Source: Streptomyces sp. NBC_00443 (GTDB lineage: Bacteria > Actinomycetota > Actinomycetes > Streptomycetales > Streptomycetaceae). Taken from it: a stretch of DNA of 64,000 bases. Location of the stretch: contig NZ_CP107917.1 of assembly GCF_036014175.1 (NCBI RefSeq), forward strand, positions 9,176,001-9,240,000, given 5' to 3'. The notes below the pieces were generated by a model that was not told the origin of the DNA, ran no database searches, and was given only the letters and a program-made list of their open reading frames with translations. Positions within the stretch are counted from its first letter, which is position 1, and every line of letters starts with the position of its first letter. The position numbers were made by a program, and so were the translations under genes. Below are positions 1-64,000 of the stretch, one piece after another.

Positions 1-1102
1 TGTTGTCGAACCGCACGACTTGGGTGACCAGCGGCGACAGTTCGGGCGACGAGGCGTACTCGCTGCTCGCGCTGGCGGTGACGGCGGTGAGCGACACCCG
101 GTGGGCGCGGCCGTCAGCGGGAACGGAGACGGCCGCGGGGGAGTGCAGCACACGCGTCCGGCCGCCGTCGTCCACTCCAGGAAGGCCGAGCACCGGGGCC
201 GGCCCGAGGTCCGCGGTCTCCTCCTCACGCAGTTCAACGTCGACGGTGCGGCGCTCAGCGGCGGAGCGATCCCTGAGGGTGAGACGGTCCTCGGTCAGCT
301 GCGGCGGGTCGGTGGTCAGCGCCGAGCGGGCCGTCGACAAGGTGAGGCGTACGTCCGACCAGTCCTCGCCGGTGCGCTGCCAGACCATCGCGTCGGTCTC
401 CAGTGTCAGCGAGTCCCCGTGGAGTACGGCCCGGTAGGCGGGGCGCCACAGAGCGCACGAGCTGAGGTGGGTCAGACGCAACCGGACCGGTTCGGCGACC
501 GCGGCCTGTACGGTCAGCTCGACATGGCCGACCAGTTCGGCGGGCTGTTCCTCGGAGAGGCCGATGGCCTGCTGGGCCTCCGTCAATTCTCGGGAGAGGG
601 CCGTCAACCGCCCCTCGGCGGTGCGGAGTTGCTCGGCGTACGAGTCGCGCTCGGCGTCGACCCGATCCAGCTCGCGGGTCCAGCGGGATTCGTCCGCCTC
701 CCCGTAGCCGGTTCCTTCGGCGATGTCCCGCAGCAGGTCGGCGGCGAGCCGGCCGAGGAGGTCGAGGCGGGCGCGCAGCCGGTCGCGCGCGTGGCCGAGG
801 GTGAGCTGTTCCTCTTCGAGGGCGCGCATCCGCATGCGCAGGGCGGAGTCGTCGGCGGCGGGCAGCGGCGCCCGCGGTGTCCAGGTGCGGACGATCCGCA
901 CGTCGAGGACGGTCGCCCGGTGGTCGCCCGTCAGTTCCGCGTGGAGAGTGCGGTCGACCGCGAGTGCGCTGATCGGCCCGAGGCGCAGTCGCTGGAGGCC
1001 TGCGTGCAGGTCGAGTTCGGCGGTCCGCTCGATATGGGCGCGGTCCTCCAGGCAGGTGACCGCTGTGACGGGCAGGGGGATCGGCCGGGTGTCCGTGGGC
1101 AT
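1..1102 (-). CDS. DUF4139 (MuiA-like) protein, 3' part beyond the window
   Basis: This gene starts at an ATG read from 1102 and stays open to the left edge, so only the first ~366 residues are seen and no stop is present. The N-terminal ~100 residues match the DUF4140 style of mucoidy-inhibitor A proteins (opens MPTDTRPIPLPVTAVTCLED). A charged, coiled-coil-like stretch follows at about residues 100-200, then the DUF4139 beta region with the typical signature LWRPAYRA and a later QRTGEDWSDV. It starts 4 bp after the stop of the upstream DUF4139 gene, so the two are surely cotranscribed. The biochemical role of the family is unknown; MuiA overexpression is known to suppress mucoidy in E. coli. 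The function here is inferred only from the family. Confidence 0.8.
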   Translation of the reverse strand, partial: MPTDTRPIPLPVTAVTCLEDRAHIERTAELDLHAGLQRLRLGPISALAVDRTLHAELTGDHRATVLDVRIVRTWTPRAPLPAADDSALRMRMRALEEEQLTLGHARDRLRARLDLLGRLAADLLRDIAEGTGYGEADESRWTRELDRVDAERDSYAEQLRTAEGRLTALSRELTEAQQAIGLSEEQPAELVGHVELTVQAAVAEPVRLRLTHLSSCALWRPAYRAVLHGDSLTLETDAMVWQRTGEDWSDVRLTLSTARSALTTDPPQLTEDRLTLRDRSAAERRTVDVELREEETADLGPAPVLGLPGVDDGGRTRVLHSPAAVSVPADGRAHRVSLTAVTASASSEYASSPELSPLVTQVVRFDN

Positions 1103-1106
1103 GCTG

Positions 1107-3305
1107 TCAGCTCCTGCGGTTGCCGCCGACCAGGGCCTTGGCGGCCGGGATGCGGATGTCGTAGCCGCCGTCGAGGGTGGCGCTGCCGCCGGCGGGCAGG
1201 TCCACTCGCCAGACGCGGGTCCCCGGGGCATGCCGGTCGGGCCCGCTGTCCTGCTCGGGCGCCGTCCAGTCGGCCCGTTCCTCGATCCGGACGTCCGGTT
1301 CGGTCGTGACCGGAACCTGTTCGTGGACCTCGACGGTGACGGCATGGGCCAGCCGGTTGGCGAGTTCCACATGGACCTGGTGGGCGAGCACGGTCGTGTT
1401 GCTGCGCAGACCCGACGTCGACTCGCGCAGGTTCGTGCGGCGGGTGGCCCGGACCCCCTCGGCCGGTCCCAGCCCCATCCGGCGGACGCCGCCGGGGGCG
1501 AGCGTGGGCAGAGCGGCGGTCGTCAGGAAGTCGTGGTCGCTGGTGACTTCCACCGGGCCCGCGAGCAGGGCCTGGTCGGTGGCGTTGGAGAGCACGAGCG
1601 TGGCGTACACCGTCTGCTCCGCGGACGGCACGCACAGGTACTCGGTGCGCAGGCCGACCGGGATGTCGGTGACGGTGACGGTGTGCCAGGTGCCGTCGGA
1701 GGGGATGTCGGCGCGGGCGACGGCGTCGTAGCGGTGGTCGAAGGAGCCCGCCGACTCGCGGGGCCGCACCGCGTGTCCGGGCAACGGCAGCGCGGACACC
1801 GCGTCGGCCCGGCGGCGGCAGTCGTCCGCCACCGCGTCGTAGGGCGTGTGGGGGAAGAGCCTGCCCCGGCGCCCGTCGTTCTCCTCGGCGCCCGACAGCA
1901 CGAGCGCGGCGTAGTCGAGCTCCGCGCCGCTGGGCTCCGGCGGACCGGCCGCCACCGGCGATGACGGCGGTGGAGGTGGCGGGCCTGCCGCGACCGATGC
2001 CTCCGTGGCCATGCCGGCGGGAGCAGTGCCCCGACCGGCGGCGGGTCCGGACCCATCGCTCGGTCGTCCCGACGGCCTCCTCGGCGCCGACGAGGCCGCT
2101 CCGGCGGTGTCGAACGCGGTCGGCGGAGCACCGGCGAAGCCTGCGGGCTCAGCGGGTGCGGCGGGCGGCAGGCCGTATCCCTGTGGTGCCGGCGACGGCG
2201 GGGGGACGGGACCGGGCATGGTGTACCCCGGCGATGCCGACGGCGGAGGGACGGGTGCGGGTGCGGCGGGCGTGCCGTACCCCTGCGGTACCGGCGGCGT
2301 GGGGACGGGACCCGCCGCGGCCACGGGCACTGGCCCTGCGGCCGAAACAGGACGGGGACCTGCCGCGTCGTAGCCGGAGAAGAGATCGGCGAGCCCCACG
2401 GGAGGCTCCCGCCAGCCGGAGGGCGCGGGGGCGGCCTGCCGCCGTCCGACCCGGATCGAACGCAGAGAGGGCAGGTCGGTGCGGCGCCGCAGATCCGCCG
2501 TGGCCAGGCCGACGCGGACCCCGGTCCAGTCCTCTCCGGTGCGCTGGGCGATCGAGGCACGCAGCACCAGGGTGCCGCTGTCGTCGCCCTGACGGTGCGT
2601 AAGGCGGTAGGCAGGGACCCAGACGGCCCCCGGCACACCGTACTCAAGCTCCAGTTCCACAGTTCCGGTTCCGGTTCGGCTTCCCGCTCCGGTTCCGGTT
2701 CCGGTTCCGACGAGCGTCAGGGCGGCGACGACCGTGGTCGTGATGTGCTCGGACTGCACGTCGGTGGAGGCGCGGACCCAGCGGTCCGTGGCCACGGAGA
2801 GTTCGTGCTCGACGCGGCGCAGTTCCTCCTCCAGTTCGACGAGCCGGTGGTGCAGGCCCCGCAGCCGCTCGTCGACGAACTCGGCGAGTCGCAGCCACGC
2901 GTCGGCGGGCGTACGGCGGGGCGGGTCCTCGCGCTCACGGGTCGGCGGAACCGGACGCAGCGCCGTCACTTCGGAGATCAGGCCCAGCTGCCGGTCACGG
3001 CGGCCCTGTGCCGCGCCACAGGCGTCGCGCAGCCTCTCCATGTCGTGCCTCAGGCTGTCGGCCGCGTCGGTGCCGGAGAGTTCGGCATCCACCTCCACAC
3101 GCACCTCGGTGACACGTACGCCATGGTCACCGACGACTCTTGCGCGCAGCGAGCCCGGGTCCATGGACCGGGGCAGTCCCGTCACCCGCACCCTGCCGTC
3201 CGCCGGCATGGTGCCCCGCGCCACCCGGGTACAGAGCGCACCCTGCGCGTACACCACGACCGCGTCGAGCGACGACGCCCATCGCTGCGCTTCCCCAGAC
3301 TCCAT
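1107..3305 (-). CDS. DUF4139 domain protein with long Pro/Gly-rich linker
   Basis: The 732-residue protein begins at an ATG at 3305 with a CGGAG-type ribosome site. Order of parts: DUF4140-like N-terminus (opens MESGEAQRWASSLDAVVV), a helical coiled-coil region at about 95-190, a short Gly-Thr repeat, then DUF4139 with VWVPAYRLTH and QRTGEDWTGV. A low-complexity insert rich in Pro, Ala, Gly and Tyr lies at about 290-450, and the beta-rich C-terminal half resumes after it. No signal peptide or membrane segment is evident. The downstream paralogue follows after 4 bp, so two MuiA-like proteins of different length are made from one transcript and may work as a pair. The linker makes this protein larger than most family members. 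The molecular function is unknown. Confidence 0.82.
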   Translation of the reverse strand: MESGEAQRWASSLDAVVVYAQGALCTRVARGTMPADGRVRVTGLPRSMDPGSLRARVVGDHGVRVTEVRVEVDAELSGTDAADSLRHDMERLRDACGAAQGRRDRQLGLISEVTALRPVPPTREREDPPRRTPADAWLRLAEFVDERLRGLHHRLVELEEELRRVEHELSVATDRWVRASTDVQSEHITTTVVAALTLVGTGTGTGAGSRTGTGTVELELEYGVPGAVWVPAYRLTHRQGDDSGTLVLRASIAQRTGEDWTGVRVGLATADLRRRTDLPSLRSIRVGRRQAAPAPSGWREPPVGLADLFSGYDAAGPRPVSAAGPVPVAAAGPVPTPPVPQGYGTPAAPAPVPPPSASPGYTMPGPVPPPSPAPQGYGLPPAAPAEPAGFAGAPPTAFDTAGAASSAPRRPSGRPSDGSGPAAGRGTAPAGMATEASVAAGPPPPPPSSPVAAGPPEPSGAELDYAALVLSGAEENDGRRGRLFPHTPYDAVADDCRRRADAVSALPLPGHAVRPRESAGSFDHRYDAVARADIPSDGTWHTVTVTDIPVGLRTEYLCVPSAEQTVYATLVLSNATDQALLAGPVEVTSDHDFLTTAALPTLAPGGVRRMGLGPAEGVRATRRTNLRESTSGLRSNTTVLAHQVHVELANRLAHAVTVEVHEQVPVTTEPDVRIEERADWTAPEQDSGPDRHAPGTRVWRVDLPAGGSATLDGGYDIRIPAAKALVGGNRRS
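2661..2712. repeat. GGTTCC hexanucleotide microsatellite inside the DUF4139 gene
   Basis: Copies of the hexamer GTTCCG, some degenerate, lie inside the coding region. Read on the minus strand they encode a run of Gly-Thr with an occasional Ser or Arg, just before the DUF4139 domain. Being a multiple of three, repeat-number changes would alter linker length without a frameshift. Confidence 0.8.
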
Positions 3306-3623
3306 ACGCTCCGCCCCCGTTGTGCCCGTGCCGACGGAAGCCTACGCCCAGGCCAGGCCGACAAGCCCGGACCGGTTGACCTCCGCCGACGGTGGGCGTT
3401 ACCGAGGCGGCATGACATAGGTCACGTCAAGATGGGGCCCGATCTTGGAATGCGCGGTCTCCTGGCACTGCTGCACTGTTCATGGGCTCGCCCTGTGTGG
3501 GGGCGCGCTGGGCAACGGTGCTCGACGCGGCCGGCCGAGGTGGGTGCCCCCCGACCTCGGCCTTCTCTGCTCCCTCGTCTCCCTCGTCCTCGGACCGCTG
3601 TCTTCGAAAGGTTCTCCCGCACC
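3306..3623. other. Intergenic region between the divergent DUF4139 and efflux genes
   Basis: About 320 bp separate two divergent starts, so promoters for both are expected here. I see no convincing gene, no long inverted repeat and no obvious operator. Confidence 0.5.
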
Positions 3624-4853
3624 ATGCCTCTGGCTCTGCTGGCCCTTGCCGTTGTCGCCTTCGGCATCGGCACGACCGAGTTCGCCACGATGGGCCTGCT
3701 GCCCCAGATCGCCGACGGGATCGGGGTGTCGGTGCCCCACGCCGGCAACCTCGTGTCGGCGTACGCGCTCGGCGTCGTCGTCGGTGCCCCCGTCCTGACC
3801 GGCATCGGTGCACGCATACCGCACAAGAAGCTGCTGCTGCTCTTGTCGGGACTGTTCGTGGTCGGCAACATCGCCTCCGCGTTCGCCCCGAACTTCGGCC
3901 TGCTGTTCGCCGCGCGTTTCCTGGCGGGGCTGCCGCACGGCGCGCTGTTCGGAGTCGGCGCCGTCGTCGCCTCACGGCTGGTCGCGCCCGAACGGGCCGC
4001 ACGCGCCGTGTCGATGATGTTCCTCGGCCTTACGGTCGCGAACATCATCGGCGTCCCGGCCGGCACCGCGCTCGGCCAGCAGCTGGGCTGGCGGTCCGCC
4101 TACGTCGGCGTCGCCGTCATCGGGCTCCTCGCGCTCGCCGCACTGGCCGCGTTCGTCCCGCACCAGCCCCGGGGCCGGCAGGCCGGCATCCGGCACGAGG
4201 TGCGGGCCATGCGCAACCGGCAGGTCGCGATCGGCCTGGCCACGGCGGTGGTCGGTTTCGGGGGCTTCTTCGCCGTCTACAGCTACCTCGTGCCGATGCT
4301 GACGCACCTGACGGGCATCTCCGACACGTCCACCACCCTGGTCCTCGCGCTGTACGGCGTAGGCATGACGGTCGGCACGCTTCTGGCCGGCCCCCTCACC
4401 GACCGCGCCCTGCGCCCGACTCTCTACGCGGGGCTCGCCCTGCTCGCGGCCGGCCTGGTGACGTTCTACTTCACGGTCCACAGCACCGTTCCCGCCCTGG
4501 TCACGATCGCCTTCATCGGCGCGATGGGTGCCCTCATCACCACCCCCGTGCAGATGCTGCTGATGGCGAAGGCCAAGAACGCTCCGACGATGGCCGCGGC
4601 CTCCAACCACTCCGCCTTCAACCTGGCCAACGCGGGCGGCGCCTGGCTCGGCGGACTTGCCATCTCCGCGGGCTGGGGATGGGCCTCACCGAACCTCGTC
4701 GGCGCCGCCCTGGCCGTGGCAGGCCTCGGCCTGGCCTTCATGGGCGGCCTCATGGACCGGGGCGGCCGACGCTCCGCGACCTCCGAAGTGATCACGTCAT
4801 CCGCCGCGGAAACCCCGACGGGGTCGGCACCCACCACACCGGCCAAGGGATGA
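3624..4853 (+). CDS. MFS transporter, DHA1/AraJ-like drug or sugar efflux permease
   Basis: A 409-residue inner-membrane protein of about 12 hydrophobic segments. The start chosen is the ATG at 3624, which places the first transmembrane helix at the N-terminus (MPLALLALAVVAFGIGTTEF). The GTTEF motif in helix 1 and the AYALGVVVGAP and FLAGLPHGALFGVGA stretches are characteristic of the AraJ / chloramphenicol-efflux branch of DHA1 proton antiporters. It stands alone, diverges from the DUF4139 pair and converges on the endoglucanase gene, with a shared terminator between them. The substrate cannot be read from sequence; drug or sugar export is known for relatives. Confidence 0.88.
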   Translation: MPLALLALAVVAFGIGTTEFATMGLLPQIADGIGVSVPHAGNLVSAYALGVVVGAPVLTGIGARIPHKKLLLLLSGLFVVGNIASAFAPNFGLLFAARFLAGLPHGALFGVGAVVASRLVAPERAARAVSMMFLGLTVANIIGVPAGTALGQQLGWRSAYVGVAVIGLLALAALAAFVPHQPRGRQAGIRHEVRAMRNRQVAIGLATAVVGFGGFFAVYSYLVPMLTHLTGISDTSTTLVLALYGVGMTVGTLLAGPLTDRALRPTLYAGLALLAAGLVTFYFTVHSTVPALVTIAFIGAMGALITTPVQMLLMAKAKNAPTMAAASNHSAFNLANAGGAWLGGLAISAGWGWASPNLVGAALAVAGLGLAFMGGLMDRGGRRSATSEVITSSAAETPTGSAPTTPAKG

Positions 4854-4883
4854 CCCGGGCGGCCACGTCACTTCGCGAGGTGA

Positions 4884-4912
4884 GGTGGCCTGTGTGAGAC
4901 ACACAGGCCACC
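4884..4912. terminator. Bidirectional hairpin terminator
   Basis: A perfect 13-bp stem (4884-4896 with 4900-4912) closes a three-base AGA loop. It sits between the converging efflux and endoglucanase genes, 30 bp from each stop, and can serve both strands. No U-tract is present, as is common in high-GC actinomycetes. Confidence 0.85.
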
Positions 4913-4942
4913 GGTTCGATCACGCTCATTGGCGATCGCCCG

Positions 4943-6004
4943 TCACCAGTTGTCCGGCGACATGATGCGCTCGCGAATCCAGACTCCGGCGGGCTTCAGC
5001 GGCGAGGTGCCGGTCCAGGGGCCGGACCTGTCGCACGTCCCGGTCTTGAAGACGGCTCCGGAGCGGTTGTCGTCGGAGAAGTTCCAGTTCGTCCAGCTGA
5101 TCTTCTTGCCGGCCATGAGGTCGAGGTAGCGCTGCGACATGGCGAAGTCGTTGCTGCCCTCGCCGGCGTAGTTCTGGGTGCCGAACTCGGTGACGAACAC
5201 CGGGAGCTTGTCGGCAGCGCGGGAGAGGGTCGCCAGGTAATCGTCGCGGTGCGAGTACGCGTAGAAGTGGAAGGTGTACATGATGTTGGACGCCCTGACC
5301 GGGTTGTTCACCACCTCCGACTCGTTGGCGCCCTCGGAGACACCGAACGAGGACCACGCGCGTGTTCCGACCAGCACGGGAGCGTCGGAGTCGATGGCGC
5401 GAATGGTCGGGATGATCTGCTCCGCGTAGCTCTTGATCCTTGACCAGCTCACGCCGCTGGGCTCGTTCGCGATCTCGTAGAGGACGTTGTTCTTGTCCTT
5501 GTTGCGGTTGGCGATGTCGGTGAAGAACTGCCGGGCCTTGCTCAGGTTCGTGTTGGGGTCGCCCGGGGTGAGCATGTGCCAGTCGACGATCACGTACATG
5601 CCGCGGTCGGTCGCCTGCTGGATGAGGGAGTTCGCGAGGTTGGTGAAGTGCTGGGGGTTCGTCTCGTAACCGCCCTCCTGTACGTAGGTCGAGACGCGCA
5701 GGGCGTCGGCCTTCCAGTCGCCGGACAGGGCGTCGAGTGAACCGCTGGTCAGGCAGTGCGGGTACCACTGGGTGCCGTGGGTGCTCATGCCTCGCAACTG
5801 GACTGGGTTCCCGCGGCTGTTGCACAGCTTGGTGCCACAGACTCTGAGCTGGCCGTTGACGGAGACGGGCGTGGCGGCGGCACGCTCATCGGTGCCCGCC
5901 GCTCGAGCGGAGCCGGTCGGGATGACGCTGAGCAGAAGCAGGAGGATGCTGCCGAGCGCGGCGGCTACCACACCCTGCCGTAGCGACACAGGCGATGCCC
6001 TCAT
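4943..6004 (-). CDS. Secreted GH5 endoglucanase (cellulase)
   Basis: The protein (353 residues from the preferred ATG at 6004; a GTG at 6019 gives 358) has a typical signal peptide: basic start, long leucine core, Ala-X-Ala-type cleavage near SARAAG. The mature part is one GH5 catalytic domain. The acid/base glutamate is in IANEP and the nucleophile glutamate in VTEFG (residues 186 and 278 counted from the GTG). The strands LRVSTY and MYVIVDWH are usual for subfamily 2. There is no cellulose-binding module, so it is a minimal cellulase cleaving beta-1,4-glucan outside the cell. GAGGTC lies 6-9 bases before the ATG, which decides the start. A palindrome 29-50 bp upstream suggests substrate-responsive repression. 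Confidence 0.9.
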   Translation of the reverse strand: MRASPVSLRQGVVAAALGSILLLLLSVIPTGSARAAGTDERAAATPVSVNGQLRVCGTKLCNSRGNPVQLRGMSTHGTQWYPHCLTSGSLDALSGDWKADALRVSTYVQEGGYETNPQHFTNLANSLIQQATDRGMYVIVDWHMLTPGDPNTNLSKARQFFTDIANRNKDKNNVLYEIANEPSGVSWSRIKSYAEQIIPTIRAIDSDAPVLVGTRAWSSFGVSEGANESEVVNNPVRASNIMYTFHFYAYSHRDDYLATLSRAADKLPVFVTEFGTQNYAGEGSNDFAMSQRYLDLMAGKKISWTNWNFSDDNRSGAVFKTGTCDRSGPWTGTSPLKPAGVWIRERIMSPDNW

Positions 6005-6032
6005 ATGGACCTCGTTCACGTGGATGATTGAC

Positions 6033-6055
6033 AGGAAACTTTCCTAATGAGGAAA
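6033..6055. promoter_or_regulatory. Candidate operator of the endoglucanase gene, three AGGAAA half-sites
   Basis: A perfect palindrome of AGGAAA, one base and TTTCCT occupies 6033-6045. A third half-site, AGGAAA at 6050-6055, is inverted relative to the second. The site lies just upstream of the endoglucanase start, where a repressor would block transcription. It does not match the CebR box TGGGAGCGCTCCCA. From memory it resembles palindromes reported before chitosanase genes; I could not verify this. Confidence 0.6.
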
Positions 6056-6178
6056 GCAGAGCCTTCATGGGCCTACAAGAGCCCTGTCGTCATCCACAGT
6101 TGCTTCGACATTCACAGAGACTTGGTTCACATGCGTGAGTCAGGGGCTACCACCAACAACGGGCTGCGACCAGCACGT

Positions 6179-7768
6179 TCATGGCCGGCCCTGCTCCCCG
6201 TCGTGTACGGAGGTGAGCCCGTTGAAGACGCCCACGTACGCGGTGCCGTCAGGGCCGATGGTGACCGGTGCCCAGTTGTTGTCGTAGAGAAGGCCGGTCC
6301 CGACGAGTTGCTTCCACCGTGTCGCGCCCGTGCGGAAATCGATGGCCGTCAGATACCAGGCGGCGACGCCGATGGAGTTCGGGTCCTTGGTGTACAGGTA
6401 GATCAGGCCGTTGGCGGTGGAGAGCTTCGGCACGACGGACGGGGCTCGCTCGCTGCTCTCCCATACGGTGTCGCATCCGCTGCCGTCGGGGCGGACGTCG
6501 AGGCGGGTGACGCCCCCGACGACGCTCCGCCCGAGGGTGAGCGATCCGACGTTCTCGTAGCCGTAGTTGTTCTCGACCACGAGGCTGCTCCCCCAGCTGA
6601 TCAGGGAGTTGTCGGTCGTGGACGCGCCGGAGCCGAAGACCGGAACCTTGCACAGGAGCCGCCCGCCGGCCGGCACGCCGGTGCCGCGCCGGTAGACCAG
6701 TACGTTCATGCGGTCGTCGGCGTTGTCGGTGATCGCGACGTACTTCCCGTCGGGGCCGAAGATGTCCGGGGTGGTGCCCGAGCCCTGGTTGACGGAACCC
6801 GGCTTGCTGCCGGTGCCCCTGTCGTAGCCCTGCCGCCACACCACGGATGGCGTTCCGTCCGCCGCTGCGGTGAACTCGTACAGGGCATGGTCGGAGGCGA
6901 TCGACACACCGTCGGCAGCAACCGAGAAGGAGTTCTGGATCTCCTCACCGGCCAGACGAATCGCACGGACAGCGCCGGTTCCCGGGTCGACGGTACCGAC
7001 GCGGCCTTGCCGGGTGACCCACCAGATACGGCCCTGCCAGTCAGGCATCACCGATGTGACCGGGTCGCACGCGCCACTGGGGTACAGGTTGGTCCAGGTC
7101 ACGCAGTCGTGCGGGATGTGGCCGGTCAGGTCCCAGTCGTCGGCGACGGTGAACTCCCAGCTGCCGTCGGGCTGTTGCCGGTGGGCGAGACGGATGATGT
7201 GCTGCCGAGAGTCCGCGAGCACCAAGCGGTCTTGATCGTCCAGGTACGAGTACGCGCCGCCGGACGTGTCCTTGAAGATCCGGGAGAAGTCCAGCCGGGT
7301 GATCGCTTCCACGGTGGACGGGCGCTGCGGCAGCTTGTACTGCGCCAAGGTCGCGAGCGTACGAGGGTCGAGCAGCTTGACCAGGAACCCGGTGAACGTC
7401 CCGCACACCGTGACGATCCGTCCCGCCCTGTCGAAGGTCACGTTCGCACACTCGCCGCCGAGCGCCGCCATCTTCTCGCTGCTGGCCTCAGGCGCATTAC
7501 CCAGGGGACCGCTCCACGGGTACGTCGCGCTGCCCCAGGCGTCGGCGTGCATGCCGCTGCGGCCGTTCGGCGCCATGTAGGGATGCCGGGGTGGCTGCTC
7601 CCCGGGCAGCGGTTCGGGCTCCGCGGGCTCGCCCGAGTAGGAGGCGACGAGACGGTGGCCGGGCGCTTTCGGGATCGGGTCCGCGTGCGCGGACCCCGGG
7701 GTGGCCAGCAGCGTGACCGCCATGGTCAGGGCGACAGCCGAGGCACGGCTGACTGCAGGTATGGACAT
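6179..7768 (-). CDS. Secreted beta-propeller protein of unknown function
   Basis: A 529-residue protein with a clear signal peptide (residues 1-30, cleavage near GSAHADP). The mature part is composed of repeating beta-strand units such as LVLADSRQHIIRL, GRIWWVTRQGRVGTVDPGTG and LIYLYTKDP, in the style of PQQ-like or WD-type propellers. Pairs of Cys at about 107/119 and 202/212 could form disulfides outside the cell. There is no catalytic motif I recognise. It lies upstream of and in line with the secreted endoglucanase (160 bp gap), so a role in extracellular polysaccharide use is possible but is only inference. Confidence 0.7.
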   Translation of the reverse strand: MSIPAVSRASAVALTMAVTLLATPGSAHADPIPKAPGHRLVASYSGEPAEPEPLPGEQPPRHPYMAPNGRSGMHADAWGSATYPWSGPLGNAPEASSEKMAALGGECANVTFDRAGRIVTVCGTFTGFLVKLLDPRTLATLAQYKLPQRPSTVEAITRLDFSRIFKDTSGGAYSYLDDQDRLVLADSRQHIIRLAHRQQPDGSWEFTVADDWDLTGHIPHDCVTWTNLYPSGACDPVTSVMPDWQGRIWWVTRQGRVGTVDPGTGAVRAIRLAGEEIQNSFSVAADGVSIASDHALYEFTAAADGTPSVVWRQGYDRGTGSKPGSVNQGSGTTPDIFGPDGKYVAITDNADDRMNVLVYRRGTGVPAGGRLLCKVPVFGSGASTTDNSLISWGSSLVVENNYGYENVGSLTLGRSVVGGVTRLDVRPDGSGCDTVWESSERAPSVVPKLSTANGLIYLYTKDPNSIGVAAWYLTAIDFRTGATRWKQLVGTGLLYDNNWAPVTIGPDGTAYVGVFNGLTSVHDGEQGRP

Positions 7769-7917
7769 ACGACTCCTCGAATGCGTACGACGATGCCGCG
7801 CCGCCGCCGACGGTAGGAGTCGGCCCTTGAGGTGTCCACGCAGATGCGGGACTTTTCAAAGGACTGCAATCATTTTCGACAAACTCCCCGTTCACCTCCT
7901 TGCACCGGGCAGAAGGT

Positions 7918-7943
7918 GTTCCTCCCGCCGGAGCGGGAGGAAC
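7918..7943. terminator. Hairpin terminator after the DUF5302 gene
   Basis: An 11-bp perfect stem (7918-7928 with 7933-7943) encloses the CGGA tetraloop. It lies just past the stop of the DUF5302 gene on the minus strand and separates it from the propeller gene. Confidence 0.8.
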
Positions 7944-7956
7944 CGGAGGGGCTGAC

Positions 7957-8202
7957 TCAGCCGCCGCTCTTTCGCCGGAACGACCGCTGACTGGCGGCCG
8001 GGCCGTGCGCGCCTCGAATCTTCGACGCGTCGGTGTTCGCAGACAGGGTCGCCGCGTCCTCCTCCTGCCTGGCGCGCTTGCGGGCCAGGGCCTCCCGGAA
8101 CTTGCCCTTCAGGTCGTACTGGCCGTCCTCGTCGGGCGCCAGGGCAGGGCTCTCGGACTCATCCGGCTCCGAACCTTCTTGGCGTGGAGACTCTGTAGTC
8201 AT
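7957..8202 (-). CDS. Small DUF5302 protein
   Basis: An 81-residue, highly charged protein with an acidic N-terminal half and a basic C-terminus. The helix [17 protein letters not shown] and the tail [18 protein letters not shown] are the signatures I associate with the actinobacterial DUF5302 family. The ATG at 8202 is preferred over an upstream in-frame start because AGGAAGG precedes it at good spacing. It is a monocistronic unit ended by the hairpin at 7918. Function is unknown; the mixed charge suggests a soluble nucleic-acid- or protein-binding factor. Confidence 0.78.
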
Positions 8203-8378
8203 GGTGACCTTCCTGGGTTCGGACAGTGTGAGCACAGCTTGTCATGCTGGGTCCGCCCTGGGCGCAGGCGGTGATCAGTGAGGCCAGGTCAACGCCCGGC
8301 AGCGATCGAGTTCCGCAGCCGCGCCATGCGGCCGTCACCCATCCGTACGGGGTGGGCGACGGCCTGACCCCGGCTTGA

Positions 8379-9407
8379 TCAGACCTGGTAGCGGTCGGCG
8401 GCAAACAGGTGGAGGTTGTCGGCGACCCAGTCGGAGGTGCGCCGCAGCCCTTCCTCGAGCGGGACCTGCGGCTCCCAGCCGGCCCACTCCCGGGCGCGGG
8501 AGTTGTCGGAGAGCAGCCGGTGGACCTCACTGCCCGTCGGCCGCAGCCGGCCCGGGTCGACGACGATCTCGGCGTCGCGGCCGGAGGCGTTGATGAGCGC
8601 CTTGGCGAGGTCGCCGACGGAGATCTCCTGCCCGGTGCCGAGGTTGACGCTGTGGCCGAGGGCGCGGTCGCAGGCGGCCAGGGCCAGGAAGCCGTGGGCG
8701 GTGTCGGTGACGTAGGTGAAGTCCCGGGTGGGGGTGAGCGAGCCGAGCCTGATCTGCTCTGCTCCGGCGTGGAGTTGGGACAGAATGGTGGGGATCACCG
8801 CCCGGGCGGACTGCCTGGGGCCGTAGGTGTTGAACGGGCGCACGACCGTCACCGGCATCTCGAAGGCGTGCCAGTGGGACAGCGCCATCATGTCCGCGCC
8901 GATCTTGGAGGCGGAGTAGGGGGACTGAGGCTGCAGCGGATGGTCCTCGCTGATCGGCACGGTGCGTGCGGTGCCGTAGACCTCGCTGGTGGAGGTGTGC
9001 ACCAGGCGCCGCACCTGGTACCGGCGGCAGGCCTCGGCGACGTTCTCGGTGCCGACCATGTTGGTCTGGACGTAGGCACCGGGGGAGTCGTAGCTGTAGG
9101 GGATGCCGATCAGCGCGGCGAGATGGAAGACGGTGTCGCAGCCCTCGACCGCGTCCATGACCCGCCCTGCGTCCCGGACGTCGCCGGCGAGCATCTCCAC
9201 GGGGCTGTGCGGGTCGGCGAGGTAGGAGGCGAGGTGGCCCTTGTCGGCGTAGGGCTTGTAGTGGACGAAGGCGCGGACGCGGGCACCGCGGGAGACGAGG
9301 AGATCGACGAGAGTGGAGCCGATGAAACCCTCGGCGCCGGTCACCAGCACGGTGCGTCCGCTCCAGTCGAAGTCGGCGGGCGTGGTCTGGGGAGCGGGGG
9401 TGGTCAT
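8379..9407 (-). CDS. NAD-dependent epimerase/dehydratase (extended SDR, nucleotide-sugar type)
   Basis: The 342-residue protein has the Rossmann motif TGAEGFIG near residue 24, the active-site pair (a Ser-Thr-Ser stretch before EVYGT, then YSASK) and the downstream PFNTYGPRQ. These place it with GDP-mannose 4,6-dehydratase and UDP-sugar 4-epimerase relatives that use NAD to modify a sugar nucleotide. It overlaps the upstream MurG-like gene by 4 bp (ATGA), so the two are translationally coupled and probably act in one pathway on a cell-envelope or metabolite glycan. The exact sugar is not readable. Confidence 0.85.
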   Translation of the reverse strand: MTTPAPQTTPADFDWSGRTVLVTGAEGFIGSTLVDLLVSRGARVRAFVHYKPYADKGHLASYLADPHSPVEMLAGDVRDAGRVMDAVEGCDTVFHLAALIGIPYSYDSPGAYVQTNMVGTENVAEACRRYQVRRLVHTSTSEVYGTARTVPISEDHPLQPQSPYSASKIGADMMALSHWHAFEMPVTVVRPFNTYGPRQSARAVIPTILSQLHAGAEQIRLGSLTPTRDFTYVTDTAHGFLALAACDRALGHSVNLGTGQEISVGDLAKALINASGRDAEIVVDPGRLRPTGSEVHRLLSDNSRAREWAGWEPQVPLEEGLRRTSDWVADNLHLFAADRYQV

Positions 9408-10597
9408 CGGGCGATCTCCGTCTCGGTCGTCGTGGGAAGGATGGGGTGGCGGGAGGGGCGGCCGGCCAGCCGAAGCACATGGGCGGCCAGCAGGTCGGCA
9501 GCCTGTGCGTGCCGGCCGGGGTGCGCGGCGGCGGACATGGCGGCCAGGCGGGTGGGCTCGGCCAGCAGTGGCTCGGTGACGGCGGCCAGGCGGTCGGCGT
9601 CCGTTTCGGCGTCGGGCAGCAGCAGTCCGGCGCCCGCGTCGGTCAGAACCCTGGCGTTGTGGGTCTGGTGGTCGCCCGGCGCGTACGGGTAGGGCACCAG
9701 GACGGCCGGCGTACGGGTCGTCGCGAGCTCGGCGACGGTCGCGGACCCCGCGCGGCAGACGGCCAGGTCGGCGGCCGCGTACGCCAGGTCCATGCGGTCG
9801 AGATAGGGCACGGCGGTCGCGACACGGTCGCCGCCGGTCACGACCAGCTGCCGACGGGTCTCGTCGAGGGCGGCCGGCCCGGTCTTGATCAGAAGGTGCA
9901 CGTCGGTCCGGTGCCGCCAGCGCTGGGCGAGGCCGGTGGCCGCTGCGGTGAGCCGGGCTGCTCCCAGGCTGCCGCCGTTGACCACCAGCAGCCGGCCCTC
10001 GACCGGAACCCCGAGCGCCCGCCGGGCCTCGGCGCGCCGACCGGTCCGGTCCAGCGCCGCCAGGTCCGCTGCGATGGGCATGCCCACGATGTCGGCGTGC
10101 CGACTGCCGGTCAGGTGCCCCCGGCTCTCCTCGAAGGCCAGGGTGATCTGGTCGGTGAGCAGTGCGGCGAACCGGTTGGCGCGTCCGGGGACCGCGTTCG
10201 ATTCGTGGATGACGCTGGGCAGCCCGGCCATCCGTGCCCCGACGATCACCGGCGCGCTCGGGTAGCCGCCCATGCCGACGGCGCCCTGCGCGCCCTGCGC
10301 GCGCAGCACCGCCTTGGCCTGGGTGCCGGACTTGATCAGCGCCGCCGGCAGCAGGAAGCGTCTGGCGCCGAGCGACGGATCGAACGGGATCATGTCGACG
10401 GTGTGGAGGCGGTAACCGGCCTCGGGGATGAGCCGGGTCTCCAGCCCGCGCTCGGTGCCCACGAAGGAGATCACGGCGTCGGGCGCGGCGCGCCGCAGCG
10501 CGTCCGCCAGGGCCAGACCGGGATAGATGTGCCCACCCGTGCCGCCCGCGCCGATCACCACCGACAGCCGGGCCTGGGATATGTGCGGTGTCCTCAT
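9404..10597 (-). CDS. MurG-like UDP-GlcNAc transferase paralogue
   Basis: A GT28-type glycosyltransferase of about 397 residues. The N-domain has GAGGTGGHIYPGLALADAL, the MurG donor/acceptor loop, and HESNAVPGRANR, where canonical MurG usually has HEQN. The C-domain has VVNGGSLGA and the nucleotide-binding stretch AVLVPYPYAPGDHQTHNA. Canonical MurG adds GlcNAc to lipid I. A gene here, outside any division/cell-wall cluster, must be an extra copy. The start is uncertain: ATG at 10597, or GTG at 10606 with better upstream GGCGG. It is coupled to the epimerase downstream and diverges from a two-component system 64 bp away, which may control it. Confidence 0.85.
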   Translation of the reverse strand: MRTPHISQARLSVVIGAGGTGGHIYPGLALADALRRAAPDAVISFVGTERGLETRLIPEAGYRLHTVDMIPFDPSLGARRFLLPAALIKSGTQAKAVLRAQGAQGAVGMGGYPSAPVIVGARMAGLPSVIHESNAVPGRANRFAALLTDQITLAFEESRGHLTGSRHADIVGMPIAADLAALDRTGRRAEARRALGVPVEGRLLVVNGGSLGAARLTAAATGLAQRWRHRTDVHLLIKTGPAALDETRRQLVVTGGDRVATAVPYLDRMDLAYAAADLAVCRAGSATVAELATTRTPAVLVPYPYAPGDHQTHNARVLTDAGAGLLLPDAETDADRLAAVTEPLLAEPTRLAAMSAAAHPGRHAQAADLLAAHVLRLAGRPSRHPILPTTTETEIAR

Positions 10598-10620
10598 GGC
10601 GATCACGCTGCTGACCGCCT

Positions 10621-10637
10621 CTAAGAAGTTCCTAAGA
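10621..10637. promoter_or_regulatory. Direct-repeat operator candidate between murG-like and regulator genes
   Basis: Two CTAAGA hexamers begin at 10621 and 10632, an 11-bp period that suits tandem binding of an OmpR-family dimer. They sit in the 64-bp gap between the divergent starts, so the adjacent response regulator could control both itself and the murG-like/epimerase pair. Confidence 0.5.
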
Positions 10638-10661
10638 GCACGTTTTGGCAGGCTGTCTGCC

Positions 10662-11372
10662 ATGAGTGGTGCTGGTGGGTGCCTGAGCGCACCGAAGGTC
10701 CTGGTGGTCGACGACGAGCCGGAGGTGCGGTACGCCGTGGAGGACGGGCTCGCCGTCGAGGGCTACCAGGTGCGCGGGGCGGAGGACGGCATGGCGGCGC
10801 TGTCCGCCATCGCCGACTGGGAGCCCGACGCCGTGGTGCTCGACGTCATGCTCCCCGGCCTCGACGGCCTGGCGGTCTGCCGTTGCCTGCGTTCCCTCGG
10901 CGACCGAACGCCGGTGCTGGTCCTCACGGCGCTCGGCTCGGTCAGCGAGCGGGTGGACGGTCTGGAGGCAGGTGCCGACGACTACCTGGTCAAGCCGTTC
11001 GCGCTGGACGAACTGGTGGCACGGATCAGGGCACTGCTGCGCCGTACCGCCGTGGCCGAGCCGGACGCGGGCACCGAGCGGGGCTTCGCCGACCTCGTGG
11101 TCGACCCGGCAACCCGGACCGGACGCCGGGCAGGGCGCGCGATCGAGTTCAGCCGCACCGAGTTCTCCCTGCTGGAGCTGCTCCTGCGGCACCCCGGACA
11201 GGTGCTGCCCCGGGAGACGATCCTGGAACGGGTCTGGGGCCGCGACTTCGGCCCCGAGTCCAACTCCCTCGCCGTCTACGTCGGCTATCTGCGCCGCAAG
11301 CTGGAGGCGGGCGGCGAGCCCCGGCTCGTCCACACGGTGCACGGCGTCGGCTACCGGCTGGACCTGCCATGA
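10662..11372 (+). CDS. OmpR/PhoB-family response regulator
   Basis: A 236-residue regulator. The receiver domain (about 12-125) has the acidic pair in VVDDEPEV, the phospho-acceptor Asp in VVLDVMLPGLDG and the Lys in YLVKPF. The winged-helix output domain (about 140-236) has FSRTEFSLLELLLRHPGQVL, SNSLAVYVGYLRRKLE and VHGVGYRL. The gene overlaps the sensor kinase by ATGA, so both proteins are made in balance. The phosphorylated form should bind direct repeats such as those just upstream. The start at 10662 has a weak ribosome site (GGCAGG). Confidence 0.92.
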   Translation: MSGAGGCLSAPKVLVVDDEPEVRYAVEDGLAVEGYQVRGAEDGMAALSAIADWEPDAVVLDVMLPGLDGLAVCRCLRSLGDRTPVLVLTALGSVSERVDGLEAGADDYLVKPFALDELVARIRALLRRTAVAEPDAGTERGFADLVVDPATRTGRRAGRAIEFSRTEFSLLELLLRHPGQVLPRETILERVWGRDFGPESNSLAVYVGYLRRKLEAGGEPRLVHTVHGVGYRLDLP

Positions 11373-12811
11373 CCGCACCACGACAACACCGCTCGCAGTC
11401 CGAGCCGCAACGAAACGGTCGACGCCGGCACGCCCGTTGGCTGCGCCGCCGCCCCCTGCGCACCCGTCTGACCCTGACCGCTTCCCTGGCGGTCGCGGCC
11501 GTCGCCCTGGGACTGTGCGCCGCGGCCTTCCTGGTCATCCGTCACCAACTGCTCCACCAGCTCGACCTGCACCTGACCCAGTCGGCGCGACTCGGCGCCC
11601 AGCAGTACCGTCACGAGCCGCCCGGCGTCGTGCAGGGCCAGTGCCGCTTCCTCGCCGCCCCGGCCTGCGCCCAGCTGGTGCCCGCGCAGCCCGCTGACGA
11701 CCCTACGCAGCCGTACCTGCTGCCCGTCACCGACACCACCCGCGAAGTCGCCTCCGGCGCCCACGGGCCTTACTACAGCGAGGTGCGACTGGCGGGCCAC
11801 AGCGCCAGGATGCTCACCACGCCACTGGACGAAGGCCGCGCCATCCAGGTCGCCGTACGTGCCGACACCGTCGACCGAGGGGTCCGGCAGGCCGCGGTAC
11901 TGCTCACAGTCATGGGCGGGGCCGGCGTGGTTCTGGCCGGGGTGCTCGGATCCTGGGTTTCCCGCACGGGTCTGGCACCGGTCAGCCGGCTCACGGCCAC
12001 TGCCGAGCGCATCGCCTCCACGCGCGACGCCCGGCACCGCATCGAGCTGCCGCCGGAACGCCCTGGCCGGGACGACGAGGTCACCCGCCTGGCGGCCTCC
12101 TTCAACACGATGCTCGACGAGTTGGAGAAGTCCGTCACCGCTCAACGCCGCCTGGTCGCCGACGCCTCCCATGAACTGCGCACCCCGCTGACCGCTCTGC
12201 GCACCAACGCCGAACTGCTCACCAGGGCCTCCCGCCTCAACGACGCCCAACGCGACCGCGCGGCGGCCGCGCTCGCCCGCCAACTGCGCGAGGTGACCCT
12301 CCTGGTCAACGACTTGATCGAACTGGCCCGGGACGAGGAACCGGACCCGCTGATCGAGGACGTACGTCTGGCTGACGTCGTAGTGCATGCCGTCGATGCA
12401 GCCCGCGACCACTGGCCGGCCGTGCCCTTCGGGCTCTCGGCCGACCCCGACGTGCGTACCGCCACGGTCGCCGGTGTGCCGGCCCGGCTGTCCCGGCTGC
12501 TGTCGAGCCTGCTGGACAACGCCGCCAAGTTCAGCCCGCCGGGCCGGCCCGTCGAGGTCACCCTCACCACCGCCCCGAGCGCACTGGAACTGACCATCCG
12601 CGATCACGGCCCCGGCATCTCCGACGTAGACCTCCCCTACGTGTTCGACCGCTTCTACCGGGCCCGCACCGCCCGTGCCCTGCCCGGCTCCGGCCTTGGT
12701 CTGGCCATGGCCCGCCAGATCGCCCACGCACACGACGCCGAGCTGACGGCCGAGCACGCGCCCGGGGGCGGGGCGCTCTTCCGGCTGCGGGTTCCGTGTT
12801 CATGCGCTTGA
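11369..12811 (+). CDS. Membrane sensor histidine kinase
   Basis: The 480-residue kinase partners the overlapping response regulator. A basic N-terminus is followed by a first transmembrane helix (about 37-60), an extracytoplasmic sensor of about 120 residues with Cys in QCRFLAAPACAQ, a second helix (about 173-193), HAMP, then the HisKA dimerisation domain with the phospho-acceptor in DASHELRTPL. The HATPase domain shows LLDNAAKFS (N box), DHGPGISD (G1) and GSGLGLAMA (G2). The stimulus is unknown; the neighbouring MurG-like gene suggests an envelope signal. Confidence 0.92.
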   Translation: MTAPRQHRSQSEPQRNGRRRHARWLRRRPLRTRLTLTASLAVAAVALGLCAAAFLVIRHQLLHQLDLHLTQSARLGAQQYRHEPPGVVQGQCRFLAAPACAQLVPAQPADDPTQPYLLPVTDTTREVASGAHGPYYSEVRLAGHSARMLTTPLDEGRAIQVAVRADTVDRGVRQAAVLLTVMGGAGVVLAGVLGSWVSRTGLAPVSRLTATAERIASTRDARHRIELPPERPGRDDEVTRLAASFNTMLDELEKSVTAQRRLVADASHELRTPLTALRTNAELLTRASRLNDAQRDRAAAALARQLREVTLLVNDLIELARDEEPDPLIEDVRLADVVVHAVDAARDHWPAVPFGLSADPDVRTATVAGVPARLSRLLSSLLDNAAKFSPPGRPVEVTLTTAPSALELTIRDHGPGISDVDLPYVFDRFYRARTARALPGSGLGLAMARQIAHAHDAELTAEHAPGGGALFRLRVPCSCA

Positions 12812-12951
12812 CGCTCCGGCGACCATGCCGACGGAGTCCGCTCGTCGGCAGTGGTCGGCGGTATGTGCCGTACGGCTATACGAGGTTGCGGTCCGGCCTC
12901 GAACGCTGCTGAGGACGTTGCCCGCCCGGCCGAATGCGGGTTGAACCGCGC

Positions 12952-13179
12952 ATGGACGATTGGTTCGCAGCGCTGGACGACGCGCACCAGACCTCACCCG
13001 ACCCCGCGGGCTGCCCCTATTGCGCCTGTCTCCTGGCCGCCCACCCGGCTGACGGTGCCTCGCCTGAAGCGGAGCAGGGGGCGGGCGGCGACAACTTCGC
13101 GAGGTGGCTGCGCCTGTGCATGATGCTCGTCGCAGGGGTGAGCGTGGTGCTGACATTGTCCGGAGCGTGGGCAGGATGA
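12952..13179 (+). CDS. Possible small membrane protein with a CxxC motif
   Basis: A 75-residue open frame (opens MDDWFAALDDAHQTSPD) with a CPYC motif and a further Cys near residue 25 and one C-terminal hydrophobic helix (MMLVAGVSVVLTLSG). The composition looks protein-like, but the ribosome site is weak and I recognise no family. It could equally be chance coding between the kinase gene and the converging transporter gene. Confidence 0.38.
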   Translation: MDDWFAALDDAHQTSPDPAGCPYCACLLAAHPADGASPEAEQGAGGDNFARWLRLCMMLVAGVSVVLTLSGAWAG

Positions 13180-13353
13180 ACTGCGCGGGCAGCGCAGTCG
13201 CAGTCGCAGCCGTGGAGCCGAAACGGGGGTAGTACGTCGGATGCCCGAGGACGGGCGTGGTGGACCGCCGCGGCCGTCGCGATGACTGCCACGGCCGCGA
13301 CGGCCGGCGTCAGGGTCCGCCACAGGCGTTCGATGTGGACGTGTGACCGGGCG

Positions 13354-14724
13354 TCAGTGGCCGGAGGCCCCCGTGTCGGCCGCCTGCGCGGTGACGGGTG
13401 TGGGAGCTGGTGATCCGCTCCGGCCGAGCCGCCGGGCGAGCGGTACGAGGGCGATGGCGAGCGCGCCCAGCAGCCCCGCCAGGGCGAACGTGGTGAAGCC
13501 CCAGCTCTGGTTGCCGCTGTTGGCGAGCGCTCCGATGAGCCAGGGACCGATGACGGCGCCGGTGCGGCCGACTCCGGTGACCCAGCCGAGGCCGGCGGCG
13601 CGCTCGCTGTCGCGGTAGACGGAGTTGGTGGCGGCGTAGACCATGACCTGTGCGCTGAACAGGAACACACCGGTGACGGCGACCACGACGTATGTCATGC
13701 CCAGCGGCAGGTGGGACTTGAGCAGCAGGGCGCCGGCGGCGGTCAGGACGAACCAGATGGCTGACACGCGTACCGCGCCGAACTTGTCGGCGGTGCGGCC
13801 GGCGATGAGCAGGCCGATGATGCCGCCCGCGTTGATGACCATGAGGAAGCTGACGGAGGAGTTCAGGCCGTAGCCTTCGGCGCGCATCATCTGCGGCAGC
13901 CAGGTGCTCACGCCGTAGACGAGGAGCAGACCGCTGAAGGAGGCCAGCCACAGCAGCGGCGTCGCCCAGCGGGAGTCCGGATGGAACAGGGCTCGTACGG
14001 CGGCCAGTCGGCCCGCCGCGCCGGCGGCTGGGGCGGCCACGGGTGTGGGCCGGGGCAGTCCATAGCGGTCGGCGACGGCGTCGGCCTTGTCGCGGTCACC
14101 GCGTGCCAGCAGCACGCCGGGCGACTCGGGCAGCAGCTTCAGCAGCAGCGGTACGGCGATCACGGCCGGGAGCACACCCGCCCAGAACACCCAGCGCCAG
14201 CCGGCGGCCGGGGCGAGGGTGAGGCCGAGGCCGGTCGCTGCCATGCCTCCGAAGTGGTACGAGGTCATCAGCAGGCCGGTGGTCAGGGCGGCCCGGCGCG
14301 GCGGCGCGAACTCCATGACCATGGCCAGGCACAGCGGCATGAGACCGCCGAGGCCGAGTCCGGAGAAGAAGCGTCCGGCGCCGAAGAGGCCAACGCCCGC
14401 GGCGACGGCGCAGATCGCCGAGCCGACGGAGAACAGCGTCACGCTGGCGACGAGCATCAGTCGGCGGCCGAGCCAGTCGGTGAGGTTTCCGGCGGTGAGC
14501 GCGCCGATGAGCATGCCGAACGTGGTCCAGCTGCCGATGGTGCCGGCGGTGGCCGGGGTCAGTCCGAGCCCGGTGTCGTCGAGCATGTGCGGCATCACGG
14601 CGCCGTAGATGTTCACGTCCATGCCGTCGAAGAACACGGCCAGCCAGCACAGGGCGAGGACTGGGAAGACCGTGCGGAATGTGCGCGGGGGGAGGGTTCC
14701 GACAACTACGGGGGAGGGGTGCAT
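13354..14724 (-). CDS. MFS transporter, aromatic acid:proton symporter (AAHS) type
   Basis: A 456-residue, 12-helix permease. FFDGMDVNIYGAVMPHM in helix 1 carries the D-x-x-D-like signature of the aromatic acid/proton symporters (PcaK, BenK), and NLTDWLGRR is the MFS loop 2-3 motif. The ATG at 14724 is preferred because AAGGACG precedes it. The gene diverges from a carboxylesterase across 193 bp. A natural reading is import of an aromatic acid or ester that the esterase hydrolyses, but the substrate is not shown by sequence. Confidence 0.85.
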   Translation of the reverse strand: MHPSPVVVGTLPPRTFRTVFPVLALCWLAVFFDGMDVNIYGAVMPHMLDDTGLGLTPATAGTIGSWTTFGMLIGALTAGNLTDWLGRRLMLVASVTLFSVGSAICAVAAGVGLFGAGRFFSGLGLGGLMPLCLAMVMEFAPPRRAALTTGLLMTSYHFGGMAATGLGLTLAPAAGWRWVFWAGVLPAVIAVPLLLKLLPESPGVLLARGDRDKADAVADRYGLPRPTPVAAPAAGAAGRLAAVRALFHPDSRWATPLLWLASFSGLLLVYGVSTWLPQMMRAEGYGLNSSVSFLMVINAGGIIGLLIAGRTADKFGAVRVSAIWFVLTAAGALLLKSHLPLGMTYVVVAVTGVFLFSAQVMVYAATNSVYRDSERAAGLGWVTGVGRTGAVIGPWLIGALANSGNQSWGFTTFALAGLLGALAIALVPLARRLGRSGSPAPTPVTAQAADTGASGH

Positions 14725-14777
14725 CTTCGTCCTTGGAGATGGGGGAAGCTCTGAACAGGAGGCAGTGTGTTCGCTTG

Positions 14778-14793
14778 GTGAAATGTGCTTCAC
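14778..14793. promoter_or_regulatory. Weak operator candidate between transporter and esterase
   Basis: An inverted repeat GTGAA-6-TTCAC lies in the 193-bp gap between the two divergent genes. Short arms make chance occurrence quite possible. Confidence 0.3.
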
Positions 14794-14917
14794 TGGGAGC
14801 TGGCCACGAGTCTCGGACTGTGCCCGGCGGGTGTCAATGGCGCGGAGCTGGGCAATCCCCGGGTTCTCGATCTTGAGCCGTCCAAGGGCCGCCCTGGCCG
14901 CTGCACGAGGAGTCGAT

Positions 14918-16441
14918 ATGAGCGGTGCCGAGTTTCCAGAGGCCATGACGACGGCGGGTGCGCTGCGCGGCCGCCGCGAGGAGGGACTGGCGGTCTTCCG
15001 CGGTATCCCGTACGCGCAGCCGCCGGTGGGTGAGGCACGCTTCGCGGCGCCGCTCCCGCTGCGGCGCTGGGACGGCGTGCGGGACGCGCTCGCCTTCGGC
15101 CCGCCGCCCCCGCAGGAGCCGCTCGGGCCCGACACCGCGCCTGCCGACCGCGTCCCGGCCGGTGGCGATGACTGGCTGACGGTCAACGTCTGGACGCCGG
15201 ACACGGACTCGGCGGCCCGCCGGCCGGTGATGGTGTGGATCTACGGCGGCGCCTACAAGTTCGGCTCTGCCGACGACCCCGCCTACGACGGCAGCCGCCT
15301 CGCCCGCGACGGCGACCTGGTCGTCGTCACCCTCAACTACCGGGTCGGCATCGAGGGGTTCGCCCGGATCGAGGGCGCCCCCGCCAACCGTGGTCTCCTC
15401 GACCAGGTCGCGGCCCTGGAGTGGGTGCGGGAGAACATCACCGCGTTCGGCGGTGACCCCGACCGGGTCACCGTTTTCGGCGAGTCGGCAGGCGCCGGGT
15501 CCATCGCCGCGTTGATGGTCATGCCGCTGGCCCGGGGACTGTTCCGGCGGGCCATCGCCCAGAGTGTGCCGGGTACGTTCTTCTCGGACGCGCTGGCCGA
15601 GGACATCGCCCAGGCCATCGCGGGTGAGCTGGGGCTGCGCCCGACGGTGGCCGACCTGTCCGGGGTCGACCCGCGCAAGTTGCCGGCGGCGGGGGCCGCG
15701 GTGAGCGCCCGGATGCGCGAGTACGTGCACCGGTGGGGCGCGGTTGCCCTCACCCCGACGCCGTTCTCGCCGGTCGTCGACCGCGAGGTCCTGCCCACCA
15801 CGCCGTGGGACGCGTTGGCGAGCGGCGCGGCCCGGGAGATCGAGCTGATCGTCGGGCACAACCGGGACGAGTACCGGCTCTTCCTCGCGCTCGGCGGGCT
15901 GCTCGGCCGGGTGGACGACAGCCTCGCGTCCATGGCGCTGGGTGTGTTCGGTCCGACGCCTGACGCCGAGCATGCCTACCGGTCCGCGTTCCCGGAGGCG
16001 TCAGCGGAGCACCTGTTCGAACTCGTCCAGTCCGACTGGCTGTTCCGCATGCCCTCGCTGCACCTCGCACAGGCACACGCGGCGGGCGGCGGCCGGGCGC
16101 ACCTGTACGAACTCACCTGGTCCGCCCCGGCGAACGGGGGCGCCCTGGGCGCCTGCCACGGCCTGGACGTGCCCCTGACCTTCGGCAATTACGGTGGCCT
16201 CGGCGCCATGCTGATCGGCCCCGTACCCTCGCCCGGGACGGAGGCGCTCTCCGACCGCTTCCGCTCCGCCTGGACCGCCTTCGCCCGCACCGGTGATCCG
16301 GGCTGGCCCGCCTACGACACCGAACAACGCCTGGCCCAACTCCTCGACCCCACCCCCACGGTGGCCACCTACCCCGAGGAGACCTCCCGCCGCCTCTGGG
16401 AACACCACACGTTCGCACCGCTGACTTTGGCCACCCCATGA
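14918..16441 (+). CDS. Type B carboxylesterase/lipase family protein
   Basis: A 507-residue alpha/beta hydrolase without a signal peptide, hence cytoplasmic. FRGIPYAQPPVGEARF near the start, the oxyanion region IYGGAYKFGS, and the nucleophile elbow FGESAGAGS (Ser about 190) are type B carboxylesterase marks. An acidic residue (about VGHNRDEYR) and a late His (ACHGLDVP) complete the triad. GAGGAG stands before the ATG at 14918. It hydrolyses carboxylic esters; divergence from an aromatic acid-type transporter suggests an aromatic ester substrate (inference). Confidence 0.9.
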   Translation: MSGAEFPEAMTTAGALRGRREEGLAVFRGIPYAQPPVGEARFAAPLPLRRWDGVRDALAFGPPPPQEPLGPDTAPADRVPAGGDDWLTVNVWTPDTDSAARRPVMVWIYGGAYKFGSADDPAYDGSRLARDGDLVVVTLNYRVGIEGFARIEGAPANRGLLDQVAALEWVRENITAFGGDPDRVTVFGESAGAGSIAALMVMPLARGLFRRAIAQSVPGTFFSDALAEDIAQAIAGELGLRPTVADLSGVDPRKLPAAGAAVSARMREYVHRWGAVALTPTPFSPVVDREVLPTTPWDALASGAAREIELIVGHNRDEYRLFLALGGLLGRVDDSLASMALGVFGPTPDAEHAYRSAFPEASAEHLFELVQSDWLFRMPSLHLAQAHAAGGGRAHLYELTWSAPANGGALGACHGLDVPLTFGNYGGLGAMLIGPVPSPGTEALSDRFRSAWTAFARTGDPGWPAYDTEQRLAQLLDPTPTVATYPEETSRRLWEHHTFAPLTLATP

Positions 16442-16533
16442 CGGTCCCGCGCTGACGTCGTAGCTGCCAGGCCGGCCGAGTGGTGGCTCACGGAACAGAA
16501 CATCCTTATGCCAGTGGCATCGTTGAGCCGAGC

Positions 16534-16776
16534 ATGAAGATCATCGCTTCCGCCGCGTTCACCGGTGCGGTTCTCCTCATGGCCGCCATTCCCGCCGCGG
16601 CAGACGACGGACCCATTGACTTTGGCATCTTCCAGGGCGTCAACGACACCAAAGGATCAAGTTTCACAGACTCGAGCCCGACCTGGACCCAGTCAAATGG
16701 CGGGTCGGATGAAACCGTTCCGAAGTCGGCCCTCACGATGCTGGTGGACAACCTCGCTGCATCCGGGGAACAGTGA
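16534..16776 (+). CDS. Small secreted protein of unknown function
   Basis: An 80-residue frame with a convincing signal peptide (MKIIASAAFTGAVLLMAAIP followed by AAADD). The mature part of about 57 residues is polar, without Cys. The ribosome site is weak. It ends about 100 bp before a strong hairpin shared with the converging gene. No family recognised. Confidence 0.55.
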   Translation: MKIIASAAFTGAVLLMAAIPAAADDGPIDFGIFQGVNDTKGSSFTDSSPTWTQSNGGSDETVPKSALTMLVDNLAASGEQ

Positions 16777-16873
16777 CGGGAATCGAAGCCTGACGAGAAT
16801 CGAGACCGTCGAATCCGTTACTCGACCTTTCGAAGCGCGAGGGACGGTCACGCCTACCGTCCGTAAAATTGGC

Positions 16874-16906
16874 GAACCCCGGCGCGAGACGAACGCGCCG
16901 GGGTTC
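16874..16906. terminator. Strong hairpin terminator
   Basis: A perfect 13-bp stem (16874-16886 with 16894-16906) with a seven-base loop. It lies 11 bp after the stop of the minus-strand secreted protein gene and also downstream of the plus-strand small secreted gene. Confidence 0.88.
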
Positions 16907-16916
16907 GAGGACAGGC

Positions 16917-17318
16917 TCAGTACCGCGTGGGGAACAACTGGAGGTTGGCCTTGTTTCCGGAGACCGACTTCACCCAGATCTTGAGGTTGTTGAACTTGAC
17001 GGTGCCGCCCGGGCTGGTGCTGCCGCTGAGACTCCCTCCGGCGGCCGACATCTTCACGGACCGGGAGCTGACACTCGTGATCTTCAAACTCCCGAACCCG
17101 AACTTGCGGCTGTCGACCTTGATGGTCTTGGGCGCCGACACGGTGGTCTTGCACCGCCCGTCGTAGCAGGGCCCGTTGGCGGCAGACGCCGCCGGCGTCA
17201 TCAGGCCGAACCCGAGTGTGCCCGCAATGGTCATCGTCACGGCCGTCGTCGCGGCCCGCCTGCGCCCACCGTCGGTGGTCAGCAGGGTGGCGGCTGTCAG
17301 TCGGTGGATACGGTTCAC
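16917..17318 (-). CDS. Secreted hypothetical protein, beta-rich
   Basis: From the GTG at 17318 (GAGGAC just upstream) the protein is 133 residues. It has an extended N-region, a hydrophobic core and an Ala-Ser-Ala cleavage site near TPAASAAN. The mature part holds one Cys pair (GPCYDGRCKTT), then a Ser/Gly/Lys-rich beta-strand domain. It is likely exported and disulfide-bonded. No family recognised; it ends at the hairpin at 16874. Confidence 0.62.
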   Translation of the reverse strand: MNRIHRLTAATLLTTDGGRRRAATTAVTMTIAGTLGFGLMTPAASAANGPCYDGRCKTTVSAPKTIKVDSRKFGFGSLKITSVSSRSVKMSAAGGSLSGSTSPGGTVKFNNLKIWVKSVSGNKANLQLFPTRY

Positions 17319-17585
17319 GTCCTCGCCCTTCGATGCGTTGGAAACGGTACGGCGGGAGTTCCTGCCGCCACCGAAGCCCAGACGCCCTGGCGGGCTCGGA
17401 CTCCGAGGCGGCCGGCTGGTGCCCCGCTGCACCGATTCCAGCGCCCGGCCGATTGTTCAGTAACCCGCTCCCTCGCGCTGAACAACCTGCGGCGCACCAG
17501 ACACCCACAACGCGCGAGGACGCGCCATCGGTCGGGCTGTCCCGGGACACCTGAGAGGCGTCTCCTTCCCGGCTGCCCCTACAGT

Positions 17586-17814
17586 GTGTCCGTGGAAATC
17601 AAGTGCACCCAGTGCCAGAATGCCGAGCTGCAGCCCGGATTCATTGAAGACGACGGTGACCATGCGAGTGGGTATTCCCGTTGGATACCCGGGCCACTGG
17701 AGCGGGGCATTTTCGGTGGAGCGAAGCGCTGGGGGGCGTCCCCGGTACCAGATAGATGCTTACCGGTGTTCCTCGTGCGGCCACCTCGAACTCTTCGCCC
17801 CGCACGAAGTCTGA
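17586..17814 (+). pseudogene. Frameshifted zinc-ribbon protein gene
   Basis: Frame 1 reads KCTQCQNAELQPGFIEDD and PLERGIFGGAKRWG. Frame 2 then gives RYQIDAYRCSSCGHLELFA and a stop at 17814. The two join at a run of six G (17731-17736); five G would fuse them into one ~75-residue protein with paired C-x2-C motifs, a small zinc ribbon. GTG at 17586 or 17592 is the start. The product resembles a short zinc-ribbon DUF family (possibly DUF6487). This may be a real frameshift or a base-call error in the homopolymer. Confidence 0.68.
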
Positions 17815-17906
17815 CGTCACACCACGTGCTCCCGTACGGAGTCCCGCCGCCGCTCGCTCCCGCCACGGACCACGAGACCGACCGCGGCGCAGACCGTCTT
17901 TCAGGC

Positions 17907-20453
<2,547 letters not shown>

Positions 20454-21320
20454 CTACACGTCCCGGCGTCGATCCCGCACCTCAGGGAGCGGCCGGAAGC
20501 CGGCTGCCTTGTACGTGGCCACGGCGCCGGCATTGGAGCTCGGGGTGCAGACGAGCGCGCTCGACGAGCCCAGCTCCTGGAGTGCGGCTGCCGCGGCGAC
20601 GCTGATCGCCCTGCCGTAGCCGCGACCGCGATGTTCCCGGTGCACGCCCATCGGCTCGAGCAGCCCGGGCTTCCCCGGACCGGCCGACCACACCGTCACC
20701 GCCGCGACCGCGTTGCCCTCGTCGTCGTAAGCAACCAGACACCGGGCGTCTGCATACGGCAATCCGGCCGCCATCGCATGCCAGTGCTCGTCCGCGAACG
20801 TCGACCTGTCGAACGATGCCCGCTGTACGGCGGTCCGCACGTGCGCCTGCTCCGGGCCGATCACCTTGATCCGCACGCCTGGGTCCTTCACCGGCTCCCT
20901 GAGGTCGCGGCGCAGCGGTGTCCAAGGCTCGTCGGTGTTCCAGCCGTCCTCGAACAGCAGATCCTGGACCAGTGCGCCCACCGGCGCCTCGACGTACGCC
21001 TTCCCCTTCATCAGGACGCCGCGCTCCGGCTCGGTCACGTCCTCGACCAGCTGCAGCGCCAACTCCTCGTCCCGCTGGGCGTCCGGCGCGATCGTCAGCC
21101 GCAACAGGTCGCGACCGTCCAGCAGGCCGACGGCGAGAATCTGTCCGTCCCGGCTCCATGTCCGGACCGCCGTGGCCGTCGCCTGTGCACCGAACCGCCA
21201 GAACCAGCCCAGGTCCCCCGGATGCAGTTGCATCGGCGCCCCGTCGTACTGCCACTCCCGCAGCACGCCCACAGCCTCGCGCAACCCGTCAACTCCCGGC
21301 TTGCTCAACACAATCGCCAT
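20454..21320 (-). CDS. GNAT-family N-acetyltransferase
   Basis: A 288-residue protein. The C-terminal half is a GNAT fold with acetyl-CoA motif A in GVHREHRGRGYGRAIS and a late motif B in NAGAVATYKAAGFRPL. The N-terminal half resembles a second, degenerate GNAT-like domain (LLRLTIAP, GYxG lost), as in tandem GNATs. The ATG at 21320 follows GGGGGT. Substrate is unknown; such single genes often acetylate small amines or antibiotics. Confidence 0.82.
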   Translation of the reverse strand: MAIVLSKPGVDGLREAVGVLREWQYDGAPMQLHPGDLGWFWRFGAQATATAVRTWSRDGQILAVGLLDGRDLLRLTIAPDAQRDEELALQLVEDVTEPERGVLMKGKAYVEAPVGALVQDLLFEDGWNTDEPWTPLRRDLREPVKDPGVRIKVIGPEQAHVRTAVQRASFDRSTFADEHWHAMAAGLPYADARCLVAYDDEGNAVAAVTVWSAGPGKPGLLEPMGVHREHRGRGYGRAISVAAAAALQELGSSSALVCTPSSNAGAVATYKAAGFRPLPEVRDRRRDV

Positions 21321-21481
21321 ACCCCCGATCACACACCGCCGCGCCGGCAGCCCGCACTCGGTTTCCGGCCGCGGTGCCGAAGTTGCCCGCCCAGGGGCCG
21401 CCGCCCGAGGCGGCGGCGACGGCCGTACGTCTGTCCAGGCCCACACCGACGGCTGCCGGGCCTCCATGGTGCTCGATCGAC

Positions 21482-22744
21482 TCAAGGCGGCCGCTCGGAG
21501 TTGCTGCGCAGCCGGTCCAGGCGGGCGATGACGTGGGTCGCTGTGGCGCCGTGGAGGACGACCGACACGAGGATCGTGAAAGCGGTCAGCGACCACAGTT
21601 GGTCGGCGAGGCCCGTGAAGTCGTTGTGTCCCAGTGCGTAGGCGAGATAGTAGAGCGACCCGATGCCGCGGATCCCGAACGCGGAGATGACGATTTTCTC
21701 TCGGGGTCCGGTCGACAGACCGACCTGTGACACCCAAGCGATGATCGGTCGGACGGCCAGGATCAGCAGCAGCCCGAGTAGGGCTGCGGGCCAGCTGAGG
21801 GCGGTCAGGCCGCCGCCGGCGACGTAGCCGCCGACCAGGAAGAGGAGGAATGCGGTCAGCAGCCGCTCGATCTGCTCGGTGAACTCGTGGAGGACCTTGT
21901 GGTAGCCGTGGCTGCGTTCGGCGGCCCGGATGGCGCACGACGTGACGGACACGGCCAGGAAGCCGTAACCGTGCAGAAGTTCGGCGATGCCGTAGGTGAT
22001 GAACGTGGCACCCAGGGCCACGAAACCTTCCAGATGTTCAGAGAGCCGGACGGCGGAAGGCCTGGCCCGGAAGAACATCCATCCCAGCAGTCGGCCGGTC
22101 ACCAGACCGGCGCAGATTCCGATCGCGGTCTTGGCCAGCAGGTCTCCCAGCACCCATGATCCGATCCAGTCCGCGGACCAGCCTCCACCGGCTGCAGCGG
22201 CCAGGGCGACTGCGGCCAGGACGAAGGGAAACGCCAGGCCGTCGTTGAGTCCCGCCTCTGCGGTCAGGGTGAAGCGCACTTCGTCGTCGTCCTGCTCGGA
22301 ATCAGCGGGTTCTCCGACCCGTACCTCCGCAGCGAGGACCGGATCGGTCGGCGCCAGCACGGCCGCAGCCAGCAGTGCCGTGGCCGGTGGCCAGTCCAGC
22401 AGTACGACGGCGAGCAGGGTGGTCACCGCGATCGTGAGCGGCATCGCCAGGCCCAACAACCGCCATGGCCCCGCCCACCGGCCGAAGCCGAGCGGACGGT
22501 TGAGGGCCAGGCCCGCACCCATGAGCGAGACGATCACGCAGACCTCCGCCGCGTGCTCCACCCACAGCCGGTCCCGGACCGGGTCCACGACGGGCATGGG
22601 GAGCGGTAGCAGCGACACGACCGCACCCGCGGCCAGAAACACCATCGGCATCGACAACGGCCGGCGGAACACCAGCCGTGGCAGCACGGCCGCGGCCAGA
22701 GCACCCGCTCCCACGGCGGCATACACGGCATCCGAGAACGTCAT
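21482..22744 (-). CDS. Cation:proton antiporter (CPA1/NhaP-like)
   Basis: The 420-residue membrane protein has about 12 helices and no long C-terminal tail. AVLAPTDPVLAAEV carries the T-D-P motif of NhaP/CPA1 unwound helices, and EAGLNDGLAFPF supplies the conserved N-D ion-binding pair. It exchanges Na+ or K+ for protons at the cytoplasmic membrane. It lies alone, same strand as its neighbours but with gaps of over 100 bp on either side. Confidence 0.9.
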   Translation of the reverse strand: MTFSDAVYAAVGAGALAAAVLPRLVFRRPLSMPMVFLAAGAVVSLLPLPMPVVDPVRDRLWVEHAAEVCVIVSLMGAGLALNRPLGFGRWAGPWRLLGLAMPLTIAVTTLLAVVLLDWPPATALLAAAVLAPTDPVLAAEVRVGEPADSEQDDDEVRFTLTAEAGLNDGLAFPFVLAAVALAAAAGGGWSADWIGSWVLGDLLAKTAIGICAGLVTGRLLGWMFFRARPSAVRLSEHLEGFVALGATFITYGIAELLHGYGFLAVSVTSCAIRAAERSHGYHKVLHEFTEQIERLLTAFLLFLVGGYVAGGGLTALSWPAALLGLLLILAVRPIIAWVSQVGLSTGPREKIVISAFGIRGIGSLYYLAYALGHNDFTGLADQLWSLTAFTILVSVVLHGATATHVIARLDRLRSNSERPP

Positions 22745-22862
22745 CTGTCAGATCGTCGCAGGGCGCGCTGCTGTTCGACCTGGAGCGCGCCGGGGACAGG
22801 GCGGAGAACCCCGCGCCGAGGTGCGAAAGTTGGGCGGTTCTCGCGGAAATTGAGCGTGTGGG

Positions 22863-24023
22863 TCAGGAGACTGTGGCGGCTGGTGGGTTCCATCGGTGGG
22901 TGCGGGGCACGTGGTGGGAGATGCCGTAGTCCTGCTTGAGCTGTTCGGGGATGGCGTAGTGCATGACGCGTCCGCGGGTGAGGGAGGACAGCTCGAGGAC
23001 GGTGGTCAGGTGGCCGAGACGGTCCAGGGCCCAGGCGCCGAGCGGGGAGCGGTCTTCGATGGTTTCGAGGATGCCGAGAAGGTGGGGGAGAGTCTTGACG
23101 ACGGTGTCCCATGGGGTCTGCGGCACGTGGAGCCAGTCGGCGCAGGTGTCGCCGATGAGGTGGCGGATGAGGGCGGAGACGATCGGATCGAAGAAGGTGC
23201 CGGGCACGACCTCCTCGTAGAGGTCGATGAGTTGCCGGGTAAGGTGCGCGCCCTCCTTGGAGGGCCCCATGTGCCGGATCATGTACAGATCGAGAAAGGC
23301 GCGCGCCTCCTCCAGGGTTTCGGGTACGGCGTCCTCGTCGACGCCGAGCATGGCGCCGACGACCCGCCACGCGTAGTAGTAGGCTTCGGCGCCTTCCTGC
23401 GACATGTGGATGCCGAGACGGTGCAGGCTGTCCAGGACGAGCATGGAGAAGAACATCTGCCCGCCGATCATGTCCTCCTGACAGATCGGCGTTCCCAGCG
23501 CGGTGGTGTCCCACCGGTTCTCGCGCTTGAGGTGGTGGCGGATGGAGGCGTGCAGGAGGCGCACCTTCTGGGCGGCGGGGATGAAGCGGCTGCCGCTCTC
23601 GAAGGCGTCCGGCTGCATCAGGTAGACGGTGAACTGACCCGTCTCCGCCATGCGTTTGGAGGGGTACTTCAGTCCGTGCGTGGCCGACAGCAGCTTTGCC
23701 ACGTGTGGGACGAGATAGCAGGCGGGCATGGAGGCGAACGAGAGCGCGGTGGAGATGTGCACGTTGTTGTCGATGAAGAACAGCCGGGCCTTCTCCATCT
23801 CCGCCCAGTCCACCCAGGACGGCGGGACGCGGGTGGCTTCAAGGTACTCCCGGGCGACATCGGGCAGCCCGTCCGGCAGGGGAGCCCCGGCGGTGGAGAC
23901 GTAGCGCATCAGGGTGTTGAACGTGCCTACCTGGCCGCTTTCGAAAAGTGCGGCGACGGTGGCGTCGGCGAGTTCGTCGCCGACGTGCCGTAGGGCGTCC
24001 ATGGATGCCTCGGTGTAGGGCAT
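22863..24023 (-). CDS. MpaB-family oxygenase (DUF2236, latex-clearing-protein relative)
   Basis: The 386-residue, all-helical protein carries the DUF2236 marks: VRLLHASIRHHL, then PICQEDMIGGQMFFSM and the later YYYAWRVVGAMLGV. The family includes latex clearing protein Lcp, a b-type haem dioxygenase that cleaves polyisoprene, and fungal MpaB, which cleaves a prenyl side chain. There is no signal peptide or Tat motif, so unlike Lcp it acts inside the cell. The gene is 93 bp downstream of a polyprenyl diphosphate synthase gene on the same strand. That suggests an isoprenoid substrate made by its neighbour (inference). Confidence 0.85.
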   Translation of the reverse strand: MPYTEASMDALRHVGDELADATVAALFESGQVGTFNTLMRYVSTAGAPLPDGLPDVAREYLEATRVPPSWVDWAEMEKARLFFIDNNVHISTALSFASMPACYLVPHVAKLLSATHGLKYPSKRMAETGQFTVYLMQPDAFESGSRFIPAAQKVRLLHASIRHHLKRENRWDTTALGTPICQEDMIGGQMFFSMLVLDSLHRLGIHMSQEGAEAYYYAWRVVGAMLGVDEDAVPETLEEARAFLDLYMIRHMGPSKEGAHLTRQLIDLYEEVVPGTFFDPIVSALIRHLIGDTCADWLHVPQTPWDTVVKTLPHLLGILETIEDRSPLGAWALDRLGHLTTVLELSSLTRGRVMHYAIPEQLKQDYGISHHVPRTHRWNPPAATVS

Positions 24024-24116
24024 GGCGGGGCTCCTTGCTTCTTCGGGACCGTCGACGACCGGTGCGAGGGCCGACGGCCGGGCATGGCGTGGTTGTGCCG
24101 GCCGGGGTGCCGCAGT

Positions 24117-25172
24117 TCAGGACCGGCGGTCCGCCGCGGACTGTGCCAGCGCGGTCAGAGCGCTCGCGGCATGCGCCGGTACGGCCAGCTCGTGGAGTGC
24201 GCCGAGTGCCTCATGGACGCGTGCGCTGATCATGTCCTCGATGCGGTCGGGTGCCTTCAGCCGGCACATCACCTCCCGTACCGCTTCCAGCGCATCCGCG
24301 TCCGGGCGGCGCCGGCCCAGCAGGGCGCGCAGCCGTTCGCGGTCTCCGTCGCCGGCGAGGCGCCAGGTCTCCGCCAGCAGGGCCGTGGGCCGGTGGCCCC
24401 GCACGTCGTCGGCGTTGGCCTTACCCGTGCGTTCCGGGTCTCCGAACAGGCCGAGCAGGTCGTCCCGCAGCTGGAAAGCCTCGCCCAGCGGCAGCCCGTA
24501 TGCACAGTAGCCCTCGCGCAGCCGCGCCCCTGCCCCGGCCAGGGCGCCGCCGATCAGCAGGGGTTGCTCGACGGTGTACTTGGCGGTCTTGTAGCGGATC
24601 ACCTTCAGCGACGCGGTGGTGTCCGGACCGGCTCCGGTGCGCAGGAGCTCCAGGCACTCGCCCGCGATCAGCTCGCGGGCCATCACCGACCACAGGGGGC
24701 GAGCCCGGGCGAGGTATGCGGCGGGGAGACCGCTGGTGGCGAACAACTCCCCGGCCATTGCCATGAGCAGGTCCCCGACTAGCATCGCCAGCGACCTCGC
24801 GGTGGCGTCGGCGCGTGGGCGGCGCCGCACGGCACCACGCAGCGCGATGTGTGCTGTGGGGCGCCCGTGCCGCAGCGGGCTGTCGTCGATGAGATCGTCG
24901 TGTACGACTGCGGCGGCGTGCACCAGTTCCATGGAGGCCGCCGCCCGCACCAAGGCGTCGCTGTCCGGCTGTCCCACCGCACGCCAGCCCCAGTAGCAGA
25001 AGGCCGCCCGTAGCCGCTTGCCGTCCGCGACCGCCGCCTCCAACTGCTCGGCCACCGGGGTCAGGAGCGGGTCGATCTCGGCGAACCGGTCGGCCTCCTG
25101 GGCGACGAACCGGTGCAGTACCTCGTCGATGCGGGTCTTGAACGCGGCCGGCTCCCACCGGTCAGACATCAT
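24117..25172 (-). CDS. Polyprenyl diphosphate synthase (GGPP-synthase-like)
   Basis: A 351-residue class I trans-prenyltransferase. The first aspartate-rich motif is HDDLIDD with the following LRHGRPTAH. The second is FQLRDDLLGLFGD with later GKANADDVRG. Residues 4 and 5 before the first motif are small alanines, consistent with C20 or longer products. ATG at 25172 follows GGAAGG at six bases and overlaps the upstream small gene by 11 bp, so the genes are coupled. It is distinct from crtE at 56.2 kb: the window thus has two such synthases, this one linked to an MpaB-type oxygenase rather than to carotenoid genes. Confidence 0.9.
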   Translation of the reverse strand: MMSDRWEPAAFKTRIDEVLHRFVAQEADRFAEIDPLLTPVAEQLEAAVADGKRLRAAFCYWGWRAVGQPDSDALVRAAASMELVHAAAVVHDDLIDDSPLRHGRPTAHIALRGAVRRRPRADATARSLAMLVGDLLMAMAGELFATSGLPAAYLARARPLWSVMARELIAGECLELLRTGAGPDTTASLKVIRYKTAKYTVEQPLLIGGALAGAGARLREGYCAYGLPLGEAFQLRDDLLGLFGDPERTGKANADDVRGHRPTALLAETWRLAGDGDRERLRALLGRRRPDADALEAVREVMCRLKAPDRIEDMISARVHEALGALHELAVPAHAASALTALAQSAADRRS

Positions 25173-25440
25173 CGGCGGCCTTCCGGGCCTGGGCGTGCCG
25201 GGCGAGGATCTCCAGGTGGGCCGGGGGTACGGCAGCGTACCGATCCAGCGCCAGGCGCCCACGCGCCATCAGCTCGTTCTCGGCCTGCGCTGCCAGCTCC
25301 GCTGAATCCGAGCGGCGCAGCAGCCCTCGCAGCGTCCCCACGGCCGAGCCCAGCGTGCTCACCGCCACATCGGCCAGCCCGGCCACGAGCAGCACCGCCT
25401 GCTCGTCCAGGCCGGCACGCCGTCCCGCTTCTCGCGTCAT
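25162..25440 (-). CDS. Small helical protein preceding the prenyl synthase
   Basis: A 92-residue, Ala/Leu-rich protein predicted to be wholly helical, with no Cys and no signal peptide. A hydrophobic helix (QAVLLVAGLADVAVSTLGSA) is followed by an amphipathic charged part. GGGGAAG precedes the ATG at 25440. It is the first gene of the operon and overlaps the prenyl synthase start. No family recognised; its place suggests an accessory or membrane-docking partner for the prenyl enzymes. Confidence 0.68.
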   Translation of the reverse strand: MTREAGRRAGLDEQAVLLVAGLADVAVSTLGSAVGTLRGLLRRSDSAELAAQAENELMARGRLALDRYAAVPPAHLEILARHAQARKAADDV

Positions 25441-25534
25441 GGTCTTCCCCACCCCACAGAACGTCCCAGCGGCGCCGGTCACGCGCCGTGCTTCCGAGCA
25501 TCGGGCAGACCGGGCGCGAGAGCAGAGGAACTCA

Positions 25535-25557
25535 CGATCGGGTGATCACATCGATCG
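25535..25557. promoter_or_regulatory. Clustered palindromes upstream of the prenyl synthase operon
   Basis: CGATCG at 25535-25540 and again at 25552-25557 flank the palindrome GTGATCAC at 25542-25549. The group lies about 100 bp upstream of the first operon gene and is a plausible operator. Confidence 0.4.
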
Positions 25558-25688
25558 ACAGTACGGACCGCGGATCAACGGTGCCTTCAGCCGCGCGTCC
25601 GCGCTTCGCGCTGCTTGCGGTGGCGGCCTGGTGCGCCGGCGATGGTGCCGCGTCGCGATCCGAGGCCAGGCCGCCTGCTTCCCGGCCG

Positions 25689-27328
25689 TCATGCCTGGCG
25701 GATACGGGCGGTGTCCGGCAAGTGCAGGTGCTCGCCCCTGAACTGGGCCCGCAGTGCCCGATCATGCGTGACCAGGACGATTGCGCCCGGGTAATGGGCC
25801 AGCGCGGCCTGCAGTTCCTCGACCAGCGCGGGGGAGAGGTGGTTCGTCGGCTCGTCGAGCAGCAGGAGGTCGGCGGGCTCGGAGACCAGCCGCGCCAGCT
25901 CCACGCGGCGGCGCTGGCCGTACGACAGCTCGCCGATGCGGAGCCGGAGTTCCGCCGGGCGGAAGAGGCCGAGGGCCAGCAGGGCGTCGGCGTGCTCGTC
26001 GGCGGAGCCCACGCGGCCCAACGCGAACGCCTCCGCCACCGTCAGGCCCGGCGGCCACGGCGTCTCGTCCTGGCGCAGATGGCCCACCCGGCCCGGCACC
26101 TGCACCGAGCCCTCGTCGGGCCGCAACTCACCCGCGAGCAGCTTCAGCAGCGTGGTCTTGCCCGCACCGTTGGGGCCGGTGACCAGCAGCCGGCCGGACG
26201 TTGCGAGGGTGAGGAGTCCAGGTGAAGGCGGTGCCCTACCCGTACGTCCGACAGCTGGACCGAGGGGAGCCCCGCCGCTGACCCCTCTGCGCCGTCCGCC
26301 GCCGTCCCGACGCGCGCGGTGAAGGTCAGTGGCTCCGGGGGCGGAGCCACCGGGTTCGCCGTCAGCCGGCCGACCCGCTCGCGAGCGTTGCGGATACGGG
26401 CCATCGCGCCGTGCGCCCGGCCGCGGGCCCGGAAGCCGCCGTGGCCGAAGTTGGCCAGCGGCGCCTTGCGCGGGATGCCGTCGAGGCGGACCGCGTGGCC
26501 GGCCGCCAGCCGCTCGTTACGGGCCAGTTCGGCCCGCCACTCCTGGTACTCCTGGAGCCGGTTGCGGCGTTCAGCGGCCTTGGCGGTGCGGTAGCCGGCG
26601 TAGCCGTCTCCGTACCGCGTGACCCTTCCCGCCTCGGCCTCCAGGACCGTGGAGGTCAGGCGCTCCAGGAAGACGCGGTCGTGGGTGACCGCGAGCACCG
26701 TGCCGCGGTGTGCCCGCAGCTGCGCCTCCAGCCACTGAACGGCCTGGTCGTCCAGGTCGTTCGTCGGCTCGTCCAGGAGCAGCAGCTCAGGGCGGCCGGC
26801 GAGGACGGCGGCCAGGGCCAGCCGGGAGCGTTCGCCGCCGGAAAGGGTGCCGAGTCGTCGGTCACGGGGGAGCGCGGGCAGGCCGAGGTGGTGCAGGGCG
26901 AGGTCGACGCGATGGTCGGCGTCGTAGCCCTCCCGCGCCTCGTAGCGTTCCAGGAGGGCGGCGTACGCGGCGAGTCCCGTCGCGTCCGCGCCGTCGCCGA
27001 GCGCCTGTTCGGCCCGGCGCAGCTCCGCCTCCAGTGCGCGCAGATCCGCGAGGGCCAGGTCGACGGCCTCCTGGACGGTGGCGGTCGGGGGCAGGGGGAT
27101 GGTCTGCGGCAGGTAGCCGATGCCGTCGGCGGCGGTCACGGTCAACTCGCCGCTGTCCGGGCGTTCCTGGCCCGCGATGAGCCGCAGAAGGGTGGACTTG
27201 CCGGAGCCGTTGTCACCGATGAGCCCGGCCTTCTCGCCCGGCTTCAGGGCGAACGAGACTTGGTCGAGGACGGTGCGGCCGGGATAGCGCTTGGTGACGT
27301 GGTGAAGGGTGAGTTGTGAGCAGTGCAC
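25689..27328 (-). pseudogene. ABC-F ribosome-protection-type ATPase, single-base frameshift
   Basis: Read through one missing base, this is a full ~546-residue ABC-F protein. The N-terminal cassette has GDNGSGKST, LSGGERSRLALA and LLLLDEPTNDLD. A basic linker follows, then the second cassette with GPNGAGKTT, LSYGQRRRVELA and LLLLDEPTNHLS. There are no membrane domains. The two frames meet near 26213, where one extra C in the coding strand (CTCC to CTCCC) restores VTGPNGAGKT. The GTG start at 27328 has an excellent AGGAGGGA. ABC-F proteins bind the ribosomal E site; many in Streptomyces give macrolide, lincosamide or streptogramin resistance, which cannot be told from housekeeping types here. 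Real frameshift and sequencing error remain open. Confidence 0.85.
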
Positions 27329-27343
27329 GCGCGGGTCCCTCCT

Positions 27344-27366
27344 GGCCGCGGGCTTCGGCCCGGGCC
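27344..27366 (-). promoter_or_regulatory. GC hairpin touching the ABC-F ribosome-binding site
   Basis: A 9-bp GC stem with one bulge and a CGAA loop, directly 5' of the AGGAGGGA of the ABC-F gene. ABC-F resistance genes are often controlled by leader attenuation, so it may be a translational switch. I see no clear leader peptide. Confidence 0.4.
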
Positions 27367-28023
27367 GGATCGGGTGGATGAGAGGGCACGGCGGGGCGCC
27401 GCGACGGCGGAGCGGTGCTCTACGCGGTCGGCGCCGGCTTTCTCACAGGGAACCCATGTGGAGGACGGTACGAGATGGTGGGGGATTTGGCAAGACGATA
27501 CGTCTCGTCGCGCAGGTAGGTTTGATGCCCTTGAAGGTGATGCCTGTCGCAGAGGCGCCTCAGCACAAGGGCTCGGAGAAGAGCAAGGGCAGGAAATGCA
27601 GGGCCCAGCGGCGTGCCGCCAAGAGCTGGCGTACTTCGCCTTGATCTTCACGAGGCTCATGGTCCTGGCCGAGCCATGGCTGTTGATCGCGGTCGCCCCC
27701 TGGCCCAGGCGGTCTCACTCTGGGACTGACCCATGGTCGGGGAGCGCGCACGAGACCGGCATTGGCGCAGGTGAAGGCGCCCCGCACGCCGCCCCAACCC
27801 TGCGGTGGGACGGCGCGTCAGGCCGTGTTCTCCGGCGCACCCAGGGGGACAGGAGGCAGGACGAGCTGGCAGCGGTGGCGACCGCCTTCGCCGACTTGGG
27901 TCAGGCTTGCACGGCTTGGGCGTCCGCATCTCCGCTGGTGGACCCTTGGGAGATCGGGTGCTGTCGGCCCGTGCCCATCGCTGGCTCCTGTGCCTTCCTG
28001 TCCCCCGCGATCCGGCAGCCGAA
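27367..28023. other. Non-coding stretch between ABC-F and rpoA
   Basis: About 650 bp upstream of the ABC-F gene and downstream of rpoA. Open frames exist on both strands but none has protein-like composition, a good ribosome site or a recognisable motif. rplQ, which normally follows rpoA, is absent. I see nothing definite. Confidence 0.5.
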
Positions 28024-29043
28024 TCAGTACTGCTCGGTCTCCACGAAGCCCGCGTCCGCGTCGTCGTTGCCGAAGGCGTCGGCAGCGACGGTCGGGTCGA
28101 ATCCGGGCGGGCTGTCCTTGAGGCCCAGGCCCATGCCGGCCAGCTTCGCCTTGACCTCGTCGATCGACTTCGCACCGAAGTTACGGATGTCCATCAGATC
28201 GGCCTCGGAACGCGCCAGGAGCTCACCCACCGAGTGGACGCCCTCGCGCTTGAGGCAGTTGTACGACCGAACGGTGAGCTCCAGCTCCTCGATCGGCAGC
28301 GCCAGATCAGCGGCGAGCGCGGCGTCCGTCGGGGACGGACCCATGTCGATGCCCTCGGCGTCGATGTTCAGCTCGCGGGCGAGACCGAACAGCTCGACCA
28401 GCGTCTTACCGGCGGAGGCCATGGCGTCACGCGGACGCATCGCCTGCTTGGTCTCGACGTCGACGATCAGCTTGTCGAAGTCGGTGCGCTGCTCGACACG
28501 CGTGGCCTCGACCTTGTACGTGACCTTCAGAACCGGCGAGTAGATCGAGTCGACCGGGATACGGCCGATCTCCTGGCCGACCTGCTTGTTCTGCACGGCG
28601 GAGACGTAACCACGGCCACGCTCGACCGTGAGTTCCATCTCCAGCTTGCCCTTGCCGTTGAGCGTGGCAAGGACCAGGTCGGGGTTGTGCACCTCGACAC
28701 CGGCCGGGGGCGCGATGTCGGCGGCGGTGACCAGACCCGGGCCCTGCTTGCGCAGGTACATCACGACCGGCTCGTCGTGCTCCGAGGAGACGACCAGCTG
28801 CTTGATGTTGAGGATCAGGTCGGTGACGTCCTCCTTGACGCCCGGCACGGTGGTGAACTCGTGCAGCACGCCGTCGACGCGGATGGACGTGACCGCCGAG
28901 CCCGGGATCGAGGACAGGAGGGTCCGACGCAGGGAGTTGCCGAGGGTGTAACCGAAGCCCGGCTCCAGCGGCTCGATTACGAACCGGGAACGGAACTCGT
29001 CGACGACCTCTTCGGTCAGTGATGGACGCTGAGCGATCAGCAC
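28024..29043 (-). CDS. rpoA: RNA polymerase alpha subunit, stand-alone copy
   Basis: A full-length, 339-residue alpha subunit from a GTG at 29043 (GGAGGC nearby). The N-terminal domain, which dimerises and assembles beta and beta', runs from [12 protein letters not shown] through [18 protein letters not shown] to about 230. The C-terminal domain, which binds UP elements and activators, has [19 protein letters not shown] and [15 protein letters not shown]. No frameshift or missing motif is seen. Normally rpoA sits in the ribosomal-protein operon between rpsK/rpsD and rplQ; neither lies here, so this is probably a second copy. From memory it differs from the usual Streptomyces protein at only a few positions. 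A misplaced contig or a moved single copy is the alternative. Confidence 0.95.
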
Positions 29044-29099
29044 GAGGTATTGCCTCCAGTGTTCTGCGCCCGCTATGTGACGCCGTAGACACCACGAAG

Positions 29100-29143
29100 G
29101 GTACGGGCGGTTCGCCGTCTTTGGAGACCGAACCGCCCGTACC
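29100..29143. promoter_or_regulatory. Long hairpin upstream of rpoA
   Basis: A perfect 15-bp stem (29100-29114 with 29129-29143) with a 14-base loop lies 57-100 bp before the rpoA start. It could be a terminator or attenuator carried over from the native rpoA leader, or could isolate this copy from upstream transcription. Confidence 0.7.
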
Positions 29144-29564
29144 TGATCAGCGGGCTGCAGGTGACATGCCGCCACGCATGATCACGGCGGCGCTGGTTAC
29201 CGATCAAGGCAACTGCGGGGGCTGGGACCGGTTCGGGCGTTGAGCAGGGGAAATGTCGCCGTGATCGCCATCAGCGCGCAGGGTGTGCATCTTCCGCCGG
29301 GCGCCGGCTGCCTCTCACGCGCCGCCTACGGAGGCAGCGCGAGGCTCACCTCGGGGCCCCGGCCCGCGAACCTGACGACCACGCCATCGGCTGCTTCCGC
29401 GGCACGCCGCTGTCGGTCCGCGCCCGTCTCGGCTAGGGCGTCCTGTCCTGCACCATGTGGCCTGCCCGGACCGTGGTGTCCCGGCGGTTCGCCGTCATGG
29501 TGGAAGATGATCAAGCCCGCCATGGTGCCGTAGGTCTCGTCGTAGGCAAGGTCGTCAGGATCGG
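29144..29564. other. Non-coding region upstream of rpoA
   Basis: About 420 bp with no gene I can support. Part of it may belong to the decayed VOC gene that follows. Confidence 0.45.
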
Positions 29565-29760
29565 GTTCATCTTGACGTGCGGGTCGGCACCGGGCTCGTG
29601 GGTGAAGGGCGCCTCGCCGCGCTCGAAGCCGAGTGCGCACCACTGGTCCCGCTCGGCGCGGTACGTGTGCGACTCCTGTTGTGACGGAACGGATCCGTGC
29701 ATCGTGATGCGAGACATCGAGGGCAACGACTTCTGTCTCGACCGAGGATTCTCCGAGCCG
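29565..29760 (+). pseudogene. Remnant of a VOC/glyoxalase-fold protein
   Basis: One frame reads HLDVRVGTGLVGEGRLAALE then a stop. The next frame gives IVMRDIEGNDFCLDRG. These match, in order, the N-xx-HLDV strand and the D-P-E-G-N-E-F-C end of a C-terminal VOC domain, separated by a frameshift, and the N-terminal part is missing. Two tandem 18-bp copies follow at 29781-29816. This is a decayed fragment. Confidence 0.45.
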
Positions 29761-29816
29761 GCGAGGTGGGGAGCCGTCTCCTCCCTTGGGCCTCTCGTCT
29801 CCCTTGGGCCTCTCGT

Positions 29817-30339
29817 CCAAGACCACCCGGGTTTCAGCCGCCGGAACGACGGGCCGCGCCCGAGCTTCACAGCCCGGACCTCCCCACCCGGCCAGCGCCG
29901 CCGGCAACCCACCGATACCGGGTCCATCCCTTCTGAGACGCGCCCGACCTCGCGCGAAGCGCTTCTGCCCGGTCTGTAAATGGCGTCGGCTCGACACCTG
30001 CCCCAAGCCGCCACCGCGCCAAGGCCGCCCACCGATCCACGGTAAGGCCCGCCGGCTCCACCGGCCCGGATGGAGCCAGATGTGACAGCCCGGCGCTCTA
30101 GAACGATCGGCCCGGGTTCGCGGTCGGCCGGGTCTTCCTTGCCCGGAGATCAGGAATCCAGCGACGCCTGTCATCTCCCTCAACGCCCCGCGGGCCTCGT
30201 GCGTTTCGGACACCCGCACCGTCTGCATTTCAGTGGCCTTGCTGAATGGCTCAATGTAACGAGGAGAGCTGCCGCCGGAAGGGGAACCTGCTCTTGACGT
30301 TGTTCCCAGCGCACTCAGGTGCAGGAGCGGAGACGAGGG
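29817..30339. other. Non-coding region before the DUF2243 gene
   Basis: About 520 bp; I see no gene. The DUF2243-ctaG promoter should lie in its right part. Confidence 0.45.
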
Positions 30340-30903
30340 ATGGCCACCAGGTTGGGCGAGGCCCCGGCAGGCACGGCACAGCCGGCGAGTATCAAGCTGC
30401 CGGGCATCGTGCTCGGTGTAGGGATGGGCGGGTTCCTCGACGGCATCCTGCTGCACCAGCTGCTGCAGTGGCACCACATGCTCAGCAGCACCAACCATGA
30501 CCGCGTCGGCGTCAAGTACTACAACCCCGATACGGTCTCCGGCCTGGAGATGAACACCGTGTGGGACGGCATCTTCCATACCGTGTGCTGGCTCTCGGTT
30601 CTGCTCGGACTCGCCATCCTCTACTCGAGGGTCACCCATCACCGGATGCGCGTGTGGACCTCCCGGGTGCTGTGGGGCTGGATGTTCGTCGGCTGGGGTC
30701 TGTTCAACCTCGTCGAGGGAGTCCTGGACCACCACGTCCTCGGCATTCACCACGTCTACGCAGGGGACGGCCAGGTGTGGTGGGACATCGGCTTCCTCGG
30801 CCTGGGCGCGCTGCTCGTTGTCGGCGGCTACCTGCTCCAGCGCAGTGGCCGGCCCTTCGCCCCCCAGGCTCCCGTCGGGCAGCGTGAGGGACGGCGAGCC
30901 TGA
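30340..30903 (+). CDS. DUF2243 membrane protein
   Basis: A 187-residue membrane protein with four predicted helices. The first (GIVLGVGMGGFLDGILLHQL) runs into QWHHML, and WDGIFHT and FNLVEGVLDHHVLGIHHV follow. These His-rich loops at the membrane edge are the DUF2243 signature and could bind a metal or haem. It overlaps ctaG by TGATG. DUF2243 and CtaG commonly travel together, which points to copper or cytochrome oxidase assembly (inference from context). Confidence 0.85.
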   Translation: MATRLGEAPAGTAQPASIKLPGIVLGVGMGGFLDGILLHQLLQWHHMLSSTNHDRVGVKYYNPDTVSGLEMNTVWDGIFHTVCWLSVLLGLAILYSRVTHHRMRVWTSRVLWGWMFVGWGLFNLVEGVLDHHVLGIHHVYAGDGQVWWDIGFLGLGALLVVGGYLLQRSGRPFAPQAPVGQREGRRA

Positions 30904-31762
30904 TGGGCCATGACATGCCCACACACGGGCACACGGCGGGGAGCAACGTCCAGGACACGCTGCTGCCGGCGCTCGCCCTGCTGGTCTGCGTCGGCGCGTA
31001 CCTGCTGCTGGCCCGCCGGGCACGCCGTGGCAATCCGGCCCTGGGCTGGAGCCGCTGGCGGACAGCATGGTTCGTGACAGGGATCTTCCTGCTCGGCGTG
31101 GCGCTGCTGCCGCCCGTGGCCCCGTTCGCCCATGAGGATTTCCGCGGCCACATGGCCCAGCACATGCTCATCGGCATGTACGCGCCGCTCGCGCTCGTCC
31201 TGGCCGCTCCGGTCACCCTCCTGCTGCGCACACTGCCCGCAGCCCGGGGGCGGCAGCTGACCGCCGTGCTGCACAGCCCGCCCGCCCGGGTGATCGCTCA
31301 CCCTGTGGTGGCGCTGGCACTGTCCACGGGCAGCCTCGCCGTCGTCTATTTCACCCCCCTCTACAACACGACCGCGAGCAACCCGGCCGCACACTGGCTG
31401 CTGCACACGCACTTCCTGCTGTCCGGATGCCTGTTCGCCTACGTCATCGCCGGCGCCGACCCCGCCCCTCCCGCCCCGGAGTACGCGCACGGCTGGTCTA
31501 CCTCGGTGTCGCCATCGCGGCACACGCGATGATCTCCCAGCTGATGTACGGCGGCTTCTGGGTGGACATCCACGCACCCGTCAAGCAGGTCCAGGGAGGC
31601 GCGGAGATCATGTACTACGGCGGCGACATCGCCGAACTGCTCCTGGCCGCCGCCCTGGTTGCGACCTGGCGCCCCAACCACCGCAGCCGGACAGCCCGCA
31701 GCACGGTTGCCCCACAAGGCAGGTCCGAGGGGTGGGAACCTGTGCCGCGAACTGCTGGATGA
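30903..31762 (+). pseudogene. CtaG-like cytochrome c oxidase assembly protein, single-base frameshift
   Basis: The N-terminal frame ends at 31532 after about 190 good residues (HMAQHMLIGMYAPLALVLAA, HWLLHTHFLLSG). The remaining helices continue in another frame as ARLVYLGVAIAAHAMISQL, YGGFWVDIHAP and a final helix to 31762. One more C in the CCCC run at 31474-31477 joins them into a full caa3-type CtaG of about 286 residues. The family helps insert copper into oxidase subunits in the membrane. It is cotranscribed with DUF2243. Whether the indel is real cannot be decided from sequence. Confidence 0.82.
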
Positions 31763-31800
31763 TGGAGGCGTGGTGGTGAGGGGGACGGTGTCCCCGGGCC

Positions 31801-32535
31801 TCAGCTCTTGGACAGGGTGAGGTCGAGGAGGGGCAGCAGGCGGTCCCAATGGTGCTGCAGGGCACCGGGGTTGAAGGCGTCGGTGTCGGACATGGTGAAG
31901 CCGTGGTCGGTGCCGGGGTAGATCTCGGAGGTGTAGCCGACGCCCGCGGCGTCCAATGCCTGATTGAGCTCCCTGAGGGCCTCGGGCGTCATGTCGGTCT
32001 CGGCGTGGCCGAGGTGAACCCGGGCGGTCACCTTGGCGAGGCTGTCAGGCCCGTCGGCGCCCACAGGGCCGTGGAATCCGGCGACGGCAGCTACCTGGCC
32101 GGGGTGGGCCGCGGCGGTGCGCATCGCCAGGAGGCCGCCAATGCAGTAGCCGGTCACCGCGACCGGTCCGGCGGCCACCTCGGGCTGGGCGGTGAGGAAC
32201 CTGAGATAGGCATCCGCGTCGCGCAGGGCACGTTCGGCTGTGTGCTCCTCGATCAAGGGCATCAGCTGAGCGAAGACCGCGGGCCGGGCCGCTTCTCCGA
32301 TGTACTCGGGCAGCTCGATCACCGGTGCCGGCCCGTGCCGGTAGAAGAAGTTGGGGACGAGCACGTAGTACCCGTGCCCCGCCAGTTCGCAGGCCATCTC
32401 CCGCAGCACGGGCCGGATGCCGAATCCGTCCGCGTACATCAGCACCCCTGGGTGCCGATCGCCACGGTCGGGGCAGGCGGCGAAAGCGTCGGCCTGGCCG
32501 TCCGCGGTCGGAATGTGCAACATCTTGGTGAGCAT
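31801..32535 (-). CDS. Dienelactone hydrolase family protein
   Basis: A 244-residue cytoplasmic alpha/beta hydrolase. The nucleophile is the Cys of GYCIGG (residue 131), which marks dienelactone hydrolases rather than esterases. A downstream Asp and the His in YPGTDHGFTM complete the triad. It may hydrolyse dienelactones or related lactones and esters. AGGAGAA precedes the ATG at 32535 and lies partly inside a long inverted repeat, which could govern translation. Confidence 0.88.
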   Translation of the reverse strand: MLTKMLHIPTADGQADAFAACPDRGDRHPGVLMYADGFGIRPVLREMACELAGHGYYVLVPNFFYRHGPAPVIELPEYIGEAARPAVFAQLMPLIEEHTAERALRDADAYLRFLTAQPEVAAGPVAVTGYCIGGLLAMRTAAAHPGQVAAVAGFHGPVGADGPDSLAKVTARVHLGHAETDMTPEALRELNQALDAAGVGYTSEIYPGTDHGFTMSDTDAFNPGALQHHWDRLLPLLDLTLSKS

Positions 32536-32542
32536 GAGTTCT

Positions 32543-32584
32543 CCTGTCGTGGTTGACGCGTCGAGCTGTGATCAACACGACAGG
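32543..32584 (-). promoter_or_regulatory. Inverted repeat overlapping the hydrolase ribosome-binding site
   Basis: Arms 32543-32556 and 32572-32584 pair over 13 bp with one bulged base; the loop is 15 bases. In the mRNA the 3' arm ends in CAGG, the first part of the AGGAGAA ribosome site just before the ATG. It is either a DNA operator or an RNA hairpin hiding the site. Confidence 0.65.
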
Positions 32585-32827
32585 AGGCGGAGCCCGCGCA
32601 GCAGCGCCGGATCCCCGATCCAACAGCGGGCCGGCACCGGCCCGTACGGCGCTCAGGGGAGCGCCGGGTCACCAATCCGTGTGTGGCGCAAGGCCGTCCC
32701 GGTAGTCATCGCCGCACAACGTAGTCCACCGGACAGGATCGCTGCCACCCCCATGCTCACCCTGCGGGTCGCGAGAATGATCCCGATCAGCACCTCGGAT
32801 CCTGAACCCCCGTCGGCGCGCTGCGTG

Positions 32828-33856
32828 TCACAGCGATTCCGATCTCGTGTGACGGACCGCTCGCTGGTCCAAGCACGCAATCGCGTGGGGAGCAAGAGCG
32901 CAGATCGGGTGTGTGGCCCAGCCGTCAAACCGGCGCCTTGGCACAGGGGATGCCGGCCGTACGATGGGGATCCTGCCCTGGCTCCGCCCTATTGCTGGAT
33001 GTGCCGGGTAGCCGTGCGAAGTTGAGGAGTAAGGCTGACAGCCCGCCGAGCCCTCACGTCCACAAGCGCTGAACAGGGCGTATTCGAGCAGGTCGGGCGA
33101 GGCGTCGGACGGCCAGGTGTCAGTTGCCGCTAGTTGGTGTGCGACTGCGTGCATGAAGGCGAGGTAGACCGCGTAGCGGTGGGATGACCAGTGCCAGTCC
33201 CTCCAGACCCAGCAGGCGACCGAGCCGTCGGGATCGTAGCCCGTCTCTCGGCCGACCGCCCGGGCCAGCGACCGCAGGCGCCGGGCCAGAACGGCATCGA
33301 GGACGAGCGGCGCAGGGCCGGTTGCCGGAGGAAGCGTCTTGCCGACGAAGTACAGGAACTTGGTGTAGAACGACGGACCGAGCCAGGGAATGCGGCCCCG
33401 GAGCTCAGCGTAGGCCGCTTCGGCGCCGTACACGCTCAACTCGGTGACCGCACGGGCCAGCGCCGCGTCCAGGCCCTCGGCGGCCAGGATCTTGTGCAGG
33501 GTGGCGGGTCCGCTGCCGCCGGGCGAGCCACTCTTCCCCTTCCCCCACACATAGGTGGCGACCAGCGCCTCCCGGTACGCCTCTCGCCGTAGCGCGTCCG
33601 AGACGATCGACACCACGCCTGCCCGGCTGATTCCGGCATCACCGACTTGAGATGTCGAAGCCAGGGCTGAGGGCCAAGGGGTGATCTGCGCCCACCGGCT
33701 GGGGGAGTAGCGGACCGTGTGCCCGCCCGGGGTCCCGTCCGCCAACCTCGCTGCGCTCTCGCCCCACCACCGGCCCAGCGCCCGAAGGACCGTATCTGGC
33801 AGCAGACGCGCGGCCATCTCCCGGTCCACCGCATCCGCCTGGTCCTGTCTGCTCAT
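32828..33856 (-). CDS. OGG-fold protein (8-oxoguanine DNA glycosylase-like)
   Basis: ATG at 33856 with GGGGGGCGGG upstream. The first ~256 residues look like the streptomycete OGG-fold family: VVSIVSDALRREAYREALVA, GPSFYTKFLYFVGK (the helix-hairpin-helix-like Lys site), VACWVWRDWHWSSHRYAVYL and LLEYALFSA. Base-excision repair is the suggested role, not proven. Relatives usually end close to LEYALFSA. Here the frame runs on for ~85 residues of unlikely composition (RREGSAG-like, Ser/Pro/His-rich), so either a frameshift or a lost stop near 33075 has extended it, or the true C-terminus was displaced. Confidence 0.65.
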   Translation of the reverse strand: MSRQDQADAVDREMAARLLPDTVLRALGRWWGESAARLADGTPGGHTVRYSPSRWAQITPWPSALASTSQVGDAGISRAGVVSIVSDALRREAYREALVATYVWGKGKSGSPGGSGPATLHKILAAEGLDAALARAVTELSVYGAEAAYAELRGRIPWLGPSFYTKFLYFVGKTLPPATGPAPLVLDAVLARRLRSLARAVGRETGYDPDGSVACWVWRDWHWSSHRYAVYLAFMHAVAHQLAATDTWPSDASPDLLEYALFSACGREGSAGCQPYSSTSHGYPAHPAIGRSQGRIPIVRPASPVPRRRFDGWATHPICALAPHAIACLDQRAVRHTRSESL

Positions 33857-34081
33857 AGCCCGCCCCCCGAAGTCCTGCTCCCCGCCATGCCCTTGCGCCA
33901 CGCCCCCGCTCTCGCGCGACGCATTGGAGAAGTATGTGCCGCTCTCACCCCCTCCACGTCGACAAGCAGACAGGCGCTGCACGACGTAGGCGAGTCCTTC
34001 GGGGCGGGCCAGGCTGCGGCGGGCCATCAACCAGCGACGGTACGTGGGCGGATCCCGCTCGGGGAGGACGTTGACGGACAG

Positions 34082-34164
34082 TCAGGCGGCGGCCCGGTCA
34101 AAGTATTCCTGGGGGAGGTGCCGAGATGCCGGTGGAAGGCGGCCCGCCAGGCAAGTTGGAGCAT
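34082..34164 (-). pseudogene. Possible remnant of an AraC-family DNA-binding domain
   Basis: The minus strand reads WRAAFHRHLGTSP, then, one frame over, EYFDRAAA and a stop. This resembles the last helix of AraC-type domains (F-x-R-x-F-x-x-H-x-G-x-S-P-x-x-Y). Only the end of such a gene remains, directly downstream of the flavin monooxygenase. The rest of 33857-34188 holds no gene I recognise. Confidence 0.4.
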
Positions 34165-34188
34165 CCAGGCCGGTGAGGCTGGCTAGCT

Positions 34189-35298
34189 TCAGCCGGGTTG
34201 GAAGAATGCGAGCATTTTCTGGGCGGCGTCCGGCGACATCAGCAACTCCTGTATGTCCGCGGACATCCGGGCGGCAGCGCTGGTGCGTTCGAACATCTCG
34301 CGTTCGTATTCTTTGACGGCGGCGGGAAAGTCGTCCGGGTGCGCCGCCAGCGCGAGACCTAGCAGTGCGCCGTCGAGCAGCGCCATGTTGGCACCCTCTC
34401 CCACCGGCGGCATCAGGTGCGCGGCATCGCCGAGCAGCGTGACGTCCGGCGTCGACGGCCAGGTCAGGCCGACCGGGAGAGTGGTGATCGACCGCGGCAC
34501 GACCGTGTCGTCGCAGGCCGCGACCAGTGCGGTGAAGCGTGAGTCCCAGCCGGGGAGCAGGTCGATCAGCCGCGCCCGGGCGGCGGCCGGGTCGTCGAAC
34601 GGGATCCCGCTGGTGGCGATCCAGTCCTCGGCGGTGTTGTAGAAGCTGATGCCGATGCGAACACGCCCGTCCCCGTTGCGCTGTGCCGCCAGGGATATGC
34701 CGTTGCCGAGCACCCAGTAGTTGCCACGCCCGACCATCGCCGCGAGGTCGGGGTGCGTGCGGTCGATCTCGGGAATGCCGACCTCGACGACGTTCTGGCC
34801 GATATGTGCCGGACGGGCGTCGGTGAGCAGCGCGCGGACCCGGGACTGCGCGCCGTCCGCGCCGACCAGCAGGTCATACGTCGCACTGCTGCCGTCGGCG
34901 AAGTGCATCAGGCCGTTGGCGGCGGATTTGAACCCGTGCCCCCAGCGCACCACGTCTTCGGGGACGGAGCTCAGAAGCAGGTTGCGCAGGTCGGCGCGGT
35001 CTACCTCGGGGCGATCGAGCGGGGCGTCGTCGGGAGTGTCCTCCTGGAGCAGCAGGGTGCCATCCGGCTGGAGAAGACGCATGTCCTGGCCCTCACCGCG
35101 GGCAATCGCAAAGAACTGGTCGATCAGACCGGCCTCGCGCAGCGCCCGCTGGCCGGAGTGGATGTCGAGCATGCCGCCCTGGCCGCGCGCGCCGCGTGAC
35201 GATTCACGTTCATACACGACGGCGTCGATGCCGTTCACGTGCAGCACACGGGCGAGAGCCAGGCCGCCGAGGCCGGCTCCGACGATGGCGATGGTCAT
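34189..35298 (-). CDS. FAD-dependent monooxygenase, TetX-like
   Basis: A 369-residue class A flavoprotein. GAGLGGLALARVL binds FAD; the stretch RGQGGMLDIHSGQRALREAG is typical of TetX-type hydroxylases; DLLVGADGAQSRVR is the DG motif; LLGDAAHLMPPVGEGANMAL is the GD motif with ribityl-binding region. It uses NADPH and oxygen to hydroxylate a small molecule. The true substrate (tetracycline-like or other) is unknown. It diverges from a TetR regulator across a large palindrome, the arrangement of an inducible resistance or detoxification pair. Confidence 0.9.
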   Translation of the reverse strand: MTIAIVGAGLGGLALARVLHVNGIDAVVYERESSRGARGQGGMLDIHSGQRALREAGLIDQFFAIARGEGQDMRLLQPDGTLLLQEDTPDDAPLDRPEVDRADLRNLLLSSVPEDVVRWGHGFKSAANGLMHFADGSSATYDLLVGADGAQSRVRALLTDARPAHIGQNVVEVGIPEIDRTHPDLAAMVGRGNYWVLGNGISLAAQRNGDGRVRIGISFYNTAEDWIATSGIPFDDPAAARARLIDLLPGWDSRFTALVAACDDTVVPRSITTLPVGLTWPSTPDVTLLGDAAHLMPPVGEGANMALLDGALLGLALAAHPDDFPAAVKEYEREMFERTSAAARMSADIQELLMSPDAAQKMLAFFQPG

Positions 35299-35322
35299 GG
35301 TTGCCTCTCTTCGATACGCCGT

Positions 35323-35349
35323 ACTGGTCGATACACTGTATCGACCAGT
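35323..35349. promoter_or_regulatory. TetR operator between the monooxygenase and regulator genes
   Basis: A perfect 27-bp palindrome with 13-bp arms (35323-35335 and 35337-35349) around one central C. Arms read ACTGGTCGATACA. Additional CGATAC-like half-sites flank it at about 35312 and 35355. It lies between the divergent starts, so the TetR protein should repress both genes. Confidence 0.88.
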
Positions 35350-35368
35350 GCCGTGTATCGTCAGCGGC

Positions 35369-36049
35369 ATGTTGGTGTGGGAGAGGCCGGAGCCACCGGA
35401 TCGACCGGTACCGGCCCCGCTGAGCCGGGAGCGGATCGTGCGAGCGGCGATCCAACTGGCGGACGCGGACGGCCTGGAGGCGGTGTCGCTACGCAAGGTC
35501 GCCACCGCGCTGGGCGTCGGGCCGATGCGGCTCTACACCTACATCGCCGGGAAGGACGAGTTGCTCGACCTCATGGTCGACGCGGCCTATGCCGAGATCC
35601 GGCCGGCCGGAGACGACTGGCGGGAGGTGCTGCGGTCTCTTGCCGAAACCACCCGGCATGCCGCTCACGAGCACGAATGGCTCGCCGATCTGCTCGGTGG
35701 ACGACCGCAGCTCGGGCCGCACGCGCTGGCCAGGGGGGAGGCCGTCGTGGCCGCGCTGGACGGCATTGACGTGGACGACATCATGCCGGTGGTCACCGCG
35801 GTCGACGCGTACGTGATCGGCGCGGTGCGTCGGGAGATCGCCGAGCGGCGTGCCGAGCGGGCCACCGGGATGGACGAGAAGCGTTGGCAGGCCTCACTCG
35901 GGCCCTACCTGGAGCGGACCTTCGCCACCGGCCGATTCCCCGCGCTGGCCACCGTGGTGCGTGATGCCGCCCACCTGGACGCCGACCACACCTTCCGGAT
36001 CGGCCTCGGCTTCCTGCTTGACGGCATCGAAGCCCGCATCTCAAGCTGA
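35369..36049 (+). CDS. TetR/AcrR-family repressor with TetR_C_1-type domain
   Basis: A 226-residue regulator. The helix-turn-helix lies at about 25-70 (RIVRAAIQLADADGLEAVSL, RKVATALGVGPMRLYTYIAG). The rest is an all-helical ligand and dimer domain ending DHTFRIGLGFLLDGIEARI, as in TetR class C-domains. It diverges from the flavin monooxygenase; the palindrome at 35323 is its evident operator. Release by the monooxygenase substrate is the likely mechanism. The ribosome site is weak and the start could be slightly further in. Confidence 0.9.
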   Translation: MLVWERPEPPDRPVPAPLSRERIVRAAIQLADADGLEAVSLRKVATALGVGPMRLYTYIAGKDELLDLMVDAAYAEIRPAGDDWREVLRSLAETTRHAAHEHEWLADLLGGRPQLGPHALARGEAVVAALDGIDVDDIMPVVTAVDAYVIGAVRREIAERRAERATGMDEKRWQASLGPYLERTFATGRFPALATVVRDAAHLDADHTFRIGLGFLLDGIEARISS

Positions 36050-36518
36050 CGCGCGGCCGAATGGCCGGACCGGTACCGCCGAGGCACCACGTCGGCGCTG
36101 ACGCGTTGGGACGGGACAACCTCACCAAGAAGCCGGCGCTACGTGAGGGCCGTCGACGAGGCTCTCACTACGCGTAGTGTCCCGCCCGGCTCGGTACGGG
36201 CCGACCGCGCGACGCGCGACAAGCCGGGGGAGTGGGAAGACACCATCCCCTGTGAAGGGGACCCACGAAGTGCCTCTGGCGAGAAGGATTGATCCTTACG
36301 TCGACGACAGTCTCGATGCCCAAGTCAGGCTCCGCGAACCAAGCTTGGATTCAGCCCAACTCGGCCCTCTGATTGGGCTCGTGCCGCCCGAGGGTACGAC
36401 CACGCCCGGGCACCTGTGGGCACGGGGAGCACCCGCCCGTGCAGACACGCTTCAACCCCGCCTCCAGGGCGCCTTGTCGAGGATGATTGCAGGCGGATTT
36501 TCGGGTACCCACGTCGAC
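36050..36518. other. Non-coding region after tetR
   Basis: About 470 bp. An open frame covers most of it in phase with the next small gene, but its composition is not protein-like and it lacks a ribosome site. I see nothing definite. Confidence 0.45.
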
Positions 36519-36812
36519 ATGGCACCGGAAACTGATCACGCTGAATCCGTACGAGCCCTGAGGCAGCTGCGCCGGATCCGCACCTTCTACGGCGGAGGTG
36601 CCGCCCTGTGGACGGCTTCGGCCGTGTTGGCGGGGTGGGATGACCCTGGAAGCCGACAGATGTGGGTATCGCTGGTGCTACTGGTGATCTTTGCAGCTCT
36701 GTCGACCATGACGTCCCTGTGGCTGTGGCGTCACCAGGCTGCGTGTTCGGGGGAGCCGCTGCACCATGCTGCTCCGCGGAGCTTGGCGTGGCGTCGCCAC
36801 GCCAACGCATAG
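36519..36812 (+). CDS. Small membrane protein of unknown function
   Basis: A 97-residue frame with a charged helical N-terminus (HAESVRALRQLRRIRTFYGG) and two predicted transmembrane helices (about 30-45 and 55-77). A start at 36483 (ATG after GTCGAGG) is an alternative. No family recognised; it resembles small two-helix proteins common in actinomycetes. Confidence 0.48.
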   Translation: MAPETDHAESVRALRQLRRIRTFYGGGAALWTASAVLAGWDDPGSRQMWVSLVLLVIFAALSTMTSLWLWRHQAACSGEPLHHAAPRSLAWRRHANA

Positions 36813-37025
36813 GTGGTGAATCCGGGCTCATGTTCACGTCGGCGGCTTGGTACGCCTCGCGCTCCATGCACAGCGCTCACGCCCTGGCGTGTCGCCGTGT
36901 GGTTTTGTACGCGGACGCTGACACCACGTGTTGCTCAGAGCGGAGAATGGCCGGTTTCGCCGAGGGCGATGTCTCTTCCCAGGAAGCCCAGGGGGCTGCG
37001 CAGCCGGGAGGGGAAGGCGGCCCAC

Positions 37026-37175
37026 TGGTTCTTCCACGGGGCGGCCCCCTGGTTCTTCCGCGAACTCGCGCGCAACCCCGAGGCGCACAGTCGCGTCCGC
37101 GAAGAAATCGACCAGCACCTGCCGCACGACACCATCCCGTCCGTCAACGACCTTCAGCGGCTCGATGCGGCGTGT
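37026..37175 (+). pseudogene. Remnant of a cytochrome P450
   Basis: The fragment reads FFRELARNPEAHSRVREEID followed closely by IPSVNDLQRLDA. This is the I-helix end, J helix and J' region of P450s (x-E-L-A-R-x-P-E-x-Q-x-x-V-R-x-E-I-D). The haem-binding Cys loop and the N-terminal half are absent. A 14-bp near-repeat (CTGGTTCTTCC twice) lies at its 5' edge. The rest of 36813-37526 shows nothing recognisable. Confidence 0.55.
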
Positions 37176-37526
37176 GACGCACCTCCTGCTCCGGGCTTGG
37201 CGCGCTGGAGGATGGGCGCGCATGGCGCCGAAAAGGGCCGAACCCGTCGCGTTCGAGCACGACCCGCTGATCGAACTCTGCACGCCGACCGCGGCAGCGG
37301 CGGGCGCCGAGCTGCTGCGCCGCGCCGGCACTGGCCGCCGTCGGCACAGAACCGGAGGTGCTCCGCCCGCACCGGTCTGCCTCGTGCCTACGTCCGGCAC
37401 GGTCTCGCTCCGGATGTCATCGACTGCTGATCTGTACGGGGCGCGCGACACCGAGGACGTGGTGCCCGCCGAGCCGAGGGCCGCGGACGGGCACCGTGCC
37501 GGTGTGGACCACAGGGGCAGTCGGGT

Positions 37527-39677
37527 TCAGCCGGTGGTCGCCTCGTGGAAGCGGCTCACCCAGTACGCGGTGCGATCCAGGTACGCCGTCTGTGCCGCCT
37601 CTCCGGTCTGGCCGTATGCGCCGCTGAACGTCTGGTATCCGCGGCCGGCGGGCGGGGTGGAGTCGGCCGGCTCGATGGAACTCCCTTCGTGCCACTCGTT
37701 GAAGGAGGTCACCGACACCCAGGTCGGGGACCCTCCGACGGCCGGGTTCAGGGCGTTGGACCATTGCCGGTCGTACGCCGCGCCATTGGCACGCTCCACG
37801 GTGGGCGTGGTGTTGCCCGGCACCGCCCGGTCGTCGATGTAGCCGGGCGCGACGGACGGAGCCCAGATCAGGCCGTTGGCACGGGCGTGGTCGCCGGCCT
37901 GCTTCCAGCCGGGCGCCGTGGCACCCGCGATGCCGTCGTAGGTGTACATGCCCGAGAAGTGCGCGATCTTCGTGGTGTCCGTGGTCTGGGCGAGGACGAT
38001 GCTCGTGTCGGTGACTTGGTCGAGTGCCGTCCAGTCGGTGATGTCCAGGCTCTGGAACACGTAGAACGCGCCCTTGTTTCCGTGGTCCGCCGAGCGGTGG
38101 AAGGCGGGGTGGCTGCCGTAGGTGCTGTTGATGTATTCGATGTCGGCGGCCGTCGATGCCCCCGTGCGGCCCGAGTACGGCTCCAGATGCCAGGCCACCT
38201 GGATGCCCTGCTCCTGCGCCGCGTCGAGGACACCGCGCGCGAGCCGGTCCTCGTAGCTGCCCCGGCCCCACCAGCTGTAGACGAGCACGCCGACTCCCGA
38301 CCGGGCGATCCACTTCATGTGCTGGGCAACGGCGCCGTCGAAGTCACCGGAGTCGTACGGGCCGAGCGCCGGGTAGAGATCGGCGCCGATGCTGTCGGGA
38401 GGGGCGTGCCCGCCCTGCTGCCAGTGCCGCCAGCCGCCGTTCACCGCCGGGCTCCCGTACCAGGGGTAGTAGAAGAGGTGTACGTCGTCGGACAGGGGTC
38501 CCGCAGCGAGTTCGGCGCCGATGCTGAAGGTGTCGATGTCGAACAGGGCTCCGCCTCCTCCGGTGAAGCGCAGGAAGAGCGGCCCTGAGGCGGAGGCGGA
38601 CAGAGTCGTCGTGACAGTCGTGAACGTCTCCCAGCCCCCGGTGACCGGTACCGCCACCGAACCGAGCAGGGTGCCGCCCGCCGAGCCGGACCGGATCTCG
38701 ATGGTGCCGCCCGCGCCCGCGGAGGACACCTTCGCGGTGAACGTCTTCGCCCCCGCGGTGGAGACGTGGGAGTAGCCCGCCCAGTCCCCGTTTTCGATGT
38801 AGCCCAGCGTCTGTCCGCCGCTGGCCGGGGCGTGCGCGGCGACCTGCACGCCAGAGCCGGAGCTGTACGACTCCGCCTCGATCTGTGCGTTACCGGCGGG
38901 AGCCGAGCAGTCGGCCGGCGCCTGCCCGGCGGCGTACCGGACCCCGCCCAGCAGCAGGGAACGGAAGGCCGGGTCGGCGTAGGACTCGATGGTGTGGCCG
39001 AGTCCGGTGTAGAAGGATCGGCCCGCGCCCTGGCTGTGGCACCAGGTGATGGGGTGGTCGGCGCCCATCGAGCCGCCGCTGTAGGTGCCTTCGTCCAGCG
39101 TCTGCAGGACATGGACGGTAGGGCGCGGATTGGCGCGGTAGTTGTACCACTCGTCGCTGCGGGTCCAGGTGGCGCCCAGGTGAGCGGTGGCTGGGTGGGT
39201 CCCGTCCTCGGTGCGGATCGTGGCCTGCTGGATCGCGGGGTGGCTCTGGAACCAGGCCCCGACGAGCTGTCCGTAGTAGGGCCAGTCGTACTCGGTGTCC
39301 GCCGCCGCGTGCACGCCTGCATAGCCCCCGCCGGAGTCGACGTAGGACTGGAACGCGGTCTGCTGAGCGGAGTTGAGGACGTCGCCGGTGGTGTTGAGGA
39401 ACACCACGGCCTCGTAGCTCGCGAGGTTCGAGGCGGTGAAGGCCCCGGCGTCCTCGGTGGCCGTGACGGTGAAGTCGTGCTGCCCGCCGAGTGTGCGCAG
39501 GGCGTCGATGCCGGCCGGGATCGCGTCGTGCCGGAAGCCGGCCGTCTTCGAGAACACCATGACCTCGAAGGAAGCCGCGTGTGCCGGGCCGACCGGGGCC
39601 AGAAGAGCGCCGAGCAGGCCCAGGACCAGGGCCGCGGTGCCGCGGCGCAGTCGCCGTATCAGGAGGATCATGGTCAT
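37527..39677 (-). CDS. Secreted ThuA-CBM6-GH99-like fusion protein
   Basis: A 716-residue exported protein with a signal peptide ending near GPAHAAS. Domain order: ThuA-like class I glutamine amidotransferase fold (about 36-245; VMVFSKTAGFRHDAIP, YAGVHAAADTEY, GLGHTIESY); a CBM6-type carbohydrate-binding module (about 252-370; IEAESYSSGSGVQ, LGYIENGDWAGY, FDIDTFSIG); then a GH99/GH71-like barrel (about 375-712; VHLFYYPWYGSP, GVLVYSWWGRG, VAWHLEPYSGR, WVSVTSFNEWHEGSSIEP). The last domain relates to endo-alpha-mannosidases. It is coupled by ATGA to the upstream sugar dehydrogenase. The two presumably act together on one extracellular glycan. The triple fusion is unusual. Confidence 0.85.
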   Translation of the reverse strand: MTMILLIRRLRRGTAALVLGLLGALLAPVGPAHAASFEVMVFSKTAGFRHDAIPAGIDALRTLGGQHDFTVTATEDAGAFTASNLASYEAVVFLNTTGDVLNSAQQTAFQSYVDSGGGYAGVHAAADTEYDWPYYGQLVGAWFQSHPAIQQATIRTEDGTHPATAHLGATWTRSDEWYNYRANPRPTVHVLQTLDEGTYSGGSMGADHPITWCHSQGAGRSFYTGLGHTIESYADPAFRSLLLGGVRYAAGQAPADCSAPAGNAQIEAESYSSGSGVQVAAHAPASGGQTLGYIENGDWAGYSHVSTAGAKTFTAKVSSAGAGGTIEIRSGSAGGTLLGSVAVPVTGGWETFTTVTTTLSASASGPLFLRFTGGGGALFDIDTFSIGAELAAGPLSDDVHLFYYPWYGSPAVNGGWRHWQQGGHAPPDSIGADLYPALGPYDSGDFDGAVAQHMKWIARSGVGVLVYSWWGRGSYEDRLARGVLDAAQEQGIQVAWHLEPYSGRTGASTAADIEYINSTYGSHPAFHRSADHGNKGAFYVFQSLDITDWTALDQVTDTSIVLAQTTDTTKIAHFSGMYTYDGIAGATAPGWKQAGDHARANGLIWAPSVAPGYIDDRAVPGNTTPTVERANGAAYDRQWSNALNPAVGGSPTWVSVTSFNEWHEGSSIEPADSTPPAGRGYQTFSGAYGQTGEAAQTAYLDRTAYWVSRFHEATTG

Positions 39678-42529
39678 CGCCCCTTTCGTGCCGCGGAGGC
39701 GGACCGGGTGAGCGTGAAGGTGTCGACGTCGAACAGGGAGCCGGAGCCTCCGGTGAAGGTGAGGTACAGCGGCCCCGATCCCGCGCCGTTGAGTGCGGTG
39801 CTGACGGTGGTGAAGGTGTCCCAGCTGCCGGTCACCGGAACCGTCACAGAGCCCAGCAGCGGCCCGGTCTGCGAGCCGGAGCGGAACTGGAGGGTGCCGC
39901 CGGCCCCGGCCGAGGAGACCCGGGCGGAGAGGGAAGCCGCGCCCGCGGTGGAGAGGGAGGCGTACCCGGCCCAGTCGCCGTTGTCGATGTAGCCCAGCGT
40001 CAGACCACCGCTGGCTGCGCCATGGGCCGCCGACTGCACACCCGAGGCGGAGCTGTACGACTCCGCCTCCCAGGGCGTGGTCGTGGTCGAGCCGGAGCCG
40101 AGTGTGAAGGCGTCGACGTCGAACAGGCTTCCCTGCCCGGTCGGGCCGCGGAACACCAGGAACAGTTCCGTGGTTCCGGCGGGTGCGCCGGAGAGGTTGG
40201 CGGTGACGTCGGTGAAGGTCTCCCAGCCGCCCGTTACCGGTACGGTCGCGGTGCCGAGCAGCGTGCCGGTGGCGGAACCGGCACGCACCTGCAGGGTGCC
40301 GCCCGCCCCGCCGGATGCCACCCGGGCGGTGAACTTCGTGGCGCCGGCGAGGACATACGGCTTGAACGAGATCCAGTCGCCGTCATCGGTGAAGCCGACC
40401 GTCCTGCCGCCCTCGGCGGTGGCGTGGTCGGCGATCTGGATCCCGGACTGGGCGCCGAAGTGCTCGCCCTGCCGGTGGCGCGGTTGCAGGGTGCGCACGG
40501 AGTGCGTGGTCAGGCCGCCGGCGTCGGTGTACTCGGCGTCGAAGACTCCGTAGAGGTTGGCGGCGCTGTCGTGTTCGCCGTCGGCTGGCACGGTGAGGGT
40601 GCCTTCGCAGCCGTTCGTGGAGGTGATGGCGTGGGTGTGGCTGTCATGGCCGAGGAGGTAGGTGACCTTCACCCTGGAGCAGTCGACGGTGCCGTCCTCG
40701 GGGTCGCCGACCTGCACCTTGAACGGCACAGTGTCACCGAAGGCGAACGGCTGTCCGTCGAGGGGTTGTTGAAGGGTCACCGTCGGCGCGGTGTTGCCCG
40801 CGGTGACCACCAGGCTGGCGGTACCGGTCAGCCCCTCCGGATCGCGGACGGTGAGAGTGGGTCGATACGTGCCCGCTGCGGTGTACGTGTGGCTGGGGTC
40901 GGCCTGCGTGGACGTGGTGCCGTCGCCGAAGTTCCAGGAGTAGGTCAGCGCCCCGCCCTCGGGATCGGAGCTGGCCTGCGAGGAGAACCGCACGGTGAGC
41001 GGCAGGCCGCCGGAGGTGCGGTCGGCGGAGGCCCGGGCGACGGGGTTGCGGTTGCTGCCCGCGATGTACTCGATGCGGTAAAGGCCCGAGTTGTTGCTGC
41101 CGGTGCCGTAGTCCAGGACGTACAGCGCGCCGTCGGGGCCGAAGTCGGTGTCCATCACCTGGGTGCCGTTCCAGGGGACGTCGTCGATCGTCCCGTAGGA
41201 CCCGTCGGTCTTGACCTCGATGGCCTTGATCCACTGGCGCCCGTACTCGGCGGCGAAGTAGCGGCCGTTCAGGGACTGCGGGAACTTCACCGTGGAGGTC
41301 GAGTCGGGGTCGTAGCGGTAGACCTCGCCGCCCATCGGGGACTCCGAACCACCGCCGAACTCGGGCGGTGAGCCGTCCAGTCCGTACTTGATCCAGCTGG
41401 GCTTGGCCGGGGGCAGCTGGGCCTGGCCGGTGTTGCGGAAGGAGTTATTCGCGGGGCCGCCCGCGCAGTTGTACTTGGCGGCCGAGGGGCCGCTCGGGAA
41501 GGTGTACTCGTTGTACGTCTCCCCGGTGGTGTTGGTGCCGGTGCAGTACGGCCAGCCGTAGTTGCCGGGCGAGGTGATGCGGTTGAACTCGACCTGGCCA
41601 CCCGGCCCTCGGTTGGGGTCGGTGCCGCCCGCGTCGGGGCCGTAGTCGCCCAGGTAGACCGTGCCGGTGGGCCGGTCGACGGACATCCGGAAGGGGTTGC
41701 GGAAGCCCATCGCGTAGATCTCGGGCCGGGTGCCGGCCGTGCCGGGCGCGAAGAGGTTGCCCGAGGGGATGGTGTAGCCGCCCGTGGCGGTCGGCTTGAT
41801 CCTCAGTACCTTGCCCCGCAGGTCGTTGGTGTTGCCGGAACTGCGCTGGGCGTCGAACTGCGGGTTGCGGTTGGTGCGTTCGTCGATCGGCGCGTACCCG
41901 GACGAGTCGAACGGGTTGGTGTCGTCGCCGGTCGTCAGGTAGAGGTTCCCGGCGGCGTCGAAGTCGATGTCGCCGCCGACGTGGCAGCACTGGCCGCGGT
42001 CGTTGGGCACTTCCAGGACGACCTTCTCGCCGGCCATGTCCAAGGTGCCGTCGGTGCGCAGCGTGAACCGCGACAGATTGAGGTGGCCCTTCCACGGCTC
42101 GAAGTCGGCGGCCGTACCCGTCGTCGGGGCGTCGCCCGCCGGTGTGTTCAGCTTGGGCGAGTAGTAGACGTACACGTACCGGTTGGTGGCGAAGGCGGGG
42201 TCGGCGGCGATTCCTTGCAGGCCCTCCTCGTCGTGCGTGTAGACGTCCAGTTTGCCGGCCTGCTTCGTGTTGCCTGCTGCGTCCGTGAGGCGGATCGTGC
42301 CATCGCGGGCGGTGTGCAGGACCGACCGGTCGGGCAGCACGGCCAGCGACATCGGCTCGCCCATCTCGGCAGCGCCGGTGGCGAGTTGGACCTGCTGGTA
42401 GTCGCCGGGCGGAAGGTCCGCCTGGGCGGCGGAGGCGAGGGTGGCCGTGGGTGCCGTCGAGGCGGCACCGGCCAGGATGAGCGCGAGTGCGGTGAGTGTT
42501 CTCAGTCCCGCGCGAGGGCGCCAAGACAT
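39674..42529 (-). CDS. Secreted PQQ-type sugar dehydrogenase with PKD and two CBM6 modules
   Basis: A 951-residue exported protein from the ATG at 42529 (AGGAAGGA upstream; an in-frame ATG at 42568 is less likely). After the signal peptide comes a six-bladed soluble glucose/sorbosone dehydrogenase-type propeller (about 40-475; EEGLQGIAADPAF, GDIDFDAAGNLYLTTGDD, AMGFRNPFRMSVD, GYGWPYC-like). Then a PKD domain (about 490-575; YSWNFGDGTTS), an Ig-like linker, and two CBM6 modules (about 690-815 and 825-945). It likely oxidises sugars on a bound polysaccharide. The last CBM6 is very similar to the one in the downstream fusion protein, so the module has been duplicated between the genes. Confidence 0.88.
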   Translation of the reverse strand: MSWRPRAGLRTLTALALILAGAASTAPTATLASAAQADLPPGDYQQVQLATGAAEMGEPMSLAVLPDRSVLHTARDGTIRLTDAAGNTKQAGKLDVYTHDEEGLQGIAADPAFATNRYVYVYYSPKLNTPAGDAPTTGTAADFEPWKGHLNLSRFTLRTDGTLDMAGEKVVLEVPNDRGQCCHVGGDIDFDAAGNLYLTTGDDTNPFDSSGYAPIDERTNRNPQFDAQRSSGNTNDLRGKVLRIKPTATGGYTIPSGNLFAPGTAGTRPEIYAMGFRNPFRMSVDRPTGTVYLGDYGPDAGGTDPNRGPGGQVEFNRITSPGNYGWPYCTGTNTTGETYNEYTFPSGPSAAKYNCAGGPANNSFRNTGQAQLPPAKPSWIKYGLDGSPPEFGGGSESPMGGEVYRYDPDSTSTVKFPQSLNGRYFAAEYGRQWIKAIEVKTDGSYGTIDDVPWNGTQVMDTDFGPDGALYVLDYGTGSNNSGLYRIEYIAGSNRNPVARASADRTSGGLPLTVRFSSQASSDPEGGALTYSWNFGDGTTSTQADPSHTYTAAGTYRPTLTVRDPEGLTGTASLVVTAGNTAPTVTLQQPLDGQPFAFGDTVPFKVQVGDPEDGTVDCSRVKVTYLLGHDSHTHAITSTNGCEGTLTVPADGEHDSAANLYGVFDAEYTDAGGLTTHSVRTLQPRHRQGEHFGAQSGIQIADHATAEGGRTVGFTDDGDWISFKPYVLAGATKFTARVASGGAGGTLQVRAGSATGTLLGTATVPVTGGWETFTDVTANLSGAPAGTTELFLVFRGPTGQGSLFDVDAFTLGSGSTTTTPWEAESYSSASGVQSAAHGAASGGLTLGYIDNGDWAGYASLSTAGAASLSARVSSAGAGGTLQFRSGSQTGPLLGSVTVPVTGSWDTFTTVSTALNGAGSGPLYLTFTGGSGSLFDVDTFTLTRSASAARKGR

Positions 42530-43244
42530 GGGGGGTTGTCCTTCCTGACGGTGAGTAATGTCAGGCAAGGCGCGCGCCGGCCGCGCTTGCCGGGTGCTGG
42601 TGCGGGGTTCGGCTGCGGACGTGCCGTACCGCCGCGTGTGGGCGCTGTGTGCGGTGTGCTGTGCTGTGTGCTGTACGTGAATTGCGCTGCAGGTGGAGGG
42701 AATTGCGGCACTCTGCTTGCGATTTGCATGCTGCTGAGTGCCGGTGAATATGTCAAGGCCCTGTCAAAATGCTGGTGCGGAGGAGGCCCCCGCCGACACC
42801 AGCGGGTTCCAGCCGCCGGCGGGACTGACCGGCCGCCTTCCGCAAGGTGCGACAGCTGTCAGCGATTGCGGCGATGGCCGGGGTGCTCAGGGCGGTTGCA
42901 GGCAGGGCGCCCGCTACCGCGGCTGCCGTACCGGCGGTGGTTGGTCTCGGAGCGGGGCGGTACCGGTCGACGAGGCGTCGGGTGCAGGGGTGCGGCGAAG
43001 CGAGTTCGCCGCTCGGCACCGTCGTGGTCTGTCGACCATGGTGTCGAAAGGTCGGTCGATCGGCGGACCCGTCCGCGCAGGGCGGAGGCGGGTTCTCCCG
43101 CGGAGGACAGGTTGTCGATGCGTCTGCATCCAGGTGAGACCGAGACTATTGGCTGGCGGGCGGTGACCGTGCTCGGTGCCGTCCGCCAGCTGCGCGATTA
43201 TGTGGCGGCCATGCCCCAGGAGGCGGTGGTGCGCCGCGCCGCGG
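42530..43244. other. Upstream region of the sugar dehydrogenase operon
   Basis: About 715 bp. The promoter of the operon should be here. TGTGCTG-rich low-complexity DNA occurs at about 42638-42680 and two AATTGCG copies at about 42680-42705. I see no gene. Confidence 0.45.
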
Positions 43245-43391
43245 CGTGATGACGGCGCCGCCGTAGGAGTGGCCGACCAGGACGACTGGGCCGACGGCGG
43301 CGGGGCGTGCGTCACCTGTTCGTGGCGATCCGGTCGGTCGATGCGTGAGCTGATGGCCGGGGCCCGTTCCTGGACCGTGATCGGGCAGCAT
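43245..43391 (-). pseudogene. Remnant of an alpha/beta hydrolase
   Basis: The frame contains GPVVLVGHSYGGAVIT, an unmistakable nucleophile elbow of small alpha/beta hydrolases. Neither the N-terminal strand nor the Asp and His of the triad follow in any frame. The region up to 43531 has no other gene. A truncated relic. Confidence 0.6.
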
Positions 43392-43531
43392 GGTCTTCAG
43401 CCCCGGCGCGAATGCCTGGGCGGCCGGCCAGCACCTCGAGCCGCTGGTCGAGTCCCTGACCGCCCGCTACGGTCGGCGCTGCGATCTGCAGGACATCCAC
43501 TGTGCGGCCGACGACCAGGGCTCCAGCCGCC

Positions 43532-44206
43532 TCAATCCGCCGACGGTCGTGCTTCGTCACTGGGGAAGCGCGGCTTGTAGCTGCGGGATACCTCGTGCAC
43601 CTTGCGGAGGCCGAGGAACCCCAGGACGACCGCGGTCACGATGGCCGTGGCGGAGGCGACCAGAGCCCGCAGGGTGTCTCCGGCGCCGGCGGCTTCGCAG
43701 ATCACCGCGGCCAGAACGGCGGTGACGAAGGAGTTGATGATGCCGACGACAACAGGAGAGCCGGACAGCCAGTGTGTCACCCCGATCCGGCGGCGGAAGC
43801 TGTAGGTCGTCCAGATCCCTGGAGGGTCGTCGTGGTGGCTCGCGATGAGGTAAGGCTCCAGCTCCGGTGCGAGCTCGACGTACGCGTGCCGCAGCCGGTT
43901 CATGCCGATGATCAGCCAGGCGTCCTCGATGTCCGCCTCGATCAGCCGGAAGTACGTCCCGAACCCGACGAGCAGGACGACCGGCAGCACCAGCAGCGCG
44001 AACGTCGTGAACCCCGACCCGAACCCGGTCGCGTTGGCCACCAGCGAGAGCGCCACCACCGCGGCCGACAGCACCGTCAGATACGTGCCGGTCCGGCTGA
44101 AGATCTCCTGCCACGTCATGCTCCGTGTCGCCAGCAGACTCCAGTGCTCGGTTGCCAGGAACTGCGCATGCGGCGTCCCGGCATCAACAGCCTTGAGTTC
44201 TCTCAT
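43532..44206 (-). CDS. Membrane protein of unknown function, four helices
   Basis: A 224-residue protein. Two adjacent helices (about 40-85; YLTVLSAAVVALSLVANAT, FALLVLPVVLLVGFGTYFR) and two near the C-terminus (about 150-205) enclose a soluble middle part (RLRHAYVELAPELEPYLIAS). The shape resembles actinobacterial hypothetical proteins of the DUF-type with paired hairpins. No catalytic motif. It is alone on its strand. Confidence 0.72.
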   Translation of the reverse strand: MRELKAVDAGTPHAQFLATEHWSLLATRSMTWQEIFSRTGTYLTVLSAAVVALSLVANATGFGSGFTTFALLVLPVVLLVGFGTYFRLIEADIEDAWLIIGMNRLRHAYVELAPELEPYLIASHHDDPPGIWTTYSFRRRIGVTHWLSGSPVVVGIINSFVTAVLAAVICEAAGAGDTLRALVASATAIVTAVVLGFLGLRKVHEVSRSYKPRFPSDEARPSAD

Positions 44207-44434
44207 CCCCCGAGTGTGACCTCAGTCGTCGATGAGATTGGGGTGCCCGCCGGTGGTGTCAGGGGTGAGTTCGACGAAGGGCCTGCCGCGGGTTGCCATG
44301 CCCGTGCGAAGAGGGAGTCGTTTGTCGACAAGTTCGGTAGTCATTTCGAGGTCCCGCGCAGTGACCGCGATCGCCTTGGAGGCGGACCAGAATCAGCAGA
44401 CGGCTTTTGCAGGGACGAGACGACAGGCCACGTC

Positions 44435-44695
44435 TCACTCGCCGGGCGGCTGTTGCGTCGACTCGGTGGACTGCGACAGCTCTTGCGTGATCCGTTGCCA
44501 CACTCGGCCCAAAGGCGCGAAGGGGAGGTCGGCTGCGTCGACGCTGCGTGCCAGGACCACCACCCGTGTCATCCGCTGTAGTTGTTCCCGGCAGGAGCGA
44601 CAGGTGGAGATGTGCCGCAGGGCATTGGTGTCCTCGCTGAGCGTCGAGGTGCCCAGGGCCAGCTCCACCAGGCGCGCGGGCTCGAGGTGTGCCAC
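44435..44695 (-). CDS. Anti-sigma factor-like zinc-finger protein
   Basis: An 86-residue protein from a GTG with a strong GGAGGG. LRHISTCRSCREQL is the H-x3-C-x2-C of the zinc anti-sigma (ZAS) domain, preceded by helix ARLVELALGTSTL. There is no transmembrane helix, so it would be a soluble, cytoplasmic ZAS. It is the last gene of a group that includes an ECF sigma factor 1.4 kb upstream; LitB-like inhibition of that sigma factor is the likely role (by analogy with litSAB of S. coelicolor, recalled and not verified). Confidence 0.72.
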   Translation of the reverse strand: MAHLEPARLVELALGTSTLSEDTNALRHISTCRSCREQLQRMTRVVVLARSVDAADLPFAPLGRVWQRITQELSQSTESTQQPPGE

Positions 44696-44776
44696 CGTAC
44701 CCTCCGGTTCCCCTTTGCTTTCTGGCTTGTCGCCGATTCCGGCTCTGCACGCGGCGACAGGGTGCGCGGTGCCGTC

Positions 44777-45126
44777 TCAGGGCTGCGGGGGCTTGGCCGT
44801 GACGATGAGATTGGACTGGTAGCCGCCCAGCCTGGGCCTTGACGGAGGTGCGCAGGTGATCAAGGTCGCAGCGCCGCCGCGCTGCACTTCGAACCGGTCG
44901 CCGGGCCGTACCTCGTAGAGGGGCTGCGGACTCGCCGACGGCGCCGGTGTCGCTGTCCACGTGCCTCGTGACGCGAGCGTTCTTGGCGGCGCTCTGGGGC
45001 GTCTACCGGCCGCGTTGATGGGGCTGCATTGACAGGCGGGGCGAGTCCGAAGTCGGCAGGACGCGAGGCCGGGCCCGACGGTGACGGCTGCAGGGCGAGT
45101 GCTGCTGTCAGCGCGGTAGCTGTCAC
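44777..45126 (-). pseudogene. Decayed class F sortase
   Basis: The N-terminus (GTG at 45126) has a signal-like start, ALTAALALQPSP. Another frame holds RHVDSDTGAVGES, with the catalytic His. A third piece has PLYEVRPGDRFEVQ, then LITC with the catalytic Cys, and GGYQSNLIVTA to a stop at 44777. The ~60 residues before HVDS and the ~25-residue strand block before LITC are missing, and one C is missing near 44930. Internal deletions show true decay, not only base-call error. A functional class F sortase normally accompanies DUF4397 proteins. Confidence 0.75.
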
Positions 45127-45154
45127 CGTAAGGCCGGTCAGCCGTCGAGCGGCG

Positions 45155-45997
45155 TCAGTCGCGCCGGTCGGCGACTCGGCGGGCCACCAGGACGCCCGTC
45201 GGTGTCACGGACACTGCGCCGACGGCAGCCCAGGCCAGCCACCGGCTGGGGGAGTTCGAGGCGAGGGCGGCGCCGTTGCCGCCCGCGTGGACTGACTTGG
45301 GGGCCGATTCCATGCGGGTGAACGACTGGGTCTTCAGCGCCAGGTTCTTGTCGTCGGCGCTGCCCCAGGCGTAAACGACGTTGCTGGTGCCCTCCTTGTG
45401 GTTCAGGTCGGCCGGGCCGATGGCAACGGTGTCCGTGCCGGTGAGCACGACATCGGCGGAGATTGTGCCGGCGTCGACGTCGGCGGTGGCCTCCTTGGGA
45501 TTGTCGAGGTTCTTGAAGACCGGTTGCCCGTTGGCCCGGACGTCCACGGCGGGTGCGGCGGCGACGTGACGTACGGTCAGCCGTGCTTCGCCTGCGGGGA
45601 CGTTCGACACGTCGTTGACGAAGGCCGTCAGCTGGGGCTTGCCGTCGGCGGAGAGGTGGGCGGCGACGGTGGCGTTCGCTTCTGCGGGTACCTCGACCTT
45701 CTTTTCGATGGCTGGTGTGCCGTCGGGGCCCTTGCCGGCCTCGAAGACCTGGATGTTGTAGGTGCCCGCGTCGAGGGGCTGGGGGGCGGTGACGGTGCCG
45801 GGTTTGAAGTCGCTGAGGAGTTCGTTGCCGTTGGCGTAGACGTCGACCGTCAGCCCGGGAACGCCATGGAAGACCGACACCATGGCCTTGTCGTCGCTGT
45901 TGGCGGAGTCCGCTGCCAGGGCGGGCGCGGTGAGGCCGAGCGCCAGGGCGCAGGTACCGGCCGTGGCGGCGATGGCGAGGGGGAGCCGGGAGGTCAT
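45155..45997 (-). CDS. DUF4397 surface protein with C-terminal anchor
   Basis: The 280-residue protein starts at ATG 45997 (GAAGGG nine bases before). A signal peptide (cleavage near ALAADS) is followed by two DUF4397 repeats (VSVFHGVPGLTVDVYANGNE and LTVRHVAAAPAVDVRANGQP). The end has a low-complexity stalk, one transmembrane helix (WLAWAAVGAVSVTPTGVLV) and basic residues. No LPXTG is seen, although ASNSPS stands where a sorting signal would be. It is exposed on the cell surface. Its partner sortase downstream is decayed. It follows the ECF sigma factor and is probably its target or cotranscribed with it. Confidence 0.85.
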   Translation of the reverse strand: MTSRLPLAIAATAGTCALALGLTAPALAADSANSDDKAMVSVFHGVPGLTVDVYANGNELLSDFKPGTVTAPQPLDAGTYNIQVFEAGKGPDGTPAIEKKVEVPAEANATVAAHLSADGKPQLTAFVNDVSNVPAGEARLTVRHVAAAPAVDVRANGQPVFKNLDNPKEATADVDAGTISADVVLTGTDTVAIGPADLNHKEGTSNVVYAWGSADDKNLALKTQSFTRMESAPKSVHAGGNGAALASNSPSRWLAWAAVGAVSVTPTGVLVARRVADRRD

Positions 45998-46103
45998 GGG
46001 GAACATCCCTTCGGTCAGTGGGTCCACTGAGGGTGAGGACTTGTCCGTGTTTCCTGCGCCGGCGCCAAGACGGATGCGGGCGGGGCCGTTGCGTCGGCCT
46101 GTC

Positions 46104-46727
46104 CTATGCGTGCGGTCCTTCGGCGTGGCCTTGTTCCAGCACCCGGTGCAGACGGTGCAGGCCGCGGCGGGCGTGGCTTTTCACGGTGCCCAGGGGCATG
46201 CCGGTCCGCTCGGCGATCTGGGCGTGGGTCAGGTCGTCGTAGAAGGCCAGACACAACACCTCTCGCTGAGGCCGGGGCAGCCGCGACAGCTCGTCCACCA
46301 GCAGGACACGGTCCACGACGTCGTGCGGTGACCGGCCGTCGGGCAGCGGCGCTCCGGCTTTGCGGGCTTCAGCGTCGATCAGGGCCAGGCGCCTCGTCCT
46401 GGCCGCCAGTGCGTCGACGATCTTGCGGCGGGTGATGCCGACGAGCCAGGCGCCCAGGGGGCCGCGCTCAGGATGGAATCCGGCGCGCCCGCGCCACGCG
46501 CCGATGAACACCTGCTGGGTGATGTCCTCGGCCTCATAGGAGTCGCCCAGCGATCGGGTGGCCATGGTGTGGACGAGAGAGCCCCAGCGTCGGTAGATCG
46601 CCGCGAACGCGTCCTCGTCGGCGGCTTGCAGGCCGCGGGCGAGCTCGTCCTCGTAGAGGGTCTCTTCCGGCGGCGCGGCGCCGCCGGGTGACGCGAGGGA
46701 GGTGGCTGATCGCGTCTTGGTGCTCAT
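46104..46727 (-). CDS. ECF sigma factor, LitS-like
   Basis: A 207-residue group 4 sigma factor from an ATG with GGAGGAA. Region 2 (about 40-105): FAAIYRRWGSLVHTMATRS, EAEDITQQVFIGAWRG. Region 4 (about 140-200): LSRLPRPQREVLCLAFYDD, LTHAQIAERTGMPLGTVKSH. It diverges from the LitR-type regulator, as litS does in the S. coelicolor carotenoid locus, and a zinc anti-sigma gene lies downstream. It should direct transcription of the crt operons on illumination (inference from the known system). Confidence 0.87.
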   Translation of the reverse strand: MSTKTRSATSLASPGGAAPPEETLYEDELARGLQAADEDAFAAIYRRWGSLVHTMATRSLGDSYEAEDITQQVFIGAWRGRAGFHPERGPLGAWLVGITRRKIVDALAARTRRLALIDAEARKAGAPLPDGRSPHDVVDRVLLVDELSRLPRPQREVLCLAFYDDLTHAQIAERTGMPLGTVKSHARRGLHRLHRVLEQGHAEGPHA

Positions 46728-46848
46728 GACCCGGTTCCTCCTGCCGTTCGTCAGGTGCCAGGTGGTGGGGCAGACAGTCCGGCGAGCCGTACGGGTCGCC
46801 GTGCGTGCCGTGGTGACCGGTGCGCGTTTTCCAGTCTTGGAGGCAGAA

Positions 46849-46882
46849 ACGACGCAATCAACACGCATCGTTTGTGCGTCGT
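46849..46882. promoter_or_regulatory. Candidate LitR operator
   Basis: An inverted repeat ACGACGCA (46849-46856) and TGCGTCGT (46875-46882). A further ACGCA at 46862 and ACGC at 46883 make four related cores in about 40 bp. It lies just upstream of the LitR-type gene and 120 bp from the sigma factor start, suiting autoregulation and control of litS. Confidence 0.55.
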
Positions 46883-46893
46883 ACGCTGGGGGT

Positions 46894-47900
46894 GTGAGCA
46901 GTAGCGACGACTCGGACCCGGGGCGCGCGGCCGGACTGCCGACCGGCGAGGTGGCCAGGCGGCTCGGGGTGGCGCCCACCACGGTCCGCTCGTGGGACCG
47001 CCGCTATGGCCTCGGTCCCGACGCCCACACAGGCGGCAGGCATCGCCGCTGGAGACCCGCGGACGTGGCTCGGCTGGAGCGCATGTGCGCCTTGACGGCG
47101 ACGGGGCTTCCCCCGCCGAAGCCGCGCGCCTGGCGCGTGATGAAAAGCCGCTGCGCGACGAAGAGCCGCTGAACACCGACCAGGTCCGGCGGCGTGCCGC
47201 CCCGCCGCCACGACCGTCGGCCCGCGGGCACCGCCAGGCCGGCAGTGGCCTTCAGCTGGGCAGCGTGCGCCAGGAGTGCAGGGGCGTCGCCCGTGCGGCA
47301 CTGCGCCTCGACGCCGCCGCTCTGCAGCAGCTGCTGGCGGGCACGATCGAGGAGCACGGCCTCGTCGACGCCTGGACAGAGGTGATCATGCCGACGCTGC
47401 AGGCGGTCGGCCGCAAGTGGGAGAGTTCGGGCGAGCGATACGTCGAGGTTGAACACTTCCTGTCGTGGCATGTCTCCGGCGCCCTGAGGCGCAGCGCACC
47501 GCACGACGTGGCTGACCGGCCGGGCGCCGTCACGCTGCTGGCCTGTGTGCCGGGGGAGAATCACACGCTGCCGCTGGAGGTGCTCGCCGCCGCACTGGCC
47601 GAGCGCGGCGTTCCGGTGCGCATGTTCGGCGGAGCCGTGCCCGCCGAGTCGCTGGTGGCGGCGGTGCGCAGGACCGGACCGACTGCGGTGTGCCTATGGG
47701 CGCAGTCGCGTACGACCGCCAGCCGGCCCTTGGCCCAACACGTGTCCGCCATGGAGTGGGGGATGCGCGGTGCTCGCAGGAGGCCGGCGGTTCTGACTCT
47801 CGGGCCCGGCTGGGCCGGCCATAAGGTGCCCGGTGCGTTGCCGCGCCCGACCGGGTTGGCGGAGGCCGTGGCGGCGGTGGAGTCGCTGATGCCGGGGTGA
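46894..47900 (+). pseudogene. litR: LitR/CarH-type MerR regulator with B12-binding domain, frameshifted
   Basis: The first frame from GTG 46894 encodes a MerR helix-turn-helix (LPTGEVARRLGVAPTTVRSW, HRRWRPADVARLERM). The second frame encodes the cobalamin-binding part: helical cap with GRKWESSGERYVEVEH (the W and E-H pair that contact adenosylcobalamin) and the Rossmann-like half with VPGENHTLPLEVL, whose His is the expected cobalt ligand. They join at the G run 47103-47106 if one G is added, giving ~335 residues. Such proteins repress carotenoid genes in the dark and release DNA when light breaks the Co-C bond. An intact LitR requires that the indel be an error. Confidence 0.85.
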
Positions 47901-48141
47901 CCGGCTCGGGGGTGCTCCTGGCGGAGGGTGGCGAGCTGCCGGCCGCGAGCGTCGTGGTCGCGACGGCCCCGGCCGCTGAGCCGCACGCCCTGCTTCGGCC
48001 CAGGCAGGCACAGGTGTGCGGGAACATCCCGCGTCCGGATCGGTCCAGGGGCGCCGGCGTCAGGCACCCGCGCCGCGCGCGAGGCACTCGACGGCCGGGT
48101 CGGCGGCGATGGATGAACAGCGCGGCTGAGGCCGCGGCCAG
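47901..48141. other. Intergenic region between litR and the repeat array
   Basis: Together with the repeats this gap is 422 bp and should hold the litQ-crtYTU promoter. No gene is supported. Confidence 0.5.
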
Positions 48142-48224
48142 CAGGTGCGGTCCGAGTGCATCCAGGTGCGGTCCGAGTGCATCCAGGTGCGGTCCGAGTG
48201 CAACCAGGTCGGTCCGAGTGCATC
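48142..48224. repeat. Four tandem ~21-bp repeats upstream of litQ-crtYTU
   Basis: Units start at 48142, 48163, 48184 and 48205. The first two are identical; the third has one change; the fourth lacks one base. A partial fifth (CAGGAGCGG) follows. The core is GGTGCGGTCCGAGTGCATC. The period of two helical turns puts each core on the same DNA face, about 100 bp before the operon start. Confidence 0.9.
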
Positions 48225-48322
48225 CAGGAGCGGCCGGCGGCCGGAAGACACGGCACGGAAGAAGCCAGGGCCCCTGTCCGGGACCTGACTGCCGCGACGA
48301 CACTCAAGGTCCGGAGCGAGGC

Positions 48323-49033
48323 GTGAACATCAACGGCGCTCGTGTGCTGGTGGCCGGCGCCACCGGCGTTCTCGGCAGCGCTCTCACGGCCGAGCTGGCC
48401 GCGCGGGGAGCCCGCCCGGCTCTCGCCGGACGCGACGCGATCCGGCTGGCTCAGGCCGCTCGCGCCCACCCAGGGTCTCCGACGGCGGAGTTCGACGCGT
48501 ACGACCCGTCGTCCTGCGCGCGTGCGGTGCACGCTGTCGCCGCCGAGCTCGGGGGCCTCGACGCATGTGTGACGGCCTTCGGCGCCGTGGGCTTCGGTAC
48601 CTCCCGCGAGGTGGGCGACACGGTCGCCGAGTATCTGATGGCGGTCAACTTCCTCGCCCCCGCCGCATTCTTCCGCGCCGCGCTCCAAGTCCTGCCACCT
48701 CACTCGGTGATCGCGGCCTTCAGCGGAGTGGTGGCCGAGGGTCCGCAGCCACGGATGGCCGACTACAGCGCTTCGAAGGCGGCACTGAGCGCATGGCTCG
48801 CTGCTGCCCGCCGCGAGGCGCGGGGCACTGGCGTGCAGGTGCTGGATGTGCCGCCGGGCCACCTTGACACCGGTTTGGCCGACCGGTCCGTCGCGGGAAC
48901 GGCCCCGCCGATGCCCCCGGGTGGCGACCCCGGTCCGGTCGTCAAGGCGGTCGTCGACGCGATGGAGTCTGACGCCGAACTCGTGCGCACGGCTCCCGAC
49001 GGAGCGCCCGTCGTCGAGCGGCGAGCCAGGTGA
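48323..49033 (+). CDS. litQ: Short-chain dehydrogenase, LitQ-like
   Basis: A 236-residue classical-type SDR from GTG 48323 (GGAGCGAGG upstream). GATGVLGSALTAEL binds NAD(P); a Ser near FSGVVAEG and the YSASK motif form the active site. GPVxxG-like segments end the fold. It overlaps crtY by GTGA and is the first gene of a litQ-crtY-crtT-crtU operon. The S. coelicolor locus has an oxidoreductase gene litQ next to litR (from memory); the biochemical role there is not known. Confidence 0.82.
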   Translation: MNINGARVLVAGATGVLGSALTAELAARGARPALAGRDAIRLAQAARAHPGSPTAEFDAYDPSSCARAVHAVAAELGGLDACVTAFGAVGFGTSREVGDTVAEYLMAVNFLAPAAFFRAALQVLPPHSVIAAFSGVVAEGPQPRMADYSASKAALSAWLAAARREARGTGVQVLDVPPGHLDTGLADRSVAGTAPPMPPGGDPGPVVKAVVDAMESDAELVRTAPDGAPVVERRAR

Positions 49034-50295
49034 GCCGGCCCGCAACCCTTCCCGATCAGTGGTCCGACGTGGTCATCGTGGGCGGCGGGGCGGCCGGCCT
49101 CTGCCTCGCCCTTCAACTGACCGCGACCGCGACGACCACCCGTTCCGTCGTCGTGGTGGAGCCGCCGGAGGGGCCGTCACGGCCTCGTGAACGCACCTGG
49201 TGCTTCTGGGACGAAGGCTCATGCGACTTCGAGGAAGCGATCAGCGCCTCCTGGTCCCGCCTACGGGTCCACGGAACCGACGGCAGAGAGATCACGGTCG
49301 ATCCGGTTCCGCTGCGCTACCGCATGCTGCGATCGACGCAGTTCGAGCAGTTCGTGCACGCCCGGCTGGCGGCGCACCCCCGCGCGCGTGTCCTGCGTGC
49401 CACAGCCGGTGCCGTACGGGACACCGCCGACGGGGCGGCCGTCAGCTGCGTGGCATCCGACGGCCGGCCGCTGACGCTGCGCGCCCGCCATCTCTTCGAC
49501 TCTCGTCCCCTACAGGCTCTGCCTCCGGCTCGCACGTGCTTGTTGCAGCATTTCCGCGGCTGGTTCGTGCGCACGGCCGCGGAGCGGTTCGACCCCACGG
49601 TCGCCGACCTGATGGACTTCCGGGTGCCGCAGCCACGTCACGGCCTCGCCTTCGGCTATGTGCTGCCCCTCGCGTCCGACCGCGCCCTCATCGAGTACAC
49701 CGAGTTCTCCCGTGCCCCGTTGACCACCGCGGCGTACGAGGCGTCGCTCGGCCACTACTGCCGAGAGATCCTGCGCCTGGGCGCGTTCACGGTGGAAGCG
49801 GCGGAGCAAGGTGCCATCCCTATGACCGACGCCCGCTTCCCGCGTCGGATCGGGCCCGCTGTCTTCCGTATCGGCACGGCCGGCGGCGCGACCCGACCCG
49901 CAACCGGCTACACCTTCGCCGCCGCGCAGCGCCAGAGCCGGGCCATCGCCGACGCCCTGGAGGCCGGGCGCCCCCTGGTGCCCCCGCCGCACGGGCGACG
50001 GGCGCTGGCCATGGACGCGGTACTCCTGCGGGCGCTGGACACCGGGCGGATCGATGGCCCTGACCTCTTCACCGACCTGTTCAGCCGGATCCCCACGGAA
50101 CGGCTGCTGCGCTTCCTGGACGGTGCGACCACGCTCCGGGAGGAGTGGGCCATCGGACTGCGCACCCCCATCGGCCCGATGCTGCGCACCGCCGTCGAAC
50201 TTCCCCTTCTGCCCTGCCACTTCCGTCCCGCACCACGTCCCGCATCACGATCCGCACCCCAATCCGCATTACGATCCGCGGAGAGCTCCTCATGA
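49030..50295 (+). CDS. crtY: Lycopene beta-cyclase
   Basis: A 421-residue flavoprotein of the CrtY family. VVIVGGGAAGLCLALQL binds the dinucleotide, ERTWCFWDEG and LRYRMLRSTQFEQFVHARL are family marks, HFRGWFVRT and IEYTEFS lie in the cyclase core, and GGATRPATGYTFAAAQRQS is the conserved late motif. It closes both ends of lycopene to beta-carotene. Overlaps by 4 bp at each end show coupled translation. The last ~20 residues are encoded by a degenerate 12-bp repeat and are probably a dispensable tail. Confidence 0.93.
   Translation: MSRPATLPDQWSDVVIVGGGAAGLCLALQLTATATTTRSVVVVEPPEGPSRPRERTWCFWDEGSCDFEEAISASWSRLRVHGTDGREITVDPVPLRYRMLRSTQFEQFVHARLAAHPRARVLRATAGAVRDTADGAAVSCVASDGRPLTLRARHLFDSRPLQALPPARTCLLQHFRGWFVRTAAERFDPTVADLMDFRVPQPRHGLAFGYVLPLASDRALIEYTEFSRAPLTTAAYEASLGHYCREILRLGAFTVEAAEQGAIPMTDARFPRRIGPAVFRIGTAGGATRPATGYTFAAAQRQSRAIADALEAGRPLVPPPHGRRALAMDAVLLRALDTGRIDGPDLFTDLFSRIPTERLLRFLDGATTLREEWAIGLRTPIGPMLRTAVELPLLPCHFRPAPRPASRSAPQSALRSAESSS
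50229..50276. repeat. Degenerate 12-bp tandem repeat at the 3' end of crtY
   Basis: Four 12-base units start at 50229, 50241, 50253 and 50265 with consensus CGCAYYACGATC. They encode an Arg/Ser/Pro/Ala-rich tail and stay in frame. Confidence 0.7.
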
Positions 50296-51044
50296 CACTG
50301 CTGCGCGATGACGACCAGGAACGCGCCTTCGACCACGCGTCCCGTACCTACGACCGCCTCACGGCGCTCAACCCCGGATACCGCACCGAACTCCTGCGCT
50401 CGGCGCGCCGGCTCCGGCTGCCCGACGACGGTGAGGGTCTGCACGTACTCGATCTCGGCTGCGGCACCGGAACCTCCACCCGGGCCCTGCTGCGAGCCGC
50501 GCCCCGAGCCCGCGTCACCGCCGTAGACGCCTCGTCCGGGATGCTGCAACGCGCGCTGGCCAAGCCGTGGCCCGCACAAGTGCGTTTCCGTCACCTGAGG
50601 GCCGAGGACCTGGCGACGGCCGGCGAAGGGCCCTTCGACGCGGTCTTCGCGGCCTACCTGTTCCGCAACGTCACCGACCCCGACAAGGTCCTGCAGATCC
50701 TCAGGACGTTGTTGCGACCGGGCGGCCGCCTGGCCGTCCACGAGTACAGCCTCAGCGGCTCGCGCGTTGACCGCGCCCTGTGGCGTGCCGTGTGCCAAGG
50801 GGTGATTCTCCCGGTGGGCACACTCACCGGGGACGGCGCCCTGTACCGCCACCTGTGGCGCAGCGTCCTCACCTTCGACACCGCAGCCGCCTTCAGCGAC
50901 CGGCTGACGCGCAACGGGTTCACGGACGGGCGCGCCGTCCGAGTCGGCGGGTGGCAGACCGGCATCGTGCACACCTTCCTCGCCCGCAACGGCCCTGCCG
51001 CGAACGGCCGTTGCGGGCATGCCGCGCACGCGGAGCCAGCCTGA
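50292..51044 (+). CDS. crtT: SAM-dependent methyltransferase of the carotenoid operon
   Basis: A 250-residue class I methyltransferase resembling UbiE. The SAM loop is VLDLGCGTGTSTRALL, the acidic second strand VTAVDASSGML, and FDAVFAAYLFRNVTD is the post-motif region. It lies between crtY and crtU with overlaps on both sides, matching crtT of other Streptomyces carotenoid clusters. Its carotenoid-modifying or quinone-type substrate is not established. Confidence 0.88.
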   Translation: MTLLRDDDQERAFDHASRTYDRLTALNPGYRTELLRSARRLRLPDDGEGLHVLDLGCGTGTSTRALLRAAPRARVTAVDASSGMLQRALAKPWPAQVRFRHLRAEDLATAGEGPFDAVFAAYLFRNVTDPDKVLQILRTLLRPGGRLAVHEYSLSGSRVDRALWRAVCQGVILPVGTLTGDGALYRHLWRSVLTFDTAAAFSDRLTRNGFTDGRAVRVGGWQTGIVHTFLARNGPAANGRCGHAAHAEPA

Positions 51045-52597
51045 TGACCGGTGTGGCGCCCGTCGGCGCCCGCAGGGGCCGCGACCGCAAAGCCGAACGG
51101 CTGATGCCCGTACCCGGCAGGAGCCGGTTCGAGGGCGGGGACGAGCCGTCCGTCGCCGTGATCGGCGGCGGCATCGCGGGTCTCGCCGCGGCCACCCTGC
51201 TGGCCGAACGGGGCGCCCGCGTCATCCTCTACGAGCGGGAGGAGACCCTCGGTGGCCGTCTCGCCGGTCACCGAACCCGCCTGGCGGACGGCTCCGTCGT
51301 GACCATGGGCCGCGGCTTCCACGCGTTCTTCCGTCAGTACTACAACCTGCGTGGTCTGCTGCGGCGCACCGATCCCGCCCTTGCGCGGCTCACCCCCCTG
51401 CCCGACTACCCCCTGCGGCACAGCGGCGGCCTGACCGACAGTTTCGCCCGTGTCCCGCGGACACCTCCCTTCAGCGCCCTCGGTTTCGTGGCGCTCAGCC
51501 CCACTTTCGGCTGGCGTGACCTCGCGGCCATGGACGCCCGGGCGGCGCTGCCGCTGCTCGACGTGCGCGTGCCCGAGGTGTACGACCGCTTCGACCACGT
51601 CGGCGCGACGGAGTTCCTGGAACGGGTCCGCTTCCCGCAGGCCGCGCATCACCTGGCGTTCGAGGTGTTCTCGCGCAGCTTCTTCGCCGACCCGCGCGAG
51701 CTGTCCGCCGCCGAACTGCTGCTGATGTTCCACATCTACTTCCTCGGCTCGGCCGAGGGGCTGCTCTTCGACGTGCCGAACGAGCCCTTCCCACAAGCAC
51801 TCTGGGAGCCCTTGGCCGACTACCTCCTGAGCCTTGGCGTCACAGTCCGCGCCGGCAGCCCCGTCGACGCCGTCCACCCGCGCGGGGGAGGGGGAGCCAC
51901 GGTGCTGACCGACACCGGTGCCACCGCTCACGACGCGGTGGTGCTCGCCCTCGACACCGCAGGGCTGCGGCAGGTCGTGGCCGCATCCCCAGGCCTGGGC
52001 ACTGGCCCGTGGCGCGACGATATCGCCGCCCTGCGCAGCGCCCCGCCGTTCCTCGTCTCCCGGCTCTGGCTGGACAGTCCCGTCCGCGACGACCGCCCGG
52101 GATTCCTCGGCACCAGCGGCTACGGCGGTCTGGACAACGTCAGCGTCCTGAACCGCTACGAGGGCGAGGCCGCCCGCTGGGCCGCCCAGAACGGGGGAGC
52201 GGTGGTGGAGTTGCACGCCTACGCCGTCGCCGATGCGCAACGGGGCCGGGTACAGGACCAGCTCGTGGACCAACTCCACTCGGTGTATCCGGAGACCCGT
52301 GAGGCGCACATCGTCGACTCCCGGCACGAATGGCGTTCTGACTGCCCGTTCTTTCCCGTCGCCTCCCATCAGCAGCGTCCCGTGGTGCGTACGCCGCATC
52401 CCTGGCTGACGCTTGCCGGTGACGCGATCCGCTGCGAGCTGCCCGTGGCGCTGATGGAACGAGCGGCCACCACGGGCTTCCTGGCGGCCAACGCGCTGCT
52501 CGCTCCCTGGGGCGTACGGGGCCAGGTGTTGTGGACGGTGCCCCGGGCGGGCCGCTCCTGGGTGCTGCGCGCACTCGGTGGCCTGGTCGCACGTTGA
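51044..52597 (+). CDS. crtU: Isorenieratene synthase (beta-carotene desaturase/methyltransferase)
   Basis: A 517-residue CrtI-superfamily flavoprotein. SVAVIGGGIAGLAAATLLAE binds FAD; GRGFHAFFRQYYNLRGLLRR is a hallmark of CrtU; LLMFHIYFLGSAEGLLFDVP and the late WLTLAGDAIRCELPVALMER are family stretches. It converts beta-carotene rings to aromatic phi-rings, giving isorenieratene. Upstream crtT overlaps by one base; a hairpin terminator follows at 52599. A Rieske domain as found in some CrtU relatives is not fused here but is encoded by the convergent operon. Confidence 0.92.
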   Translation: MTGVAPVGARRGRDRKAERLMPVPGRSRFEGGDEPSVAVIGGGIAGLAAATLLAERGARVILYEREETLGGRLAGHRTRLADGSVVTMGRGFHAFFRQYYNLRGLLRRTDPALARLTPLPDYPLRHSGGLTDSFARVPRTPPFSALGFVALSPTFGWRDLAAMDARAALPLLDVRVPEVYDRFDHVGATEFLERVRFPQAAHHLAFEVFSRSFFADPRELSAAELLLMFHIYFLGSAEGLLFDVPNEPFPQALWEPLADYLLSLGVTVRAGSPVDAVHPRGGGGATVLTDTGATAHDAVVLALDTAGLRQVVAASPGLGTGPWRDDIAALRSAPPFLVSRLWLDSPVRDDRPGFLGTSGYGGLDNVSVLNRYEGEAARWAAQNGGAVVELHAYAVADAQRGRVQDQLVDQLHSVYPETREAHIVDSRHEWRSDCPFFPVASHQQRPVVRTPHPWLTLAGDAIRCELPVALMERAATTGFLAANALLAPWGVRGQVLWTVPRAGRSWVLRALGGLVAR

Positions 52598-52598
52598 A

Positions 52599-52620
52599 CC
52601 CCGCGCCGCCTGGTGCGGGG
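52599..52620. terminator. Hairpin terminator of the crtY-crtT-crtU operon
   Basis: A 9-bp stem with one G-T pair (52599-52607 with 52612-52620) and a 4-base loop, directly after the crtU stop. A 14-bp tandem duplication (52626-52639 and 52640-52653) adjoins it and runs into the end of the Rieske gene. Confidence 0.75.
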
Positions 52621-52642
52621 ACTCCGCCTCAGCCTGGGAGCC

Positions 52643-53650
52643 TCAGCCTGGGAACCGGCCCGTGCTGCGCAGCGCCCAGCGTCGCTCGGCGTAGGCCAGG
52701 TCGTCGCGCCACAGCCGACCGGCGGCGCGGCGCATGAGCGGGCGGAGAGCCGGGGCGGCGGCCCGTGCGAGCGCGAACCCTTTGCGGTCCGAGGCGGCGA
52801 CGATCGCCTCGGTCACGGCGGTCCGCGGCTGCCTGTGTCCCTCACCGGTCAGCGGCGTGGCATGGCTCTCCACGACGGAGGTGGCTCCCTCGCCCTCGGT
52901 GATACGCATGACGACCGTACGCGGTTCGGGTGCCGTGAACTCGGCGCGGACCGGGACCACCAACGAACCCGCCACCCGGAAGGAGACGTCGACGACGAAC
53001 GCGTCGTCACCGCTTTCCCGTGGTGTGCGGGCCACGGCCAGGTCGACGAAGGAGTACGGGTGGAACCACGAGCCGTGCCAGGGGTCGAGCCGGTTGGCGA
53101 CCACGTCCTGCGGCTCGCACCGCCCCACCGCCGTGAATACCGCCTCCAGCACGCTGCCCGTCGAGGGACGCACCGGCACCACCGGCATCCGGAGCGGCTC
53201 CTCGCCACCGACCTCGTCCAGCCGTACCCAGAGGAGTACTCCGTCGTCGTGGACGGGGTACGGCTCCCAGCCGGCGAACGGAGCGCCGTCCAGGGCCAGT
53301 CCATGCCAGTGGCACACGAGCCTGCCGCACACCACGCGGCTGTCGCGCAGGGGTGCGCCGAGGTGCGGGCAGGCGCCGGGACCGGCATGCACCAGGCCCG
53401 TGTCCGAGCGCCACAGCACGATCTCGACACCGCCGACAGTTGCGCCGTGCGGGCGCTCGCCGGCCCGGACGTCACGGGAGGCACCCACGACGAACCAGTT
53501 GCCCGAGGGACGCGCCGAGGCGGTCTTGAGCGCGTCGGCGATCAGGCCCGGCCGCGCGTCCTGCCAGGTGGGTTTCTGCGTCGCCCACTGCGGTGCGCGG
53601 CGACGCCGCAACGGTGGCGTCCAGCGAGGTTCGTGGGATCGGTCGGTCAC
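52643..53650 (-). CDS. Rieske 2Fe-2S protein (DUF5914) of the carotenoid operon
   Basis: A 335-residue protein from a GTG at 53650. The Rieske cluster has CPHLGAP and CHWHGLAL (C-x-H and C-x2-H, about 95-120). A C-terminal all-beta/alpha part of ~180 residues has [16 protein letters not shown], like the DUF5914 family of actinobacteria. It overlaps crtB by GTGA as fourth gene of crtE-I-B, the place called crtV in other Streptomyces. It may be an oxygenase or an electron donor in ring aromatisation or carotenoid hydroxylation; I cannot choose. Confidence 0.82.
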
Positions 53651-54642
53651 GTTGCCTGCCCCTTCCGCTGAAGTGCGGGCTCACCCGCCGTGAGGACCGG
53701 GCCCGTGCCGCGGGCACGCCATCGGGCCTCGATGACGTGCGCAGCTCCGGCCGCGGCTGTGGCCGCACGGCGCCGGCGAGGCACCACCGCGCGAGTGTGC
53801 AGGACGGCGTAGTCCTGTTCCGCGATCGCGTCGAGGATGCCGCCGTACAGGGTGAACGCGGTGCGGATGCATGGACGCACCCGCGGGTCGAGCATGGCGA
53901 TGCCGGGTTCGGCCGCCCGGTACACGCCGCGGGTCATGACCTCGACGTCGACGAGCGCCGCCCGGATCCGCCGGTCCTGACGGCCGGTGCGGCGGCTCCA
54001 CTCCAGCAGCGACCGGTCGACGCCGTGGGCGGCGAGCAGGTCGGCCGGCAGATAGACACGGCCCCGGTCCAGGTCCTCGCCGACGTCGCGCAGGAAGTTG
54101 GTGAGCTGGAAGGCCACGCCCAGAGCCGCCGCGTGAGGTGCGGCCTCCTCGCGGGATACGACTGGGCCGAGCACCGGCAGCATCTGCAGTCCGATCACTG
54201 CCGCTGATCCGTGCATGTAGGTGCGCAGGGCGGCGTAGGTCGGATAGTCCGTGACGGTGAGGTCGGCCCGCATCGAGGCCAGGAACTGCGAGAACAGGCT
54301 GTGAGCGATGTCGTAGCGTGCGGCGGTGTCGGCCACGGCTCGGACCACGGGCTCGCCCGCTCCGCCGGAGTGCAGTGGGTGCGCGAGGTCCCTCTCCAGG
54401 CGTCGAAGCTGCCGGTCGCGCTCGTAGTGGGTCCGGCTCCGGTCGAAGTCGTCCACGATGTCGTCCGCCCAGCGGGCGAACCCGTACAAGGCGTGCACCG
54501 CGGAGCGTCGTTCCACCGGCAGCAGGCGCGTGGCCAGGAAGTAGGTGCGGCCGTGGCGGGCGTTGAGCTGCCGGCACCGGGTGTAGGCGGCACGCAGCGC
54601 GGGATCGGTGATCCCGGCGGCATCCAGTTCACGACGGGTCAT
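53647..54642 (-). CDS. crtB: Phytoene synthase
   Basis: A 331-residue head-to-head prenyl synthase that condenses two GGPP to phytoene. Aspartate-rich motifs are [13 protein letters not shown] (about 60-72) and [18 protein letters not shown] (about 180-197), with [20 protein letters not shown] at the N-terminus. It overlaps crtI (ATGA) and the Rieske gene (GTGA), so it is translated with them. All expected catalytic aspartates are present. Confidence 0.94.
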
Positions 54643-56213
54643 CAGGAACCTTCCGCGGTGAGGGCGGACGGAACGCCGACGGCCGACGGGGTCGGCCGGG
54701 CAGCGCGGCTGGCGTGGGTGGCGCGGCCGGCGGTGACGCCGGTGATGCGGGCGGCGGCGAGCCTGCCGCTGATGAGGACCGTCGGCACGCCGACCCCGGG
54801 AGTGGTGCCGCAGCCGGCCAGTACGGCGTTGTCCAGGCCGCGCACCAGGTTGCGCGGCCGGAAGGGGCCCGTCTGGGCGAAAGTGTGGGAGACCGAGAAG
54901 GGACTGCCCGCCGCGTGGCCCCGAGCCGTCCAGTCCAGCGGAGTCACCAACAGCTCCTCCTGGATGCTGTCCCCGAACCCGCCCATGCCGCGCCGCTCCA
55001 GCTCGGTGACCAGGCTGTCCCGGTAGCGCGGGCCGAGCTCCCGCCAGTCGGCGGCGGACGGCCCGACGGAAGTGTTCGGGCACGGCGCCAGCACGTAGTG
55101 CAGATGCCGGCCGGCCGGTGCCAGAGCGGGGTCGTGGGTCGTCGGGCGGGTGATGAGCAGGGAAGGGTCGCTCATCAGCGTTCCCGAGCGGGTCAGTTCA
55201 CTGAACGTGCTCTCCCAGGCCGTGCCGAAGGAGAGCGTGTGATGGGCCAGGCCGGGCCAGGTGCGGTCGGTCCCGACGTGCAGGACCACCGCGGACGGTG
55301 AGTGACGCAGCGGAACGGGACGCCGAGGAGAACGCCCCAGCAGCTGGTGGGCGGTGGACAGTTCACAGGTCAGTACCACCGCGTCGCAGGCAATCCGCTC
55401 GCCCGAGGTGAGGCGCACGGCACGCACCCTGCCGGCCGACCGTTCCAGTGTCCTGACCTCGGCCGACCACCGCAGGTCGCCTCCGGCTCCGGCGATCGCG
55501 TCGGCCATCGCGTGGGGCAGCGCGTGCATGCCGCCCTTGGGGAACCAGACGCCGGCCACGGTGTCCATGTAGGCGATCACGGCGTAGGCCGCGAGAGCTC
55601 GGGCGGGGGCGACGCCGGCGTACAGGGACTGGAAGGAGAAGACCCGGCGCAGACGGGCGTCGGAGAGGAAGCGGCCGATGCGCCGGTCGAGCCGGCCGAA
55701 GCCGCCGAGGGCCGCCAGCCGTGCCAGGTCGGCGTTGAGGAGCTGGAGCGGTGAGTCGAAGTTGGTGTCGATGAAGCGTCGCATCTGGGCCCGGTAGAGC
55801 CGCTCCAGCCAGTTCCGCAGGTCGCGGTAGCCCGCAGCGTCGGCAGGTCCGGCGAAGCGGCGCACCTCCGCCTCCATCGCCTCGCCGTCGGTGTGGACGT
55901 CCAGCGACGTGCCGTCCGCGAAGCACGCCCGATAGGCCGGATGCAGCGCCACCAGCTCGACCCGGCGGGTGAGGCTGTCGCCGACCGCCGCGAAGGCCTC
56001 GTCGGCCAGGTGCGGCATGGTCAACACCGTGGGCCCGGTGTCCAGTTCGTACCCGCCGAGTCGCATCCGGCCGGCCCGGCCGCCCGCGTCGGCCTCCCGC
56101 TCGACGAGCGTGACCCGGCGGCCGGCGCCCAGCAGATGGAGGGCGCAGGAGAGCCCGGACAGACCGGCGCCCACCACCACGACATGGTCGGTCGGACCCG
56201 CTACCGTCCTCAC
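54642..56213 (-). CDS. crtI: Phytoene desaturase
   Basis: A 523-residue FAD enzyme that converts phytoene to lycopene by four desaturations. [20 protein letters not shown] with a following [12 protein letters not shown] is the dinucleotide fold; [20 protein letters not shown] and [19 protein letters not shown] are CrtI marks; the late [20 protein letters not shown] is the signature. It starts at a GTG overlapping the crtE stop (GTGA). Confidence 0.94.
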
Positions 56214-57352
56214 GCCTGCTCCTTGGCGCGGCTCAGGGCGACGCCCGCCGCCCGTTCGAGCAGCGACGCGAACTCCCGCCGTACGGAGGCCTCCGCGCCC
56301 GTCTGCTCGAAGTGCCGCAGACTCATGGCCGCCAACTCGGCGATCTTCGACTCAGTGACGGCCCGGGCCCCGGTCCACTCCAGGGCCGTACGCATCCGCT
56401 CGACGGTCACCTGCGACCGGTGGGCCGTGCCAGGGGCGAGTGCCTCGGCGGCTGCTTCGTCCCCGGACGTATCCGCGAGTCCGACCGCGACGGCGAGCAG
56501 GTAGGTGAGCTTGCGCGACCGCAGGTCGTCGTCGGCCGGTTTGCCGGTCAGCGACGGGTCGCCGAAGGCGCCCAGCAGGTCGTCGCGGAGCTGGAAGGCC
56601 AGGCCCGCACACCGTCCCGCGGCTCGCAGCCCGCCGACGACGCGGGGGTCGGCCCCGGTCAGTGACGCGCCCAGCGTCAGGGGCCGCTCCACCGTGTACA
56701 GGGCGCTCTTGAGCGTGGCGATGGTCAGCGCCTCGTCCACATCGGACGAGCCGGTCGCCTGGGCGTACAGGTCGCGGTACTGCCCGGCGACCATTTCACC
56801 GCGCAGGGCCCGCCACTCGTCGTAGAAGCGCGCACCGTGCGGTGAGCGCAGGGCCGTTTCCGCCATCAGATCGTCTGCCCAGGTCAGCGCGAGATCGCCG
56901 ACGAGTACGGCGGCATTGGCCCCGAACGACTCGGAGGAGCCGGTCGTCGGTGCGGCCCGGTGCAGGCGTGCCAGGTCGACGTGTACCGCCGGGCCGCCCC
57001 GGCGCAGCGGCGATCCGTCCATCACGTCGTCGTGTATGAGGGCGCACGCCTGGAGAAGCTCAAGGGCAGCCCCGGTGCGCAGAAGGGCGGTGGCGTCGCC
57101 CGAGCCGCCGGCGGCCCGCCATCCGCACCACACGAACGCGGTACGCAGCCGCTTCCCGCCCCGCCGGATCAGCCCGGCGACACGGTCGGCCACATGCCCG
57201 GCGAACACCGGGTCCACCTCGCGGGCCTGGCGCAGCCGCGTGTCGAGGACCTGCTCCAGAAGAGCTTCGACGCTTGTGACCGAGTCGAGGGCCGTCGCGG
57301 GGGAGTCGACAAGTCCGGCCGGTTCGGCCACCGTCGGCCTCAGTCCAAGCAT
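56210..57352 (-). CDS. crtE: Geranylgeranyl diphosphate synthase
   Basis: A 380-residue class I prenyl synthase. First Asp motif IHDDVMDGSPLRRG, second FQLRDDLLGAFGD. The start is ATG 57352, with AAAGGGG upstream; a GTG at 57379 has no ribosome site. It supplies GGPP to crtB and heads the crtE-I-B-Rieske operon. The promoter must lie in 57353-57502, just beyond the truncated photolyase relative. LitS-type sigma control is expected from the known system. Confidence 0.93.
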   Translation of the reverse strand: MLGLRPTVAEPAGLVDSPATALDSVTSVEALLEQVLDTRLRQAREVDPVFAGHVADRVAGLIRRGGKRLRTAFVWCGWRAAGGSGDATALLRTGAALELLQACALIHDDVMDGSPLRRGGPAVHVDLARLHRAAPTTGSSESFGANAAVLVGDLALTWADDLMAETALRSPHGARFYDEWRALRGEMVAGQYRDLYAQATGSSDVDEALTIATLKSALYTVERPLTLGASLTGADPRVVGGLRAAGRCAGLAFQLRDDLLGAFGDPSLTGKPADDDLRSRKLTYLLAVAVGLADTSGDEAAAEALAPGTAHRSQVTVERMRTALEWTGARAVTESKIAELAAMSLRHFEQTGAEASVRREFASLLERAAGVALSRAKEQA

Positions 57353-57502
57353 GCACGGCCCCTTTTCACTCTCCGTCACCTGCACACCAGTACTTCTGCC
57401 GCCGCGGCTGATGTGGATGCGCCGTTCTCCGCCCGGCGGACGATCTGCCGAGGGCCACCGCCCACGGACGTGCGCCCCTAAGGCGGGGTGTCGCCGCATG
57501 GG

Positions 57503-58572
57503 TCAGCCCGTGTCGTGTACCTGGGCCAGGACCGTGCGCAGGCAGTGCGCGCGTACGTCGTCCGCGTCCAGGTCGTTCCACCAGCCTGGCAACGGGGCGG
57601 TGTGGTGCAGCGCGTTGGAGTGCCGGTAGTCCTCGCCGAAGTACCAGTACAACTGCCACACGTACTCCCGCCAGCCGGCGATCTGCCGGACGAAACCCTC
57701 CACGCTGTTCAGCGGGGCCCGCCCCTCGCGCCACGCCGACTCCGCCTGCTCCACGCATTCGGCGGGATCGAGCAGGCCCAGGTTGAGCGAGGACGACAGC
57801 AGGCTGTGGCTCATGACGGGGTCGGCGGCGAGCATGGCGTCCTCGTACGGCCCGAACGTGCCGAGCCGGTGTTCCAGGAACCGGCACAGGGCTGCCCGGG
57901 CCTCGGTGCGGGTCGCGGGGAACTGGCGTGGCCCGTCCCGGCCGACGAAGGACACGTCGCCGTCCCTTTCCCAGCGGTCGAGATCGTGGCGGACCTCGTC
58001 GTCGATGTCGTCCTCGCGTGGGCGGTAGGGACGGTCGACGGGCAGGGCGGTGGCGTCGCGGGGCGGAGGCTGCCGGTTGTCATGATCGAGGTTCCACCGG
58101 CCCCCGGCCGGCTGGTCGCCGTCCATCAGCAGGTCGTGTTCACGCCGGACCCAGTGGTAGAAGCTCTCCTGACGCAGACGCTCGCCGCCCTGGGCGTCCG
58201 CCCATCCGGCGAAGGCGGGCATCGGCACCAGGAATCCGCGGGCCGGTCCCATCGCGATGTGCGACAGCGAGCGCACCAGCCGTACGGCGGCGTGCGAGGT
58301 CGGGTGGGGCACGGTCACCGGGCCGTGGCCCGCTGCTCGGGCCAGTCCTTCCCGGTAGGTGTCGGAGCGAACGTACGTGACCCGGTCGCCGAGTTCGGCC
58401 GCCCGGTGGCGCATCGCGGACAGGACCAGGTGCGCCTTGGCCCGGTGAAAGCGCCGACGCCGGAACACCGACCGGCCTCGATCATCACCAGCGGCGAGTC
58501 ATGGCCGAGGCCGCTGTCCTCGGACGGGCGCAGGAAGTGCGGACCGAGCTGATCGCCGAAGAGCCAGTGCAT
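57503..58572 (-). pseudogene. Iron-sulfur cryptochrome/photolyase-related protein, frameshifted and C-terminally truncated
   Basis: The ATG at 58572 opens MHWLFGDQLGPHFL. After one missing base near 58474 the frame resumes as VFRRRRFHRAKAHLVLSAMR and continues through FAGWADAQGGERLRQ and WREYVWQLYW. This is the DPRP/FeS-BCP family, (6-4) photolyases with a C-terminal 4Fe-4S cluster. The frame stops at VLAQVHDTG where relatives read on with W-T-H-H-I-P-R-L. Adding one base gives only about 45 more residues of poor similarity, and the cluster cysteines and FAD pocket end are lost. Probably non-functional. Confidence 0.78.
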
Positions 58573-58587
58573 CAGGCACTCCCGCCG

Positions 58588-59961
58588 TCAGTCCCGGCCG
58601 CGCGCGCGTTTGAACCGTGCCAGGCCGTCACCGAGATCGATCAGCGGTTGCGGATAGTCCACCTGCGATCGTTCGTGTTCGGGCATCCGCCAGGGCTCGT
58701 GGACGTGGGCGACCGCCACATCCCGCAGTTCTGGCACCCAACGACGGACGTATTCTCCCTGCGCATCGAAGCGTTTGCCCTGGACCACCGGGTTGAGGAC
58801 GCGGTGGGGACGGGTGTCGGTGCCGGTTCCGGCGACCCATTGCCAGTTGAGCTGGTTGTTGACGACGTCGCCGTCCACCAGCAGGTCCAGGAAGTGGCGG
58901 GCGCCGATCCGCCAGTCCACGTACAGAGTCTTGGCCAGGAAACTCGCCACCAGCAGACGCGCCCGGTTGTGCATCCAGCCCTCGTGGCGCAGCTGGCGCA
59001 TGGCCGCGTCGACGACCGGGTAGCCGGTACGGCCGTCCCGCCACGCGGCGATGTCCTTAGCCGCCTCCTTCTCGGTCCGCCACTTGTCGTTGCGGGTGCG
59101 GTAGTCCCGACGGGAGGCGTCCGGGCGCGCGGCCAGAACCTGGTGGTGGAAATCGCGCCAGCACAGCTGCCGTACGAACGCATCCGCCCCCGCCCCACCG
59201 CGTTCGCGGGCCCGCTGGACGAGTTCCGCAGGGGAGAGAGCACCGAAGTGCAGGTAGGGCGACAGCCTGGACGTGGCGTCGCCCGCCAGATCGTCGTGCC
59301 GATCCGCGTACTCGGACAGGTCGCTGCGCGCCCACCGGCTGAACCGGTCGCGCCCCGCCGCCTCCCCACCGTCGGGCAGACCCGGCGAGATGTCGGACAG
59401 CTCGTCGCGGGAGGGCAACGGCTCGCCCTGCACTGCGTCAGGGACGTGCACGGCGCGCGGCGCCGCGCAGACCTCCCTGAGCCGCTCCTGGGACCATTTG
59501 CGGAAGTACGGGGTGAACACGGCGAAGTGATCGGAGCCGGCCGGCGTCACAGCGCCCGGGGCGACGGCCGTGACCACCGTGTCGTGCACACGCAGCGCCA
59601 CGCCCTGTGCGCGCAGACCGTCCCGAAGCTGCTCCTCCCGCCGGTGGGCGTAGTCGGTGACGCCTGCAGCCATGTGCACCTCGGTCGCTTCGCACTCCGT
59701 GGCCACCGTGCAGACCTCCTGAAGCACTGGCCCCTTGCGTACGACGAGCCTGCCTCCACGACCGCGCAGGGAGGCGTCGAGGTCGGTCAGGCAGTCGGCG
59801 AGGAAGGCGCTGCGGTTGGGCACGTCGAAGCCGGCCGCGTGGACCCCAGGATCGCGGACGAACAGCGGTACCACCTCATCGGCCGACGCGAGGGCTGCGC
59901 GCAGCGGTGGATGATCATGCAGACGCAGGTCCGAGGTGAACAAGACGACCGCGACGGTCAT
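58588..59961 (-). CDS. phrB: Deoxyribodipyrimidine photolyase
   Basis: A 457-residue class I photolyase that repairs cyclobutane pyrimidine dimers using blue light and FAD. The antenna domain begins VVLFTSDLRLHDHPPL. The FAD domain has SRLSPYLHFGALSPAELVQR, FVRQLCWRDFHH, GYPVVDAAMRQLRHEGWMHN (helix with the substrate and electron-transfer residues) and LDLLVDGDVVNNQLNWQWVA. It is intact and lies in line with the crt operon and the decayed Fe-S relative, forming the repair arm of the light response. Confidence 0.94.
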   Translation of the reverse strand: MTVAVVLFTSDLRLHDHPPLRAALASADEVVPLFVRDPGVHAAGFDVPNRSAFLADCLTDLDASLRGRGGRLVVRKGPVLQEVCTVATECEATEVHMAAGVTDYAHRREEQLRDGLRAQGVALRVHDTVVTAVAPGAVTPAGSDHFAVFTPYFRKWSQERLREVCAAPRAVHVPDAVQGEPLPSRDELSDISPGLPDGGEAAGRDRFSRWARSDLSEYADRHDDLAGDATSRLSPYLHFGALSPAELVQRARERGGAGADAFVRQLCWRDFHHQVLAARPDASRRDYRTRNDKWRTEKEAAKDIAAWRDGRTGYPVVDAAMRQLRHEGWMHNRARLLVASFLAKTLYVDWRIGARHFLDLLVDGDVVNNQLNWQWVAGTGTDTRPHRVLNPVVQGKRFDAQGEYVRRWVPELRDVAVAHVHEPWRMPEHERSQVDYPQPLIDLGDGLARFKRARGRD

Positions 59962-59997
59962 GGCGATGCTCCTGAGAATGCGATCCGGTGTTGAGTG

Positions 59998-60378
59998 TCA
60001 CTGCCCGCTTCTTCCCTCACGCCGCGCAGTACGGATGCGGTCCGGGTGAGAGGTTGCCCGCCGTGCGCTCATGCCCTTGGCTGCCGCTTGGGTGATGTTG
60101 CGGGCCATACCCCCGAAGACGACCGCGTGGAACGGAGACACGGACCACCAGTAGGCGTGGCCGAGCAGCCCACGGGGGTGGAACAGGGCGCGCTGCCGGT
60201 AGCGGGTGCGGCCGTCCTCGTCCGTCGCTGCGTACATCTCCAGCCACGCCAGGCCCGGCAGCCGCATCTCCGCCCGCAGCCGCAGCATCCGGCCCGGCTC
60301 GATCTCCTCGACCCGCCAGAAGTCCAGTGAGTCGCCCACCCGCAGGCGCTCGGCATCGCGTCGGCCGCGCCGCAGGCC
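59998..60378 (-). pseudogene. C-terminal fragment of a DUF2867/SDR fusion protein
   Basis: About 125 residues match the end of SDR-DUF2867 proteins: GRRDAERLRVGDSLDFWRVE, GLAWLEMYAATDEDGRTRY, RALFHPRGLLGHAYWWSVSP and VVFGGMARNI. The N-terminal Rossmann half and the start codon are missing. It lies just downstream of the 60.5-kb region and upstream of photolyase. A truncated relic, perhaps of a light-responsive gene. Confidence 0.65.
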
Positions 60379-60516
60379 ACCACACACACCTGACCTGCTT
60401 GGCATCGGGCCTCCGTCAGGGCATCGGCGATTCGGCCAACCCGTGGCGTCCGCCGACGGCCCCAGTACCGCGTCCACGCGTTCGGCCCCTTGCGCTTCAA
60501 GGTCCCCATTACGTCC

Positions 60517-60538
60517 GGAATCGAGTGCGTTCGATTCC
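60517..60538. promoter_or_regulatory. Operator candidate before the ABC exporter
   Basis: A perfect inverted repeat GGAATCGA (60517-60524), 6 bases, TCGATTCC (60531-60538). It lies about 70 bp before the exporter start, a usual place for a repressor. A 16-bp interior (AATCGA-6-TCGATT is included) is strictly symmetric. Confidence 0.55.
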
Positions 60539-60608
60539 CTCGCCGCGTCGTTATGCCGTGCACCGCCGAGCCATCCAGGTGCGGCACGACTCCCGAGGAG
60601 GGATCTGG

Positions 60609-62497
60609 GTGACATTGACTGACGCCTCGACCGACAGCGCCGAGACGCCGCCCCCTCCGCCGCCGGCCACCATCAACTTCGAGGGCAAGTTCGGCAAGAA
60701 CCCGCTGGCAGACGCCAGTTTCGCGGCCATGTGCCGGCGGCTTCCCGCCGTGCTCGGGCATACCGCACGGATGGCGTGGGCCGTCGACAGAACCGGTGTC
60801 GTGCTGCTCCTCATCTGCCAGGCGCTGACCGGCATCGCGGCCGCTGCCGTCCTCGTCTTCACCGCACAGGCGATGACTCACATCCTCGGCAGCGGTGCCG
60901 TGTCCGAACGTCTGCACGTCGCGCTTCCCGCTCTGGCCATCGTGACGGCAGCCGCAGGCGTCGGCCGCATCAGCAGCGCGCTGTCTTCCTACGCCGACGG
61001 ACGCATCACACCCCTCCTGACGACCGAGGCGGACATCGCGCTCGTGACCGCCGTCTGCCGCGTCGAGTCGAGCGCGTACGGCGAGGACGGGTTCGCCGAT
61101 CGACAGGAAGCCGCCGAGATCGGCGTCACCCGGACCCGGTTGATGGTGCAGGACGCCCAGCGGTACATGTCCGCCCTGATCCGCATGATCGCCGCGAGCG
61201 GCGTCATCTCCACGCTGCACCCGCTGATGCTGCCCCTGCTCCTGCTGGCCGTCCTCCCGGCCGGCGCCGGCGCCGTGCTGTCGGCACGCGTCGACTACGA
61301 GACCCACTACCTCAACGTCGGCGACCGCAACGTCAGGTCGATGATGCGCTGGTGGGCCACCTACTCCCGCTTCGGCGACGAAGTCCGCGCCAACGGCATG
61401 ACGGACTACCTCACCTACTGGTACCGGGCCCTGTCCGACCGGATCGACCGACGCACCCTGACCGCCGCCCCGCGCATGCTCCGCATCACGCTGACCAGCA
61501 GCGCTCTGGGCGGTATCTTCCTGCTGGGCACCTGGGCCACCCTCGCCTGGCTGGCCACCACCGGCCGGGTCGCCCTGCCCGTCGCGGCCACCGCCGTCGT
61601 CGCCGTCCAGACCACACTGGCCGCGCTCTCCCAGTTCGTCATCCACGGCGCAGCCATGTTCCACACCTCCCTCTACCTCGCCGACATGCGTTCCTTCCTC
61701 GACATGGCCGACGAACGCGCCCCCAGCGCGGCCAATCGACCATCCCGGAACGCGTGGATGAAATCCGACTCGACGAGGTCGCGTACCAGTACCCCGGCAA
61801 GGAGGAACCCGCCGTCGCAGGCGTGTCACTCACCCTGCGCCGCGGAGAGATCCTCGCCATCGTCGGGGAGAACGGCTCCGGCAAGTCGACCCTGGCCAAA
61901 CTCATCACCGGCATCCTGCTCGCCGACAAGGGCCGCGTCCTGTGGGACAACGCCGACCTCGCCCACGCAGATCCCGACGCGGTGTGGAAACGCACCGCAC
62001 TGGTCCCGCAGAACTTCGCCTGTTGGCCCCTGCGCGCCCGCGAGAACATCACCCTCGGCCAGCCGAAGTCACACGACGACGCACCGGTGTGGGACGTCGT
62101 CGACGCCATCGGTATGCGCGAGGCGATCGAGGAGCTGCCCCAGCAACTCGACACCCTCCTCGCCAAGGAACTGTGGGGCGGAGCCGAGTTGTCCGGCGGG
62201 CAGTGGCAGCGTCTGGTGTGCGGCCGGGCGCTCTACAGGCAGACCCCGCTGCTGATTCTGGACGAGCCGACCTCACAGATGGACGCCCGCGGTGAGCACG
62301 CCATCTTCCTTGAGATCAAACGGATCGCCGCCGAGCGCATGACGATCGTCGTCACCCACCAGCTCGAAAACACCAAGCTCGCCGACCGCATCCTCGTCAT
62401 GGACAAAGGCCGTGTCATCGAACAGGGCACGTACGACGACCTGGCCGGCGGTGGGGGCCTCTTCGCGGAGCTCGTTGCCCTGGCTCAGGACCGGTGA
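60609..62497 (+). pseudogene. ABC exporter half-transporter, single-base frameshift
   Basis: From a GTG with GAGGAGGGA upstream, the first frame encodes a Pro-rich start and six transmembrane helices of an ABC exporter domain (VVLLLICQALTGIAAAAVLV, LTLPLL-like helices). The second frame, meeting it at 61730, encodes the nucleotide-binding domain: IVGENGSGKSTLAKL (Walker A), LSGGQWQRLVCGRAL (signature), LLILDEPTSQMD (Walker B) and VVTHQL. One extra G at GG 61730-61731 fuses them into ~629 residues. The substrate is unknown; similar single genes export peptides or lipids. Confidence 0.83.
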
Positions 62498-62522
62498 CGG
62501 CCGCGGTCGGCCGTATGGCACC

Positions 62523-64000
62523 TCAGTCAGCCTGGGGGTCGCCGGTTCGACACGATGGTTCGGCGGTGGCGGCGAGCAGAGCGGTGTCGTCGTCGACGCG
62601 GTCGGGGGTGTTCAGCAGCTCCAGGGCTCGTTCGGTGATCTGCTGGGGGTCGGTGCGGGTGGCGGCGGGCAGCGCGCCGCAGGTCTGGCGTAGGGCCTCC
62701 AGGCAGCAGTCCAAGGACAGTGCCCGGTTTTCCACCAGGCCGTCGGTGTACAGCAGCAGACTGGAGCCGGGCGGGAACGCCACCTCGCGGTCGACCGGGG
62801 TGCTGCCCAGCCCCAGCGGCAGCGCCGGGGGCAGCTCCAGATAGGCGGTGTCGGTGGCTATCAGCAAGGGCGGCAGGTGCCCGCTGGCGGCGTAGCGCAG
62901 GCGGTGGCGGTGTGGGTCGTAGACCGCGTACAGGCAGGTGGCAAATCGTTCGGTGGCGAGCGACTGCAGGTAGGCGTCCAGCCTGGCCAGCACCTGGGCC
63001 GGGCTGGCGCCTTCCATCGCGAGGCTGTGCAGGGCGGAGCGGAGTTGGCCCATCACGATGGCGGCTTCCACGTCGTGGCCCATGACGTCGCCGATGGCCA
63101 GCCCCACGGCGCCGTCGGGCAGTGCGAGCACGTCGTACCAGTCGCCGCCGACCTCGGCGCCGCGGTTGCTGGCCCGGTAGTGGGTGGCCAGGCGCACCCC
63201 GGGCACCTGGGGCAGGTGGTGGGGCAGCAGGGCGCGCTGCAGGGTCAGGGCGAGGTGGCGTTCGTTGTGGTACCGGGTGGCGTTGTCGTAGGCCAGGGCC
63301 AGGCGGTGGGTGAGGTTCTCCAGATACTTGTGTTCGACCGCGGAATAGCCGGTCTGCCGGACCAGTACCAGGGCCCCCAGTGTCCGGTCGTGGGCATGCA
63401 GCGGCAGGGCGAGGTTGGCGGCGGGCGGTGGGTGCGGGCCGGCTGGGGCCGGGGCGGTGCCGTTGATCGCGTGGGTGGCGGCGGTGGCCAGGGCTTCGGG
63501 GGAAAGAAGGGGGGCGCCGGCGATGTAGGCCGGGGGCGACTGTGCCGGGGCGGGTGTCGCGGCGGTGAGGTGGATGCTGATCTGGTCGGCGAAGTCGGGC
63601 AGCAGGATCTGGCCGACGGTCTGGAGTATCTGTTCCGGGTCGAGGGTCGCGGACAGCCGCAGGCCCGCGTCGGCCAGGGAGGCCAGCACGGCCAGTTGGC
63701 TGCGGGTCTCGGTCAGGACCTGTTCGCGCAGCCGGGACAGCTCCAACCCGGTGCGGACGCGCGCCAGCAACTGGCGTGCGGAGAAGGGTTTGGCCAGGTA
63801 GTCGTCGGCTCCGGCCTGCCGGCCCTGCATGGATTCCTCCTCGCCGGCGCGGGCGGTGAGCAAGACGATGGGCAGGCGGGCGGTGCGCGGGTCGGCGCGC
63901 AGTGCCCGGACCAGCTCGAAGCCGTCCATGCGGGGCATCATCACGTCGCTGAGCACCAGCTGCACCGGCTGCGCCAGGGCCATTTCCAGGGCGGCCCGGC
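62523..64000 (-). CDS. Receiver-GAF-PP2C (SpoIIE-type) phosphatase, 5' end beyond the window
   Basis: The gene enters from the right edge; upstream codons RAALE continue the frame without a start. Parts in order: receiver domain (LVLSDVMMPRMDGFELV with the phospho-Asp, PIVLLTARAGEE, YLAKPFSARQLLARV), a coiled coil, GAF domain (about 110-240), and a PP2C/SpoIIE domain (VGGDWYDVLALPDG, GLAIGDVMGHDVEAA, GHLPPLL, LLLYTDGLVE, DDDTALLAA). All metal-binding aspartates are present. Such proteins dephosphorylate anti-sigma antagonists in partner-switch signalling. A histidine-kinase part may precede it outside the window. Confidence 0.9.
   Translation of the reverse strand, partial: RAALEMALAQPVQLVLSDVMMPRMDGFELVRALRADPRTARLPIVLLTARAGEEESMQGRQAGADDYLAKPFSARQLLARVRTGLELSRLREQVLTETRSQLAVLASLADAGLRLSATLDPEQILQTVGQILLPDFADQISIHLTAATPAPAQSPPAYIAGAPLLSPEALATAATHAINGTAPAPAGPHPPPAANLALPLHAHDRTLGALVLVRQTGYSAVEHKYLENLTHRLALAYDNATRYHNERHLALTLQRALLPHHLPQVPGVRLATHYRASNRGAEVGGDWYDVLALPDGAVGLAIGDVMGHDVEAAIVMGQLRSALHSLAMEGASPAQVLARLDAYLQSLATERFATCLYAVYDPHRHRLRYAASGHLPPLLIATDTAYLELPPALPLGLGSTPVDREVAFPPGSSLLLYTDGLVENRALSLDCCLEALRQTCGALPAATRTDPQQITERALELLNTPDRVDDDTALLAATAEPSCRTGDPQAD

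Follow-up and report, generated by a model that had tools for sequence, protein, structure and literature searches.

A conserved gene pair of soil actinobacteria that may couple cleavage of alpha-mannan to sugar oxidation

Solved GH99 enzymes are known from Bacteroides (BtGH99, 4acy/4acz, and BxGH99, 4ad1). In the available part of a 2023 study of GH99 evolution (PMC11025385), EW[H/G]E is the motif that bears the catalytic Glu pair, H[I/L]EPY is conserved and a Trp at the -2 subsite is characteristic of the mannanase type. The GH99 domain considered here has the whole catalytic domain, HLEPY, EWHE and the mannanase-type Trp in common with the Bacteroides proteins but, as known from its sequence, it is fused to ThuA and CBM6 domains and partnered with a GSDH-type protein.

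The propeller of this partner has the same fold, the same His and the same Arg-Asn-Pro stretch as PQQ aldose sugar dehydrogenases (3das, 3a9g, 2g8s) and fungal AA12 enzymes (6jt5, 6h7t). Like the partner, the secreted fungal enzyme CcSDH carries a CBM; the accessible part of its description reports that it is PQQ-dependent though several PQQ residues are missing (PMC4133262). In contrast to the PQQ sugar dehydrogenases, the Pfam match of the partner stops at profile position 238 and, in a weak alignment, Gln-Val-Met is found where E. coli Asd (2g8s) has Arg-x-Arg.

The 3-keto-glycoside route uses Gfo/Idh/MocA or LacABC dehydrogenases. Its hydrolase BT2157 is a PF06439 (DUF1080) protein which, in the part of the source available, is a 3-ketotrehalose hydrolase; the same text also places an endo-xanthanase/lichenase in DUF1080, so that the PF06439 name suggests 3-keto chemistry but does not prove it (PMC9007349). 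PF06439, ThuA, Gfo/Idh/MocA and AP_endonuc_2 all join the GSDH subclass discussed below in a paralogous locus. However, the oxidoreductase would here be a secreted GSDH propeller, and the pair carries GH99 and not PF06439.

A related assembly of modules is M768_06655, a protein of the secreted complex of Cellulosimicrobium cellulans F16 that joins ThuA, GSDH, PKD and CBM6; in the portion of the report at hand, GH99 is not among its five Pfam matches and it is credited with no individual activity (PMC4562250). Each single domain is already known, and the order ThuA-GSDH-PKD-CBM6-PKD has a precedent in that protein. For GH99 tied to the ThuA/GSDH/CBM6 set, for the GSDH subclass and for its link to PF06439 we found no description in the open-access literature, and to that extent the first-pass annotation of this DNA was right in calling the system not yet described.

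The gene pair and its modules

The window is the whole stretch of DNA that was analyzed, 64,000 nucleotides of Streptomyces sp. NBC_00443 (contig NZ_CP107917.1, positions 9,176,001 to 9,240,000). The genome comprises 9.45 Mb in one contig and the gene pair lies close to one of its ends. The features, numbered from the first letter of the window, are as follows.

42530..42591, minus strand: conserved leader of gene A, about 60 nt; GC-rich, then CCTGAC-loop-GTCAGG into the Shine-Dalgarno sequence
39674..42529, minus strand: gene A, 951 aa, apparently exported; GSDH propeller-PKD-Ig-like-CBM6-CBM6 (ORF and Pfam)
41063..42412, minus strand: GSDH-like propeller of gene A, divergent ThuA-linked subclass (PF07995, 2.6e-36, profile 3-238 of 332)
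40802..41053, minus strand: PKD domain of gene A (PF18911, PKD_4, 4.5e-22)
40478..40795, minus strand: Ig-like region of gene A (PF17957, Big_7, 0.034, under the cut-off; present in relatives)
40100..40471, minus strand: first CBM6 of gene A (PF03422)
39701..40069, minus strand: second CBM6 of gene A (PF03422); identity with the gene B CBM6, 70 %
39674..39677, minus strand: ATGA, overlap of the gene A stop and gene B start (junction sequence)
37527..39677, minus strand: gene B, 716 aa, apparently exported; ThuA-CBM6-GH99 (ORF and Pfam)
38931..39563, minus strand: ThuA domain of gene B (PF06283, 1.3e-79)
38520..38879, minus strand: CBM6 of gene B (PF03422, 1.7e-30)
37545..38495, minus strand: GH99 catalytic domain of gene B (PF16317, 5.4e-58; BtGH99 4acz, 4.9e-50)
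37686..37700, minus strand: NEWHE motif with the two catalytic Glu of GH99 (22-sequence alignment; role according to the available part of PMC11025385)

The domain architectures read from both chains in the first-pass annotation agree with Pfam matches above the curated cut-offs (GSDH, PKD_4 and CBM_6 in gene A, with 4.7e-61 for its two CBM_6 stretches; ThuA, CBM_6 and Glyco_hydro_99 in gene B), to which the Ig-like stretch is a weak addition. In NCBIfam, gene B has no match and the matches of gene A are all below cut-off. Across the genome there is one match to GH99, six to ThuA and five to GSDH. The ATG of gene A is preceded by AGGAAGGA, while the coupling of the two genes through ATGA, also proposed before, is read directly at their junction. 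Export of both proteins, stated there too, is predicted here from N-termini that resemble signal peptides when judged by eye. By contrast, the three CBM6 modules had been called near-identical, which is too strong a term for pairwise amino-acid identities of 56 %, 54 % and 70 %.

The third domain of gene B had been described as GH99-like, and the HMM search returns it as such, with a match of 197.2 bits against a cut-off of 33 that extends over profile positions 2-340 of 341 and thus the full length. The domain also matches solved endo-alpha-mannanases and carries NEWHE, HLEPY and SWWG, the first of which shows no variation among 22 aligned GH99 sequences. SWWG aligns with TWWG of BtGH99, which puts a Trp and not a Tyr at the -2 subsite position; our reading of this alignment would assign it to position 189. 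By its profile match and motifs the domain is a genuine GH99 domain, and it is likely an endo-alpha-mannanase. Elsewhere in the genome there are two genes of the GH92 mannosidase family. The ThuA match is equally clear (267.8 bits against a cut-off of 33.4), and its solved relatives 4jqs and 4e5v bear hypothetical or putative names.

Conservation of the pairing and the propeller subclass

In a genus sample of 392 genomes that included NBC_00443, GH99 matches were present in 49, and 50 loci were fetched around the matches of the other 48. More than half of these loci (27) contain a ThuA-GH99 chain, 24 with CBM6 and three without it, and in all 27 a GSDH-PKD-Ig-CBM6 gene lies directly upstream on the same strand, with a start codon placed anywhere from a 4-base overlap to a 7-base gap. 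Relatives also retain the Ig-like region that separates PKD from CBM6. Five more genus loci combine a stand-alone GH99 with a GSDH of this kind inside the fetched DNA (L045, L046, L049, L057 and L051, in the last of which the edge of the fetched DNA truncates the gene). A strong GSDH is absent from the fetched DNA of 18 of the 50 loci, some of which lie at contig ends and seven of which (L086-L092) have weak GH99 matches only.

A further scan, of named genomes, yielded 520 relatives, of which the best 80 (L100-L179) had GSDH in 65 cases, ThuA in 61 and both in 59 within the fetched DNA; since the best 80 of 520 lean towards the query, these shares are not an unbiased rate. Loci with both partners among these 80 include members of Nonomuraea, Sphaerisporangium, Microbispora, Microtetraspora, Actinomadura and Amycolatopsis as well as Plantactinospora, Phytohabitans, Catellatospora, Dactylosporangium and Actinophytocola, and all seven Planotetraspora loci lack both GSDH and ThuA in the fetched DNA. 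The modules are distributed over two genes, over three (L153) or over a single chain, which reads ThuA-GSDH-PKD-CBM6-GH99 in L139, L141 and L143 (by Pfam in L139 and L141) and GSDH-PKD-CBM6-CBM6-GH99 in L140. A ThuA-CBM6-GH99 chain, previously considered an uncommon fusion, in fact recurs across Streptomyces and other actinobacteria. Mapped onto a tree built from 110 GH99 rows, many of whose branches are weak, the arrangements require at least 11 changes, a figure that overestimates because rows cut by contig ends count as GH99 alone. A score and length filter left eight of the 50 genus loci outside the tree, namely L086-L092 and L084, whose GH99 is split across two frames. GSDH is missing from the fetched DNA of 24 of the 110 rows, some at contig ends, and this counts against the reading that we prefer below. 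GH99 itself is rare, with matches in 24 of 396 genomes of a phylum sample, 21 of them over the cut-off.

Co-location by itself does not equal function, and the two genes might simply be chance neighbors that share none. Nevertheless, the constant pairing in the 27 genus loci, where a start codon overlaps or closely follows the stop of the preceding gene, the conserved leader and the partners kept outside the genus make this extremely improbable, and the single-chain forms of other genera already contradict it, so that the earlier claim of a pairing beyond chance stands. Because the same domain set stays together in many soil actinobacteria, genes A and B very probably act together in breaking down a mannose polymer.

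The propeller was modeled from 29 diverse aligned sequences with a pLDDT of 90.5; a poor first model, based on 21 close sequences (58.3), was discarded. The nearest solved fold is 3a9g, a PQQ-type sugar dehydrogenase (Z 40.7 over 328 residues, rmsd 2.1), and 3das, the PQQ-bound Adh of S. coelicolor, gives Z 37.0. Hedgehog-interacting protein (Z 31.6) ranks below these PQQ-type enzymes, and the fungal AA12 structures 6h7t and 6jt5 reach 29.4 and 28.7. The model and these matches support a sugar-dehydrogenase fold for the propeller, in agreement with the sugar dehydrogenase named in the first-pass annotation. His144, Asp163 and Arg-Asn-Pro (R238-P240) are unchanged across the 29 sequences, and in an alignment the His falls opposite the one in s-GDH. 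A Cys-Cys pair immediately before the His is invariant across 21 sequences. Opposite Gln-Val-Met of gene A, E. coli Asd (2g8s) has Arg-Ile-Arg, although in a weak stretch of 16 bits. The Arg-x-Arg of this enzyme, in its last blade, we take to be the basic residues that anchor PQQ; as CcSDH uses PQQ despite missing residues, its apparent loss in gene A is not decisive. PqqE exceeds the cut-off in three of the 28 pair-bearing genomes, two others match it in part (220 and 183 bits), and a profile search found none above the cut-off in the NBC_00443 genome. If PQQ is the cofactor, it would have to be scavenged, or a different cofactor would have to take its place.

The gene A propeller belongs to a particular GSDH subclass. 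When the GSDH matches of 24 genus genomes were split by Pfam profile end, with classes drawn after seeing the table, all 44 matches ending at profile positions 223-242 of 332 had ThuA or PF06439 no more than 10 kb away, compared to none of the 34 long-profile matches. The rows used were 80 of 82 for GSDH (two of which, with profile ends of 289-290, fall in neither class), 38 of 61 for PF06439 (E up to 3.6e-31) and 54 of 75 for ThuA (E up to 5.3e-50). With its match to profile positions 3-238, gene A falls into the short-profile class linked to ThuA and PF06439. In the NBC_00443 genome one long-profile GSDH adjoins PF06439 and is an exception to the division. Of 38 strong PF06439 domains, 33 have a GSDH no farther than 5 kb away, where about 0.8 % would be expected even within 10 kb.

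This connection to PF06439, a family of 3-keto-disaccharide hydrolases by name, had not been part of the first-pass annotation. PF06439 forms a single ThuA-PF06439-CBM6-GH99 chain in nine relatives (L129-L132, L134-L136, L138 and L149; Pfam check on L132) and is part of a ThuA gene close to GH99 in L152, L163-L165, L171, L173 and L177 (by Pfam in L163 and L173). In the genome of NBC_00443 itself, one paralogue is a single open frame of 1280 aa with the order GSDH-PKD-CBM6-ThuA-PF06439, next to AP_endonuc_2, Gfo/Idh/MocA and sugar ABC transporter genes. A second, ThuA-GSDH, has two copper proteins as neighbors, a multicopper oxidase and a PF06439 protein that includes a copper-binding domain, which could possibly form an electron path. 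Taken together, the PF06439 link points to 3-keto-glycoside chemistry rather than to simple sugar oxidation. On the other hand, PF06439 is absent from the window's own pair and from 49 of the 58 ThuA-GH99 chains in the tree, both of which count against a 3-keto reading. So do the names of the solved members of the propeller fold, which are those of dehydrogenases for aldose, glucose or pyranose and of hedgehog-interacting protein; we saw no instance of oxidation at C3 by this fold.

Readings of the mechanism

Our preferred reading, held tentatively and at slightly less than an even chance, is that the pair is a conserved secreted actinobacterial unit for alpha-mannan, in which endo-cleavage would be coupled to oxidation by way of C3 and 3-keto-glycosides. 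GH99 would make internal cuts in alpha-mannan, most likely fungal or yeast mannan, while the CBM6 modules would keep both proteins attached to the polymer. The GSDH-like propeller would then oxidize the polymer or pieces of it, with C3 as the most likely position, to yield 3-keto-glycosides. The ThuA domain would, we infer, act on the oxidized sugar, and a PF06439 hydrolase present in cis or supplied in trans would cleave the 3-keto-glycoside. In NBC_00443, the putative source in trans would be the PF06439 domains that accompany two other ThuA-GSDH units elsewhere in the genome. The GSDH-type protein is the sole oxidoreductase candidate within the pair.

A broader version is possible, though we regard it as unlikely. 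It assumes an extracellular 3-keto-glycan pathway of actinobacteria in which a GSDH fold would oxidize C3 of glycosides, whether polymers or oligomers, ThuA would process the keto-sugar and the cutting enzyme would be exchangeable (PF06439, GH99 or both on a single chain). The window would hold the alpha-mannan form of this pathway, under the control of a conserved leader able to hide the ribosome-binding site. Part of the same proposal is that the oxidase would be the secreted GSDH propeller and not a Gfo/Idh/MocA or flavin enzyme.

Oxidation could also take place at C1, in which case GH99 would free manno-oligosaccharides, the propeller would, like classical aldose dehydrogenases, oxidize their reducing ends to lactones or mannonate for an intracellular aldonate dehydratase, and ThuA would be an accessory. 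We consider this route improbable but worth serious thought, because the closest folds are aldose sugar dehydrogenases, including the PQQ-bound 3das, and because the fetched DNA of the stand-alone-GH99 loci L045, L046, L049, L051 and L057 contains, in addition to GSDH, a dehydratase that belongs to one sequence cluster. Within the enolase superfamily, the L046 and L044 members of this cluster match the ManD group, but with 344 and 359 bits, respectively, against a ManD cut-off of 550, and GSDH is absent from the 12 kb of L044. The dehydratase of these loci was accordingly rejected as a proven ManD. Moreover, Pfam finds no such gene among the ten window ORFs around the pair, and the C1 route leaves the tie to PF06439 unexplained.

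Alternatively, the propeller and ThuA might have no catalytic role in this pair and serve in binding or as a scaffold, which would turn the pair into a CBM-rich GH99 mannanase with adaptors. The fold does extend to hedgehog-interacting protein (even if the dehydrogenase scores higher), the Arg-x-Arg stretch is seemingly lost in the weak alignment, PqqE is not over the cut-off in most pair genomes, and the Cellulosimicrobium protein with ThuA-GSDH-PKD-CBM6-PKD order is, in the portion of the report cited above, part of a secreted multienzyme complex (PMC4562250). Yet the invariance of His144, Asp163 and Arg-Asn-Pro, the precedent of CcSDH and the copper proteins adjoining one paralogue speak for an active enzyme, and we hold a purely structural role to be quite unlikely.

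The recurring module brings together ThuA, PF06439 and a divergent subclass of GSDH, families with little connection before. ThuA, for which we saw no known activity, thereby gains a defined setting and a candidate substrate class. If the oxidation is real, soil actinobacteria would break down alpha-mannan by hydrolysis in combination with oxidation, a strategy of which we found no description in the open-access papers searched and which could be of use in the processing of mannan and N-glycans.

The leader of gene A

Directly 5' of the gene A start, the leader consists of a GC-rich part, CCTGAC, a loop of variable length and GTCAGGAAGGA. Its core pattern, GCGCCTTGCCTGA, has a single occurrence in each of 63 of 194 loci, and Rfam has no match to the leader. 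The stem is kept in 98.8 % of cells and no pair is changed on both sides; the leader may be an RNA hairpin or a DNA operator, and the varying loop length alone makes us lean towards the hairpin. A covariance model built from 41 leaders gave 29 strong hits across 66 sources and, in addition, 27 across 61 (E <= 3.3e-7), many of these 56 matching by construction as the model was made from those 41. The distance was measured for 54 of the strong hits, all but those of the window itself and L189, and each of the 54 ends at most 200 bases upstream of a GSDH domain.

Leader, cysteine motif and neighbours of the pair

The sugar-dehydrogenase-type propeller (GSDH) gene of the pair, gene A, is preceded by a conserved leader and encodes two cysteines next to a conserved histidine.

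Window 42530-42591, minus strand: conserved 60-nt leader of gene A, with the inverted repeat CCTGAC-N-GTCAGG extending into the Shine-Dalgarno sequence
Gene A residues 181-183: Cys-Cys-His, the cysteines immediately N-terminal to the conserved His
Window 32828-34030, minus strand: OGG-like 8-oxoguanine glycosylase ORF near the pair
Window 49030-50295, plus strand: lycopene cyclase gene near the pair

The same leader lies 5' of GSDH in many of the loci L055-L084 and L100-L171, and in L189. Weak matches to the leader covariance model (E 0.5-1), also upstream of GSDH, occur in L045, L046, L049, L057 and L194. Read by eye, the arms in L045, L049 and L190 are CCTGTGC/GCACAGG, and those in L194 do not match. 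The Cys-Cys is invariant in 21 aligned sequences; its two residues may be joined by a vicinal disulphide in the active site. The glycosylase ORF and the lycopene cyclase gene are apparently unrelated to the pair.

Other GSDH loci in the same genome

Other loci of the strain combine GSDH with PF06439, the family named 3-keto-disaccharide hydrolase.

L099:5178-9839 (C1:8517177-8521838), minus strand: long-profile GSDH gene and adjoining PA14-CBM35-PF06439 protein
L094:5993-11884 (C1:1302992-1308883): ThuA-GSDH gene, PF06439 neighbour and multicopper oxidase
L093 (C1:1465000-1482000): GSDH-PKD-CBM6-ThuA-PF06439 chain

The arrangement in L099 differs from the 24-genome sample, in which none of the long-profile GSDH lies near PF06439. 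In L094, the PF06439 protein adjoining the ThuA-GSDH gene carries a plastocyanin/azurin-type copper domain and the multicopper oxidase is encoded on the opposite strand; this arrangement is a possible extracellular electron path. The cluster around the L093 chain includes AP_endonuc_2, Gfo/Idh/MocA and a sugar ABC transporter. Many other members of the genus likewise contain PF06439-bearing open frames of about the length of this chain.

Other GH99-related genes

L046:9806-11134, minus strand: further protein adjoining a stand-alone GH99, with trace GH99 similarity (4.6e-4)
L045:7420-8748, plus strand: further protein adjoining a stand-alone GH99, with no GH99 similarity
L166:5785-9327, plus strand: Kutzneria GH99 fused with F5/8C, GH3 and PA14 domains

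The further proteins of L046 and L045 perhaps represent another GH71/99-like family. In L084 (G005 C1:1969287-1970224), the GH99 part of a ThuA-GH99 gene is broken across two reading frames, reflecting either a frameshift or a sequencing error. The Kutzneria protein is another multi-domain GH99 chain.
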